Positions 1 to 64,000 of a DNA stretch of 64,000 nucleotides are shown piece after piece. Source of the stretch: Pegea sp. RAD2-039. Its lineage: Eukaryota > Chordata > Thaliacea > Salpida > Salpidae. The notes below the pieces were generated by a model. That model ran no database searches, was not told the DNA's origin, and was given only the letters and a program-made list of their open reading frames with translations. The translations under genes were made by a program, and so were the position numbers. How positions within the stretch are numbered: position 1 is the first letter of the stretch; the number at the start of each line of letters is the position of its first letter. Where the stretch lies: positions 1,178,001-1,242,000 of the forward strand of contig JAQGEQ010000048.1 in NCBI GenBank assembly GCA_034620365.1, given 5' to 3'.

Positions 1-3000
1 TTTATTCAATAATTATAAATTTAAAACTTTTCCTTATTAGCTATTTATCAAACTTAATTAAAAAGAAAAAAAAAGATAAACTGTTGAGAGAAATTATGAG
101 AGAATCTGAAAAAAAGAATTTAACAGCATTAGTTTATATATGAAGGATATTTCAACATGTGGTATTTATGAAATATGTGTAAAGAGAACCGAGCTAGAAA
201 CTTATTACATGTAATGCATTGAAAATAATCATGAAAGAGGTGCTTAGAGCAAATTGTAGGTGTTTGAATGGTTCAGGTTCATTTAAAATTTTATTTTTCC
301 GATTTCTATTGATCAGAATATAACAAGCAATTAAATGAATAGTAAAAATTTATATAGAAAAAAACAAATATGAACATATTTACTAATATTAAACAAATTT
401 CTGTTGATTACATCACGTATATAATAAGGTGACGATTTTTTAGTAATAATAAGATATTTTTAAATAAAGTTTATACATGAAATAGTTTTAATCACTCTTA
501 GTAAAGCAAAAACAGTTCTTTCATAAATCGTCTTTTTCGTGAGCTAAAGCTAGAAGAAAGAAAAACAATCATTCTTTGAGTTTGTACTTAAAAATAAGTA
601 AGGCCTTAAAATAGATTGTAAAGAAATTTTATTGTTTTGATAAATTATTGGTGAATTAAGCTCTACATGAATTTTCTTTTTTTTTATATTGAAAATAATG
701 AGTAAAATTTGTATAACTGTTTGAAAGTTCAAAAGTGTATAGAGATATAGAACTTAAAAGTTTAAATGTTCACAATCCGTAAAAATTCTTAACTTTCAAC
801 CATTTCAAAACAAGGTAATATAATATCTCTTAGCTTTTATCCGATAAATTGAATTTAAAAGCTATTTTTTTTTTAAGTTTTGTTACTAAAATATGATAGA
901 AGTACTTGAAAATTCGTGAAAAGTAGAAAATTGTAAACAGTTTAAATAAAATTTTAAAAAATTCAATAAAATTAGAAGATTCTGTTTTTTTTATTAGATT
1001 TGTTTGAAAGAAAGTTTTTTCAAAGAGTTTATTACGGAGAAAAGTTTTGCGTATTAGATAATTAGATAATCTTTTTGTCATTTCTTTTAACAGTTAGTTT
1101 TTGGTTTGCTAAACGATTTACAAATATTGTAATCAAACAGTATTTAAATCAAAACATTTTAGCTAACATATTTTGAATAAATGATTAAATCTTTATATAG
1201 TAATGCTTTATAGTAATAATCGATATTCATAAAAAGTTTTAAAATCAAAACAAATTGAAACTTCATTAAAATTCATCTTCTAATTTCAGCTAAAGCTCAC
1301 AAGAAAGCTGATTAAAATCAGAAGCATATCAAGATACTTGCAAAAAATCGATAATATTTTTTAAAAATTGAAATTAAATTGACTTTTAACTGAAGAAACG
1401 AAGTTTTTCTGATGAAAATTACAAGACCCATAAACTGATTAATGGTTAGTATATTGTCACAAATGATTCTAAAACATATTTTATTTTTGTTATTAATTTA
1501 AAAAAATTCTTTTTTCTAAGAATATCTAATTTAAAATTATTCTAGATCTCTTTAGTAATAAGCTAGTAAATAGAAATCTATAATTACAATAAATACAAGT
1601 TTTATGTATATGCTTCTAATAAAGCAAACTATAGTTGTTTTAAAATGAAAGCATTTTTCAAAGATAAGAATGTGAGATTAAAGATGATAAAAACTGAGGC
1701 TAGTGAACACAGAAGTTTTACTTTGTAGAGTAAAGTTATTCTGAGTAAAAAACTTAACAAAAATTTTTCACCTAATCTAAAATCAATCTAAAACGATAGT
1801 TTTATCTGGAATAATCTTTAACTTTGCTATAGTGTTTTGTACAACATTTTATCTTATTGTATTCAAAAGAGTTTATTACTAAGAAATCATATTCTTTAAT
1901 GCTTTATGCTGTTTCCTTAGTTTAATTTAAATGACTATATTATAGTTTAATATACCTTGAACCTTTGTTGTTGAAAAGTAGAAATTGTTTCATAATTATC
2001 CAATAAAAAACTTTCATAATTTATTTCTATTTAAGTTATAAAAACTTTTTGATAAAGATGAAATATAATTTATTTGAAATTGTTCTTGAATGATAAATTT
2101 CTTTTATATACATATGTATGAATAATCATTTTATTTCTATTGAAACTAGTTTTTGAAAATACTAATTACAGATATCACATTCGCTATCAAGATTTTTTAA
2201 ATTGTTCTTGTTATCGTCAATTGTAACACAACTTTAAAATAACAAATATATTAAATGTTTATCCTAATCAGACTTTTTTATGATAGAATAAGCTTTAGTT
2301 TAAGTAATATTTTTGCTATCAATTCGTACTTTGCTGTTTGGGAGAAAGCTTCTTTGAAACTAGGACGTAACAAATCGAATTTGGACGTGAAAAATATCAC
2401 GTACAAAGTATTTCCGCTTGCTATTTTCAAACGACTATATACTGTACCAAGACAACTAACTTTTTTCTCAAGCTTTTAAGAAGCTTTACCTGAAGTAGTA
2501 AATAGTTTAAATTAGAAAGTGTAGTTTATTGGGTAACACAAGTTTAGTAATAAAAGGATAATTGAAAATAAAGAAAACTCCCTGAATGAGAACCAATCTT
2601 ACTGACAGTTCAACGGTTACAAGGGTGAATGTGAGTAAAATTAAGTTTATTTTACCAATGAACTTAACTTTTAAGACTGATTTCTTATTGTGGTTGAATA
2701 ATTGCTGAATAATAACAATTTTGATGCAGTTTATACTTCCACTTAAATAATTAATTCCTTTATTAAATAATTTATCAGGGCAATAAAACTGGATATTCAA
2801 ATTTATAAATAAAATTGTAATTTAAAAATTTAAAAGTAACTATTTTTGTAATCTTAGATATCTATTTAAGAGCATGTGATACAAAAATATGGAAACTATG
2901 GTCTTGTTGTATAAATATTTTACTACTTATAAATATTAATTTATTCGATACATTGAGCGTATAATGAAAAGTTTCTTATAATTCCTGAAATAAACAAGAA

Positions 3001-4311
3001 CACGCAAAATATCATACAATAAAAAATACAATGATGTTTAAACGTCAAGAATTCAAACTTATATTGATTTCCTTTATCGTTCGTTAACAAATTATAAATA
3101 TAATAGTATAGTATATTATAGTATAAATAAACAAAGAAAGCTTTATCCATAAAAGATTTACTAAAAATAAGTTTTTAAGAGATACAATATAAGAAAATCG
3201 AAATGATAATGAGGGGCTTATAAGCAGTATTTTCTAGAAAATATTGTTTTTGATCGAAAATGATTTGCAATGAGCTATAGTAAGTAAAAAAAGCAAGAAA
3301 GTGTTTTAGTTTTATCAAATCAAATTTGTAAACAGTTTAATAATAATATTAAACAAAATGCAAGTCTTCCGTTCTTTTGGTATTTGATAGCGTATTTTTT
3401 CCTGTTTCCAATTTATGACACCCTAATTGTAACAGACTATACAAATGAGGCTGAGGTTTCTTAAGTTTCAACTTTATGGAGAATTTGTTTCAACTCAATT
3501 ACAAAAGTGAAATTTGTAAAATACAATTTTACTTGGTCAAGTTACATAGTTCCAAGAACAGAATCGAAAGTTTATAACTATTCTGAAAAATTATATAAAG
3601 CTTAACAAAAGACAACACAAATATTTTGTAAGCCATTTTCTATCTTAGTTGTGCCGTTTTAAAAATAAGTTTTTTGACATTTGTGGTCAGCTTATCGTTC
3701 TATTTTTCTGCAAGTGAAATATCAAAAATATTTTTTCTAAATTTTATGAGCTATACATTTGAGACAAGTAGCATATACTAAAGCCACTTTTATTGTTCTT
3801 AAAAGGTTTATTTGAAAGATTTCAATCACCTAAAAAGTCATCACTAAAATTCAACAATGTTACGCTTAAACTTAACAATGATTACGCTTCTCTTTAAAAT
3901 CAAGATACCTTGACAGAGACTTGTGTTGTGGTAATTTGTCAATATTTTTGAATTAGAAAATATAAATGTCCTTTAACTGAATCAATAACTTGGTAGTTTT
4001 GTAATTTTGACTGTGCAAGTTGTTAGCTATTAAACTGTTAAATTATTAATTTTTAACTTATTTCCCACTGATATAAACTAAATGGGTTTGCGTAGCATCC
4101 TACAGATTGACCTACGTCATTATAAAATTAAAATATTTCTAGTTTAGTATTTGACTTAGTAATGATAATTTATGTATCATTGAATAAATAGAATACTTAG
4201 ATAGAGATATTTTAATAAACGAATTTTTCATTGTTATACAATTTATAAATTAAACTTAGGTCATGATTAGTTTTATAGAGTTGTTGTGTAACATCTAAAA
4301 AAATATTTCAG
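1..4311. other. AT-rich stretch, no gene recognised; may hold 5' exon(s) of the adenosine receptor
   Basis: No reading frame here resembles a known protein and none has convincing coding character; the short open frames are what AT-rich DNA gives by chance. The receptor exon starting at 4312 has no in-frame ATG and is preceded by an in-frame TAG, so its initiator exon should lie in or before this stretch. I could not place it. Confidence 0.5.
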
Positions 4312-7300
4312 AGTTTCAACACTTACACGACAGAAGTTAACATCAAAAATGCTTCAGAATTACCCTTAAATGAAGCATCAAAAGAAGATTTAACTGCTTA
4401 TATTGCTGCTGAAATTTCCATTGCAGTACTTGTTTTCATCAGCAACAGTTTAGTTCTAATTGCTGTTTTCAAGTTCGAATATCTTCATTCAGTTACACAC
4501 CGTTTGATAGCTAGTCTTGCAGTAGCTGACTTACTGGTGGCTATCCTAGGCATACCAAGCGCAATTATGTTACGAATCGGTAAGACAATTTTTAAATTAT
4601 CTTCTTTAATATGGTTATTTTTAGTTTGCTTGTTTACGTAAAAAATGTTATCAAAAAAACCTTTAGAATTATATCATTATTAACATATCTCCTTTTACAA
4701 AAATGTTAACAATTTGTTTTTTGATGCAGAACTAATATAAATTCTAAATATAATTTTCATATAACTGCAGAACACCAGAAATTTTTTAACATATTCAATT
4801 CAAAAAATCTAGTTCAACATTAAAAAAGAAGAAAACTATTAGGATATGTAATATAGTTTTACAGTCTGTTTTGCTTCAATAGAGAAACAGATAGTTGCAT
4901 ACTTACGTCATTAGTTAAGTATGAAAAATAGCTGAATGGCAAAATTTGTAGATGTTTCAAATATAAAAGTCATCTTAAACTATCATGCAGTGATAATCTG
5001 CTGCTTTATTACAATAGAAAGCCTGTTTTAGGAAACACTTTATCTACTGAGTGTAATTACTTTGAGTTTTTATTCACAATCGCAACATTATAAACATTAA
5101 CGTCCTGTGTAGATAAAATCGCACAGACAGTGGAGCTATAAAGTAATGCCAAACTAAAATATTACTTTTATTAGCTTTTTTGTAATAGGCTTGGAACTTT
5201 CTACAAATTCTTCTGGATCAGTAGCAGCTGATGGCCATACAAAAATACACAAAGATTTCTGCTTAACAATTATCTGGATGGTAGTCACAATAACACAAGT
5301 TTCTATATTTCACCTACTTCTTATTGCAGGCGACCGCTACATTGCAATTAAATACTCACTGAGGTAAAAATTGTAGTGAAATGACAACTTCAATAATTTA
5401 TAAACTTGATTTACAAACTAGTTGGCTCAATATTATGTTTCAAAATAATGACATGTTAGACTGAAAAATATTTACATGAATTAACTTTGAGACATACTTG
5501 TGAATTTGAAAGTTTTTTTTTTACTTTTTTATTCCTAACTGTATACGTAAATTGCTTTATTGATTTAATAAGTTTTTTAATTGCAGCAAAAAGTTTCTCT
5601 GCTTATGCTAGACTAGTTTTGTGATTTATTATTTTTATAGCAGTAGAGTAAACGATTTTTGCTTCAAACACAAGTTTAGATGCATTTGTTCAAACCCAAT
5701 TTATTTGCTGTATGTATAAAGCATGATAAAAAGGAAACAGTTTGAGTGAGGAAATAAAATGATGAAATTTGCAACTGTCGCAATTTTTGCAGATATTACA
5801 CTTTAGTAAACTCACAACGTGCACGAGTTTTCATATCTTTAGCTTGGATATTTGGAGGAATTGTTGGTTTTACTCCATTGATAAACTCACAAGTGAACTC
5901 AACACATAAGTAAGTTTCTGCTTTTTTTTGTGAATGCATTAATAAATTAAAAGATATATTAATGTGATCTAAATATTTTACAATCAGCAAAATTATTCGT
6001 TTGCATAATTCCAGTTAAATTCCTGATGATTTTATAAATGTTATCTAATTTTACTGCAAATAATATGTTTTAAAGAATAAGAAATAAAGTATTTGGTATT
6101 ATCAATATGCTACTGTATGTTCTCTATTCAAACTGTTATGGTATTATTTTACGCAGCCATTGCACGTTTGAGTCAATCGCTAGTATGGAGCATATGGTTT
6201 TTTTTAATTTCTTTCTCTGTGTTTTATTACCTTTAGTATGTCTTTTCATACTATACGCCTACATTTTTAGGGTGGGTATACAAAAGTTTTTTATCCTTTG
6301 AACATGTAAACAGCTTCTTATAAGTTTCTTTTTTCAGTCGGCAAAAACACAATTAAAGAAAATTTATAATCAAGGTCTTATTAACAATAGCAGACATCAA
6401 AGCTTTGGAGCAGAAAGAAGTCCAACGCTTAATTTAATAAATAATGATTCACAAATTAAATTATCTGAACTTTCACCGAAAATTAAGCTAAAAACAATAG
6501 AATTTTCAAAGCAATTTAAAAAACAGAAAATAATTGGAGTAAATGAAAGCAATTTAGACAGCTGTAATAGAGAAGGTGATATCTGTATCTTTGATGAAGA
6601 AAAACAGGTTTATTTTCATTTTATAATCTTTTATCTTTATGTTTTTACTTATTTCATCAGCTTGCTTTGACATTTATTTTTCACACATTACAAAAAAATT
6701 TAATAACGAAGCAAATTGATATATAATATTTGTAAAGCAGAAGTGCTTTCAAAGCAACCTAACGTCAACAAAACAGTAAAAATCTTAAATAAGATAACAA
6801 ACTCAAACAACTTTAAAAACAAAAAAAAATTTCCATAGATTGAGCTAAAAAGCAGTAAAATCTCATTTTTAATTTTCTGTTTAAGCAAACTATGCTGACA
6901 CAGCGAAACAAATTGAATTTAGTTATATTTTGTTTTTCTTAACTTATTTTCTGAGAGTGCTTGTTTAATTGTAATTAAATAAATATGTTTACATAATATT
7001 TTTTCTCTTGTGTAGCTTATATATTCTGAATTTAAAGTATCTTCACTAATATTTTGTTAAACTCATATGAGTTGCTATTATTAAATTATTTCACATTTTT
7101 AGATGAAATTTGTCAGCATGAAACACCATACTGGTAGCAATATCAAATTGGGATTATCGTCAACAAATTCATCTCTTGACAGCGTTGATAAAGAATGCGA
7201 TTATTTATCCTCTAATGGACCCAGAAGAAGTTCAACAATCCTAGCTCGAAGCATCCAACGCCAAAGACTCAAAAAAACCTCAAGGTTGATACGGAAAGAG

Positions 7301-7582
7301 TTTAGAGCTGCTAGGAGTCTTTTCTTAGCCGTTGGGTTATTTTCTGCATGTTGGTTACCTTTGCACATTCATAACTGCCTATTAACGTTTACTGGTATGA
7401 GCCCAAACACTACACTAGTGACTGATTGTTTTATTCTTTTATCTCACGCTAACTCATTAATGAATCCATTTGTTTACGCGTTTCGAATGCGAGAATGGAG
7501 GCGTGCTTTTCACAGCCTACTTAAAAAAGCAGGAACTTGGATATCTGGAACAATTTTCAGACGCCGTGTCAGTTTAATCTGA
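4312..7582 (+). CDS. Adenosine receptor-like class A GPCR (5' exon missing from model)
   Basis: Seven-helix receptor predicted to bind adenosine at the cell surface and signal through G proteins. Exons seen: 4312-4579, 5189-5363, 5793-5909, 6157-6271, 6338-6607, 7103-7582; phases close and give at least 474 residues. TM1 carries a Glu at the usual adenosine-receptor position and SNSLVL; TM2 has SLAVADLLVAILGIP; TM3 has TQVSIF then GDRYIAI (DRY); TM4 follows RARVFISLAW; ECL2/TM5 reads CTFESIASMEHMVFFNFF, keeping the Phe-Glu pair that contacts ligand; TM6 has CWLPLHIHN; TM7 has LSHANSLMNPFVYAF, with the ligand-pocket Ser-His and NPxxY-type motif. An N-glycosylation site (NAS) lies before TM1. 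Intracellular loop 3 is about 160 residues, far longer than in mammals. The initiator Met is in an unidentified upstream exon. Identity is very secure at family level; the A1/A2/A3 split does not apply clearly to invertebrates. Confidence 0.93.
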
Positions 7583-7645
7583 ATTTTTACTATTGTTGAT
7601 GTTGTCTTCAATTACTGATTATAAGATAATAATAGATTAGTTGTA

Positions 7646-7651
7646 AATAAA
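7646..7651 (+). terminator. Polyadenylation signal AATAAA for the adenosine receptor
   Basis: Canonical AATAAA about 64 bases after the TGA of the receptor, in the expected place. In DNA this AT-rich such hexamers also occur by chance. Confidence 0.4.
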
Positions 7652-8281
7652 TACTGCACAAGCGTCTTTTCATCATGACCATATAACTAATTTCTAGATC
7701 TAAAAGAAATGTTTCTTATAATAATCCAATCATTTGCTAAACTTTGTCACAATCAAATATATTTATAATATTTATTGCGTTTAGAATGAATTTAAAGTAC
7801 CCATCAATTTGCTGGCAACTGAAGTAGTTTCAATGAAATTTTTATACCTCTTCATTTTTTACTGAGTAGAATACTATAATTCAACATTTTTATACATAAA
7901 AGTATGTGTCTGATTAAAAAACAATTGGAGAAATTTTATTTTTCAAATGTCTTTCATACGTTTATAAAATAGTTTGCTGTCAACAAAATTTAATTAGGTA
8001 ATAAAATGCAGTAACTTGAAATCGCAAATCAGTGTTACAATTTTTTTTTTTAGTAAGTTTGTATTTAAAGCTTTTTACCTTATTGACTATGCCTCTTGTG
8101 CTTTCTGACATCAAAACTTGCTGTATACGTTAAATAATAGTTATATAATCTTATTGTCGTTCATTTTGTCGTTTAACTTTGATGTTATATTATACTTTTT
8201 CATTAAAAAAAACCTTTTCAGTGTTGTACAACTGGTCCCTTAATTTAATCAAGGTATAGTATTTTTACTTATTTATGTATA

Positions 8282-8456
8282 AATGCGAAAGAGGGTACCC
8301 GAAGAGAGTACCTCCTGCTAACACACATTTTCACAAATGGTACCTATTAAGTTAGAAATATAGAAAGAAAAAAATGTAACACATGGCATTTCAGTAGTCT
8401 CCATATAATATAACAGTGAACAATTACATAGAATGTTATTAATATAAAAAAGGGGA
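8282..8456 (-). repeat. Dispersed repeat, copy A (inverted relative to copy B)
   Basis: The reverse complement lines up with 60150-60318 over most of its length. Shared blocks include AACATTCT.TGTAAT, CCATGTGTTA followed by a T-run and CTTTCTATATTT, GTGTTAGC, and GGTACCC followed by CTTTCGC/TTCTTCGC. Copy A has about 10 extra bases before the CCATGTGTTA block. No coding potential is seen. It is probably a small interspersed element or the end of a DNA transposon; the family is unknown to me. Confidence 0.6.
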
Positions 8457-11400
8457 AAAAGATTTCAGAAGTTTTTAATGTTGTTAATATTATAACGATT
8501 CAACTTCTGCTTTAGATTTTGTGATATTAATTTTTTATCAGAGCGTAAAAACTGGTATATCTCCGATTCTATAAATAGCTGTTTGTTTTGGGTACTTTTA
8601 GAAAAACTTCCTTTTTAAAGTTCGAATTGTGTTGACAACAAGACAAATTATTTTTAATGAAATATTTTGAGAAAAATTAGCGATTCCATTTAAGAATCTC
8701 GACAAACAAGTGCACGATTGTTTTGTTAGCTGAAGAATTTTTACAAATGGAGATGCTAAATTTGTATTACATGTTTACGCATGATTTGAACCATCTTTAC
8801 TGGTTTTACCGACCAGAGTTATTTCCTTTTTTACCATAGTTAAGTCATCAGGGTTAAAAAATTATCAGAAAATAATAATAATAAATAATTAGATACAAAT
8901 TGATAAATACGTCTAGATTTATCAACTGTTGAAGTATAAAAAATAACAATTTTTATTTGATTGTAAGAAAAATTAAAATAAAATTTTTGTAAAACACATT
9001 TTATATCAACAATATTTCTGTACCAACTAAAAGCAAAGTAACTTGTTAATACTTAATTTTGATCTTTAAGACTCATTTCGATTTTTTATTAAAAATGAAG
9101 AATTTAGTGAAATTCAAAGTTCTTATACTTTACTAGTTTAAGAACCTAGCCTCCAAAAACAGCCTTTACAAAAGCAAGTTTGAAGCATTACTTAAAGAAC
9201 AGAAAAAGAACAGTAATAATGAAACTAATTAGTCATCAAAAAGATCATCAAATACTTTGGTTTAGTTGCTGTTTAGTAATAATCCTTTATAATAAAATGT
9301 TTAATCAAAATTGTTTGCAGTTTAAAGTTAATGATAATGAAAAAATTAATATATCAATTTTTTATGTATATATGTTTCACCTTGTGCTACTGATGAAAAC
9401 GACTAAATTAACAATGTAATAAATTCTAATCAAATCAACAATTAGTTTAGGATATGAAAAGGTTTTTTTATTGCCCGTAATTTTGCATAATTTAAGAAAT
9501 AATTTAGCAAATAAAATTGTACTTGCTAATCCAACAAACATTTCAAGTTTAATAAATATAAATTTCTCTGATATTTTAAGTTATCATAAAAGCTATTTAT
9601 CTTATTTTATTTATAGGCACATTTTATATAACAATTCAAAATCTTAAAAGGTATTTCATAATGTTTAAACAATTAGGAAGCCCTACTAGTTCAAGCTTCA
9701 ATAATGACAAGTAATTGTTTTTTCGTTCATCCTCATTTTAAAATTTTCTTTTAGTTTTAAAAATTTTTGATTAAAAATACAAAAGACGACTGTTTGACCT
9801 ATATTTCAAACGAATCAACTGTTTCTAAAAATACTAAAAAATTTATATAAACCATTTATACAAAGCTTATAAGTGTTTAAAAGTCTTTAAAAAGTTTTAA
9901 ATTTAACTTGCTTTTAATTTAAAAGGAAAAAAAATTAACGAAGTTAGAATACACAGTTTGAAAAAATATAAATTGAATTTTTCTACTAAAATGTTAAGTC
10001 TATTATTAGGAGTAATAAGTTTTGAAATATTTTAACTTTAACACTTTTAGTCATTCCATTTATGTTAATAACAGCCATGCCTATTTTAAGATAAAAATCG
10101 TTTAGAGTTAAAATGTATTTCCAGCTTTTAAAAAAGTGTAATCTAAAACCATCTGACATTTTTCTTCCCTTATATGATTTAATGGATATATCTAGCTAAT
10201 ACTAAATCTGTTGTTCCACATTGTAACTGTGCTGCAACGTTTTTCGTAATTCTTTGTATTAATACTAAAATCAGTTTTTCATACTATTCCATCATAAAGT
10301 TAGATTTTAATTATCGCAAATAATTAATTACTGACATCAAAGGATAGTTTGCATCATCTTGTAATCATATTTGATAAATGATTTTGAAAATAACCAGTGA
10401 CCATTTAAAAGCAATTCCTCTAATTTTTATGTTAGAGAAGTTTAAACATCAGTTTGTTAATAAAATAGATTATAAAATAAATATATAAAATATGAATATT
10501 TTGTCATTCTATTAATCAGGCAAACATTGTAAAATGCATAACTTCCATAATGTTCTTTATTATGTGAAATAAACAAACAGTACACCATGTATAATGTTAC
10601 AAGCATTTAGCCGATTTATTTGTTTTATTGTCGACTAAAATAAACTATAAATATTCATTTTAATTTATATAGAAAGTTTTTATATTTGTAGATTAATTAA
10701 TAACCTTTTGCCTAAAATGTAAGTTTTAAGTTTAATTATGATATTTATTAGAGTCATGCCTACAATTAACTCACTTTCTGTTTTTAGGTAATTAAGTTTC
10801 AAGTTATCATATAAATCTTTTAAGAGATTCACAATATCTATACAAAATTATGTCTTTTTATGTGATCTCAGTAAAACTTTAGTTTTTTTATTAGATAATT
10901 AAGATTATTGAAAAAGGACTTTAGCTAGTGTCTTTTTAAAATGTTCATTTATTCAAGTTAGGTGTTCTTAAAATTAATCAATCATAAATCAAAATAATAA
11001 ATGATTATCAACAGAATGTTGATTAGAAAGTTTGTATTTACCAAGAATCATATTAGATAGTTTCATTTGCAATTAGAATGAATTTAAAAAATCAAACAAG
11101 CATATTTTTGGAAGTAAAAAAATGTTATTGGTAAAACTTTTTGAAGATATTTCAATCACAAACACATAAGTACGCTTCTCATTTTACTGAAGAAAAAAAT
11201 TTAGCAAAATCAGTTTTTGCCCAGAAAGAAGCTTCAAAAACAAAAATTAGATTCAACATTTGGTGCAACATAAATTATATGACTTTGAGATGTCTATCAA
11301 AGACCTAAAACAGTTGATTTACAAACAAACATAATAATTTTGGGGCTAAAGATGAAGACCTTTCTCTAGCTTCAAAAGTTGCTGTTAGCAATGACTTGAT

Positions 11401-13579
11401 ATTGTCTTAAAGTAGACTTGTTCTTTACACTTATCTTAACTTCTGTAATTACTTATTATAATTAAATCAACTTTTTTATTAACCAAACCTTCAACTTGCA
11501 ACATTTGGTTACTAACATATGATCAGATTTTTAATCTTGGAAATTTTAAAGAAAACCTAATTATTTGAACCTTTTATAACGCAAGTGATGAAATTTTAAG
11601 TCGATAAATTCTTATATAAATTACAACAATTTTAACCAAAGATTGTAGCTTAGTAAATAAATTCAAAAAATTATATTTCCAAAAGTTATCTATGAAAAAC
11701 ATGATTTCAGTAAGAGCTTCTTTCACAAAAAATTACATCTTTAAAAATTTCTTACTGCAGAACCTTGGCTCGACTACAAGTTGGCTGTCTACAGTAGCTG
11801 CTGTCTTATCTTACTAGCCTCAGTAAAATATTCTATTTATAAAACTGAGTCTCATTATTCAGTATATAGTGACTTTTCATATCGATTATAAAATACACAT
11901 TTTCATATCATTTGCTAAATAAGATAAGCATTTCTTTCCAAAATGCTTTTTACAAAATAAATAGATTAAATGTCAGACTTCATCCAAACTAAAAGAATTT
12001 ATCAAGCAAAAATATTTGGCAACATATCTCCAAGAGGAAGTTATAAAACAGAAATGAAAGCAAAAAGGCAGATGCGTTTCAAGAGAAAGATTAGAAAATC
12101 TTTGGTACATAAACACTTTTTGAATACTTTTTTATAATAAGATTAGTTTTAATACTTAAAAGTACGAAATGTTCACTTCTTGTTGTTACTTCTTGGTAAT
12201 TAAAAAACAAAATCTTTCTGTAATAACAAATAAACTTGATGGTTTAGAAAAAAAAGTTTGTAGTAAACGTAGGAAAAAGTGAAATTTATCCAGTATAAAA
12301 ACTCTTAATGTTAAAAGATCTCTAGTTCAAAACAAAGAAAAAGTTCAATCAAGCCAAGAAAACTGATGAATCTCATCAGAAAATAGAATTATTTTAAAGT
12401 GGATAGAAAAGTAATAGTATGAGTTAACACATAATATTGTACCTTAATGATTTGTGTAAAATAAAAATAATCAGAAATTAGGTATATGATCATTAACTTC
12501 CAATCATTAATCTTCTTCTAGTAGCAGTAGATGGAGTTCTTTTTCCGTGAGGAACGCACATTAAACTCCAATCTGCGTGTCAGAAGTTGAATTACGAAAA
12601 GATGAAAGTTTTGTGAAAAATAAACTGTGATGCTGCCCATAAAATCTGAATGTTTTAACAATCTAGAAATTTATTGTCTGAATTTTATTAGAAGATGTAA
12701 AAACAGAAAAATGAAAGATTTAAACAAATAATTCAGCAACAGAAATTTACACTTTCAAGTAAAGTTTTAACCTTAATACTTTAATGCTGTAAAATTATTT
12801 GAAGAAAACAAAAATTGAAAAAAGAATAAACGAAGAAGGCATTAATAACTTGAAATCATTTGATATCATTTAAGAATCATACATAAGACAGAAAAAATAA
12901 GCAGTGCCAGTGGGATGTTGGGATGTAATGAAAGAAGTTTATCAAGGTTTCTAAAACATTCTCGCTCACAAAAATCGTCAAATATAATCAAAAGAAAGAT
13001 TGAGGCTTAAACGTTGACCATATTGAGAAATTTGTTCCATTTCCCAACTTTCTCTTCATCTTTTACGAAAGACTTTTCTGCGAGATAGAGATAAAGAACT
13101 TCCGTAAAATCAATTACATAAATTGAGTTGCATATATGTAATAATCCAGCAAATCAGAGCAGTTTTCATAACTCTCAAACAAATGTGAGATGGAATTTGT
13201 AATTGGAATAGTGGCATTGCTCGCAAAATTTGAAAAATAAATTGTGCTGGCAATAGATTAGAATAAGAAACAAAATTAAAAACTGTTGAAAGAAAAATCT
13301 GATTGCAAGACAGTTTGTTGGATTTCAAGATCTTATATGATACAGATTTATCTGCATAGATAAGTTTTGAAGTTACTTAAAGTAACCTGACAGTTGGTTA
13401 ACTTAATTTCAAGATAAGTCAAAAGATACTTAACTCGATCAAGAATATTTAGTGACAGGAAAGAATTTAGTGATCATCAAAAGCATGCTTAAAATAAAAT
13501 GGGCAGCATCAAGCATGCAGCAAACGTTTGATCGACTTCTACAATTATATATTGAAACCATTTTCAGAAAAAATCAAGC

Positions 13580-13585
13580 TTTATT
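13580..13585 (-). terminator. Polyadenylation signal for Sec15/EXOC6
   Basis: TTTATT on the plus strand reads AATAAA on the gene strand, about 120 bases downstream of the Sec15 stop codon. Confidence 0.35.
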
Positions 13586-13704
13586 CTGATATAAATTGTA
13601 ATAGGCATCAAATAACAACCGCGTAAACTGAACAGTTTACATTTATGATGAAAATAAGCAGAATTATGTACATAGCTTCTGATGGCTGCAGTAAAAGTAA
13701 AATG

Positions 13705-16700
13705 TTAAAACGAACCGCTGACTAAATTCCTCAATTGTTTGTGAACTTGGTCATTAATTCTTTTTTTTCCTCTTCCACTGGGAGTGAAATAAGCAAGAGC
13801 ACCTCCTTGCTCCTGCTTAATTCTACCAACAAACAGTTCGATGTTTAATTTGTAAACTGATGCCTACTTGCAAACACATACTTTTCAAACAAGCTTAAAG
13901 CTATTGCGGGATTGACTCGTAAATATTTGCTCTTAGGTGTTGCATAGTCAGCAAAATAACTAGTCCAATCCCAAGTGAGGATCAGATCAAGTAACTGGCG
14001 GATTTCAGTGAAGCTCATTTGTAAGACTCCATCATCGAAACCAGGAACGGGTTCAGAATTTGCAAAATCTGTCGGTAAGTAGTTACAGCAGGTAACAGAC
14101 CAGTCAACGTCTCAGATCAATAGTAACTAATCTCTTACGTTCGCACTGGACAACATCCAGATTAAATTGATGTAAAGCTGGTACGGTGATCTCTTTGATC
14201 CCTGTGTCAAGGATGAGGGTAGTCAAACAAGTGCTGATGTGCCTACAAGCTGACATACAAGCGGTCTGGGCCACATTCGCCTGCAAAAGCCATTTTGTTA
14301 AAACTGAAAGATGTAGAAAACTAAAAAGACTTGGAAGCACCTGATTCAATTTAACATTTGTTGTAGAAGTAAAAGAAAGTAGAAATTACCGGTAAGGTTG
14401 TGAAGACTTGAAAAGTTGTTCGTAGAAATGAGATCAAATCTACAAGATATCGACTCGCTAGTCCTTGAGGTTCATTCATCGTCCAATCATAATCAGCTAG
14501 CTCAAAAAATGCATCAATTTTTTCATTCAATTTTGTATAAATCTGTCATAGAAGGAAATAATTGAAGAAAGTTTTGATGAGAACATTCAGCAACTTCCAC
14601 CTGTGTTTCCGTTTCACTGCGGGCATCTTTGAAAGTTGAGACGCCAACTAATTTAGCTGAATGAGCATTACCAGCTTTTACTCCTGTAATTTTACGTACA
14701 TATTCTTCAACATAAGGACACGAGTTTTCCAAATGAGTAGTGTTGACAATAATTTGTACAAGCTGAAAATGTTGGAGGTATACTTTAAATAGCAAATAGA
14801 TTCAAACTGACTTCAACATAGTTGAAAACAACAATTTTGTTAATGATAAATAAGTTTCTTGTAAAAAAGCTAAAAACAAACAAATTTTGAAGCTTAAAAT
14901 AGAAATTGTCGACAAGTTTGAAACATCATTCGTATTATGTTGATAAAATAATAAAATTTTCACCTGATTTAAACCAAGAGAAGGTTTCTGAACAAGAGTT
15001 TTAAGGCCACAAGAAAGAGTCTTAGTAAGAAGAAGATTGGTGGATTTTCGGATCATATCATCGACTTCGGTTGAACTAAAAGATATGAGTTTGAACAAAT
15101 ATAATTTGAGGTTCAAAAACTTACCTTAAATGAAGATCTTCACAGTATTTGAGACACGCCAGTATAAACTCTTTAATCTCGCTGTAGATCTTAGGAACAA
15201 ATAGAGAAAAGGGGAGCTTTTTTGGGTATTTACTTGCCTCTACAAAATCTAAGAAAAATTACATAAATGAGAAATAATTTTAATCTGAATGTCTTCAGAA
15301 AAACACAATTGAAATGAAAATATAAAATTCAAAACTAAAGTCAGCAAATTAGATGAATTATAAAACTGAATATTTTTGAATTCTTTTAATTCTGATTCAT
15401 GAAATTTACAAAATGTATGAAATTTGTTTTTTAGTAAACTTAATGGTTTAGAATGGTTTGATTCATAAAAAGTAGTTTAAGAAACAATTAAGGAAATGTA
15501 ACAGAAATTTTGAGCTGTAGAATTCAAATCAATTAAGAAAATCTTTTACAGAATAATAGATGCGATTAAATGAAGAACAAAATAAGATTTGTGTCTTACT
15601 AAATTCACAAGGAAATGCCAATAAGCAGTCATCAACATCATCAATTGTTTCTAAGTATATTGGAGTATAATTATCTTCACTGAAAACATTTGCAAAACGT
15701 TCCTGCCATAAATTAAGCATCATTTCACCATAAGTGTCTCTCATCTCCATCAAAAGACTGAATAATCTATCCACAGTAAAACCATATGCCTGAAAATGTT
15801 GGTTGAAGTATATAAAAGAGGCTTAAATCAAAGTTATTTTATCATTTGAATATTTTTTCGAGTTGACAATTACTATTGATGATAAGTTGTTATATCTAAC
15901 CAACGTACTTTAAGTGTATCAGCAAATATCACGATCGAATTTTTAATTTTCATCATTGAATGTGCGTCAGGAAGATTAATCTAACAAAAAAATCGAATTA
16001 ATTCACATCGATTGATTCCGACTTTAAATTTCAATTCAAATAATAAGATTGTAAGTAACAGAATGACTAATTACTTGGTTAGGAGCAAGCTTGTTAAGTA
16101 ACATCAACAACACCATGTTCCACAACTCGCATATATAACTTTGAGTAACTAGATTTTGAGCTGTATGAAGAATATGGTCTTCAACAACAAAAAATCTGAA
16201 AAATAATAACCACTACATCAATGAGTTTTCTTCAACAAACAGATCTTGTTAGTATAAAACTTTTCGAACAAAATCGAACAAAATTTAATCAGCATTAAAT
16301 TTAATCTTCTAATCCTGCTACTATCAATTACACGAATAAGATTTTGTTAAACAAAATAGCTTGAAAAAAATTGGTTTATCAATTTCTGCTTTTAATAAAA
16401 ATGCTGTTAATAATCCAAGAGATTTTATCAACTAAGCAGTTTTCGCTACTGCATAAGAATTAACAAATGACAAAGTAAAAAGATTAGATCTTAACATCTC
16501 AAACTGAATTCTAAAGTTTTATACACAAAGTAATAAATACTTAAACCTAATTAAAGCTTAAGTTTTTTTGACCATAAATAACCAAAAAAGCATTTCAATA
16601 AAAAAATGACTTCTTACTTAATTATAGGCTTTAAACAACCAGACTCAAATTATTTACATGTCAAGCTATATCAGAAATAATCTACTTTATGAGTTTTAAA

Positions 16701-19700
16701 AACGTGTCAATAAACGATACAGAAAACTATCGATAAAATAATTCATTCAGTTTGAGAACTTGAAAATATCGAAATGACGTACCCGACTACTTCATGAAAC
16801 ATTTTTGTATAAGTTTCTACTGCGCCGAGGTTACTAACTGATTCCAGTATAAGTTCAACTTGTTTTCTGCGCTGTTTTCGATAATAATCTTCAAACCAAG
16901 ATCTCAAATTGATCAAACCAAAGATATGCAAGCATTTGTAAACCGGCGAAAAGTCTACAATGTCCGAAGCTGACAGATCCTGAGAAAATGTTTTAATAAA
17001 ATTGAGTATTTTTTAAATAGTGGCAACAACAACAAAAATAAAACTTTTAAAACTGGAGCTTAAAAATTATGGATTAAAAGAAAATATTGATAAAAATTAG
17101 TTTAGAATGTTATTCTTGAAATTTAAAAACTGCAAAAACATCAACAGCATTATGTGATAAAAGCAAAAACTCTTTTTGTTTTCATTGCTGTAATATATAA
17201 AGTAATTTTGACAAAATATAAATTGTAAATCTTCTCATAAATCTGTCATGATACTACATATTTAAAAAAGTAGAAGTCAAAAAGAAACTTTAAGACATAA
17301 TACTTAGAAACTAGAAGAAAAATCAATTAACAATTGATGATAGAATAGAAATTAATAAAGTTCGTTTTAATAAAATCTATTTTTTTCAAATTGGAAAAGG
17401 CGATGCTATAATAAAAATTTACAATAATTATCCTTCATCAAATATGAAATAAAGAATTAATAAATTAACTCTGATCGTAATATTGCATTGATTAATATGA
17501 AATCAATCAGTAAGTTTGACCAACTGCATCTATTTGTATCATTTTCCAGTGTCTTGGTATCTTCCATTTAAAGGCAGATGAAACAATTTCATTTACTGAC
17601 TTTTTACGTGAAAGTATCAACTGATAACTTGATATTGAAGTGTTAGGTGCATCTAGTATAACCTGATTACAGATTAATGAAATATTTACAAGTCAAAAAG
17701 CAAGTTGAGTTGATTTAAATGAATTTGTAAATAAATCTATTTATCTAATAAGCAGCTAATAGTAACTCTACTAGTAACTTTTCAATTCCCCTACTTAGTT
17801 CACATCATATTGTTTATATTTGATTTTTTAGCATAAATAAATGTAAATAAACATTTACAAACAGTCTGATTGTTACTAAAATTATTTATACGACGGATCC
17901 TTTAACCATATGAAGCATATTTCAAAAAATCTTTTAAGATTTATTGAAATTATTTCATAATTCTTTTTAAATTTGTTTAATCTAGTTTTCAAACCATTTT
18001 CAGTTTGTAAAAACTTTGAAAATAAGTAAGCAACAATGAAGCAATCAATCTTTACCTGTAGATCTGATGAAGCACATTTCTCGACATTTTCTATTTTATT
18101 AGAATGTTGTTCATCATTATCAGTATCTAAAAATGGATTATTTAAAGATTGATCTGTTTCCAAATCTTCTTCTTGTAGATCATTCTCAGAGATTTGTGAT
18201 GTAGAATTATAATTGTTTGAAACTATCTCATTATCCTGTCTAATCTTTTCATCCAAACAGCTTTCTTTTTCAACCTGTAATTTCATATAATAAAAACAAA
18301 ATGATTTGAAGAATATTTTATCAGATATAAAATACTATAGCTTGAAAACAGACATCAAAAAGAGAAATTATTTCAAAAGGCTGATCAAACTACCTGATTC
18401 ATGGCTACTTTTCCAATTCTATTTGATTTACTTCTTACATTTTCCAAAAAGTTATTTAGTATCAGAGTAGATTTCTGTCTAATTGTATCTCTAATAGTTG
18501 GTATGTCATTCTTCATAATCTCACAAAAACGATATTGAAAAACTTGAGGAAGATATGTGGTTTCTAATTGCTCCAAAGTTTTTAAAGCAGCATAATATCT
18601 GTCATATAAAAAATACCAAAACATACAAAGATATATAATTAATTGGATTTATCAAATAATTTCACTTTATAACAGGAAATAAAATAATAACAACCTTTCT
18701 TCTTTCATTTGGTCACAAATTTTTGCATACATTTGTAAGATAGGTAGGCAAATTGTCAGCTTTTCAATAGCTGCTACAACATTTCTTTGTTGCAACCGAC
18801 ATTGTATCAAGGTATCACTTTTATCCATTACTTCTTTGCCAGAGTCATGAAGCTCTTTGTTGATAGCAATAGTTTGATTCTGAATATAATTTTGAAAAAT
18901 AAAATAAATAGAAATTTAGCATTTGAAGATAAAAATTGATTTTATTTTATTTATTTTTAATTTATTATCTAATTTATCTAAATAAACAAAAAGAGCAATT
19001 ACTTATATTTCTAAAGTCAGTAAAATTAAAAAAACAAAGCAAGCAGATACAGCAAAAGTGAAAACTTTAAATCAATTTAAACAAGTTAATAATATTAATT
19101 GGAAGCTATATAATAATAATATACAATAATATATATATATAATTATTATACAAAATAAAATAAACAAAAAAGATCTACTTTTTGCTTATTAAGTTTTTAT
19201 TTAACAATTTCAAGTATAAGATTTGCTGAAATTATATTAACCCATCATTAGGTTTAAATCATTTTCAGTATGTTAAAGTTACTATCATCAACAGTTTGAA
19301 ACTTACTTTCAGTTTCTTTGCATCACCTCTAACATTTATTAATTCAGTTATAGAATCAATAAATCCTTGGTAATGAAAATTACACATTTTTTCAATATCT
19401 TTATCATGTTGTTTGATTCGTGAATCTAGCCTATGAAGAAACTTTGTGTGATCATTCCCTTCATAGACTGCCCTGAAACATTCATACTATTAAATAAAAA
19501 TATGATAAAAATTAAAACTGGCAGATAACATAAATATATAATTAAGATTTTAGGGGTTTAAAAATAGTTAAAAAGCTAGAAACATTACTTCCTACAGTTA
19601 TTGATGAAAATCAAAACATATATATACTTATTAATAACCTTGCCAAGATATAAATCAAGATAAAGCCAGCCAAATGAATAACATTATAAATTAAAATTAA

Positions 19701-20782
19701 AACTATGAAGTAAGTTTCTATCACAAGATTACATTACACTATAAAAAAACTTTGGAAGACATCTGTGATATAATTAGTTAAATGCTGAGTTACCTAAATT
19801 TATAAATAGAAACTATATGTCTTTATTGCTTGATTTTTGAACAAATATTTTGACATAATTATCAAGTGATTAATTATTGTCATTATAAAATATGTTATGT
19901 TATAAAATCTTACACCAAAGATGTTAAACTTGTATATTATAACTGTATTTAGTCATAGAAGAACATCAAGTTAAAGACTATAAAAATTCAACTACCTGAA
20001 CACTACAAAATGCACCATTAATAATCTATTAACTTATTTATTGTTTATAACTTTATAATCTACTGTTTATTTACTTTTTTTTATTCACTACGTAGCTACA
20101 GATGACAAACTATATAGCTTTTCTTGTAAAAAAAAACAGTTAGGCAGAAAAATAATGAAAAAGCCTGAAGTATAACAATTTAGCAGAATTTATGTATAAA
20201 AAATAGAAATAATGCAGAAGTAGAAGTAAAATAAAAGTTTTAAACCAAATGTAAAAATGTTACAAAGTTAATGACAAAATAGATCATAACAAACTTGTTT
20301 TATATACAAAATCATCATTTCATAAAGATCATTAATTTCTGAGCCTCTTAGAACAAAAAAAAGAACAAACCATAACCTAAACAAAACTAACCAAAATCCA
20401 ACTATTAATATAATAGTAAGATAACTTATCAACCTTTTTTCATACATATCAAATTCATCACATTAAATATATCTTACATAATAAAAGTATAAATTAATGC
20501 TTCTTGAAAAACTAGCAAAGTCTTAATACAGCTATATTAAACAATGTACTAAATAAATTTTTAAGTTTTTCTTAAAAGAAAAACGAAAAAGCTTTAAATA
20601 AAAGATTTAGTAATTTCTTCATATTTATAAAAAACTATATACCTTAATGAAGCACCAATAAATGCTGTATCAGTCGTTTCAATTTCATTTAAAATTCTTT
20701 CATGTTCTCGGTCTACTTTAGTTTCTTGGTCTATACCTAAATCATTAACCTTATCTGAAACATTCTCATTCGAATATGACAT
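13705..20782 (-). CDS. EXOC6: Exocyst complex subunit Sec15 (EXOC6), short-N-terminus form
   Basis: Sec15 is the Rab-effector subunit of the exocyst, tethering secretory vesicles to the plasma membrane. Sixteen exons: 20643-20782, 19307-19472, 18695-18879, 18394-18598, 18056-18274, 16783-16979, 16075-16195, 15909-15980, 15600-15789, 15125-15248, 14964-15075, 14601-14762, 14390-14542, 14139-14280, 13882-14068, 13705-13822. All phases close, giving 830 residues against roughly 800 in vertebrates. Family landmarks in order: GASLR-AVYEG, EKMCNFHYQGF, LIQCRLQQRN, TYLPQVFQYRFC, YYRKQRRKQ, FFVVEDHILHT, STEVDDMIRKSTNLLLT, VQIIVNTTHLE, VAQTACMSACRH, QFNLDVVQCE, WDWTSYFADY and KYLRVNP. Exon 5 (73 codons) is a fast-evolving acidic linker. 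Introns 12 and 15 are only 58 and 59 bp. The start is the ATG at 20782, but this exon may also be used internally (see the upstream exons). Identity is certain; exon ends rest on splice rules. Confidence 0.95.
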
Positions 20783-20793
20783 GGCTTCTTTCT
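20643..20793 (-). other. EXOC6: Sec15 exon 1 read as an internal exon, alternative to 21548-21722
   Basis: Eleven bases before the ATG at 20782 there is a TTTTAG acceptor-like site on the gene strand. Starting at 20793, the frame runs open through the ATG with entry phase 1, the phase in which exon 21856-22078 leaves. The exon leaves in phase 2, like 21548-21722. The two exons therefore look interchangeable. The pyrimidine tract before this acceptor is weak and purine-interrupted, so use as a plain first exon is at least as likely. Confidence 0.45.
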
Positions 20794-21547
20794 CTAAAAC
20801 TCTCTACTTTCTAATGCACTGTGATATTATTCATAAAAAGATTTAAAGCTAAAAATTAAACTAAGATAATAGAAGATTTCAATTCTTATCCTAAAGTGTA
20901 CATTAAGTACTATGTTTATCAACATATATGGACTTTTTCCTACTAGTGGACAAAAACTAAAACTGTAAGAACCAAAACAAAAGTAGAGTAATTGTGAAAT
21001 GAATAAATATCTAAACAAAAAGAATAAAAAAAAAACCTAAGTTTCCAAATAATTCTGAAAATATATAATACTTGGTAATAGTGATATCTTAGTCAAACTT
21101 TTTTAGTGGCTGAGTAAAATAAACTCTAAGGCTTAAGCATTTTTTAAAGTCTCTACTGCAATCTATGAAAAAATTAATAAAAGATTGGGTTATCTCTGAC
21201 AAAAGCTTTTCGAAAACAGTCAACAAGAGTTTTATTCAGCATTGAGCTTATAAGAATAATATTGATAATAAAGATTAGATCTGCTTGTAAAAGGGTACAA
21301 AAAAGCGCAGTTACTTAAAAATTTCAAACCTTTCAAAATCTTTGTATCATAAACCTATCTAAAATTAATATATCAATCCTCAAACAATTTCAATAAGATA
21401 GCTGAACGTTTGTCGGTTTGCTTTGCCATAACTAATTAAGTGAAACTACAATTATACTTTTTTTCAAAACATTTAGTACTGAAAATGTAGAATCACTTGA
21501 GCAAATTTCAAAAATTTGTAACAAGAACATAATTTATTTGATCATAC

Positions 21548-23418
21548 CTTAATGCAGGACCTAAATAAACGCCAGATTCGATTTCTTGGATTATTATATC
21601 CTGAGTGTATTCTATTGATTCGAAATCAGCTTTGCCAAATTCAATTTCAATATCATCATGTATGTCCATTTCTTCTTTAATAGACTCCTCTTCAAAGCTC
21701 TTGTGTATTTGTTTTGCTATGACTAAGATAAAGAATAGTATTAGGTTATCTTTTAGCAGTTAAAGCCAAAACAATTCATGCTTTTGAACCACAATGCTAT
21801 TATTTGATAGATGTAGCTTAAATATACATAAGATACTTTTATTAAAATCGATAACCTGAATAATCTAATCCAAGATCTTCATCTGAATCTATATCTACGT
21901 CTAATGAGACTTCTTGAGGAATGACACTGAGTGCAGCAATAGTAGATCGTTTTCTTAATCTCCTCTTTTTTGTATCCGGAATTGAAACTTTTAAAAGAGA
22001 ACTAGTGCTTATACTGCGCATAAATCCTTTTTTTGCTGTAGGAACTTCTTCAATTTTTTCCATTTGTTGTAGATTGTTCTAAAAACATACAACTAAATTA
22101 AAAGAAAATTGAAAACAAAGCTAACGTTCTTATAACTTTTTATTATGAAATAAAATCCTAAATATTAATGCATCATTTGACAAACTAAAATGACTAAGAA
22201 TTGAAAAGAAGTAAAAATCTAAATTAAAAAGCTAGTTATGGCAGAACTATCATTAAACACATCACAAGCTTTTGTCCTCATAATATGGATAAACTATCGA
22301 TTTTATAAAAATCTGTTTTTAAATTTGTCACTACTTAATCAACTAAATTAGATGACTTTCTTTAAATCATTTCAAAATCACAAATTATGCAATCAAAGCA
22401 ATTTTGCTTAAAAACTGTATAAAGACTAAATTATATAAACAAACTAAAGATTATTGTACTGATGAATTCAAACTAAAAGAAACATCTAGAAACAGAGTTG
22501 TTAGTTTACCTTCAGAATTCGTTTCTTGGTCATATTTTGTTCAATGATACTTACAGATTTACGACGAGCTTTAGAAATAAGCAAAACGTTTCCGTTAAAT
22601 AATATTTTAATTATTTAAACTAGGATTTATACTGTTTATTAAGTAAAATACAATAAAAAATAAAGGTAGTAATAAATCTTAGCTTTATCATATACAAAAG
22701 TAGTTAATCTAAAAAATTATTAAATATACTTTTGAAAACAAAATCAGAAATATTATGATTACTTTAGTAGAAGAATTAAAAGAAATTGTTTTAAACTAAG
22801 CAGCATTACTGTATAACTACTTGTAAGAAATTCAATCAATCGATTAAAACATTTCTTTATAAAGCTTTAGTTGAGCTTAGAAAGCTACTTTTGAAAAGAT
22901 TTTACAATAACTTTAACATATAAAATAAAATTTTGTAAAATTAACTCTAATCGTTATCAGTTGATTATTCTCCTTAACCCCGATTCATAAATTGAATTTA
23001 TTTAATTTATTTGAAGAGTTATTTTTAAGCCATGATTACTCATAGGAAGCTAGGCTTTAAAATAAGTGCTATTAAATATAAAACAAAATCAAAACTTCAA
23101 ATTTATTATTAGCTTTTTGTAACATATTTCTGATGACTTGAAATAATTCAAAACATTTATGAAAGCTTTATATCTACATAGTGACTTACCTGGAGATTCT
23201 GTTTTATTTGAAGATAAATTAAATGCATTCATAATATTAGCTGACGAAGCTCGTCTTATTTTCTTCAGAGGGCTGAACTGCTTTTTTCTTGTGGGTCTTT
23301 CGGGAGGTTTTTCATCTGTACTCCCAATGGAGCTTCTGCGTTTTTCAGATAAATCTTTTTCTGAGATCATCTTAGAATCATCATTTTTTTCCTCTTTTGT
23401 ACAATCTTCGTCAGACAT
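21548..23418 (-). CDS. EXOC6: Upstream exons predicted to give Sec15/EXOC6 a long alternative N-terminus
   Basis: Four exons with matching phases: 23190-23418 (ATG at 23418), 22510-22568, 21856-22078, 21548-21722. The first three encode a basic, Ser/Arg-rich low-complexity region with many R-x-x-S-like sites (RRASS, RRKSVS, RSISTSS, KRRLRKRST) and an acidic run DIDSDEDLGLD; I do not recognise it. The fourth ends in IIIQEIESGVYLGPALR, which matches the conserved opening of Sec15 (E-x-E...GP-x-LR), and stops in phase 2 exactly like Sec15 exon 1. Joined to exon 19307-19472 it would give about 1012 residues. Its acceptor may be TTAG at 21723 or a second AG six bases on, both in frame. Alternative: exons one to three end as a separate protein of about 180 residues, by reading into a stop at 21842. 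The Sec15 link is inferred from homology and phase. Confidence 0.7.
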
Positions 23419-26400
23419 CTTATCAATGAAATTTCTTGGATTTTATAAAGTTTCAATTTGTATTTCTGCACCAAAAGTCAAATTTGTCACAATTTTTACT
23501 TCACTTGTAAATGTAAAGCAGCTTGAACATGCTTACAATGCCTTTATCAGTGAAACCTTAATAACTTGCTCTTAATGTTTTTAAAAAGGATTAAAACTTT
23601 TTGTGAGTAAATACGCTTGAAGTGGTATTAACCGCTATCAATCCTCAAAACCTCAATAGGCTTGCAAAAGCCTTATACACTCTTCAAAATGTCGAGAGAA
23701 CGAAAATATATCAAGATCAACAAGTCAACAGAACAACTTAGTGAAAAAACGGAATCGGTGACAACATAAATCAACAGTTTTGATAAATTCATAGTTTGAA
23801 AAATAAAACATAAGTTCAGCTATTTAAGTGCTTTTTAACCAAATACCACTAAGCTAATTGTTTTTGAATTTGAATATACAAAAAATTTAATATCACGAAT
23901 TTTTGCCAAAATTTTAGCATTCTACTTTTTTCATGTTTAAGTTTTGTTTTTAGCTAAAAAATTAAATAATTTTCATAAAATAATTTGGAAACTGTATTCT
24001 AAAATAACAAACTATGTTTTAAAGTAGATAGCAAACATATACAGCAAACTTTATTTACTTTCAAATTTGAGATACAAATCATACTGATAATAAATATATC
24101 TATTCCAATTACATGATTAAATTCTTGAAAATAAAAAATAACAAAATTTTATACTTCTTTTTTACTAACTTTGTAAATTTACATACAGGCTTCTTTCTTA
24201 AAAATTTTTAACAAAATAAAAAAAAAACTATTAAAACACTTATACAGCTGAAATTTTAGAATAAACTACTTTTTAATGTATTTCTTTCATTGAAATTCAA
24301 CACTTTTACCATTGAAAATGTCTCCACTAAACATTAGTTAAAATAATACGTTCAATGAACTATTTCTGACAATAAGAAATATAAAACTTCCTAAGTATTG
24401 CGAAGCAGTTTTAAGAAATCTGAAAATCTCAACTTTAAGAACATTTACATTACAATAAAGTTGTAATGATGAGACACGACATCTAAAACTGTCTCAAATT
24501 CATTCTTTTTTTCTAAAAACTTTGGCATGTAATCGGTGGTATACGTGCCAAAGTGCTAATTGATAATTCAACTTATAAGTACTAGCTTACGTAAAGCAAT
24601 GTTTGTATAAGCATATTGAGTTGTAGTGAGACCGAATGACAACAAGCATACATTTCTAGTTTATCATTAACTGCTTGCAACTAAATTTTTTTGCAAATTA
24701 ATCATTTGTAACCACTGTACAATACTTTTACTAATGAATAACTAAAAGGAAACGGCCAATTTTTTTTAATTTTCAGAGCTTTTTGAAGCATCTATCAAAC
24801 ATTTTTATTGATTTTAGCTCAAAACCATGTTTGGGAGTTTAAATTCTGACTCAAGTTAACCTTCATAAACTTTGTTTTAAAATGAACACTTTTAATAACA
24901 TTTTTTAAATTAAAATTGAATGTTGTTGATAATTTTAAATAAAGTAAGCTCATTTTATAACTGAAAGCAGTTCTGATGTTAATTAAAAACTATTTAAATA
25001 TGATTGTAAGTTAAACTAATACAGAAATGTTTGATTACATCGATTAAATGCTAATAACTAAATGATTTTTGAATTTTTTTCGCTTTTTTAGTAGATAAAT
25101 AAAAGTGAATAAAAATAAAGTATAATACTAATTATTGCTGATTGAAGCTCTGTATAAAAATATGTCGATTCAATAAAAAATTAAACTATATGAAGTTCAA
25201 ATTAAAGTATATTGAGATTTTATTAAAAATAATCTTATACATCAATTCATATTTCTATTTAAAGAACGTTACAAGATTAGATATAAAGTTCAAGAAGTTA
25301 ATTAAACATTAATAAAGAAAAATAAACAATTTTCACAAATTGAGTTATAAAGAATATAAGAAGTTTTTCATTTGATAAAAATGAAGTTTTACTTAACACT
25401 TACAACAATAACTTACTGAAATTGTAAAGATGAAAATGAAAAACTTTGGTTAAAATTTTTTTCAAAGAATGAAACCTTAAACGTTTTCTTTTACTATCTG
25501 ATTATTTTAGCTTCTAAATAAGTTAAAGGATTAAAGTAATTTCTATCATAAACTTTTTTCTGCTATTTTCATTTCTACAATTTGAGCACACGATTTTAAT
25601 CTTATAACCTTCATCTTTGTAGATTTCATTTTTTGTTAAGTGATCAGATGTTTTCTGTACAACTATCAGAGGTGAAATCATTAATCTTGTTTTACATTGA
25701 TTTATATTTGTTGTATGTCATATATACTTCTTAAATTAAGAACAGATTAATCTTCTACTACAGCCAGTTAAGTTGTTCACAAATGATTTATTTCCTTGTT
25801 TTTTTTTTGTAGTTTAGTGTTCTTTGATTATCGATCTTTTACACATATCAAATAGATTTTAAATAAAACAAATACCATTAAATTATTTTTTCTTTAGTAA
25901 AACCATTTACTTTGTTTTATGAATAAAACTTTACAAGCTTATTTCAAATGATTGAAAGTTTTGTGTTACATTTTAATAAATAATTTAAACTCTAAAATTG
26001 CATGATAAAAGTCAATGAGATGGAATTAAAAGTTTATATTTTAAATATTCTGTTAGTTTTCATATCTAATTTTCTACACATTATTTTCATCGTTTAGAGC
26101 GAGTTATTTTACATAAAATGAATACTTTCCCTTTTCGAAATACTTGCTTAAAGTCAAAATACAAGAACACTTAAGCTACTTGATTGTAAAATACAACTTT
26201 TTTGACCATAATTTTCAGAATACAGTTTATTAGATATTTCAACCCACGATATAAGATTTCAGACGATATAATCATTAAACTCTGTAGTCAAACAGCTGAA
26301 AAATAACTTTTTAAATCTGGTTTCACAAATTATTTAGTTTTTTATAATTATAACATCGGCATTTTAAGCTCTCTATCTCATCAAAAAATCAATAGAAATT

Positions 26401-27930
26401 AGAATGAGTAAACGATAAATGATTCGCGTTATGAAAATGTTATTAAGTATATAAATTCAAAAACAATGTTTTTAAAACACACATTGCTTTAAAGATTTGC
26501 CTAATTTCTTTCTAAATATAGATTTGTTAATTAAAATTTAATCAAGTCAAAGTATTACTCAATATTACTAAAATAACCTTATTTATACTTTAATCAAAAT
26601 GAGTCGAAAACAACTATTGATGGTTGAAAATAAATCTTGAATCCGAAGTCTGATTTACTTTTAATTTACTTAATTTGACGATCATAAAGTTCTTCCTTAG
26701 TTGCAAAAATTTTCAGAAATACTCATCAATCATTATATTAAAATATTTTATTTGTATGATTCTATAAATGAAATTCCACAGATAGCTTTTGTATAAGAAT
26801 GAAAAAATCTTTTCATGTTTTGGCTCTATCATTATACTTACTCCCTACCTATCTTATTCTTAGACTTATGCTATCTACATGTAGCCTATCACTATCGATT
26901 TTTAGTGAAGCAAATAGAAATTTTGATATGAAGATACTTTGTAGCTAACCTTGAAAATAAATATCACTTCTTGCTGGCCCTCGTTCAACAAGCTGGAAAT
27001 TAATTAACCAGCTTAGTTAGTGGTTTGTAAGAGACATAAAACTAGCTACAGCAAATATTTTTTGATGAAACTACTAATTATAATCATCAAACTAATTGGA
27101 CACATCTACAAGTCAACGTTAAAATATTAACTGAAGACGAAGCCTCATATACAAGTTACATGCATACATTTTAATGTCATTGTAATTTTAAACTTTTTGA
27201 AATTTATAAAGAAACAGATTTACCAAAAATTAAGCTGTTGCCAAAAATGAGAGTAACTATTTAGATAGGAAACTAATGATCACCAACAAAAGCATAACAA
27301 TTAACACGAATTGCGAATAATCTTGCTGTCGACTGTTTGTGACTAATTAACAATGCTACTATCGATAGCCTTGCCTGAAGTTATTCGTATGTACAAAACG
27401 ATATTTGCAGAACATCCACACCAACGATTGCTTATCAAGACAAACAAACTGATTCTTTGAGAAGGACCTTGAAAACTAATGGTCAGGGTAAAATAGTTTG
27501 TTTTACTAATCGTCCATAAAAGTATGAGCGATAGAAGATCTGTGGGTCAACAAAGCTATTGTAGGATAAGTGTAAGAAAGGGTTATTCTAAAACTCGTAT
27601 CAAAGTGATAGAAAGCGCTACAGGGATTTCAATAGTAGTTACGAAAATATATAATTACTCGCATAAAGCAAATGGACTTGAAGCAAGTCCTCACAATTAC
27701 GACGAAAACAACTCTAGTGATTTGTTTGTGTAATCAAGTGTTTCGTTGTATGTCTGTCTGTCTGTCGATGTGATTTCTCTGTTTTGAGCACTTAAGTGCA
27801 GAAAAGTTGTCTTCTGTTTAGCTGTCTCTGTGTCGTCTGTCTGTAGGTTTCATCAGCTGCTTGTAGTCGAGCACTGAATGAAGACTTGAATGGAGGTGTG
27901 TGTCTGTGTAGTGTATGATTAAAAGAAGCA
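23419..27930. other. Intergenic, AT-rich, no gene recognised
   Basis: Lies between the 5' end of the long Sec15 form and the 3' end of importin alpha. No exon with splice context, RNA gene or transposon domain was found. The Sec15 promoter and the importin 3'UTR must lie here but I cannot mark them. Confidence 0.5.
27751..27766. repeat. (TGTC)n tetranucleotide microsatellite
   Basis: About four tandem TGTC/CTGT units, inside a wider CTGTC-rich stretch to about 27845. It lies 165 bases beyond the importin alpha stop and so reads as CAGA repeats in the likely 3'UTR. Confidence 0.6.
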
Positions 27931-30900
27931 TCAAAATTTAAAAAGTCCATCAGATGGAAGTGATGCAGCGGGGTCGAAGTGGAAACCCATTGGGTTAGCT
28001 TCATCTGCTCTCAATTCATCATTCGGCTGCAATTAACAATTGGTAAGAAGTTTCATATATCAGCAGCTACTACAACTTACATCCCCCGAGAAAAACTGTT
28101 CGATTATTTCGTAGGCAAGTTTGTAGATGTCTTCATTTTCATGGTTTTGAAGAATTTCTATCTTATCAAGACCTACAGATCGACATGTTAGGTTTGAAGA
28201 GCTCTCAACCTCAAACCTACTAACCTTCACATTCTTCGATTAAAGTAGCAACAGAGTCACTGTCATTTGCCATCTTCAGAATATTATTAATTCCATCTAA
28301 AACAACTTGAACAACCTACAAAGTGACATTCAACAAAGTGATATTCACAAACTTTTTCCTCACCTGATTGTCCTTAGCATCCAACAAATTACAAAAGGGT
28401 TGAATGACGCCTTGTTCCACTGCATAAGCCACTTGCTCCTTGTTGCCACTAATGGTCAGATTGCTAATGGCCCAAGCTGCCTCTTTCTGTGTCTGAAAGT
28501 CAGCCTAGAAAAAAGCAAATTTCCTAAAAGTCCCCGAGACATATAAAACAAACTTTAGCCAGATGTAAAATGATCTGAGGAATAAGTCCGGCATCAATGA
28601 CCGCTTGAACTTGGTTTTGGTTTCCAGCAGTTATGTTAGAAAGAAACCAAACAGCTTCCTGAAAAAAAAAACAATGAAAAGTCGACCTCAAATAGGATTA
28701 CAATCAAAGACCTTGTTGATCTTCTCCTTTGGATGAGAAAGAAGAGCGGGAAAGTGATCAAGGACACCACAGTTCAACACTTCTTGAGTTTGCTCATCAG
28801 TTCCAGTTACGATATTACCAACAGCACGTACAGCAGCAGTCTGTATGATATTAGAATCTGCAACATTTGATTCTGACAAGCACCAGCCAGTTTCTCACCT
28901 GAACTTTCACTTCAGCATGAACCAGCAGAGGAACCAAATAAGGAACAACACCAGAGTTGATAACCATCTGAATAAGACTGTTCCCACCATCAGTCAAGTA
29001 AGAAAGAGCCCAAACAGTATCCACGAGAATCTGAAAGATTTACTGAATAAGGTTTGAACGAGGTAGCAACCTTCTTACATTAGTATCGGGGTGGTGAACA
29101 AGCTCACATAATGCAGGTAATAAAGCTTGGATAGTCTCCATGGGTGGAGGTGGATCTTTGTTTCGGCAAAGGTTTACAACTACCCAAGTTACATTTCTAA
29201 ATGAACAACAGCAGATATCAGCAAGATATTTTTGATAGATATTCGATTACAAAACTTGTTTATCATTTGCAAATTCGAACTATCTACATGCTACATGCTT
29301 AAAATAAATGAAATAATTTAAAAAATGATTTTATTTTTTGATAATTTTTTGCTGGATTGAACTTTGTGAGAATTAAAACAAAAGCTTTCATCAAAGCCTT
29401 AAGTTAGATTAATTCTTCATCAAAAAAGTTTAAATAACAATTTGGTCCCTACCTTAAAAAACTTATAGGTATTTCTGGATTGATGAATAGCAGTAAGGGT
29501 GACACGACTCCAAGGCTAATGACGTAATCTCTCAAATTAGGTCCATCACCTTTTCGATTGAAAACATTTAAAAAATAAATTGAACTATTTTGATATTTCG
29601 AACAAGCGCTTTCTTATTTATTTGTAGCAAAAACTATAAATAAAAGTATTAAAGTGATAAATATACCAATGATGTTTCCAAGAGCCCAAACGGCTTGTTC
29701 ACAAACATTTTGATGTTCTGATCCTAAAAGCCGAAGGAATAAAGGAACTGCACCTGTGCACAAAATAAAAACCATTTATCTTTAACTTATACAAGTATAA
29801 ATTAAACAAATATCACTAAGTTCATTTTTATAATAATAATTATCAAATTATTCAGTAGCATTCTTACTTATCAAAATAACAAGAAAGTTTGAGAGAAAAT
29901 TAATTTGATTAATATTCTTTATTAAATTAAGTCAAAAAGTAAATTTAATTAAATATTTTTGAGCAGTGCAGTTTGCATTCAGGTAACAAGTACTAACCAG
30001 CATCTACCACAGCTTGAGTCTGTTGAGATGTCCCAGAAGCAATATTTGTAAGAGCCCAGGCAGCTTCAAACTGCAGTGAGGAATAGTCTTCTCGTTTGAG
30101 GCAATTTACCAAAATAGGTAAGATACCTTAAAAGATGAAATCATTATTTTCATCTACAAGTATAAACATGAAAAAATTATTCTATAGCTGACTTGTGTTT
30201 GATAAATATAACTAACTTGTATGTCTAATGTACAAACTACCATCTATGTATATAACATAAATATTAATAATAAATAAATAACCGTTCATTTAGGCACCAA
30301 ATATTTTCAAAGATATAAAAAATTCAGAAATTTATAAAATTTTGTAAATAGTTAAAAATCAAGCTTTCTGTAAATTCAGAACGATTTATAGTTACAAATA
30401 ACAAATAAAACTAAAATCTACTGAAACAGCTTTTAATAAATACATAAACAAACTGATGCAAAACCAACCAGATCGAATCAAGTCATCTATTGGAGGATTT
30501 CTATCACTAGATAAAAGCTTTCTGGCTTGCTGAACAGCAGTTAGTTGAACTACGTCATCACTGTTCTTAGCATTTTCTACTATCTCACTAAGAGATAAAG
30601 ACAAGGGAACCTATTAAAACACATTGACAACAAAGTCAGTTGATTTACAAGAATTGATTTCTACTATCAAGTCTTAAAATGTAGAAAGTTAGTAAAACGA
30701 GTAATTAGCTGATAGTACTTGTGTTTTTACACCATTCTTAAATCAATAATTTTTACTTCAGTTTATTCATAAAATATACTTTGAAAGATTATACTTATAA
30801 AATACTTGTTGTTTTATTAGATTATTATTCTACTTCTACTTATTAAAATTTACCAGCAGCTTAATCAATCAGCAAAATTGATGTTGTTTACCAAGTAGAA

Positions 30901-31439
30901 CTTGTTATTGACACTAAATATCATTTTTTTCAAAAAAAATATAAAATAATCTAATTATTGTTATGTTTTTTATAATAATTCCAATAAATAAACTTGTTTG
31001 TGAAAATATGATTAAAAAAACGTTTAAGAGAAAGATGAAGTTAAAACCAAATTAAAAATTTACTAGAAAAAATCATTATAGTAACAAAATAAATTAAATT
31101 TGAAGAATCTTCTATAAAATATATTATTTTAAGTAAAGCAACTGGTTTCAAAAATAGAAAGTAAAATAAATATTAATTCTCAAAAACTTACAGATTTAGT
31201 ATCTGAGTCAGATTCATCTAAATCATCAACTATTGGTACATTTCTTCTTTTTAGCAAATGATCATCTCTCTTTTGTTTTCTAATCTCAACAGCCATGTCA
31301 TTTCTTGCTCTTCTCATTGTCTACAGAAAAAAACAAAGTTATCAAAGAGGATGAAAAATGAAACAAACAAACAGACTTCTGGGTCTCTTCCTTTCAGTTT
31401 CCATTGTTTAAATCTTCCACCATCTTGCTTGGAATCCAT
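27931..31439 (-). CDS. KPNA4: Importin subunit alpha (karyopherin alpha, KPNA3/KPNA4 type)
   Basis: Adaptor that binds classical nuclear localisation signals and hands cargo to importin beta at the nuclear pore. Fourteen exons: 31377-31439, 31192-31320, 30469-30610, 29998-30126, 29667-29753, 29453-29549, 29079-29196, 28899-29030, 28712-28840, 28554-28658, 28364-28504, 28225-28315, 28081-28172, 27931-28026; all phases close, 516 residues, normal for the family. Residues 1-60 form the basic IBB domain ([33 protein letters not shown]). The armadillo repeats carry the NLS-binding W...N ladder: [69 protein letters not shown]. The C-terminus [20 protein letters not shown], and an IBB that follows the same pattern, place it with alpha-3/alpha-4 rather than KPNA1 or KPNA2. 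The symbol KPNA4 stands for the KPNA3/4 ancestor. Confidence 0.96.
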
Positions 31440-33394
31440 GGTGGCAATTTAAAATTATTCTAAACTTAATCAAGAAAAGCTAAGGAAAAATTTATAAACT
31501 AAAATGAGAATTTTCATTTCAATTGAAGCTTTAATAAATTATACAAAATCAGAAAAAATTAAAAAGAAAATCAATTATTAAAAAAGCAACATTTAAAATA
31601 TAACAATGTACTTCATAAGCAAAGTTTAAATACAAGACTTTTATCTTAGAGTACTATATATATATATAACTACCACAAAAAGCTAGAAAATAATTTTAAG
31701 AGTTTTTTAAATTGATTTATATAATAAAAATATCTTCATTTATCAAAAATGTTACTAAAACATAACTCTGATTTCCATAGAAACATAAAAGAAATTATTT
31801 AAAAACCAGGCATTATATTAAGGTTATAGTTGAAACAAATATCAATGAAAACATACACATAAAGCAAAAGTTATTATAAAAAAAAGAATTATTCTATCTT
31901 CAAACTTATCAATATATTATTAATTTAGTCCAACAATTTTCAATACTTTAATTTCAGAGATTAAACAAAAAATATTTATAGTTAATAATACCAAATAATT
32001 TCAATTAAATCACACTGGGGTAAACTTGATTTAACATATATAAAAACTACTGTTCAAAACATCATAATTTATTCAATAAAAACGCTTAAGTAAAAAGTGA
32101 GATAAAATTTATTTAGGAACTTTGTGGCTAGCAGTAGATATAAAACTAATTATGATTTAGACTTACTAAAATTAGTGATATTCAAGAAAAATCTCAAAAT
32201 ATTTATTAACAAAAAAATTATATTTTAATATTCACAGGAAATTTGTTTCTATAAAATTCATATTCAAGAAAGTATATATGAAATAAACAAAACAGTTAGA
32301 GTGAACTAAAATTTCAATAACCAACACTAGTATATTTTAGAAATTAATATTCATCATACTTTTTACTGTATCATAAGATTTTTAAATTAGTCATAAATCA
32401 TAAAGTACTTCAAAATAAATCTAGAAAATATAAAGTCAAAAGAAAAAATGTTATAGCCATGGAGGCTAAGTATACTTTTAAAGTTGTATACCATCAATAA
32501 TTAATATAATCAAATGAAAACAACAAATACTAGTACCAAATATAACAGTCAAAACTATTATAAAAAAGCTACATAATGGCTATCACTGGTAAAATACTAA
32601 AATTCTCAGGGCTACTAAAGATAAATAAAATTGAGATATAAACAATTAGATCTTTAGCCAACTAATTTTATATAAAATCAAATAATCATTATGTTTAGGG
32701 TAGAAATAATTATAATTAAAAATTATCATTGTGATTCATTAAGGAATTTTAATTATAAAATAAAACTTATAAATTACAAATCAATAAATACATTTGAAAC
32801 TAACACTAAATAGGTTTTAGGCATTATTACCAGTATTTAGTTATTTGAACATTAAAAATACCGATCGAAAAAATATTTAAAATTATGTTAAATTAATCAT
32901 CTTTAAAAAATCAGTGAAAATTTAGTTGTGAAATTTACTAGAGAATGAGATCAGACCTACAAACCCTTGCACATGAAGTATTTCGATTCACAGCTTAATA
33001 AGAAGTTACGCATTAGTACATCGTCTAAATTTTCAAGAGAATAAGTTCAACAACAATTATTAAAACTAATATCAAATAAATATATTCAAAAATATTCAAA
33101 TAAAAAAATTATTCTTAAATTAATATCATATTAAGATTAAAAATAATGCACAATTTTAGCTCTATAAGAATTTTTCTAAATTGTAATTTTAGTACAAGTA
33201 ATTCAAAATAATTTTTACTAAAAGTGATTTTATGATGCATGGTACCAAAAATAAAAACTAACTTACCATTAATATTTCAGAAAATCAAAAATAAATTTAT
33301 CAATACTCATAGTAAATTAACTTTCTTAGAATATTATTAGGAAACTTAATCTAAATAGTTTGATTAGAGGCAACCAAAATTTTAACCTTAAGGG
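31440..33394. other. Intergenic, very AT-rich, upstream of importin alpha
   Basis: Contains short TA runs (for example near 31658-31670) and no exon I can support. It should hold the importin alpha promoter; no motif stands out. Confidence 0.45.
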
Positions 33395-35150
33395 TTTGTC
33401 ACACTAAAGGAAAGCTTTCCTAATGAATAATCTTTGGATGTATTCAAGCTTTGTAATGTCTTTTTAAAGGTGAAGGCTCTGTACTGAAGAGTTAAACTCT
33501 AATTTGGGATTAACGTATATAGTGAAAAGTTTTAAAAATGTCCCAACATTTTTTGTATCAAAACATTTTAGAATTTGGTATGAAGCAGATGAACCAACTC
33601 TGAACAAATAATTTACGTGGTGAGTACATTTTAAAATTGTGAGACATGAATATGCTTAAATCTTTAATTACATACATTAAGAGAATTTCACTGTTGTTTA
33701 GATAAAACTCTGGTGATATTGGATTAGATTATGGGGGTTTACTTATTGACAGGTAAAAACATTTGTCGGTAGCCAGCTTGATTTGTCTGGATTGAAGTCA
33801 TAGGTCATTAGACTCCAAAAGCGATTGAATAGTAACTGACTTAGTACTAGAAAGTTTGGTATTAACAGTAAAGAGTATTGAATTTCCAGAACCATTTAGT
33901 AATGTAGATTAGTGTGTAATGTCTTTGATGTGAACATTGAATAAGGAAGGGCTAATAATATTGCCTTGGGGAGCACCACTAAAAGCCCATAGAGCTTGAA
34001 ACATAGTTATTAATAATGACTTGTTGCTATCAATCTCTTTTGATAATCAAGGTGTAAGTTGGTTTGGAAAAGATAAGTTTTCTGCAAAAATTTGAATATT
34101 CACAGGTGAGGAAATGACTGAACAAAGTACCAGTTTCTTAAGTCTTAGGATATCACAAAACAAAAAGTATGAAATGTGACCTTTCAAATAAGTGGAGTTC
34201 ATTGATATATTGAGTTAGATAATTTGTCGTGGTTGTAAAATTGAGAAATGTGTCATAGACAGAATTATCTAAACATTGAGAAATTGTCTAATCTATTTCA
34301 GAGAGATTAAAATCTTCTAAAAGGTAGAAAGGAATATTACTATGCAGAGTATTACTAATAGCTTTGCAGATATCAGATAACATTGATCTATTATGAGAAG
34401 TTAAAGGTAGGATATAAATACAACAAAATCTGACTTCAGATTTCAAGTTGAAAAGATCAACAAAAATGTTAAAACTGTTTTTAGAAAATGGGAAAGAATC
34501 TAAATTCGCATGCCTGTTCAACTTTCAGCTGTTGAGACACCACCTTCTCTAGTGTTAATGCTATCATGTCTAACAACCATTAAGCTCGATATTTTACCAG
34601 CTAGTCAGGAACTCAGTCAGAAACAACAGTTCAGTTTGATTGAAGTCAGGATTGTAGGACACGAGGTCTATCTTACTTGCCATACATCTGATGCTGCAAA
34701 CGTTAATTGTCAAACTATGCAAGGTAGGTTTGACGTTAGAAATATTAGTATCAACCCCAGAGAAGGTGGGAATGACACAAAGGGGTTGAAGCTTGACAAA
34801 GAAGTCATTGATTGATGATCTATCACCACAATCAATTAAGTCAAGCTTCTTTTTAGATCTCGTCTAGTTACCAAGGACAGTGGCATCTACGTCAATAGGT
34901 TATACATTTTTTGTTGGGGTTTACTCTTATACTTTTTTTCTTCTTCCGAAACTATCATCAGGTAGTGGAAGTATTTATCCTATCTCAATCTTATCAGCAA
35001 TTTTGTGGTTTCTAAGCTTAACTTCCGTGCATTTACTTAGTTTCTACAACCTTCTCATCCAAAATTTTATCTTAAAACTTAATAAACCTTTGCAACTCAA
35101 ACAAGATAAAAGTTTGACAAAAAGCAATCAAGCTAATTTTGTGCTATTTG
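33395..35150 (-). mobile_element. Decayed non-LTR (LINE) retrotransposon with endonuclease and partial reverse transcriptase
   Basis: Read on the minus strand in shifting frames. Around 34520-34800 lies an AP-endonuclease-like opening (TINVCSIRCMASKIDLVSYN ... LLFLTE). At 34288-34450 is RFCCIYILPL ... FYLLEDFNLSEID, the endonuclease Y-P...G-DFN-x-x-ID block. At about 33915-33978 is GAPQGNIISPSLFN, reverse transcriptase motif B. At about 33755-33830 come LQSLLES and KLATDKCFYLSI, and near 33650-33700 a VKDL-type motif. Stop codons and frameshifts interrupt it, and the segment between the endonuclease and RT motif B (RT blocks 1-3, with the catalytic FADD region not visible either) is missing. 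It is inactive. The clade is not certain; the layout fits Jockey/CR1-like elements. Open frames on the plus strand here are its antisense. Confidence 0.75.
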
Positions 35151-37053
35151 ATTAAACAAGAGCTCTACGCAAAAGTTGAACAGCGTGCAGAAATACTTTG
35201 AGAGCTTTAGGTATGGTTAAGAATGCTTATGCATTTTTTTGCAATTCTAAAAAGCTTTTGTCATATAACAAATCTTTCAAATTGTAGGTATTTAATGTAA
35301 GTATTTATAAAATGAATTCAATATGAGCTAAACTTTTAATAATTTGTAATATTTTACTTTAAGCTTTACTCAAGATCAGTTTTTTAGGTAATAAAAACAT
35401 AAAATAAAAGAAATTAAATATTTCCTGATTGCATTTTTAGTAGTTATTTTTTTTACTATAAAACATTTTTTAAAATTTATTCACTTCTCAAAAATTCACT
35501 CTTATTTTGTCTTTAACTTTTGGTTAACGTAGTCTTTAGAAAAAAAAAAATTATTGATAGCTGATCAAGTTTATTAGTTTTGCAATCAAACTTTAATGAT
35601 GTCAAAAACGGGGTTATTGCTAAATTACTTATCTAAGTTACAGATAAACTTTAGTGGCTTTGTTTTAACATGATTTTAATGTGCAGAAATAGCGTTTCTA
35701 ATTCTGTGTATTTCTGAGAATACTACTATAGTAAGTACTTTACTGTGACTGCTAAAAGTAAATAAACCCTTAAAGAAAGATTTGTTAGAGCTTATGGTGC
35801 AAAATTAACTCAAGTAGCCATATTGTGGTATTTTAAGTAGAACTTGAACTATAAATCAAGATTCGTTTAATGCTGCATAGTGAGCACATAGTTAAGTGTT
35901 TGCTAAAAAATCAAATTTTAAATTCCTCTAATATCCTGTTTTCTTGAAAAAAGGCGGCGAGAAACCTAATTAGAAGCTAATCTTTTGCTATAAAGCAGTG
36001 TTGGCTCACATTCTGGACTATAAGATATTTGAATTTTAAAACGCATTATGTTTAAATATGGAAAGTAAAGAAAATTAAAGAAAATTTGACGATCAGAGTT
36101 GATTGTATTTTTAAAGATTTAAAAAATAGACAAATAAAATATTCAAAAGTAACTATTAAGCTTATCTTTATAGATTAAGATCATATAGTCAAAAATATAT
36201 TATATTTTATTATCCAACAGTAGTATTACTAGTACTTTACTCATTTCTTTTTTAAAGTAAAATTTTTAAACAAAAGAATTTATTTGGAAACAAAATTCAG
36301 AAACAAAAGAATTTAAAAATAAAGGCAATGTTTAATAGATAAGAATAAAGTCTAAAAGGTTCTTACAAACCTAGCTTTTTGTTATAGCTTGTAAAGTTGT
36401 GAAAACTTCAGAGGTTATCATAGCAACCTTAAAACAAACTCTTTGAATTTGACTGACATCAGTTGAATAAGAAGCTTGGTCATTGTACAAACAAGACTGA
36501 GCTTAGTAAGTTGGTTTGTTGTTAGAAAGTTGTAGCTTGCTGAGTGTTGTTCACTTGTCAATAGATCTATAAGAGCTGAAAAATAGAGAACAATGTTTAA
36601 ATGAAGCTGTGGATACTCAAGTGTTACCAGGATTAAACTTTTTCTTATTTGTATCAAAAATTTTTTAGTTAGTTCAGCAAAGTTATCAAGTTGAGAATAG
36701 ATGATAAGAACTACTATAAAAGTTTTTCGGTAAAAATATTAATTCAAAAGATAATTTCATGTATAAATTTCCATGTTTGTTCAAAAGTCTGATAATTGTG
36801 AATTTGTTTACTTAGCTTACTATTCTTAATTAAGCAGAATTATCTGCTACCTTTCTTTATTTTGTTATAGAAATTATTTTAAGCGTTTTATTATACTATA
36901 TAAATAGCTGAAGCTTTAATTTGTTCTTATTAATCTTGAAGAAGTTTACTTCATTAAATGTTTTAAAGTTTTGGTTTTTAAGTTACAGTATAAAAGTTTT
37001 TTTGTGATAATCTGTGATAATTTAAAAAAGGAATTTACACTTTAAATAAACTG
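35151..37053. other. Intergenic, no gene recognised
   Basis: AT-rich DNA between the LINE remnant and SMKR1. A minus-strand open frame near 36.4-36.7 kb has no recognisable content or splice sites. The SMKR1 promoter should lie at its right end. Confidence 0.45.
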
Positions 37054-37645
37054 ATGCAACGCAAGCCCACAAAAAGTGTAAAGTTGAAAAGTAAAAAGAA
37101 GACTTCGAAAAAGCGAAAATCTCCATCAAAATCTACTGAAAATGGAGCAGTGGATTCTAAAAAAGTTGAAGTACGAAAGTTTAAATTTAGATTTTAGTAT
37201 TTTTATTTGAATTTTATATAAGTTTTTAGGCTTATCAAGCTTTTTTTAGTGAATAAATTTGCATGTAAAAAGCTGATTGATTTCTGAATATTTTTAGGTA
37301 AATATTAACTGTTTAAATAAATAAATTCGCACTAATCTAAAGTAAATAGAGAAAATTTAGCTGATAATACTTATTATAAATAGAATTTATTTAAATAAAT
37401 ACTAATAAGAGTTTTTTTAAGATTAAATAACGTTTTTTGTTTCTTATAATTGGTTCTTAACAACTTTCAACTAATTGAAACTTGAATGTTTGCAGGTAGA
37501 TATCTTAAGTCCTGCAGCTATGCTTAATGCCTATTACATATGCCATGATGCTCCTGAATGCTTGCAGAAGAGAGGGTTTTCCTGGCCAGGAGGAAGTACA
37601 AAAGCGAAAAAAGGGAAGAAAAAGCGAAAAAAGAAAAAGAAGTAG
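37054..37645 (+). CDS. SMKR1: Small lysine-rich protein 1 (SMKR1)
   Basis: Two coding exons, 37054-37170 and 37496-37645, joined in phase 0 for 88 residues. The N-terminal half is Lys/Arg/Ser-rich, typical of the family. The conserved core [15 protein letters not shown] ... [11 protein letters not shown] is nearly the vertebrate SMKR1 signature ([20 protein letters not shown]), and a polylysine tail follows. The molecular role is unknown; the family is conserved in ciliated animals and is usually discussed with cilia and sperm. The gene sits head-on to FBXO24, with 659 bases between stop codons. The model is short enough to be missed by automatic annotation. Confidence 0.92.
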
Positions 37646-37751
37646 TCAAAGTTGCCTCGATACTAGCCTGAATTTTTTTAATTTGATTTAATTGAACCTT
37701 TATACCATAAATTTCTCTATAAAGCTTTCACACTTATACTTAACATAAACA

Positions 37752-37757
37752 AATAAA
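37752..37757 (+). terminator. Polyadenylation signal for SMKR1
   Basis: AATAAA about 105 bases after the SMKR1 stop; a second one lies within 25 bases. Confidence 0.45.
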
Positions 37758-38177
37758 TAATTTTAAATAAAAAAAAGTTTTTATTATCTTGAATCTCTTC
37801 ATTTTTTTTGAATTGCTTAACATCCAAGCTTTATCATTTAATATTAAAGCTTTTTAGCTTCATTTTCAGAAAGATTTTTTTCAAATAATTTGCTGCTTAA
37901 AATTTAGCTACTACTTTGCCTTTTTACAAAATTTGTAGAGCTTAAACGCAATAATTATGCGAATTAAAGAATAAACATTTGTATAAAGTTTGCTTGGAAA
38001 TACTGAAGTAGTTGTTAAATTTTTCTGTTTTTACTTTTTTAATAAAATGATCAAACAAGGTTTTGAGTGATAAAACAGTTCATCTGAGTTGTTTATGTCT
38101 TATCTTTAGCTTTTAGTCTGTATAAGTAAAACTGAATGAACTAAAATAAAAAAAAAACTGCTGCTTATTTCGATTTT

Positions 38178-38183
38178 TTTATT
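38178..38183 (-). terminator. Polyadenylation signal for FBXO24
   Basis: TTTATT on the plus strand, AATAAA on the gene strand, about 120 bases past the FBXO24 stop. Confidence 0.4.
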
Positions 38184-38304
38184 CGTGACGTCTGCACGTT
38201 GCATAAGTCAAGTCGGGAAACCGTAAGTATACAAAGAAAGACAATTCAGTTCTTAAATACAAACTGATGAGATAGCGCTTTGACATAAATCATTCATATA
38301 TTTT

Positions 38305-41300
38305 CTAGTCGATGGGCTGATTTCTTCTTATCAAATCATCAAGTTCAGACTGTTCAGCTTGTTGTCTGACTTGTTCAATAGCAGAATGCAAGATGTGGAT
38401 ATTATCAATGTGTTGCTGTCTCCACACTGGATCTGAAATGTCCAATACTTGACAGTTACTTTGGCTTCCAGTTGTTTGCTGATCAGTTAAAGTTGATGAA
38501 GTTGATGCAGAGTTTCGAACAGCAAGATCTAATTTTCTGACTGTATCTCCTTTTTTAAGATGTTCAATCATAACTTCAATGATCTTTAATTTCTGGGTCA
38601 TGTTTTCTGATTTTCGAAGCTCAAATAGTAATTCCTGCATTAAAAAGTGAAATTCAGATATTTTTATGAATGATAGAAGTTAGAATAACATTTTAGTTGT
38701 GGTTTTTAAGGATAATTCGAAATAAAAGTAATTTAGTTTCACTTATTTGATTAAGTTTGCTTTGAAAAATAGTTTTCAGTTAAAAACTCAGTCCTTACAT
38801 GTTGTGACTTGAACGCAAGTGACTGAAGATACAAATCATTACGCAAAGAAGTCCTTTTCTTAAACTTTAGTTGGTTATCACTGTCATAGCAACCTAGTAA
38901 GAAGATGGCTTCTTTGTGAGTATCAATTTGTCTCACACTCCAAGGAACCTATAGTTTCAAATTTTATTTTTCAAAAATTCATCATTTATTTTTTAAAACT
39001 TATAACTTTAAATGAGCTATTGCCCGATATACTCACCTTTATATCAAGTGTTGTAAATACAACGCTACCACGCGCCTTTCCGGGAAGCTTTCCATTATTT
39101 CCACTTCCAGCTCCAAGAACTTGACATCCGTCATCAGTTTCAACAACCACCATCGTATGGTTCATCCTAAAAAGTTCCCTCATAAGACTCCAATTGCATG
39201 ATTTGACAAAATTAAATTCTTACCCGCAATAAATGAGTCGAGTTTTTTGCTGACACAGGACTTGGACTGGGCTGTGTCTATCCATGCGGTCACCGGTCCC
39301 TAATTGACCGTATCTATTGCTTCCAATAAGATAAACGCGATTGTATTCATCGATGAATCCAAGATGACGGTCTCCAACAGAGCAAGTCATCACCTTAAAA
39401 AACAATTAACGAAAGATCATAATGACATCATAATCATACCTTAGCAACATGTGAGATTGGATGAGGAATACATATACGTGATGGAACTTCAGCTCCGAAA
39501 ATATCAGCAAACTCTGATCGTTTCTGAGCAACTACAAACAGCTTTTGTTTTTCTGAAACATAAATTTGAATTTGAAAAAATAATTTAGTTTTAAAACCAA
39601 TTCAAACCTGTGATGAATGAAACTAGGCCCACACTTGCTTCAACTTGCTCTACTTTCTCTCCAATAGACTTACTAGCTGATTTCAGTGTAACTTGCATCC
39701 CTTCTGCTCCGAGATTGAGAAGTGAAGACTCAAATAAATGAAGAGAGTAAACCTAAACAAGTGAGTGGTTGCAATTTAGCAAATTTGCTAAATTAGTATT
39801 GTCTACCTTTCCATTATCAGTCAAGATGTACAGGGTTTTTTGATTGGGTGTTGCAGAAGTCAATTTCATACTAACAAATCTCATTTCTGGGTCAAAAGTC
39901 ATATTGAAAACTCGGCGGCAGGTTCGCTCATCAAATACATCGATTTTATCGCCGGATGTTATCTCACCAATTGAGTTTCTCCTTTTCAAAAAGTTCATTC
40001 TTATATTACATAAAAAGGCAAAAATATTTACAAACCCGAAGTTAATTAAGTTAGAGTGTCTTTGACTTCTTCGGTTTCTCATAGCTTCACTTTGAGTCAG
40101 AACATAGACGTATCGACGATGGTTGTTATCGTAACGAGGATCAGATGTAACCTTAAAAGTAAAAATAGTTTTATTCACGTTCTCAAGTACAGAATGTTCT
40201 GCCAGAAAATCTTACGTCCACTACATTTGTTGCAAAATCTTTATGCCACTCCACTTTCTTAAAGATATGATCATGAGATGCAGGTAGTCTTTCAACACGG
40301 CTTCTACAACCAAAATAGTTGTAAATAACAAATAGATGAGAAAACAGATTGTTAAACAAACCTATATACATGAAGGCAGTTGGCTAAATCGAGAATAAAA
40401 ACATGATCTCTGCTACTACACAGTTTCTTAAGACCAAAGGCAGATGAAATATCATTGATTTTACCCAAAATTGACACCTTTCTTGCATTACCAATCAGCT
40501 GATATGATATACATTTGGTATCTATAATTAGAAGTCATCATACTTTATTTCAGCTTGCTTCAAACTTAAGATTACTTACAATTGATACCAAACTGCCGTT
40601 TCCAGCTTCCTCTCTAAGAAGTAATAGCACCATTGATGGAAAAATACTTAGAATACTTTGCATTAAATATCTTTTTCCAAAACAAGTTTTCATTAACAAT
40701 ATTATTAAGATGGTGACAAGTAGCAGCAGTACAACCGATTTCTCTTGCTTCGAGATGCATCAAAATCTTATTCAGCTGTTTTAAATGTAATGTTATTTTT
40801 GATAAATATTAATTTAATAAATAACTTATAAATACTTACAATTTCATTTGGTAAATTTAAAATGTTTATTTCATCAGTTGTTTGGCCCAACTTTTTAATT
40901 TTTGAACCAAAGCTTGAGTAGGTTGTTTTTTTCGTTAAACTCTGGCAATTGTAAAAACACACAATCAGTAAATAATTTTTGCATATCACAAAGTAATTAA
41001 AATATATTAAATCTATGTTAAAAGTACACATCTTACTATATTCCAGAAAAAAAGAGAAAAAAAAGCTATATAATGCTAAAAAGTTTTTATAAGTTGATTA
41101 CCTCTATCGGTATACTTGTTTTCCATTTCCTTTTTCTGATTTGCGGAGTCTTCCCCCTAGGATTATTACTTTCCTAAAGGTTTTACAAAAAAATCTTATT
41201 TTTTTATATTATAAAGTATCTACATATAGATAAAGATAAAAAGTATATTTGATCAAAAGTTATAACTAGTAAAACAATATAGGCAACGATGTAAATAACT

Positions 41301-41504
41301 TAAGGTATGAACTGTTTATACATGGGTTTTAGTTACTATATTAAAGCAACAAGTGCTGCCTATGATGCTAACGGTTCTAAGCAACGATGCTATAAGTCTT
41401 TAAAAATTAATAAGCTGCTCTTCAAAACAACTAACAAAACGAAAGAATGTTAGCAAGAGTAGCTTCTTATTTAAATAAGTCATAATATCTACCTTGCTTG
41501 CCAT
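38305..41504 (-). CDS. FBXO24: F-box protein with RCC1-type repeats, FBXO24 orthologue (one in-frame stop unexplained)
   Basis: Putative substrate adaptor of an SCF ubiquitin ligase; the vertebrate gene acts in the male germ line. Exons: 41493-41504, 41102-41173, 40840-40941, 40580-40775, 40362-40521, 40216-40303, 40036-40151, 39807-39981, 39608-39752, 39440-39552, 39224-39393, 39037-39166, 38799-38948, 38305-38634; about 640-650 residues (human 580). The F-box follows INILNLPNEI and runs through ENLFWKK; WKRQFGINYTK, RDHVFILD, SDPRYD ... RRYVYVLT and RRVFNMTFD match FBXO24; the RCC1 part has GSNRYGQLGTGDRMDR. The fourth exon contains an in-frame TAG at 40614-40616 although coding similarity is present on both sides. 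A 36-45 bp micro-intron, a sequence error, or gene loss would explain it. The 54 bp intron 39982-40035 keeps the frame open if retained. Confidence 0.85.
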
Positions 41505-44500
41505 TATAAGATTATTTTAAGAGCTTAGGATATTACACTTCGTGTAGATAAAACTTTCTCCAGATACTGAAAATTTACCGATATAATTATAATTGCAACT
41601 CTTTGTTATGACATCATAATAACCATAATTTCTTATGAATGTCATAATTATGAACGTTTATCGAGATGCTGATGGCTTAGATGAAATCTTTTATCTCAAT
41701 AAAAATGAATTTAACAAAAGTGTAATCAATTTTTTAGATTAAAAAAGAAAGCATAAAAGGACAACCAACAATAATAATATATAAGACTTAAGCAAACGAT
41801 CATTTAATGAAAGTGCATAAGGTGTGAATATTTTTCAAGTTCACTAATATTATCAACAAACTATATAATGTTTTCAGAAACACCACTGATTTTCAAACAG
41901 TTTTTCGATATTATAAAATAATTTAGCTTAGGATTATACAGAACACTATTTAAACTGGGCAATGAAACATGCAATCAAGCTGTAATAAATTACGACTCTG
42001 TCTAACACTCATGTATCTTTTTAAATAACAAAGTCATCATACAATTTCTTATAAAATTCAAAATAGAATAACATTTTTGAAAGTCAAGACCCCAAAAAGA
42101 AGTTCAGTAAATAATTTACCTACCAGATTCAACAAAATTACTGAGCAAAGTTTATCAGTTTAAAAATTAATGCATCTTCTATAAGATAATTAAATTTGAG
42201 GTCTATTTTGATTAACCATATTAAGATGAGGTCATGTTGCTAATATCCGTCTATTTTCTCTTAGACAAAAAACGACTCTAGTCGAGTGGAGAAGAAGTAC
42301 TATCTTCAAATAATAATATTAATCATATCATATTATCATACAAATAACCTGCTTTAATTAAGAACGGCCATGTTCGATGTGATATAAGTGATGATGTTAA
42401 TAACAAAGCAAACACAGTGAGATGTAAAAGTTCTTAGGGTTTTTTATTATTTTTTAAAGTGGTTTTTCTCTTATATCTTTTATATATTTATTCTATATCG
42501 TTATTCTCATACTCTTCAGTTGTTTGTGGAGTAGAAAACGCCATTCGGAGCGATTTGCTGCAATATCTTCCCAATCGCTGATATTGAAATAGTCTTCAAA
42601 TAGAAGACAAGAAACTACAAATAAAAACTTCAAGTTTTCGGAAAATATTTCTATTGAACTCAATAAAAAAATGTTTATAGCAAACTAGTACTTGAACAAC
42701 CAAACAATGCACTCAAGTAGTTCAAAAATGATTGCATCATAGTTCTTTCAAAGAGTTTTTAAAAGTCCTTCACAGAAAGATATCTTGGGAGCTCTTATGC
42801 CTCTTAAAAGTTGTATAAGATTTCTCAAATTTTATTTGAGCACTGCAATGTTTGGAAAAGTTATGGCTGAGCTACTTTTAATTTCAATTGGGGTGCTTTG
42901 AAAGAGTGTACTTGCTTCATTCATATTCAACATGTGTTAACTAGCTTTATTTAGACTTATAGTTGACTCAGAACTCCAAAATGTGGTGGTAAATAAATAA
43001 ATTTGTTTGGATGCTAAATTAACCGCTGTTGCTCTTATTTTTACAACTTTGGACTCATTTTTGACTCTTTCCATACTTAACAATGATTTAGAGTTACTGA
43101 CTCTCAAGATATTTTTGATAAAGATCAAAAGTTCAAAATCCTTCCAGATGAGAAGGCTTAACTAAAGTGACGAGTTGTCAACACGAAACAAAATGGATTG
43201 GTTTAATAACTTGATTTGCCTTTTCAATCAATATATTCAAGGCACGAAAAACATAGATCACCCACAGATCTTACTTTTGATGCTAAGGCTGTAGAACTGC
43301 TTGCTTCAAATTATCAATTTTTATGATTTTCAAACAATATGTATTTTACTGATATCTTCTTTTAGGCTATGTATTTTTTATTATTAGCATGCCATTTAAT
43401 TTGTGTTTGCTCGTAAAACATACAAGATTGCTTCCTTCTAATTATTACTAATGTTCTATCTACCTTTTAAGAAATTTGGTAAGCTTCTTAGTATTGAATC
43501 GTTTCAGTAAAAAAATTTAAGTTAACTACTGATTTAATTTTTTATTTATTATTTACGTTATTATTATTATTTTTATGTTACTATAATTTTACTTGAAACG
43601 TCTATTGTTTATTAGCACTGTTATATGGCTTCACTAGTTTTGTTAGTGATATTTTATTTATTAAGAATTTAATTTATTTACACGTTACTTCGGGGCAAGC
43701 TTTTTTGCTAACTACATACATCATAATCATCTTCGAGCACTAAGCTTAAGATAGGTGTCATGGGTATTTATTTGTGGTTTTTTCAGATTCTTTTTACTTT
43801 ATCTCTGACTTTACCCTTAAAATAAGCTATTTAGTTTATTTGATTCCACTTTACACAATCACTAACAATTAAAATAATTGTTATTTTCGACTCAGTAATT
43901 GTCAAAAAAATAAAGTAACTATTTTATCTCCTCCAAAAACTATTTTTCAATTAAAACACTAGACCACCTTGTTGCCAACAGCAAGTTTTTTCATGGTTCA
44001 TCAACTTTACTCAAATACTGAAATTTGTAAATACCTAGTCAGATTGTCTATAAGCAAGTCTGTTTACTCATTATCAAATATTTTCTTTTAATTCTTAAAT
44101 ATCGTGTTTAGTATAATGTTAATTTCCAACCCGAAATAAAATACTTGTAAAAATTATTACATTTAAACTATCAAACGTATGTATTGATTCTTTCATTATT
44201 TAATAAGCTATTTTATAAAGAGATGCTTTTAGCGGTAGTTTTAAATAAATATAAATTATTTTTTTATTATAATTTTTTGTCATATCTTTCAATGTTACCT
44301 CTGAAATCTTATTACAACTTGATTATTTTTGGATTGATTTGCAAAGTTATCTTTCAGCAATAACATTTTTTAGTATAATGCTAAAAAGCAAAAACATTTT
44401 TTTCTAATTTGCTAATTTTTTTGTCTAATGTAATTTTTCATAAAAGCTATTATACCATCTACAATTATCTGACGAATAATTTTTGTCATCTATTTTTGAT

Positions 44501-45163
44501 GTTTTTTTGTATAAAATATTGAAGTCATGATTAAATGATTAATAGTTTTTTGCTAAACATTAATATTACATTTTTGGTGCTATTTTATTGCCACTGATTA
44601 AAACTTAGAGTTTAGAGTAAAAGCAATTTCTTATTATATTTTAGATTCAAAATACTTGATATATCATTTATAAATATTTTTGCAACTATATGAATTTGTT
44701 TACTGTTTGTATAATAATCTAATTTTTTTATTAACTCTCAAAGATAGTTTTTTATTTTTGAAAACAATTGTATATAACTTTTATCTCTTCTTTTAAGCCT
44801 AAAATCTTGAAAAATTTGCTACGATCAATTTTTCTTAAAAAGGTTGTTTGTTATATTAAACAAAATTAGTCTAAAAGTTTCATAACTAAGCAATATTTTG
44901 CTAATAAGACTATGAAAATGCTAGCTACTATTTTCATTTTAAGTAAAATAAAATAATGAATATTTATTTATAATCTTTATAAAATTATATTTTGTTTATT
45001 ATAAAATGTTTATGAGTTTTATGTTTTAAAATGTGAACTTTAATATTAAAGCATGAAAACAAATTAATATAAATTTAAAATTATATGTGTGTTTATTTAT
45101 CTGTAATTTCTTTAAAATTGTATCTTGTATAGCTAAGTATTGTCAACGCCTGATTTTCTAAGC
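41505..45163. other. Intergenic between FBXO24 and REEP promoters (divergent)
   Basis: The two genes point away from each other across about 3.7 kb. 42.5-43.3 kb is somewhat less AT-rich and holds a broken minus-strand frame that could be an old transposon, but no domain is recognisable. Nothing else was found. Confidence 0.4.
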
Positions 45164-48100
45164 ATGGGTGGAGCAGTCTTTTCAAGAATTTTAATGTAAG
45201 TAAAGATTATACTATAAATGTTTCTATAATTATTGATTATTTAGTTTAAGTTTAATCCTAATTTTTCAAATGATAGAGAAATAATTGGATTTTATGCTGT
45301 TAAAGAAAGTGTTGAAGTTCTTGAATTGTTGTTAAATATTCTGTAAATATTTTATGATAACTTGAAATAGTTTAATCTGTAAAGTTTCATGTGTTATTAT
45401 GTAAAAAAGTTATAGATCTTTTTCAAACACATAGGTTTATTTATTTATAAGAGACATCGATAATAATATTGTTAACTCTTTTCAGTACTGGAAGTGGACT
45501 CTTATATCCCGCTTATAGTTCTTATAAAGCTGTTAAAGCTGCTAGCCTTCGAGGTTATGTAAGTTATTTTCTTTTGCAAATAATATAATTTTATAATTGT
45601 TGTTATTTTTAGGTGAGATGGATAATGTATTGGGTAGTTTTTGCTCTTTACATGACTATAGAAATTTTCACAGACATATTCTTTGCATGGTAATACAATT
45701 TTTTCTAAATAAAACTTAAATTTTTATGTTCCATCAAATATTATGATATTTTAAAAAATGTGTTTGATAATATCATATTATTGAGTGATTTATGTTTGTA
45801 AATAATGGACTTTGAATTTGTTTTAACTATAATAATATTAAAGTATATTCATATTTAAATATTTATATATTATATTATAAATATTTATTTAGTTGTAACT
45901 TGTTAAACAGCATAATAAGAACTTTGTTTAAAGTTTGCATAAAAGATGATATTCAAATGAAAATCTATTTGAATTAATTACAAAATTTGATCTTAAAAAA
46001 CTTTTGGCTCATGAAATCTGGCCTAGAAAAACTTAGATATAGATCCTTACATTTGGTGGTTAAGGGCGCTTGACATAGCTTGCTGTTAACAGTACACCAT
46101 AAAGCCCCTGTGCCTTGATAGTCATTTGTTGCTCTTTAAAATAGTTATTTAAATCTCAAGTTAATGTAGTTGTATTATTTAGTTAAACTAATATTCACCA
46201 AAGCTATTTATCTACGTAAATTTTTTTCAGGTTACCATTTTATTATGAAATAAAAGTGTTGTTTGTTTTATGGCTTTCTATGCCTTACACGAAAGGTTCT
46301 TCGTTTCTTTACAGAAAACTAATTCACCCAAGTCTTTCACGCCGAGAACATGTTTGTATAAAATCTAATGTTTTATGAAATTAGCTTACAAATATCACTC
46401 GTGTTATGATTTCTTGAAAAGAATTATTTTGTTGATAAACATTAATAAGAAACTTATAAAAGTAACAATTAGATTTCAGTTCTTTTGTCAGAGACTTTCA
46501 ATTCTTTAATTCGTTTTGAAATTCAACTAAATTGTTTTTTTTTTGCATTATTCTTTCTTTAAAACTAAACAGTTTTTTATCAAATTTCAAATTTAATTAT
46601 ACTTGTAAGCCACAAAATATTTTTTGGTTTTAACAAATATTTGTCTGAATATTAGGACATTGATCTCTTTCTGGAAAACGCCAAAGAACGTGGATACCAG
46701 GCTGTTGTCCATGCTGGTTCAAAGGGATTGAATCTTGCTGCAACTGCAGTGGTCACAGCAGCAGTTAAGGGGCAAGCCGTGGTCACTGACAAGTTGAGAA
46801 GCTACAGTGTTATGGACTTGGCAAATTTACCAGATAATACTCCAATGCATACTCAACCATGTAAGTTGCAAATCAATATTTGTTTTCAAAACATGTTTAC
46901 TATTTAATAAATTACAATTTTATTTTCATCAATTTTTTATCAATATTTTTAGATTATTTTCTGTTTTTTTGTAATTTTCTCTTTTTTTTCCTTTTTTTAA
47001 TCAAAGATATTTACAGCTTTAAACAATCCTCAATTAGTAAGAGAGCGTTTACATAAGCAGTCTTCTGAACCATCACACGACAGTGGTTTGTTGGCCAGCC
47101 AATTTCAAGCATATTCAATGTTCAATCTTGCCAATGATCCAGTATTTCCTGAAGGTATAGTCTTAATGATCAAATAAACTCAAATTAAATTGTTAAGATA
47201 TTATTTTAGTATTTTGCTGAAATCTAAACATGTTCAAAGTCTACTTTAATCTTTCAAATAGTTTTTGAAAAGCACCTTTTTGTTGTTCTGTTGTTATTTT
47301 ATGAAGCCGTCTGTTTCCGTTTATTTCCATTTAAATGTTTTGTTGCTGATTTTCCAAATATTGAAATTGTGTAGGAAGTACGTTTTAGTGATGTCATTTT
47401 ACCGAGCTCTTTCCTTTATATTTAACACTGAAAGTTGGTACAACAATTTGAAAGAAACTAAATGTTTAGTGTTTAACTCTTTGCAGCAAATTACTATTGG
47501 GTTGAAAGTCAACCCATTTAAGTTCTGGAAATATATCAAGAATGTTTGCTTTATAATAGGATCTATATTTAATCTAATCTGTAATAGTGAGATGTATAAA
47601 AGCGAGTGATCTCTTCTCATCACATTAATCTCTACCGACAACCTTCACTTTCCCGTATTTACCCGGTCATCTTTTGCAGGGGATTCGAGATCAGCTGAAC
47701 AAGCAAATGAGCTGAATTATTTTGACAACCAAGTCCCTACACATACTACTGATGATATGAGGATACCACGAAAAGCGAATTACGCAGAAGGTTTGTTACA
47801 TCTACACATTTCGCTTTTTCATACTTCTAAACTATCAGCTAGTTGATATGTGAACAACTAATTGTTGCTTCAATTAATACTTACTAATAATTACTTACAA
47901 CTTTTATAATTTCAGAATCAATAGCAGAGCCAGATGATTATGCGTCTTATTGTCGAACTATGCCAAAAAATATTAAAACTATCAATCATTCTAACTACAA
48001 GCAGGTTAAATACTTCAAAATATTTCATCGTTTCTGCTACCGCTTAACTAATTGCATGAATTTTTAAATCTACTCATTTACTAACATATTAGACAAATAG

Positions 48101-49247
48101 TTTTTTTGTAAAGTATCTTTGTGTTCAATCCTGCTTCCAACTCATTTAAACATCTTAAAGATTGCAATAGAACTGCAAGACATCAAAATTATTTTAATTC
48201 TATTTTATGGGTTTAAGTAACATTTTGTATATTTTTAAAGTTTGTTTATTAGATTCAATTTGTTCATCTTTTAGGTCATATGTTTGCTTGCAATATAAAT
48301 TATTTTATCCTTAATTTACTCCCATACACTTGTTTCAATTTTCATTGCAAGCCATTAGAAGAAATTTTCAACTAATTCACTAAATTTCCTGATAAATGAA
48401 ATTAAATACTTGAAGTAATCTTGTGTTGGTGGCAAAAATTGTTTGTCAATGTAAATTCTCCCTTTTAATACAGCTTTTTGTCTGCAAAACCTCCTTAGGG
48501 ACTATCTGTTAATCTACAGATATTTACAGAAGTATACGTATTGATAAGTTTAGATTTAACTGCATCACTAAATTGCGGAAACCGTAATAGACTTGTAAAC
48601 ATTACAACCAATTTTATGTTTCTGTTTTTATATGAAAAGTCATTTTAATTATTCAATAAAAACTCGATAAATATTTGAAATGTTCTTTCAGCCAATCAAA
48701 GAAGTCTCAAAAAGTAAAACTAAGGTGAGATGATTATGTACAGGGAGTTTTTAATTAAGCATCTGCAAGATGATTTTTAGAGTAAATTTTTCGGTGAATT
48801 TCTAAATATTTAATCAAAGTCCTATTTAGCTTTTTTTAGTAATTTCTTTGATGAAAATTGTTTTCAATCAAATCATCTACGCACTGCCTGCATCACTCAC
48901 TGCTTGCTTTAACTCCTTTTTCTTTTTCTGATTTTTATCTACTTTTTGCATGCTTCAATTCACACAATTTTTCTTGAAAAGCAATTCAGGTAGCAAGTGG
49001 TTTGTTTGACCGAAGTTTTTTGTATTTTAGAAATTACGTTTTATCTTAAATGCAATCACCATAAAAATTCAATTATCACTTAATTCACATCACTTATTTG
49101 AAAAACGTTGCAGTAATTTTAAGCATCCTTAATTTAATGATTTGTTCATAGATGCCGCCAATGCCTACATCATCCAATACTAAAGAGTTAAGAAGATCGA
49201 AAAGACATCGAAAAAACAATTCAATAGAAAACACTGAAGATTTCTAA
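45164..49247 (+). CDS. Receptor expression-enhancing protein, REEP1-4 type
   Basis: ER-membrane protein of the TB2/DP1/HVA22 family that shapes ER tubules and links them to microtubules. Ten exons: 45164-45195, 45486-45558, 45613-45689, 46231-46351, 46656-46860, 47017-47154, 47680-47790, 47916-48004, 48692-48724, 49152-49247; all phases close, 324 residues. The N-terminus has the hairpin core [53 protein letters not shown]; then the amphipathic and helical part [16 protein letters not shown] and the [10 protein letters not shown] block shared with REEP1-4. There is no extra N-terminal helix as in REEP5/6. The C-terminal third is divergent, ends basic ([13 protein letters not shown]) and is split over small exons that suit alternative splicing. 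Which of REEP1-4 it matches is not resolvable by eye. Confidence 0.93.
47265..47609 (+). mobile_element. Possible LINE fragment inside a REEP intron
   Basis: The 47155-47679 intron holds a 114-codon open frame ending in a stretch with [11 protein letters not shown], preceded by YNNLKETK. This resembles the linker between endonuclease and reverse transcriptase in LINE proteins (N-P-K-x-F/W-K-x-I). No other transposon motif is visible, so this is weak. It is not a REEP exon, because the flanking exons join cleanly in phase 1 without it. Confidence 0.25.
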
Positions 49248-51281
49248 AAACTTTATTATTATTTACTCTTTATTTTGTATTGCTCCATAGTATATGGTGC
49301 TTTACAAGGGGTTACGAATGAAGAGTTTATATTTTTACCTAACATAAGGTGCTTGTTACATATGAAGTTGCTGTACTTGTTTTAGTACCAGTTGGGTGCC
49401 ATGTCTGCTACTAATATGAAGTTAAATACAAATATCATTCCATCGTATATGGCCTTGTTGCTGACGGTTCGATTACTATTTGATGGCTTTTTATACTCGC
49501 CTTATTTTCACTGAATTTATCCGATTAAGATTTGAAGTGTAATAAGACATTTATTGAAGCTCTTGTTAAAGATGTTGCACAATTTTTTGAACAAAACTCT
49601 TTTCTTAAAAAACTACGTTTTGTTAAATCAGATATTAGGTTTTGTTTCGACCTTAAAACTGTACAACCTTCTAACTTGAGACACATGAAGAGTTGCTGAC
49701 TCCATAAACTGATTCAAGCATTTCATTCTTGTTGTAATTATTTGATACAACTTCTGGTAACAGCTGTCGTAGTGGCGTGTGGGTGGCTTACTAACATCAC
49801 TGTGTTGTTCAAATATCAGGGAATGAAGCAATATATTACTCGATTGGTTGGTGGCTTTTATTTTACTACTTCTCCCATTTTATACTCAACAAATCTGAAT
49901 TTCGTCTTTTTATCTCTTTTGCTGTATACTAAACTTGCAAAACTAGAAATCAGTTGTTCTGATCTTTATTAAAAGATCTTTTTATTAAATTACTAAATTT
50001 ATATATCTGTTGCTGAAGTATAAAACTTCTCTTTTATCCAAAGCTCTAAAACTTATTTCAACTTTTTTACTTTCAGCTTTACGATTTAAAATGATGATAT
50101 TTTTAAACAAATTTTAAATATAGCATTTTAAAAAGTTTCAAACTTTGATTCATTTTTAATCTTCAGTTTATATCATCTACATTATCAATTTGATTTCAAA
50201 ATGGCTTCGTCCAATAAACATTATCAAGATTTATATTTCAAAATGTGGTTTCATTATTCACTGATGACAACAATTTAATTCACTTTTCGACAAATTTTAT
50301 AAAAAGTTAACTGTCAGTTATGGACAGAATTTATTGCAGCAATTACTTTTTCCCCTCCTTTTTTATGACTTAGCTTGCAAATATATGTCTATTTGAAAGT
50401 TAGTATCGATCTAACCAACCGACATATGAGTTGTTTTCGAGATCGAAACAATCATCATTTTGAGCTTGTCAAGTGCAATAGTCAGGCAGTTGCTGCAAAC
50501 TTCAATTTAGTTTTAAAGTTTGAACATTTATTTGATAACATCTAGCTCTGACTCAACTTTAGTCACTTAATCTTATAAACTACTAGTAAGTGATAACTGG
50601 TTAGTCAACTTGATGTTTATTTTTCAACAAATTTTTCTACATTTAGAAGTTATTGTAGCTTGCTATAAAAAGCACCGTAGGCTATACAACCATATCTATC
50701 AAATATTTGAGTTTAACAACAAATCTGTTTTGAGTGTTTCACGATGAATTTTTAAAATTCTATTTGACATTTAAAAAATTAGTTTCAAGGAGCTTTTAGT
50801 ATTCAAACCAAATTTTGGTTTGAAAATCAATTCTATTTTGAATTAAATTGTGATGTTAGTTTAAAAGAGCACTAAAGTGCGTTGATAGCAAGCGTGAGGA
50901 AGAATTTAAAATCAAACATCTGTGTAACACTTACACTAAAGATAAAATATCTGATTGATACAGAAATTTATAATAATTTATTTTAAAATTTTATCATTTA
51001 ATTGTTAAAGCTTTTTCTAGAATTAGACGATTATTAATAATCTTGATAAAAAGATACTTTGAAAAAAAGTTTTTATTACAACGCTTTGATATAAGAACGA
51101 ATATCCTAAAAAGTAGAGATAGAAAAACTTTAGGACAACAAATGTATTTGAAGAATGTAAATTGAAAAACGCCAATCATAAAGAAATCAATAATCTACTT
51201 CATATAAAACTGTTTTGACGAGAAAACAACTTCATTAGTAAATTAACTTTGATATAGTAAGAAAAAGTTCAATGTAGAATT
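49248..51281. other. Intergenic between convergent REEP and SKP2
   Basis: No exon, RNA gene or transposon recognised. An AATAAA for SKP2 lies at 50977-50982 on the minus strand. Confidence 0.45.
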
Positions 51282-54183
51282 TCATGCTACTGGAAAAGAC
51301 CATATACAATTACCAGTAGTTTTATATGGTAAAGTGGGTGAAGGACGAGCTATTTTGCTGTAAATGTGTTTGTTTACAGCAATACATGGAATCGACAAGG
51401 ACAGAAGCTCAACAGATTCATAATCCATTACTCCAAAGATATTTAGATGACTCATAGCAGGTAGTGAAGAGAAAGCTCTAAAAAACAAAAAGTAAAAATC
51501 TTTAAAATGTTCAGCAAAATTATTAGTTTATAGAAAATTCTTTATATCCGATCTAAACTTGTGATGAAATCTGTTCATGTTTTTAGTTACTGGTTTTTAA
51601 ACTACTTGGTACTTGAATCAGTTTTACATATGGTACCCAATCTAGCTAAGTGCTTTGTAATAAGGTCTTTAATAAATTCAGTGATTTTGTGATATATCAA
51701 GTTAAAAACCAAACTAAACAAGATAGTAATTCGAGTTAATTTTGAAGAACTTTGAGGTTATGCAACTTATCTTTAAACAAAAGTAAATGTAACAATTTCG
51801 AAGGTTGAAAAAGTAGAAAATGAAAAAACTTACAAATATGCATTTGGATTAACTCCATAGCACCTGCTCATACTGACTTCTTTGATAGAGTTTGAAAGAA
51901 AGCAAATGATGTTTTCAACGGTTCCATCAGTAAGTTGATTAGAATCACTGATGTCTAACTCTTCTAGTTTTTGACAATTTTTCAACATTTTCAACACATG
52001 ATAATCATACAAAGTATCATAGAAGCCAGATAGGTTGATTTTCAGTAATCCAAAAGGTAAGCTTTTAATAATCTTTAAATATATCATGGCATAAATCAAC
52101 AGAATTAAGATTTATTATTATTAACAAAACAAATCTTTCTGTCTGTTACATTGCTGTAAACTTATAAAAAAAATAAATATCCACCTTATCTGGATCTAAA
52201 GTCCCCGAGTTAATCCAAGCTAAATTAAGTTCTTTCAAGTTTTGATTATTTTGGAGTACATTAGCAAGCCCTTCAACATTTATATCTGTACACATACTTA
52301 AATTGATACAAGTGAAGTTGGAACAAGTTGAAAGATGTCTAAAAAAGTAACAAAAATCATTAGATTGAAATAAAATGAATAATTTCATCTAGGAAAAGAT
52401 ATTTTTCAAAGATAAATGATGTAAATAATTAGTTATTCACCTGAGTATATCATCATTAACTATCAGACCTTCTAAACTGATATTAATCAAGTTTCTGCAT
52501 TTTGATAGAATTGAAGTTAGATGTTTAGATGAAATAATAGCATTTGTGAAATCTAATGAATGAATCTTATAAGATATTTCATCGCTAATAGGTACTTGTC
52601 TGAAAAAATAAAAGGTAATTAAATAAATCACCAAGAAAAAGTATTTTAAAAGAGAATACACGTTACCACTAAGCAAACAAAATTTTCTTATAAACAAGTT
52701 TTCTAGGGTTTTAAGATTGAATCAATCAAAATATTTTTATCATCTTTTTGTAGACTACATAAGGTACAGCTTACATAAGAAGAAAATTATTGTACACAAA
52801 AATAATCAGTTTTATCATTATTTTGATAAACAAAATGACTGAAAAGATGAAATTATGCTCAGCATTAAAGATCTTAAAAAAGAAGATTCATCTGCTGAAT
52901 GCAATTTTTTGCAATTCTATTCTTTTTTCTTTTTTATGGTAAATATCAAACCTGTTCTAAAAACTTATAAGCTAACATACAAAGCAAGCTACATGTACAA
53001 GTGCTGTACAAAATATATTGAACAAACATTAATTAGTTGTTATAAAAAAAATTAATGCAAAAAAAATATAATGGTTAAAGTAGAGATTTTCATCTAAAAA
53101 ATTCATTTATAAATTTGTGAAAAGAAGCAAAAACGCATGAAGGCATTTAAGTAGGTTGAAATATCTTGAAACAAACCTGTTTGAATCAATAAGCAAATCA
53201 TTTGATGCAATAGTTGATCCTTTAAGACACAAAACTTTAACATCTTTCTCTAAAATCGCTTTTAGATCATATATAGGTAATCTTTTTCCTGATAGATCTA
53301 TATTTTTCCAAAGCATTTTGTCTAAGCTACAAAGAATTCAGTTTATCAAAAAACGAGCTTTCAATAAGAAACAAAAGAATTTATTAGAAAATGACCATCT
53401 TGAAGAGATACAACTTGAAGGGCTTCAGTAAGTTACCAAAAAACTGATCAATTGTAAAAATAACATTTCTATAATAATACTAGTTCACTGAGTATATCCA
53501 GCAAATAGTTCTAAAAAACTTAAAGAACAATAAAAACATATCTTGTTGTATCTATCTTTAAATGAGTATAAATCAAATTCTGCAGATATTTATGTTGTAA
53601 AATTGTTTATAATGAGGTTTTATTAATTTTGAGTAAATCTATAAAAAAATGTACTACTTACATTATTGCATACCATCTTCGACAAACACGACTGCAATAT
53701 ATCTTAGAAGCTGTATCACAATGACTAAAGATGTTCAGTAAAATTTCAAATGGAAGATTACTCGTATAGTCAGGGTCTGAATAACATATTTATACCCGTC
53801 AGTAAACAAACATAATTTTATTTAATTATCTATGTATAATTCTACTTACAAACTTTTACAACCGGGTCAGAAAACAATTTTTTGCCTTTATAAACAGGTT
53901 CACTGGTCTTTCGATAATTTTTTCTCATTCTTTCTCTTACTTTTCTTACATCAGGAATACTTACTTTACAATTACGACTTCTTGTAGAGTTTCTATTAAG
54001 TTCAACTGGAGCTAGCCTTAGAATATTTTGACTTTTTTTAGGTTCAGGAGAAATTTCACCAATAATACCAAGATCATCATAATATTTCTTTTTAGTTTCA
54101 TCATCAATCAACCATTGGATGTTAACTATATGTCTTTTGGTATTTTCAGTATTTTGTTTTACAAATATACCAGATGTCTGCAT
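51282..54183 (-). CDS. SKP2: S-phase kinase-associated protein 2 (SKP2), F-box and leucine-rich repeats
   Basis: Substrate receptor of the SCF-SKP2 ubiquitin ligase, which in animals targets CDK inhibitors such as p27 for degradation. Seven exons: 53850-54183, 53662-53776, 53177-53326, 52441-52599, 52185-52338, 51834-52072, 51282-51477; phases close, 448 residues (human 424). The start is the ATG at 54183. The N-terminal 110 residues are charged and poorly conserved. The F-box is NLPFEILLNIFSHC ... VCRRWYAIM followed by LDKMLWKNIDLSGK, as in SKP2. Leucine-rich repeats follow: IHSLDFTNAIISSKHLTSIL, LINISLEGL, NLKELNLAW, LLKINLSGFYD, LEELDISDSNQLTDG, SMSRCYGVNP. The C-terminal tail HIYSKIARPSPTL matches the SKP2 tail (FTTIARPT), which folds back over the repeats. 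The Cks1-binding surface was not checked residue by residue. Confidence 0.94.
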
Positions 54184-56048
54184 ACTAATCCTTATCAAAC
54201 TATTAGAAAATAAATTAAGTTCAATCGTTGAAAGATCCACTTAAGTAAACAATTGTTAAAATAATTGTTAGAAACAACAATGAGCTTACAAATGAAACTT
54301 TTATTGAATAAACTGAAATCTGTCAAGCAAAAAAGCTTTCTTTAATATGCTTTGTATTGAAAATCAACTATAAGCATTCTTAAAAAATAAATAACTTAAC
54401 CTTTAAATTATAAACCATTAGTTTACTAAAAATTTATAATAACTATGAAGCTTTGGTAATAAGACTTTAATAATAAAGATTGTGTTTAATATATAGCATA
54501 AATTCAAAACTACACAATAAATAAGCCTAGATGAAATTAGATATATTTTGCAAAAAAATTTAGGCTAAACGCAAATAAAGGTAAATTAAAAAAAATTAAT
54601 TAATACTGATTCTAAGAACTTTTTAACATTTTCACTATTTACAAATCGTAACTAATTATTGGGGCAAATAAAATTAGGCTCAATAAACAATTTGATATTT
54701 ATTATTAAATGTTATATCAAAAAACAATGTAATATGTAAATTAATAAGAAAAACTGATTTTTTTTTCTTAATCTTTACGAACTAAATAATAAAAAATTTA
54801 ACAATTTTTGTAAACATGTTGATATTTAAATTCAAATCACTAAAATTAATTTGTATTTGAACAAAAATACTTTAAGATTATTGATTTGATCTTTGTTGTA
54901 TATTTACGTAGATAAAAAAAATAATTACCATTTGTTAAGTATCTTTTAATTATATAAAATATTTCGTTTACTGAATTTATTAAATATTCAGATAATTATG
55001 AAATCAAGCATATAATTAAAAAAATAACAATATCCATAGCAAAGCTGCTAACACAGTCAATGAATAAATAAAAAATATATAAATTAAATAGACTATTATT
55101 TAAAAGCTATTATAGCAGCAAATTCTATCATGGACAAAAATACAAAAAAATTGTTAAACAATTTCAATCTAATTAAACCTTAATTTTGAAAACTATTTAC
55201 TATTTTAATGTTTCACATCGTAATTTGCAAATATGATAAAAAATAAAAGCTATCGTTATCGAAAAAATAAATGATTTAAATTATAAACATATTAACTGTA
55301 AATTTTTATAAATCAATATAACTTCAATGAAAATTTTGTTTACATTAATTATCATACAATAAATGTAACTAACAAGTATATCGTCTTGATCGACAATAAT
55401 GGGTTAATTTAATATATAAGAGCGAAAAATTTGAATGAAACTATTAATATTATTGGTTTTTTAAAATATCAAAAACCATACAACTACAGGATAAGTATTC
55501 TAGCTGAGAGCTTGAAGTGCGCAAATTAACTCTTAAGCTATTTCAACATATCAATTTCAGTTAGGGATTTCCGCTTTAAGTTGTATCTATATAATTATTG
55601 CGATCTCTAGTACTATAACCTAGGTATTTATTGTTTTAGCAAAATTGTTCGATGTATTTGAATCAAGTAGTCATTCATCACTAATGCTTTGAAACGTCAA
55701 CTAATTTTATTGAACTCAAAACTATAAATAATACTTTTGATCAATCTCGACTTCATAGAACTTTGAAAAACACCAAACAGCGATTTATTCGGCTCTGAAT
55801 ATGTGATAGATAACAAAAGCATTAATATACTAAACAAGATGCTATTTACCATTATTAGACCATAATGATTGTAAATTAAAAACTAAATTAAATATATTTT
55901 TGCTCGATAATGATTTTTATAACTTGGTTAATTCAACTGTTTAAATGTTGATAGAATTGAAAAAATAATTTAAGCGGAATATTTTATTAAAAGCTTGTAG
56001 CACAATTAGTTACAAGATATATCAGATCAACTTTGATTTCATCGTCTT
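54184..56048. other. Intergenic, extremely AT-rich
   Basis: Upstream of SKP2 and downstream of NARS1, both on the minus strand. No coding or RNA feature seen. Confidence 0.45.
55983..55988 (-). terminator. Polyadenylation signal for NARS1
   Basis: AATAAA on the gene strand about 60 bases past the NARS1 stop codon. Confidence 0.45.
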
Positions 56049-59000
56049 TTAAGGTGTACATCGTTCAATAAATCGTGGGTAAAGACACACATCACGTATA
56101 TGATATTGGTTACACAACCAAGTAAGCAAGCGCTCTACTCCAAGTCCATAGCCTCCATGAGGACAACTTCCAAATTTGCGCTGATTTACAAAATTTAAAC
56201 AATTTTCAGAAACAAGAACCCGTGAAATTCAATTATAGTGATAACAAATACCTGATCAGTGTACCAGTAGTACATCTTCGGGTCTACTCCTTCTGTTTTG
56301 TAAGCTTCCATAAGCTCTTCATGATTATCCATTCTCATAGAACCTCCAATAATCTCGCCTACGTTTGGCATCAATAAATCCACCTAAGAAATTTGTCAAT
56401 TGGAAAATTGTGGAAAGCATTTCAATCGAGATTTACTGATTCAGTTAAGCTCTTGTTATCAGGGCACTTTTGCATATAGAAAGATTTGATAGGAGCGGGG
56501 AACCGGCAAAGTAGAATCGGCTCTCCAATCTTATCCGTCATCTTTCGTTCCGGCATTTCAGGAATATCTTCACCAAACTCATAGTAGCCACCTAATCAAT
56601 TTATAAATATTTCAAGTTTTATAGAAATATTTAGATAAGTTACCTTCTTCTTTTTGAATGTCATTTTCTTTCAGATATGTAATAGCATCGGCATAATCCA
56701 TTCGCTTAAAAGGTCTTTTTGGTGGAGTAAATCCCTAAATGAAAACTGATAAGTTGTAGTTGTTGATTTAGTTCAGTTAACTAACCGGGTTCAGTTCCAA
56801 AACCAACTGACCAGCCGGTGACTTCATCAGTCTGTCGACTGTATCACAAATCAGGTCTTCTAACCGATCCAGTAAATCACCAAAAGTAATAAATGGACAT
56901 TCAGCTTCAAGATGAGTGTACCTGAAAAAGAAAGTTCAAAGTGAAATTAAAGAATTTCAGCTGAATTTGGATTAATTCTTTTGAAGTAGCTCAAATAATT
57001 TGAAATTTAAACCAAATGTCTTAAATTAAATTTTTTGAAATGCTTTAAATTGAAGGACGCTAAGAAAAGAAAACGGATTTATAGTTGCGTCTAGAGACGT
57101 ATAAATGTCTGAAGGAGATGAGTTGCAACAAGTCTCTAAAATCAATCATCAGAGACTGTCATCAAGAAGTGATGCAGACCAACACTCGAGAGAAATGATC
57201 ACCAATCAATCTTCTCTTCTGTGTTACCAACAATAACAACATTTTTCAAACAGAAGAGCACTTAGGAAAACTTCACAAAATACAGAGGAGCCAAAAATTA
57301 ATGATAAAATCCTTCTGAATCAGGATTCTCTTTCAGCATATTCTTAGTTTTTTTAATTTATACAAATAATTGAACAACGAATTACTCAGCAAGATGACGG
57401 CGAGTTCGACTTTTTTCAGCTCGGAATGATTCAGCCATACAAAAGACGTCTCCCAAGCTCGGTAAGCAAGTTTCTAGATAAAGCTGAGATGATTGAGTGA
57501 GGTAAGCTTGCTCGCCAAAGAAATCGAACTTGAAAAGGGTGCTGCCACCTTCGCATTGAGTTTGGACCATGCATGGTGGAGTTACCTAGCAACAAAAACG
57601 GTTTCAAATAAACTTTTTGTAATCAATTGTTTACTGAAACAATCGAAACTATTTTTAGAAACCTCAGTATATCCACGAGAAAAGAAATGTTCACGAAAAG
57701 CTTGCATAAGGTGTGATCTGACTCTTAAAATCTTTGATGTCTGTTCGCCACGAATCACCAAATGTCGATTATCAAGCTTGATATCAACTTCAGCATCCTA
57801 AAAGATCATTTCATTCAAAACTGATTCCACAACTTTTTATAAATTACTTCATTCAAAACATTGTCGATTCCACCAGGGGGGGCTAGAGCAATGAGCTCCC
57901 AAAAATCACAGACTAGCTCGTGGCCTCCAGGAGCCTGTAAAGATCATTGAGCTGATGAAGATCATTGTTCAACTTCTCCACTTACTTCTTTTCCTTCTGG
58001 TACAGCTTCTAAAACTCCATATAAGGTAATGGTGCTTTCAGTAGAAAGTAAAAGAGCTTCATAAGTTTGACACAACTTGCCAGTGAGCAGAGCTTGAACA
58101 TATCCACTGCCGTCACGGAGAACAACAAACATTAAAGCTTTACCTGAAAATTGATCAAAGACATATTTACATTTGATTGAGACAGATGAGTTTAGTGATT
58201 TTTAATTGTTTAGAGCAAATAAACCTTGTCGTCTAATTCGATGTACCCATCCACTAATCTTGATACGCGTACCACGACAGGAAACACATTCTCTAATCTT
58301 TATCTATGTCAACAAAATAATGAATTTCAGACAATTCAAGTGCTTTTAATTAATTTCGACTCTTCAAATATTTACTTAAAAACAAGTTATTAAAAACTAA
58401 CTTGCTTAGCGACTGGCAAAGAGTTATCTTGACTGATAGAAACTGATTTGGATTCTTTTAGATTCTTTTCTCGTCGTTCGGCATCTAAAGCTTTTTGTTT
58501 CTACAAAAATTAATTATTTAATATAAAATAACAAATCAAAATAAACCAATTCGAAGTAACATTAGAATTATTGTTATAAAAAAGTTATTTTTACTTGATC
58601 ACCACAAAGAAAAATCTGTACTACATTTAGTCTTTCAACAATTAATTCAATTGTAAATGCTTAGCTTACTTAATAATATTAAGTTGAGATATTAACTATG
58701 TAAGAATTGCCATCATAAAATAAATATTAAGATTTTATACTATTAAAATACATAAATAAATTCATGAGGGTTTATAACAAAGAAAAAATAATAATATCAT
58801 AACTAGTAAAAAAATCTTACATTTTTAGAATCCATTTTTCTCAGCTCTTGATCATAAAGCTTTTTTTGTTTTTTAAGCTGAGCCTTGGCAATTTTCTCAT
58901 ACTTCTACAAAATAAAAATTATATAAAGTTTTTAGAGCAAATTGTTAACTTGAATTATAAACGAACAATAGATCAAAAAGGTTGTACTTTCTATTTATAT

Positions 59001-59717
59001 AGAAATATGTTTTTAGTTTTAACCTGTTTTTCATCTTTGCCATCAACAAATATTTCAGAAAAGTTTTCTGATTTACAACTTAGCATAGCATGAAGAACAG
59101 ACTTGTAGGGATTATCAATAGTCCCTTCTCCCTTTTCATCACTTCCATACTTTTCACTGACATAAAGCCCATTTTCTGATTCAAACAATTTTGAGTAAAG
59201 AATGAGTTTAAACAAAATTAGATATAAACATAAATATAATTTAAAATAGTTTCAATATTTTTTTTTTAAATAAGAATACAATTATATGTTTATATCATCA
59301 AGTACATTAAGTGATGCAATTTTGTTTTTGGTAAAGTTTAATAAAACAAATTAAAAAGAAAAGTTTAAATATTATAATATTAGAAGTATTTAGTTAGAAC
59401 TTTATCATGAACTAAATGAAAAATGTTTTAATAATAATCATTAAAAACGATTAAAATGCTAAGCACTTTTTAAACTTCACACTTTTTAAAGTCTTTTTAA
59501 ACTTTGAATTTCAAATTTTTGGAATATTAAACTAAAACCAATAAGATATATTTTATTTTTTCCACAATAAAAATTCTTAGAAACCAAATTTTAGATGAAT
59601 CAACACCACATCATATAATCAAATCATTTAATTAATAATGAATTATCTAATTCATACAAGATAATATAAAAATGTCATACCTAAAGAAATAGATTCAACT
59701 GCTTCTGATAAAGACAT
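56049..59717 (-). CDS. NARS1: Asparaginyl-tRNA synthetase, cytosolic (class IIb)
   Basis: Charges tRNA-Asn with asparagine using ATP. Fourteen exons: 59681-59717, 59024-59175, 58821-58904, 58402-58500, 58225-58303, 57986-58143, 57848-57934, 57663-57797, 57386-57585, 56786-56921, 56644-56734, 56437-56591, 56252-56383, 56049-56180; phases close, 558 residues (human 548). The N-terminus has the eukaryote-specific appended domain ([20 protein letters not shown]) and a Lys-rich linker. The OB-fold anticodon-binding domain spans about residues 125-230 ([20 protein letters not shown]). The catalytic core has [13 protein letters not shown], motif 2 [25 protein letters not shown] sequence split by an intron, [17 protein letters not shown], and motif 3 [10 protein letters not shown] near residue 525, ending [13 protein letters not shown], the typical end. 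No key residue is missing. It carries no obvious mitochondrial presequence. Confidence 0.97.
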
Positions 59718-60149
59718 CTTTTTAACAAGATAGCAAAAAATATATAAAGAATTAATAAGCTGAGTCTTCTTTAAAAAAAAAATTTAATAGTATATTTTTA
59801 TCGACTTTTATTTCTAAAACTTAAAAAAATAAATTATAAGAAATCATTATTTAATTTAAACTTGAGATGATCTAACTAGATTTATACATGAGTAAAGCAA
59901 CAAAAAAGATCAATACTAAGAAGGCTTGTGAAAATGATTTTATCTTGGGCCTAATTTAAAAAAAAGCTAGAAAAGAATTATTTGAATGGTTGAAAGAGCC
60001 AACACATACTCGTTAGTATAAGAGCAACGTAATCATAACATGGAAATAGTTTTTATGGCTTATTTAAAAGTACTGTGGAAAAAAATTGAGGTAAAAGTTT
60101 TTGATATTATAAAAATATTATTTAAGTTTTTTTATAAATCATGTATTTA

Positions 60150-60318
60150 CTTTTTATACATTTAACATTCTGTGTAATAATTCAATGTTATATTGTACGG
60201 AGCCATGTGTTATATTTTTTTCTTTCTATATTTTCAACTTCATTATATAAAATATTGTTTGTTAGAATCTGTGTTAGCGAGAGCTAGTCTTTATAGGTAC
60301 CCTTCTTCGCGTTCATTG
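60150..60318 (+). repeat. Dispersed repeat, copy B
   Basis: Aligns with the reverse complement of 8282-8456 (see that entry for shared blocks). It is more GC-rich at its right end (GTGTTAGCGAGAG ... GGTACCC ... TTCGCG) than the surrounding DNA. By eye the copies agree at roughly three quarters of positions, which suggests old insertions of the same family. Confidence 0.6.
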
Positions 60319-60847
60319 TAATAGAAAAATAATAGTAGACAGATTTGATAAAAGCCTCATTTCTTTAAAAGTAAATTATTTTTAGACTACATATTCTAAT
60401 CAAATTCTATGGATTTTATAAAATTTAATATGATAAATTTAACTTAAAAGTATACAGCAAGCTATCACACTAAGAAAAGTGTTTTATGTAATCTGATTCA
60501 ATAAAATATTCCCATAGATCTTGTAAGGAAGAGCTTTAAAATATTTTGAAGCATAACAGATTAACAGCTATGAATTTTTTTTATTGATTTTAGTTTAGTT
60601 AATGCTTTGTCTTATCAACTTTTACTTTACGAGAAACAATACTTATATTTGCTTACTTATTTTTGCTTAATAAATAAAAAGTTAATAGTCCATTTCAAAA
60701 AAGAAAAAAGTTTGAGCTATGAAAAATGTGGAGTTGGGTAGATAAGTAAAGTTTTATCTCTGAAAAGTTATCATTTGTATGAATTTTGCTAGGACTAATT
60801 GGAATATCAGACACAAAATGATTTATCCAATGAAAAAGGTGTTGTCT

Positions 60848-60920
60848 GTCTCCGTAATGTAGCGTTTATCACGCCCGTCTAATACGCGGAAGATCTTGGG
60901 TTCAAGACCAGGTGAACACA
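60848..60920 (+). pseudogene. tRNA-Val-like sequence, probably the head of a SINE
   Basis: 73 bases with a good box A (TAATGTAGCGTTTATCAC) and box B (GGTTCAAGACC). The body resembles animal tRNA-Val, but the anticodon loop reads CTAATAC (anticodon AAT) instead of CTAACAC. The acceptor stem pairs at about five of seven positions and the T stem has a mismatch. It is therefore more likely a tRNA-derived pseudogene or SINE promoter than a working tRNA. Confidence 0.5.
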
Positions 60921-61220
60921 AAGTTATAACAACAAAAAGTCTATAAAAAATCCAGGTAGATTATCTGGGTAATGACAGAGCTTCTATAAAAGAAACAAAA
61001 CTCTGAATTTAAAGCCAAAGTATGAAACTCGTGGGCAGTTTGTTATTGCACTCAGTGTCGTTATGGCAGCTACTACAACCATCAAGGCGTAGCCAGATAA
61101 ATTCTCCTGTTCCGCTGCGAAACCTTGTTAAAGGCTTAAACTAGATCATCATAATTTCTGCACTGCCTTTCGGCGAAAGCAGTCCATTTCTTCTTCATCT
61201 AAATAATCTAATGAAATTAT
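60848..61220 (+). mobile_element. Probable tRNA-derived SINE
   Basis: The tRNA-like head is followed by about 300 bases clearly richer in GC than the neighbourhood, without an open frame. They include GGCAGCTACTACAACC and, at 61162-61183, a hairpin ACTGCCTTTC-GG-CGAAAGCAGT with one bulged base. A tRNA head plus a compact GC-richer body is how SINEs are built. The exact 3' end and any target-site duplication could not be fixed. Confidence 0.45.
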
Positions 61221-61667
61221 CTAGGAAGGACCAACGTTTAAGCAAGTTTCAAAAGACTGCAATAAAAACGCCTCGATACTTTTTATGGGGGTAACAAAAA
61301 GAATTAACATCCGAAAAAAACTTGCATGTATCTAACTTATTATATTATTTTTGTGAATTACTAATAATATTTTCATTACAACAGACTGTATAAAAAACTT
61401 GCACTTAAAATATTTAAAATTTAAAAAAAAAGTTTCCAAAAAATCCTAGGCCATAAGTTTCTAGTTACTTATAGATTTACAAAACTCAAAGTTTATCTCC
61501 AAAATAGCGTATTATTTCATAAATTGATTACGTGCCTAAACAGTTTGGTGAATTAAATAGAAATTCATTGTTTACTTAATGTTAGCAGATGCATATATTC
61601 CCAACACAAAGCTTTCTAATACAGGTTTGTTTATGGTGCTTATTTCTTATAGTGTGCCAAGCAGCTA

Positions 61668-63193
61668 ATGATGTTTTCTACTCGTCAATTTTTCATCTAC
61701 TTTCTTTTTATGTGTGTTTATGTCAGGAGTTCTTTAGAAGGAATGGCATCTGAACGAAAGTATGATTGGTCAATACCAACATTTGAGTTAGCTTTTGATC
61801 TAGCTCCAGGAAATATTGATTGTTTGTATGAACATGTAGACGAAGGAGGAAAATTTAAGTTTACATTTCGAGTAAAAACTTATTCATAATGTTCTTATTT
61901 ATTTAATTTGTATCTCATAGTTTTTTTATAGTATGATTGAAATTAAATGTTCTAAAAATACGACTAACATAAACTAAAAGAGTTGATAAAACAAACAAAT
62001 CAACTGCTTGAATTGTTTGTTAAATAAAAATATCTAAATAAAACTTAATATCAAACTTTGAAATCAGATGAAATGGGTATTATTACGTTACTCTAGGTGA
62101 TGAACTCAGCGACTCCTTTTAGGAGCAACTACATCAGTGTTTACATCAGAGACCCTAAAGGTCAAATGCTAATAAAATTTCCCAAACAACGCCAAATGAA
62201 TATGCCTATGTTTACAGCCGAAAATGAAGGTAAAATTTCTTAAGCAAACAAATTTATTTAGAGTTGTAACTTATGTATCATTTCAAAATATTAGCATAAA
62301 ATGCTCAATATAGGCCTCTTTTAATAATTTTTTCAGGATATTACGAGTTTTGCTTCGACAACACCGCGGATACTTTTAGCTCAAAAAAAGTTGAAGCTTT
62401 TATTGCGGTTGTGGTTGCAGAAGATCCATTCAAGATTAATTTAGAGTTAGCAAAAGATGAAGAGTTAAATCAAACAATGGAGTCATACGACAACTTAATG
62501 GTAAGCTGTATTTTCTTCACAGCTGATAAATGTTTTTATAACTTATAAACTTATTACAATTTTTGATTAAGATATTTTGCGCTAAATAGTTTGATGAGTC
62601 ATAACTAAATGAAAACACCTATTGTATCATTTAAAAAAAATCAACCCTGCAGCTTAGGTTTTTTTCTTTTGCTTTATATAATTTCAAAAATTGTGATACA
62701 ATTTGTTTACTTAAATTCGTAATTTAATTTTGAAAATATCATTGTCTAAGCAAAACTCATAGTAAGAGTGAACTTTAATAAATATTACTTTAATATTTAA
62801 ATAAGTGAGCTTTATTATAATGACAAAAATGTTAAAACAGAATAAGATATCTCACATTCACTATTTCACTTCTCGAATTTCTAATCAACTTCACATGCAA
62901 AGAAGATTAGAGAATGCTGATCTTGCTGATTTGTTGTCTTATCAACTCACGATTAGACGGTAAGTACAAATAGAAAAATAGAATTCTCTTCTCATAACAG
63001 CAAATATCATGCAAGAAAGCTCTTTTTCGGTCGAAACTGTTTTTGAACTTTTTGTTTGTTTTCTAATTCTCTACAAACTTTCAGATATTCTATTTTAACA
63101 ATATTAGTCATAATTTCTGTGGCTTATTTTCACACATGGAGTATCAAAAGATTGTTCGAAAATCAATCAGCTAAACAAGTTACAAGAGCTTGA
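61668..63193 (+). CDS. p24/TMED family cargo receptor, gamma (TMED1/5-like) type
   Basis: Type I membrane protein of early secretory vesicles, helping load cargo into COPII/COPI carriers. Five exons: 61668-61871, 62097-62229, 62337-62500, 62841-62959, 63085-63193; phases close, 242 residues. Two ATGs stand in tandem (61668 and 61671). A signal peptide (MFSTRQFFIYFLFMCVYV) is followed by a GOLD domain with the paired cysteines in IDCLYEHV and YYEFCFDNTADTFSSKK, a helical region (HMQRRLENADLADLL), one membrane span (ILTILVIISVAYFHTW) and a short tail IKRLFENQSAKQ. The FCFDNT-x-x-T-x-SxK block and a tail with LFE and no C-terminal dilysine resemble TMED1/TMED5. Family certain; subclass likely. 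Confidence 0.9.
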
Positions 63194-63391
63194 GACCAAT
63201 GATGTAATATTTAATGATGTTTTATTGTTGATTCGTTCAAATTCAATTTTTCAATTCAAACTTTGATTAGTAGCTCGTTTTAAAGCTAAATGAATTTTAA
63301 GTTGTTTGCGGAAAATTAATTTCTTTACAAATTCTAAGCTTTTTAAAATGAGTTAATTTAGTAGCTAAAAATAATATCTTTTGTATACTAT

Positions 63392-63397
63392 AATAAA
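63392..63397 (+). terminator. Candidate polyadenylation signal for TMED
   Basis: AATAAA about 200 bases after the TMED stop codon. Confidence 0.35.
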
Positions 63398-64000
63398 TTC
63401 TAGTGTTTACTGCAATTAGAGTTTCAATTTAAATGCTTGTTTAGCTTAGTATAACAAAACTTATAAATACGTTCTGCTTTTATTATGATTAATTATTTCT
63501 TTTTACTGGAGATGTACTTCATGATTGCTAGACATTTTATAATTGCATAGTTTTATTTTATCTAAACAAAATACATTTTCATAGAGACTAGACATAGAAC
63601 TATAACTAGATAGCCTTCAAGTTTTGAAACAGAAAGATGATGCCTTTATAGGGATTGTACTTAAGATTATTTAATATACTCTAAATAAATAGGAAGCTTA
63701 GAAAGTTGAGTTATAATTGATTTAAAATAAATAATTACTCAAAACAAACTTTATACGTAAAATTATTTTGTTGTCTTTTAGGCTAATTTTTCTTTCAAAT
63801 ATATACCAATCAACGAAATAATATTTTGCTCTTCGAATATAACCTGTGCGAGAGAGTAAATAAATTTTTAAAGGTTTTTAAAAGAAAGAAAGGGACAATA
63901 AAGCTTTTTAAAATCAATTTGAAAGATCTAAAGACTCGGTGAAGGATTAAGTAGGCTCATTTATAATTTTAATACAAATTTGAAAATAGAATGATAATTG
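63398..64000. other. Right end, AT-rich, nothing recognised
   Basis: No exon, RNA gene or repeat supported in the last 600 bases. Confidence 0.4.

Follow-up and report, generated by a model that had tools for sequence, protein, structure and literature searches.

A Sec15 gene is usually regarded as the source of a single protein, and studies of exocyst diversity have focused on other subunits. The locus described here raises the question of whether one tunicate Sec15 (EXOC6) gene may have two beginnings. In the 64-kb stretch of DNA that we analysed (the window), two exons on the minus strand, U4 (21548-21722) and E1 (20643-20793), can each be joined to the same downstream exon, E2. The initial annotation read them either as a duplicated exon used in a mutually exclusive way or as alternative first exons with two promoters. 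We propose that they probably belong to two alternative routes into a single Sec15 gene, each with its own first coding exon.

The Sec15 gene and its common core

An exon-by-exon model built from the DNA placed a complete Sec15/EXOC6 gene on the minus strand at 13705-23418. The common core was composed of 15 exons (E2-E16, from 19472 down to 13705), with GT..AG borders at 14 of 14 introns. The common partner exon E2 (19307-19472) encodes the first part of the N-terminal domain of Sec15 (PF20651, Pfam E 2.5e-10, beginning past the junction with the variable exons). It is followed by E3-E6 (18695-18879, 18394-18598, 18056-18274 and 16783-16979), E7-E10 (16075-16195, 15909-15980, 15600-15789 and 15125-15248), E11-E14 (14964-15075, 14601-14762, 14390-14542 and 14139-14280) and E15-E16 (13882-14068 and 13705-13822), the last of which contains the stop codon.

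In the Pfam comparison, run exon by exon, EXOC6_Sec15_N (PF20651) and Sec15_C (PF04091) both scored above the cut-off, and the Sec15 structure 2a2f was matched with E 4e-75. Over most of its length, the shorter of our two protein models was identical at 58% to Ciona intestinalis P0009, at 56% to C. intestinalis P0003, at 55% to Styela clava P0011, and at 47% to human EXOC6B (P0104). The best 11 protein matches comprised ten tunicate proteins (from Ciona intestinalis, Clavelina lepadiformis, Ciona savignyi and Styela clava) and the JGI protein P0006, with vertebrate proteins next. Domain content and end-to-end similarity identify the predicted gene product as the Sec15/EXOC6 exocyst subunit.

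A second Sec15 was not found in the assembly (105.7 Mb, 387 contigs), where six of six Sec15_C matches corresponded to the locus at 13705-23418. The tail of U4 joined to E2, used as a query against the genome, returned both exons and one further match with E 0.39; both of these genome searches score the best candidates only. One gene is therefore most likely the source of every Sec15 form in this species.

Several other features were observed in and around the gene. E5 (18056-18274, minus strand) encodes a linker that is variable and contains a single NPF motif, NNPFLD; the corresponding linker is longer in Ciona X3 and in Clavelina, where it has several such motifs. NPF motifs are ligands of EH domains. 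Between E5 and E6, positions 17507-17662 (minus strand, acceptor score 0.1) may form an alternative 3′ exon that includes a stop codon. Its sequence has weak matches, with E 0.003 to an insert of Clavelina X2 and with E 0.2 to the tail of Ciona X5, both values obtained with no low-complexity filter. Ciona X5 stops at the matching place without the Sec15 C-terminal domain, so a truncated Sec15 conserved between tunicates is possible. Upstream of the Sec15 gene and on the same strand, an Armadillo-repeat exon (28316-28504, PF00514, E 3e-12) probably belongs, as we take it, to an importin-alpha-like gene. On the plus strand, positions 7103-7582 form an exon that encodes part of a G-protein-coupled receptor of the rhodopsin family (PF00001, E 8e-13).

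Two beginnings and one junction

The two variable exons were found at the coordinates and in the frames given by the initial annotation, and both have an AG acceptor and a GT donor. Both end with TTAAG/gta (the slash marks the exon border) and exit after a leucine codon and two bases of an arginine codon. In this phase 2 exit, the AG of either exon and the first G of E2 (19472) form the arginine, and both joins to 19307-19472 are in frame, as had been claimed.

The long beginning is formed by four exons on the minus strand. U1 (23190-23418), the proposed first coding exon, starts with an ATG at 23418 that has an in-frame TAA nine codons upstream, and it encodes basic, serine-rich sequence; its donor is the full consensus CAG/gtaagt. 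The frame runs on from U1 through the proposed second exon, U2 (22510-22568), into the third, U3 (21856-22078), which exits in phase 1. The variable exon U4 (21548-21722), which ends in ...DIIIQEIESGVYLGPALR, has the borders ttatcttag/TCATAG...ATTAAG/gtatga and exits in phase 2. The resulting model (U1-U2-U3-U4-E2 and onwards) is 1012 aa long, with 229 residues before the junction and no internal stop.

The short beginning is confined to E1 (20643-20793, minus strand; coding part 20643-20782), which ends in ...EHERILNEIETTDTAFIGASLR and also exits in phase 2. Its borders are gttttag/AGAAAG...ATTAAG/gtatat, of which the acceptor at 20793 was taken from the initial annotation. E1 contains a start codon of its own, the ATG at 20782, which is preceded by an in-frame TAG 24 bases upstream; E1 is therefore able to serve as a first exon. 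The short model is 830 aa long and has no internal stop; it has 47 residues ahead of the junction and the canonical EHERILNEIE..LR start.

Four joins were tested. U1-U3 followed by either U4 and E2 or E1 and E2 remained open, in agreement with the earlier claim that exon 21856-22078 can enter either variable exon. The joined models with both variable exons or with neither broke the frame, with a stop after 237 and 185 residues, respectively. Thus, each of the two routes has its own start codon (23418 or 20782), an in-frame stop upstream of it, and an in-frame join to E2.

Splice-site scores contributed little. We ranked 573 AGs with a weight matrix made from 15 core acceptor sites, which is too weak to separate the readings discussed below. 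The acceptor of U3 ranked 41 (score 5.7), that of U4 117 (1.4), that of E1 139 (0.7), and that of U2 206 (-1.4, the lowest of the four upstream sites). The core acceptors themselves were also scattered, from -6.4 to 8.7 in leave-one-out scoring.

Counterparts in other tunicates

Alignment with Sec15 of related species bore out both exons. The 23 residues of E1 before the junction are identical at 23 of 23 positions in Ciona X4 and in the JGI protein P0006, at 22 of 23 in Styela P0011, and at 17 of 23 in human EXOC6B. The last 35 residues of U4 are identical to Ciona X3 at 24 positions and to Clavelina at 23. Judged from these alignments, the similarity of the exon pair to its relatives is more than chance. 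The initial annotation had matched both exons to the conserved start of Sec15; this was upheld for E1, including against the human protein, whereas U4 shares with that start mainly EIE....G..LR.

P0006 was 95% identical to the 830-aa short model from end to end (791 of 832 aligned positions), which marks it, by sequence, as the short-form Sec15 from a close relative. It is encoded on a JGI contig of 2916 bases, shorter than the span of about 7 kb from E1 to E16 here; we infer that the contig must be a spliced cDNA. P0006 and Ciona X4 (P0009) both start with a methionine inside the E1-type exon.

Among the matches listed, the closest counterpart of the whole arrangement was found in Ciona intestinalis. 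Isoforms X3 (P0003), X4 (P0009) and X5 (P0001, LOC100180433) of its exocyst complex component 6 have, as in the window, two types of N-terminus attached at the same residue to one core. Identity between X3 and X4 extends over 865 residues from the junction leucine on, and they have no other common block longer than five residues. X4 has 48 residues before the junction, compared to 47 in our short form, and X3 has 229, as does our long form. The sequences thus show X3 and X4 to have the same arrangement as the gene in the window, in another genus. In Ciona, however, the extension is hardly alike outside the U4-type exon, the middle of the protein is longer and rich in NPF motifs, and X5 ends before the C-terminal domain. 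In Clavelina lepadiformis, exocyst complex component 6B-like X2 (P0005), X6 (P0004) and P0002 have a long-type extension and a U4-type exon, as here, but the short form was not among the matches listed. Styela clava P0011 and human EXOC6B (P0104) are of the canonical E1 type, like our short form; unlike in our gene, a U4-type exon was not found for them in a search that needs shared five-residue words.

We classified 138 retrieved proteins, namely the best 120 of 376 matches and 18 from a second search, all from clustered listings. Five had a U4-type end, seven were tunicate proteins of the E1 type, 116 were canonical and vertebrate-like, four had an odd end at the junction, and six were unreadable. 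In all seven tunicate E1-type proteins, the junction was preceded by 34 to 48 residues, and none of them (0/7) had an upstream extension; three, all from Ciona savignyi, have no start methionine and are perhaps incomplete. With the U4-type part of Ciona X3 as the query, five proteins were obtained from 23 candidates, all from Ciona intestinalis or Clavelina. Among the matches listed, and by species name, both forms occurred in Ciona intestinalis only; Clavelina was represented by the long form only, and Styela and Ciona savignyi by the short form only. Since the searches need shared five-residue words, absence from other species is weak evidence.

The part of the long form encoded by U1-U3 calls for more caution. 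An alignment of the extension with Ciona (E 1.5e-10) and Clavelina (5e-13) was rejected, as it had run into U4 and was made with no composition correction; U1-U3 alone are near chance. Against Ciona X3, 87 of 1000 shuffles scored as well as U1-U3 alone (composition-corrected E 0.009), and against Clavelina, 15 of 1000 did (composition-corrected E 0.041). The extensions of Ciona and Clavelina compared with each other gave 0 of 1000. By these scores, U1-U3 appear weakly conserved. The number of residues before the junction in the long type is 229 here, 229 in Ciona X3 and 248 in Clavelina P0004, and we kept U1-U3 as likely exons because both the length and the style of the extension agree with Ciona and Clavelina. 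It is likely that U1-U3 are the exact upstream exons.

Origin of the two forms and its meaning

We consider that alternative first coding exons are probably the best explanation of this locus. The long form would be made from a transcript starting upstream of 23418, in which U1-U2-U3-U4 is spliced to E2 and E1 is skipped, yielding a Sec15 of 1012 aa. Of its 229 residues before the junction, most would form an extension that is basic and rich in serine. A second 5′ end, located in the interval of about 0.75 kb between U4 and E1, would give the canonical Sec15 of 830 aa from the ATG of E1. This short 5′ end may arise from its own promoter, or by spliced-leader trans-splicing at an acceptor just upstream of that ATG. 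What supports two such putative 5′ ends in the present species is the Ciona isoforms and P0006. The suggestion of alternative first exons made in the initial annotation gains from the same comparison, as Ciona X4 and P0006 start inside the E1-type exon and an upstream extension leads to the U4 type in the long isoforms of Ciona and Clavelina.

The Sec15 N-terminal domain begins past the junction (in Ciona X3, at residue 244), and therefore both forms should keep the exocyst core. The swap would alter the segment just ahead of the long N-terminal helix. Exocyst subunits pair through this helix, which spans residues 55-161 in the AlphaFold model of P0006. Over residues 1-50 of that model, the E1 part, the mean pLDDT values were 34, 34, 54, 46 and 46; with such low values, the model says little about the structure of the swapped segment. 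Basic and serine residues abound in the extension of the long form, which includes R-R-x-S-like runs that resemble a kinase consensus. We would guess at a putative regulatory role, such as extra binding to membranes or partners, perhaps under the control of a kinase.

It is also plausible that U4 and E1 go back to a single ancestral exon end (EIE....G..LR with the donor) that was duplicated, an origin compatible with alternative first coding exons, and we see even chances for it. Over 12 pairings (nine distinct, as the E1 segments of the window and Ciona are identical), between 0 and 32 of 5000 shuffles scored as high as the similarity anchored at the junction, and 12 of the last 14 bases of the two exons are identical. 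The window pair of U4 and E1 is, however, the weakest pairing (32 of 5000), with an alignment of 18 columns that requires a two-residue gap; an ungapped comparison matched 25 of 60 bases, and the segments had been chosen for looking alike. Moreover, U4 and E1 precede the same domain, so a shared constraint can explain the resemblance.

The other suggestion of the initial annotation, a duplicated exon used in a mutually exclusive way, assumes a single upstream start, with U3 joined to U4 or, at the acceptor before 20793, to E1. The frame logic fits it, as both joins are in frame and using or skipping both exons breaks the frame, and an AG acceptor of the right phase precedes E1 (score 0.7, compared to 1.4 for U4). 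On the other hand, E1 has its own ATG, at which Ciona X4 and P0006 of the close relative start, and in all seven tunicate proteins of the E1 type no more than 34 to 48 residues precede the junction, with 0/7 extended. The duplication itself is weakly supported by the gapped alignment described above. We regard mutually exclusive use as unlikely.

Spliced-leader addition could also act as the switch. The Ciona-type leader, ATTCTATTTGAATAAG, followed by GT was found at 259 places in the genome with at most one mismatch, compared to one for the reversed control, and none was found within the 64-kb window. The copies sit in tandemly repeated units of about 199 bases that have a GTAAGT donor, as observed, for example, at positions 1-700 of locus L018 (contig C4 of the same genome); this array likely represents the spliced-leader RNA genes of this tunicate. 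According to the part of PMC7986045 available to us, the Ciona leader has the same 16 bases, ATTCTATTTGAATAAG, and is spliced onto at least 58% of expressed genes. One pre-mRNA might thus make both proteins: with the leader added near E1, the upstream coding part would become an outron and canonical Sec15 would be made, whereas extended Sec15 would result where cis-splicing wins. If true, trans-splicing would serve the exocyst as a switch between protein isoforms that tunicates have retained. As reported in the accessible part of PMC11155486, trans-splicing in Ciona prefers the first functional acceptor and accompanies weak first donors, and two-promoter models are under discussion. The acceptor of E1 is not the first, and the donor of U1 is a full consensus; on these partial sources, a second promoter combined with the leader therefore fits better than a switch acting on one RNA, which we find quite unlikely.

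We regard it as unlikely that short Sec15 is the sole product here, with the upstream exons reduced to a relic or U1-U3 wrongly chosen. In favour of this reading, no long-form transcript or protein of this species or its close relative was found among the best 120 of 376 matches or in the 18 of the further search (0/18), and U1-U3 alone are close to chance similarity. Against it, U4 is identical at 24 and 23 of 35 residues to proteins of two other tunicate genera and has retained its donor and phase, and one frame is continuous across four exons with AG and GT borders.

Alternative splicing is known for other exocyst genes, namely EXOC7 and Exoc3l2 (the latter in PMC6080751), where isoforms of subunits likewise diversify the complex. 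These are, however, other subunits, and the splicing of Exoc3l2 is internal and does not concern alternative starts of Sec15; the main text of PMC6080751 has no mention of EXOC6 or Sec15. In the accessible part of PMC5521770, Exoc6 is named once, in a gene list. Among the matches listed in our literature search, which covered titles, the starts of abstracts and few subscription journals, no paper describing alternative starts of Sec15/EXOC6 was identified. The view of the initial annotation that the arrangement is undescribed thus holds for the literature searched, but not for databases: both isoforms are public Ciona entries, so the arrangement is annotated, even if undiscussed.

The two-start Sec15 gene looks like a real, conserved and otherwise ordinary case of one gene with two proteins. 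With the two types of N-terminus present in more than one tunicate genus, Ciona would offer a simple chordate system for testing the role of a Sec15 extension. The Sec15 gene would also be a candidate for asking whether spliced-leader addition chooses between protein forms.
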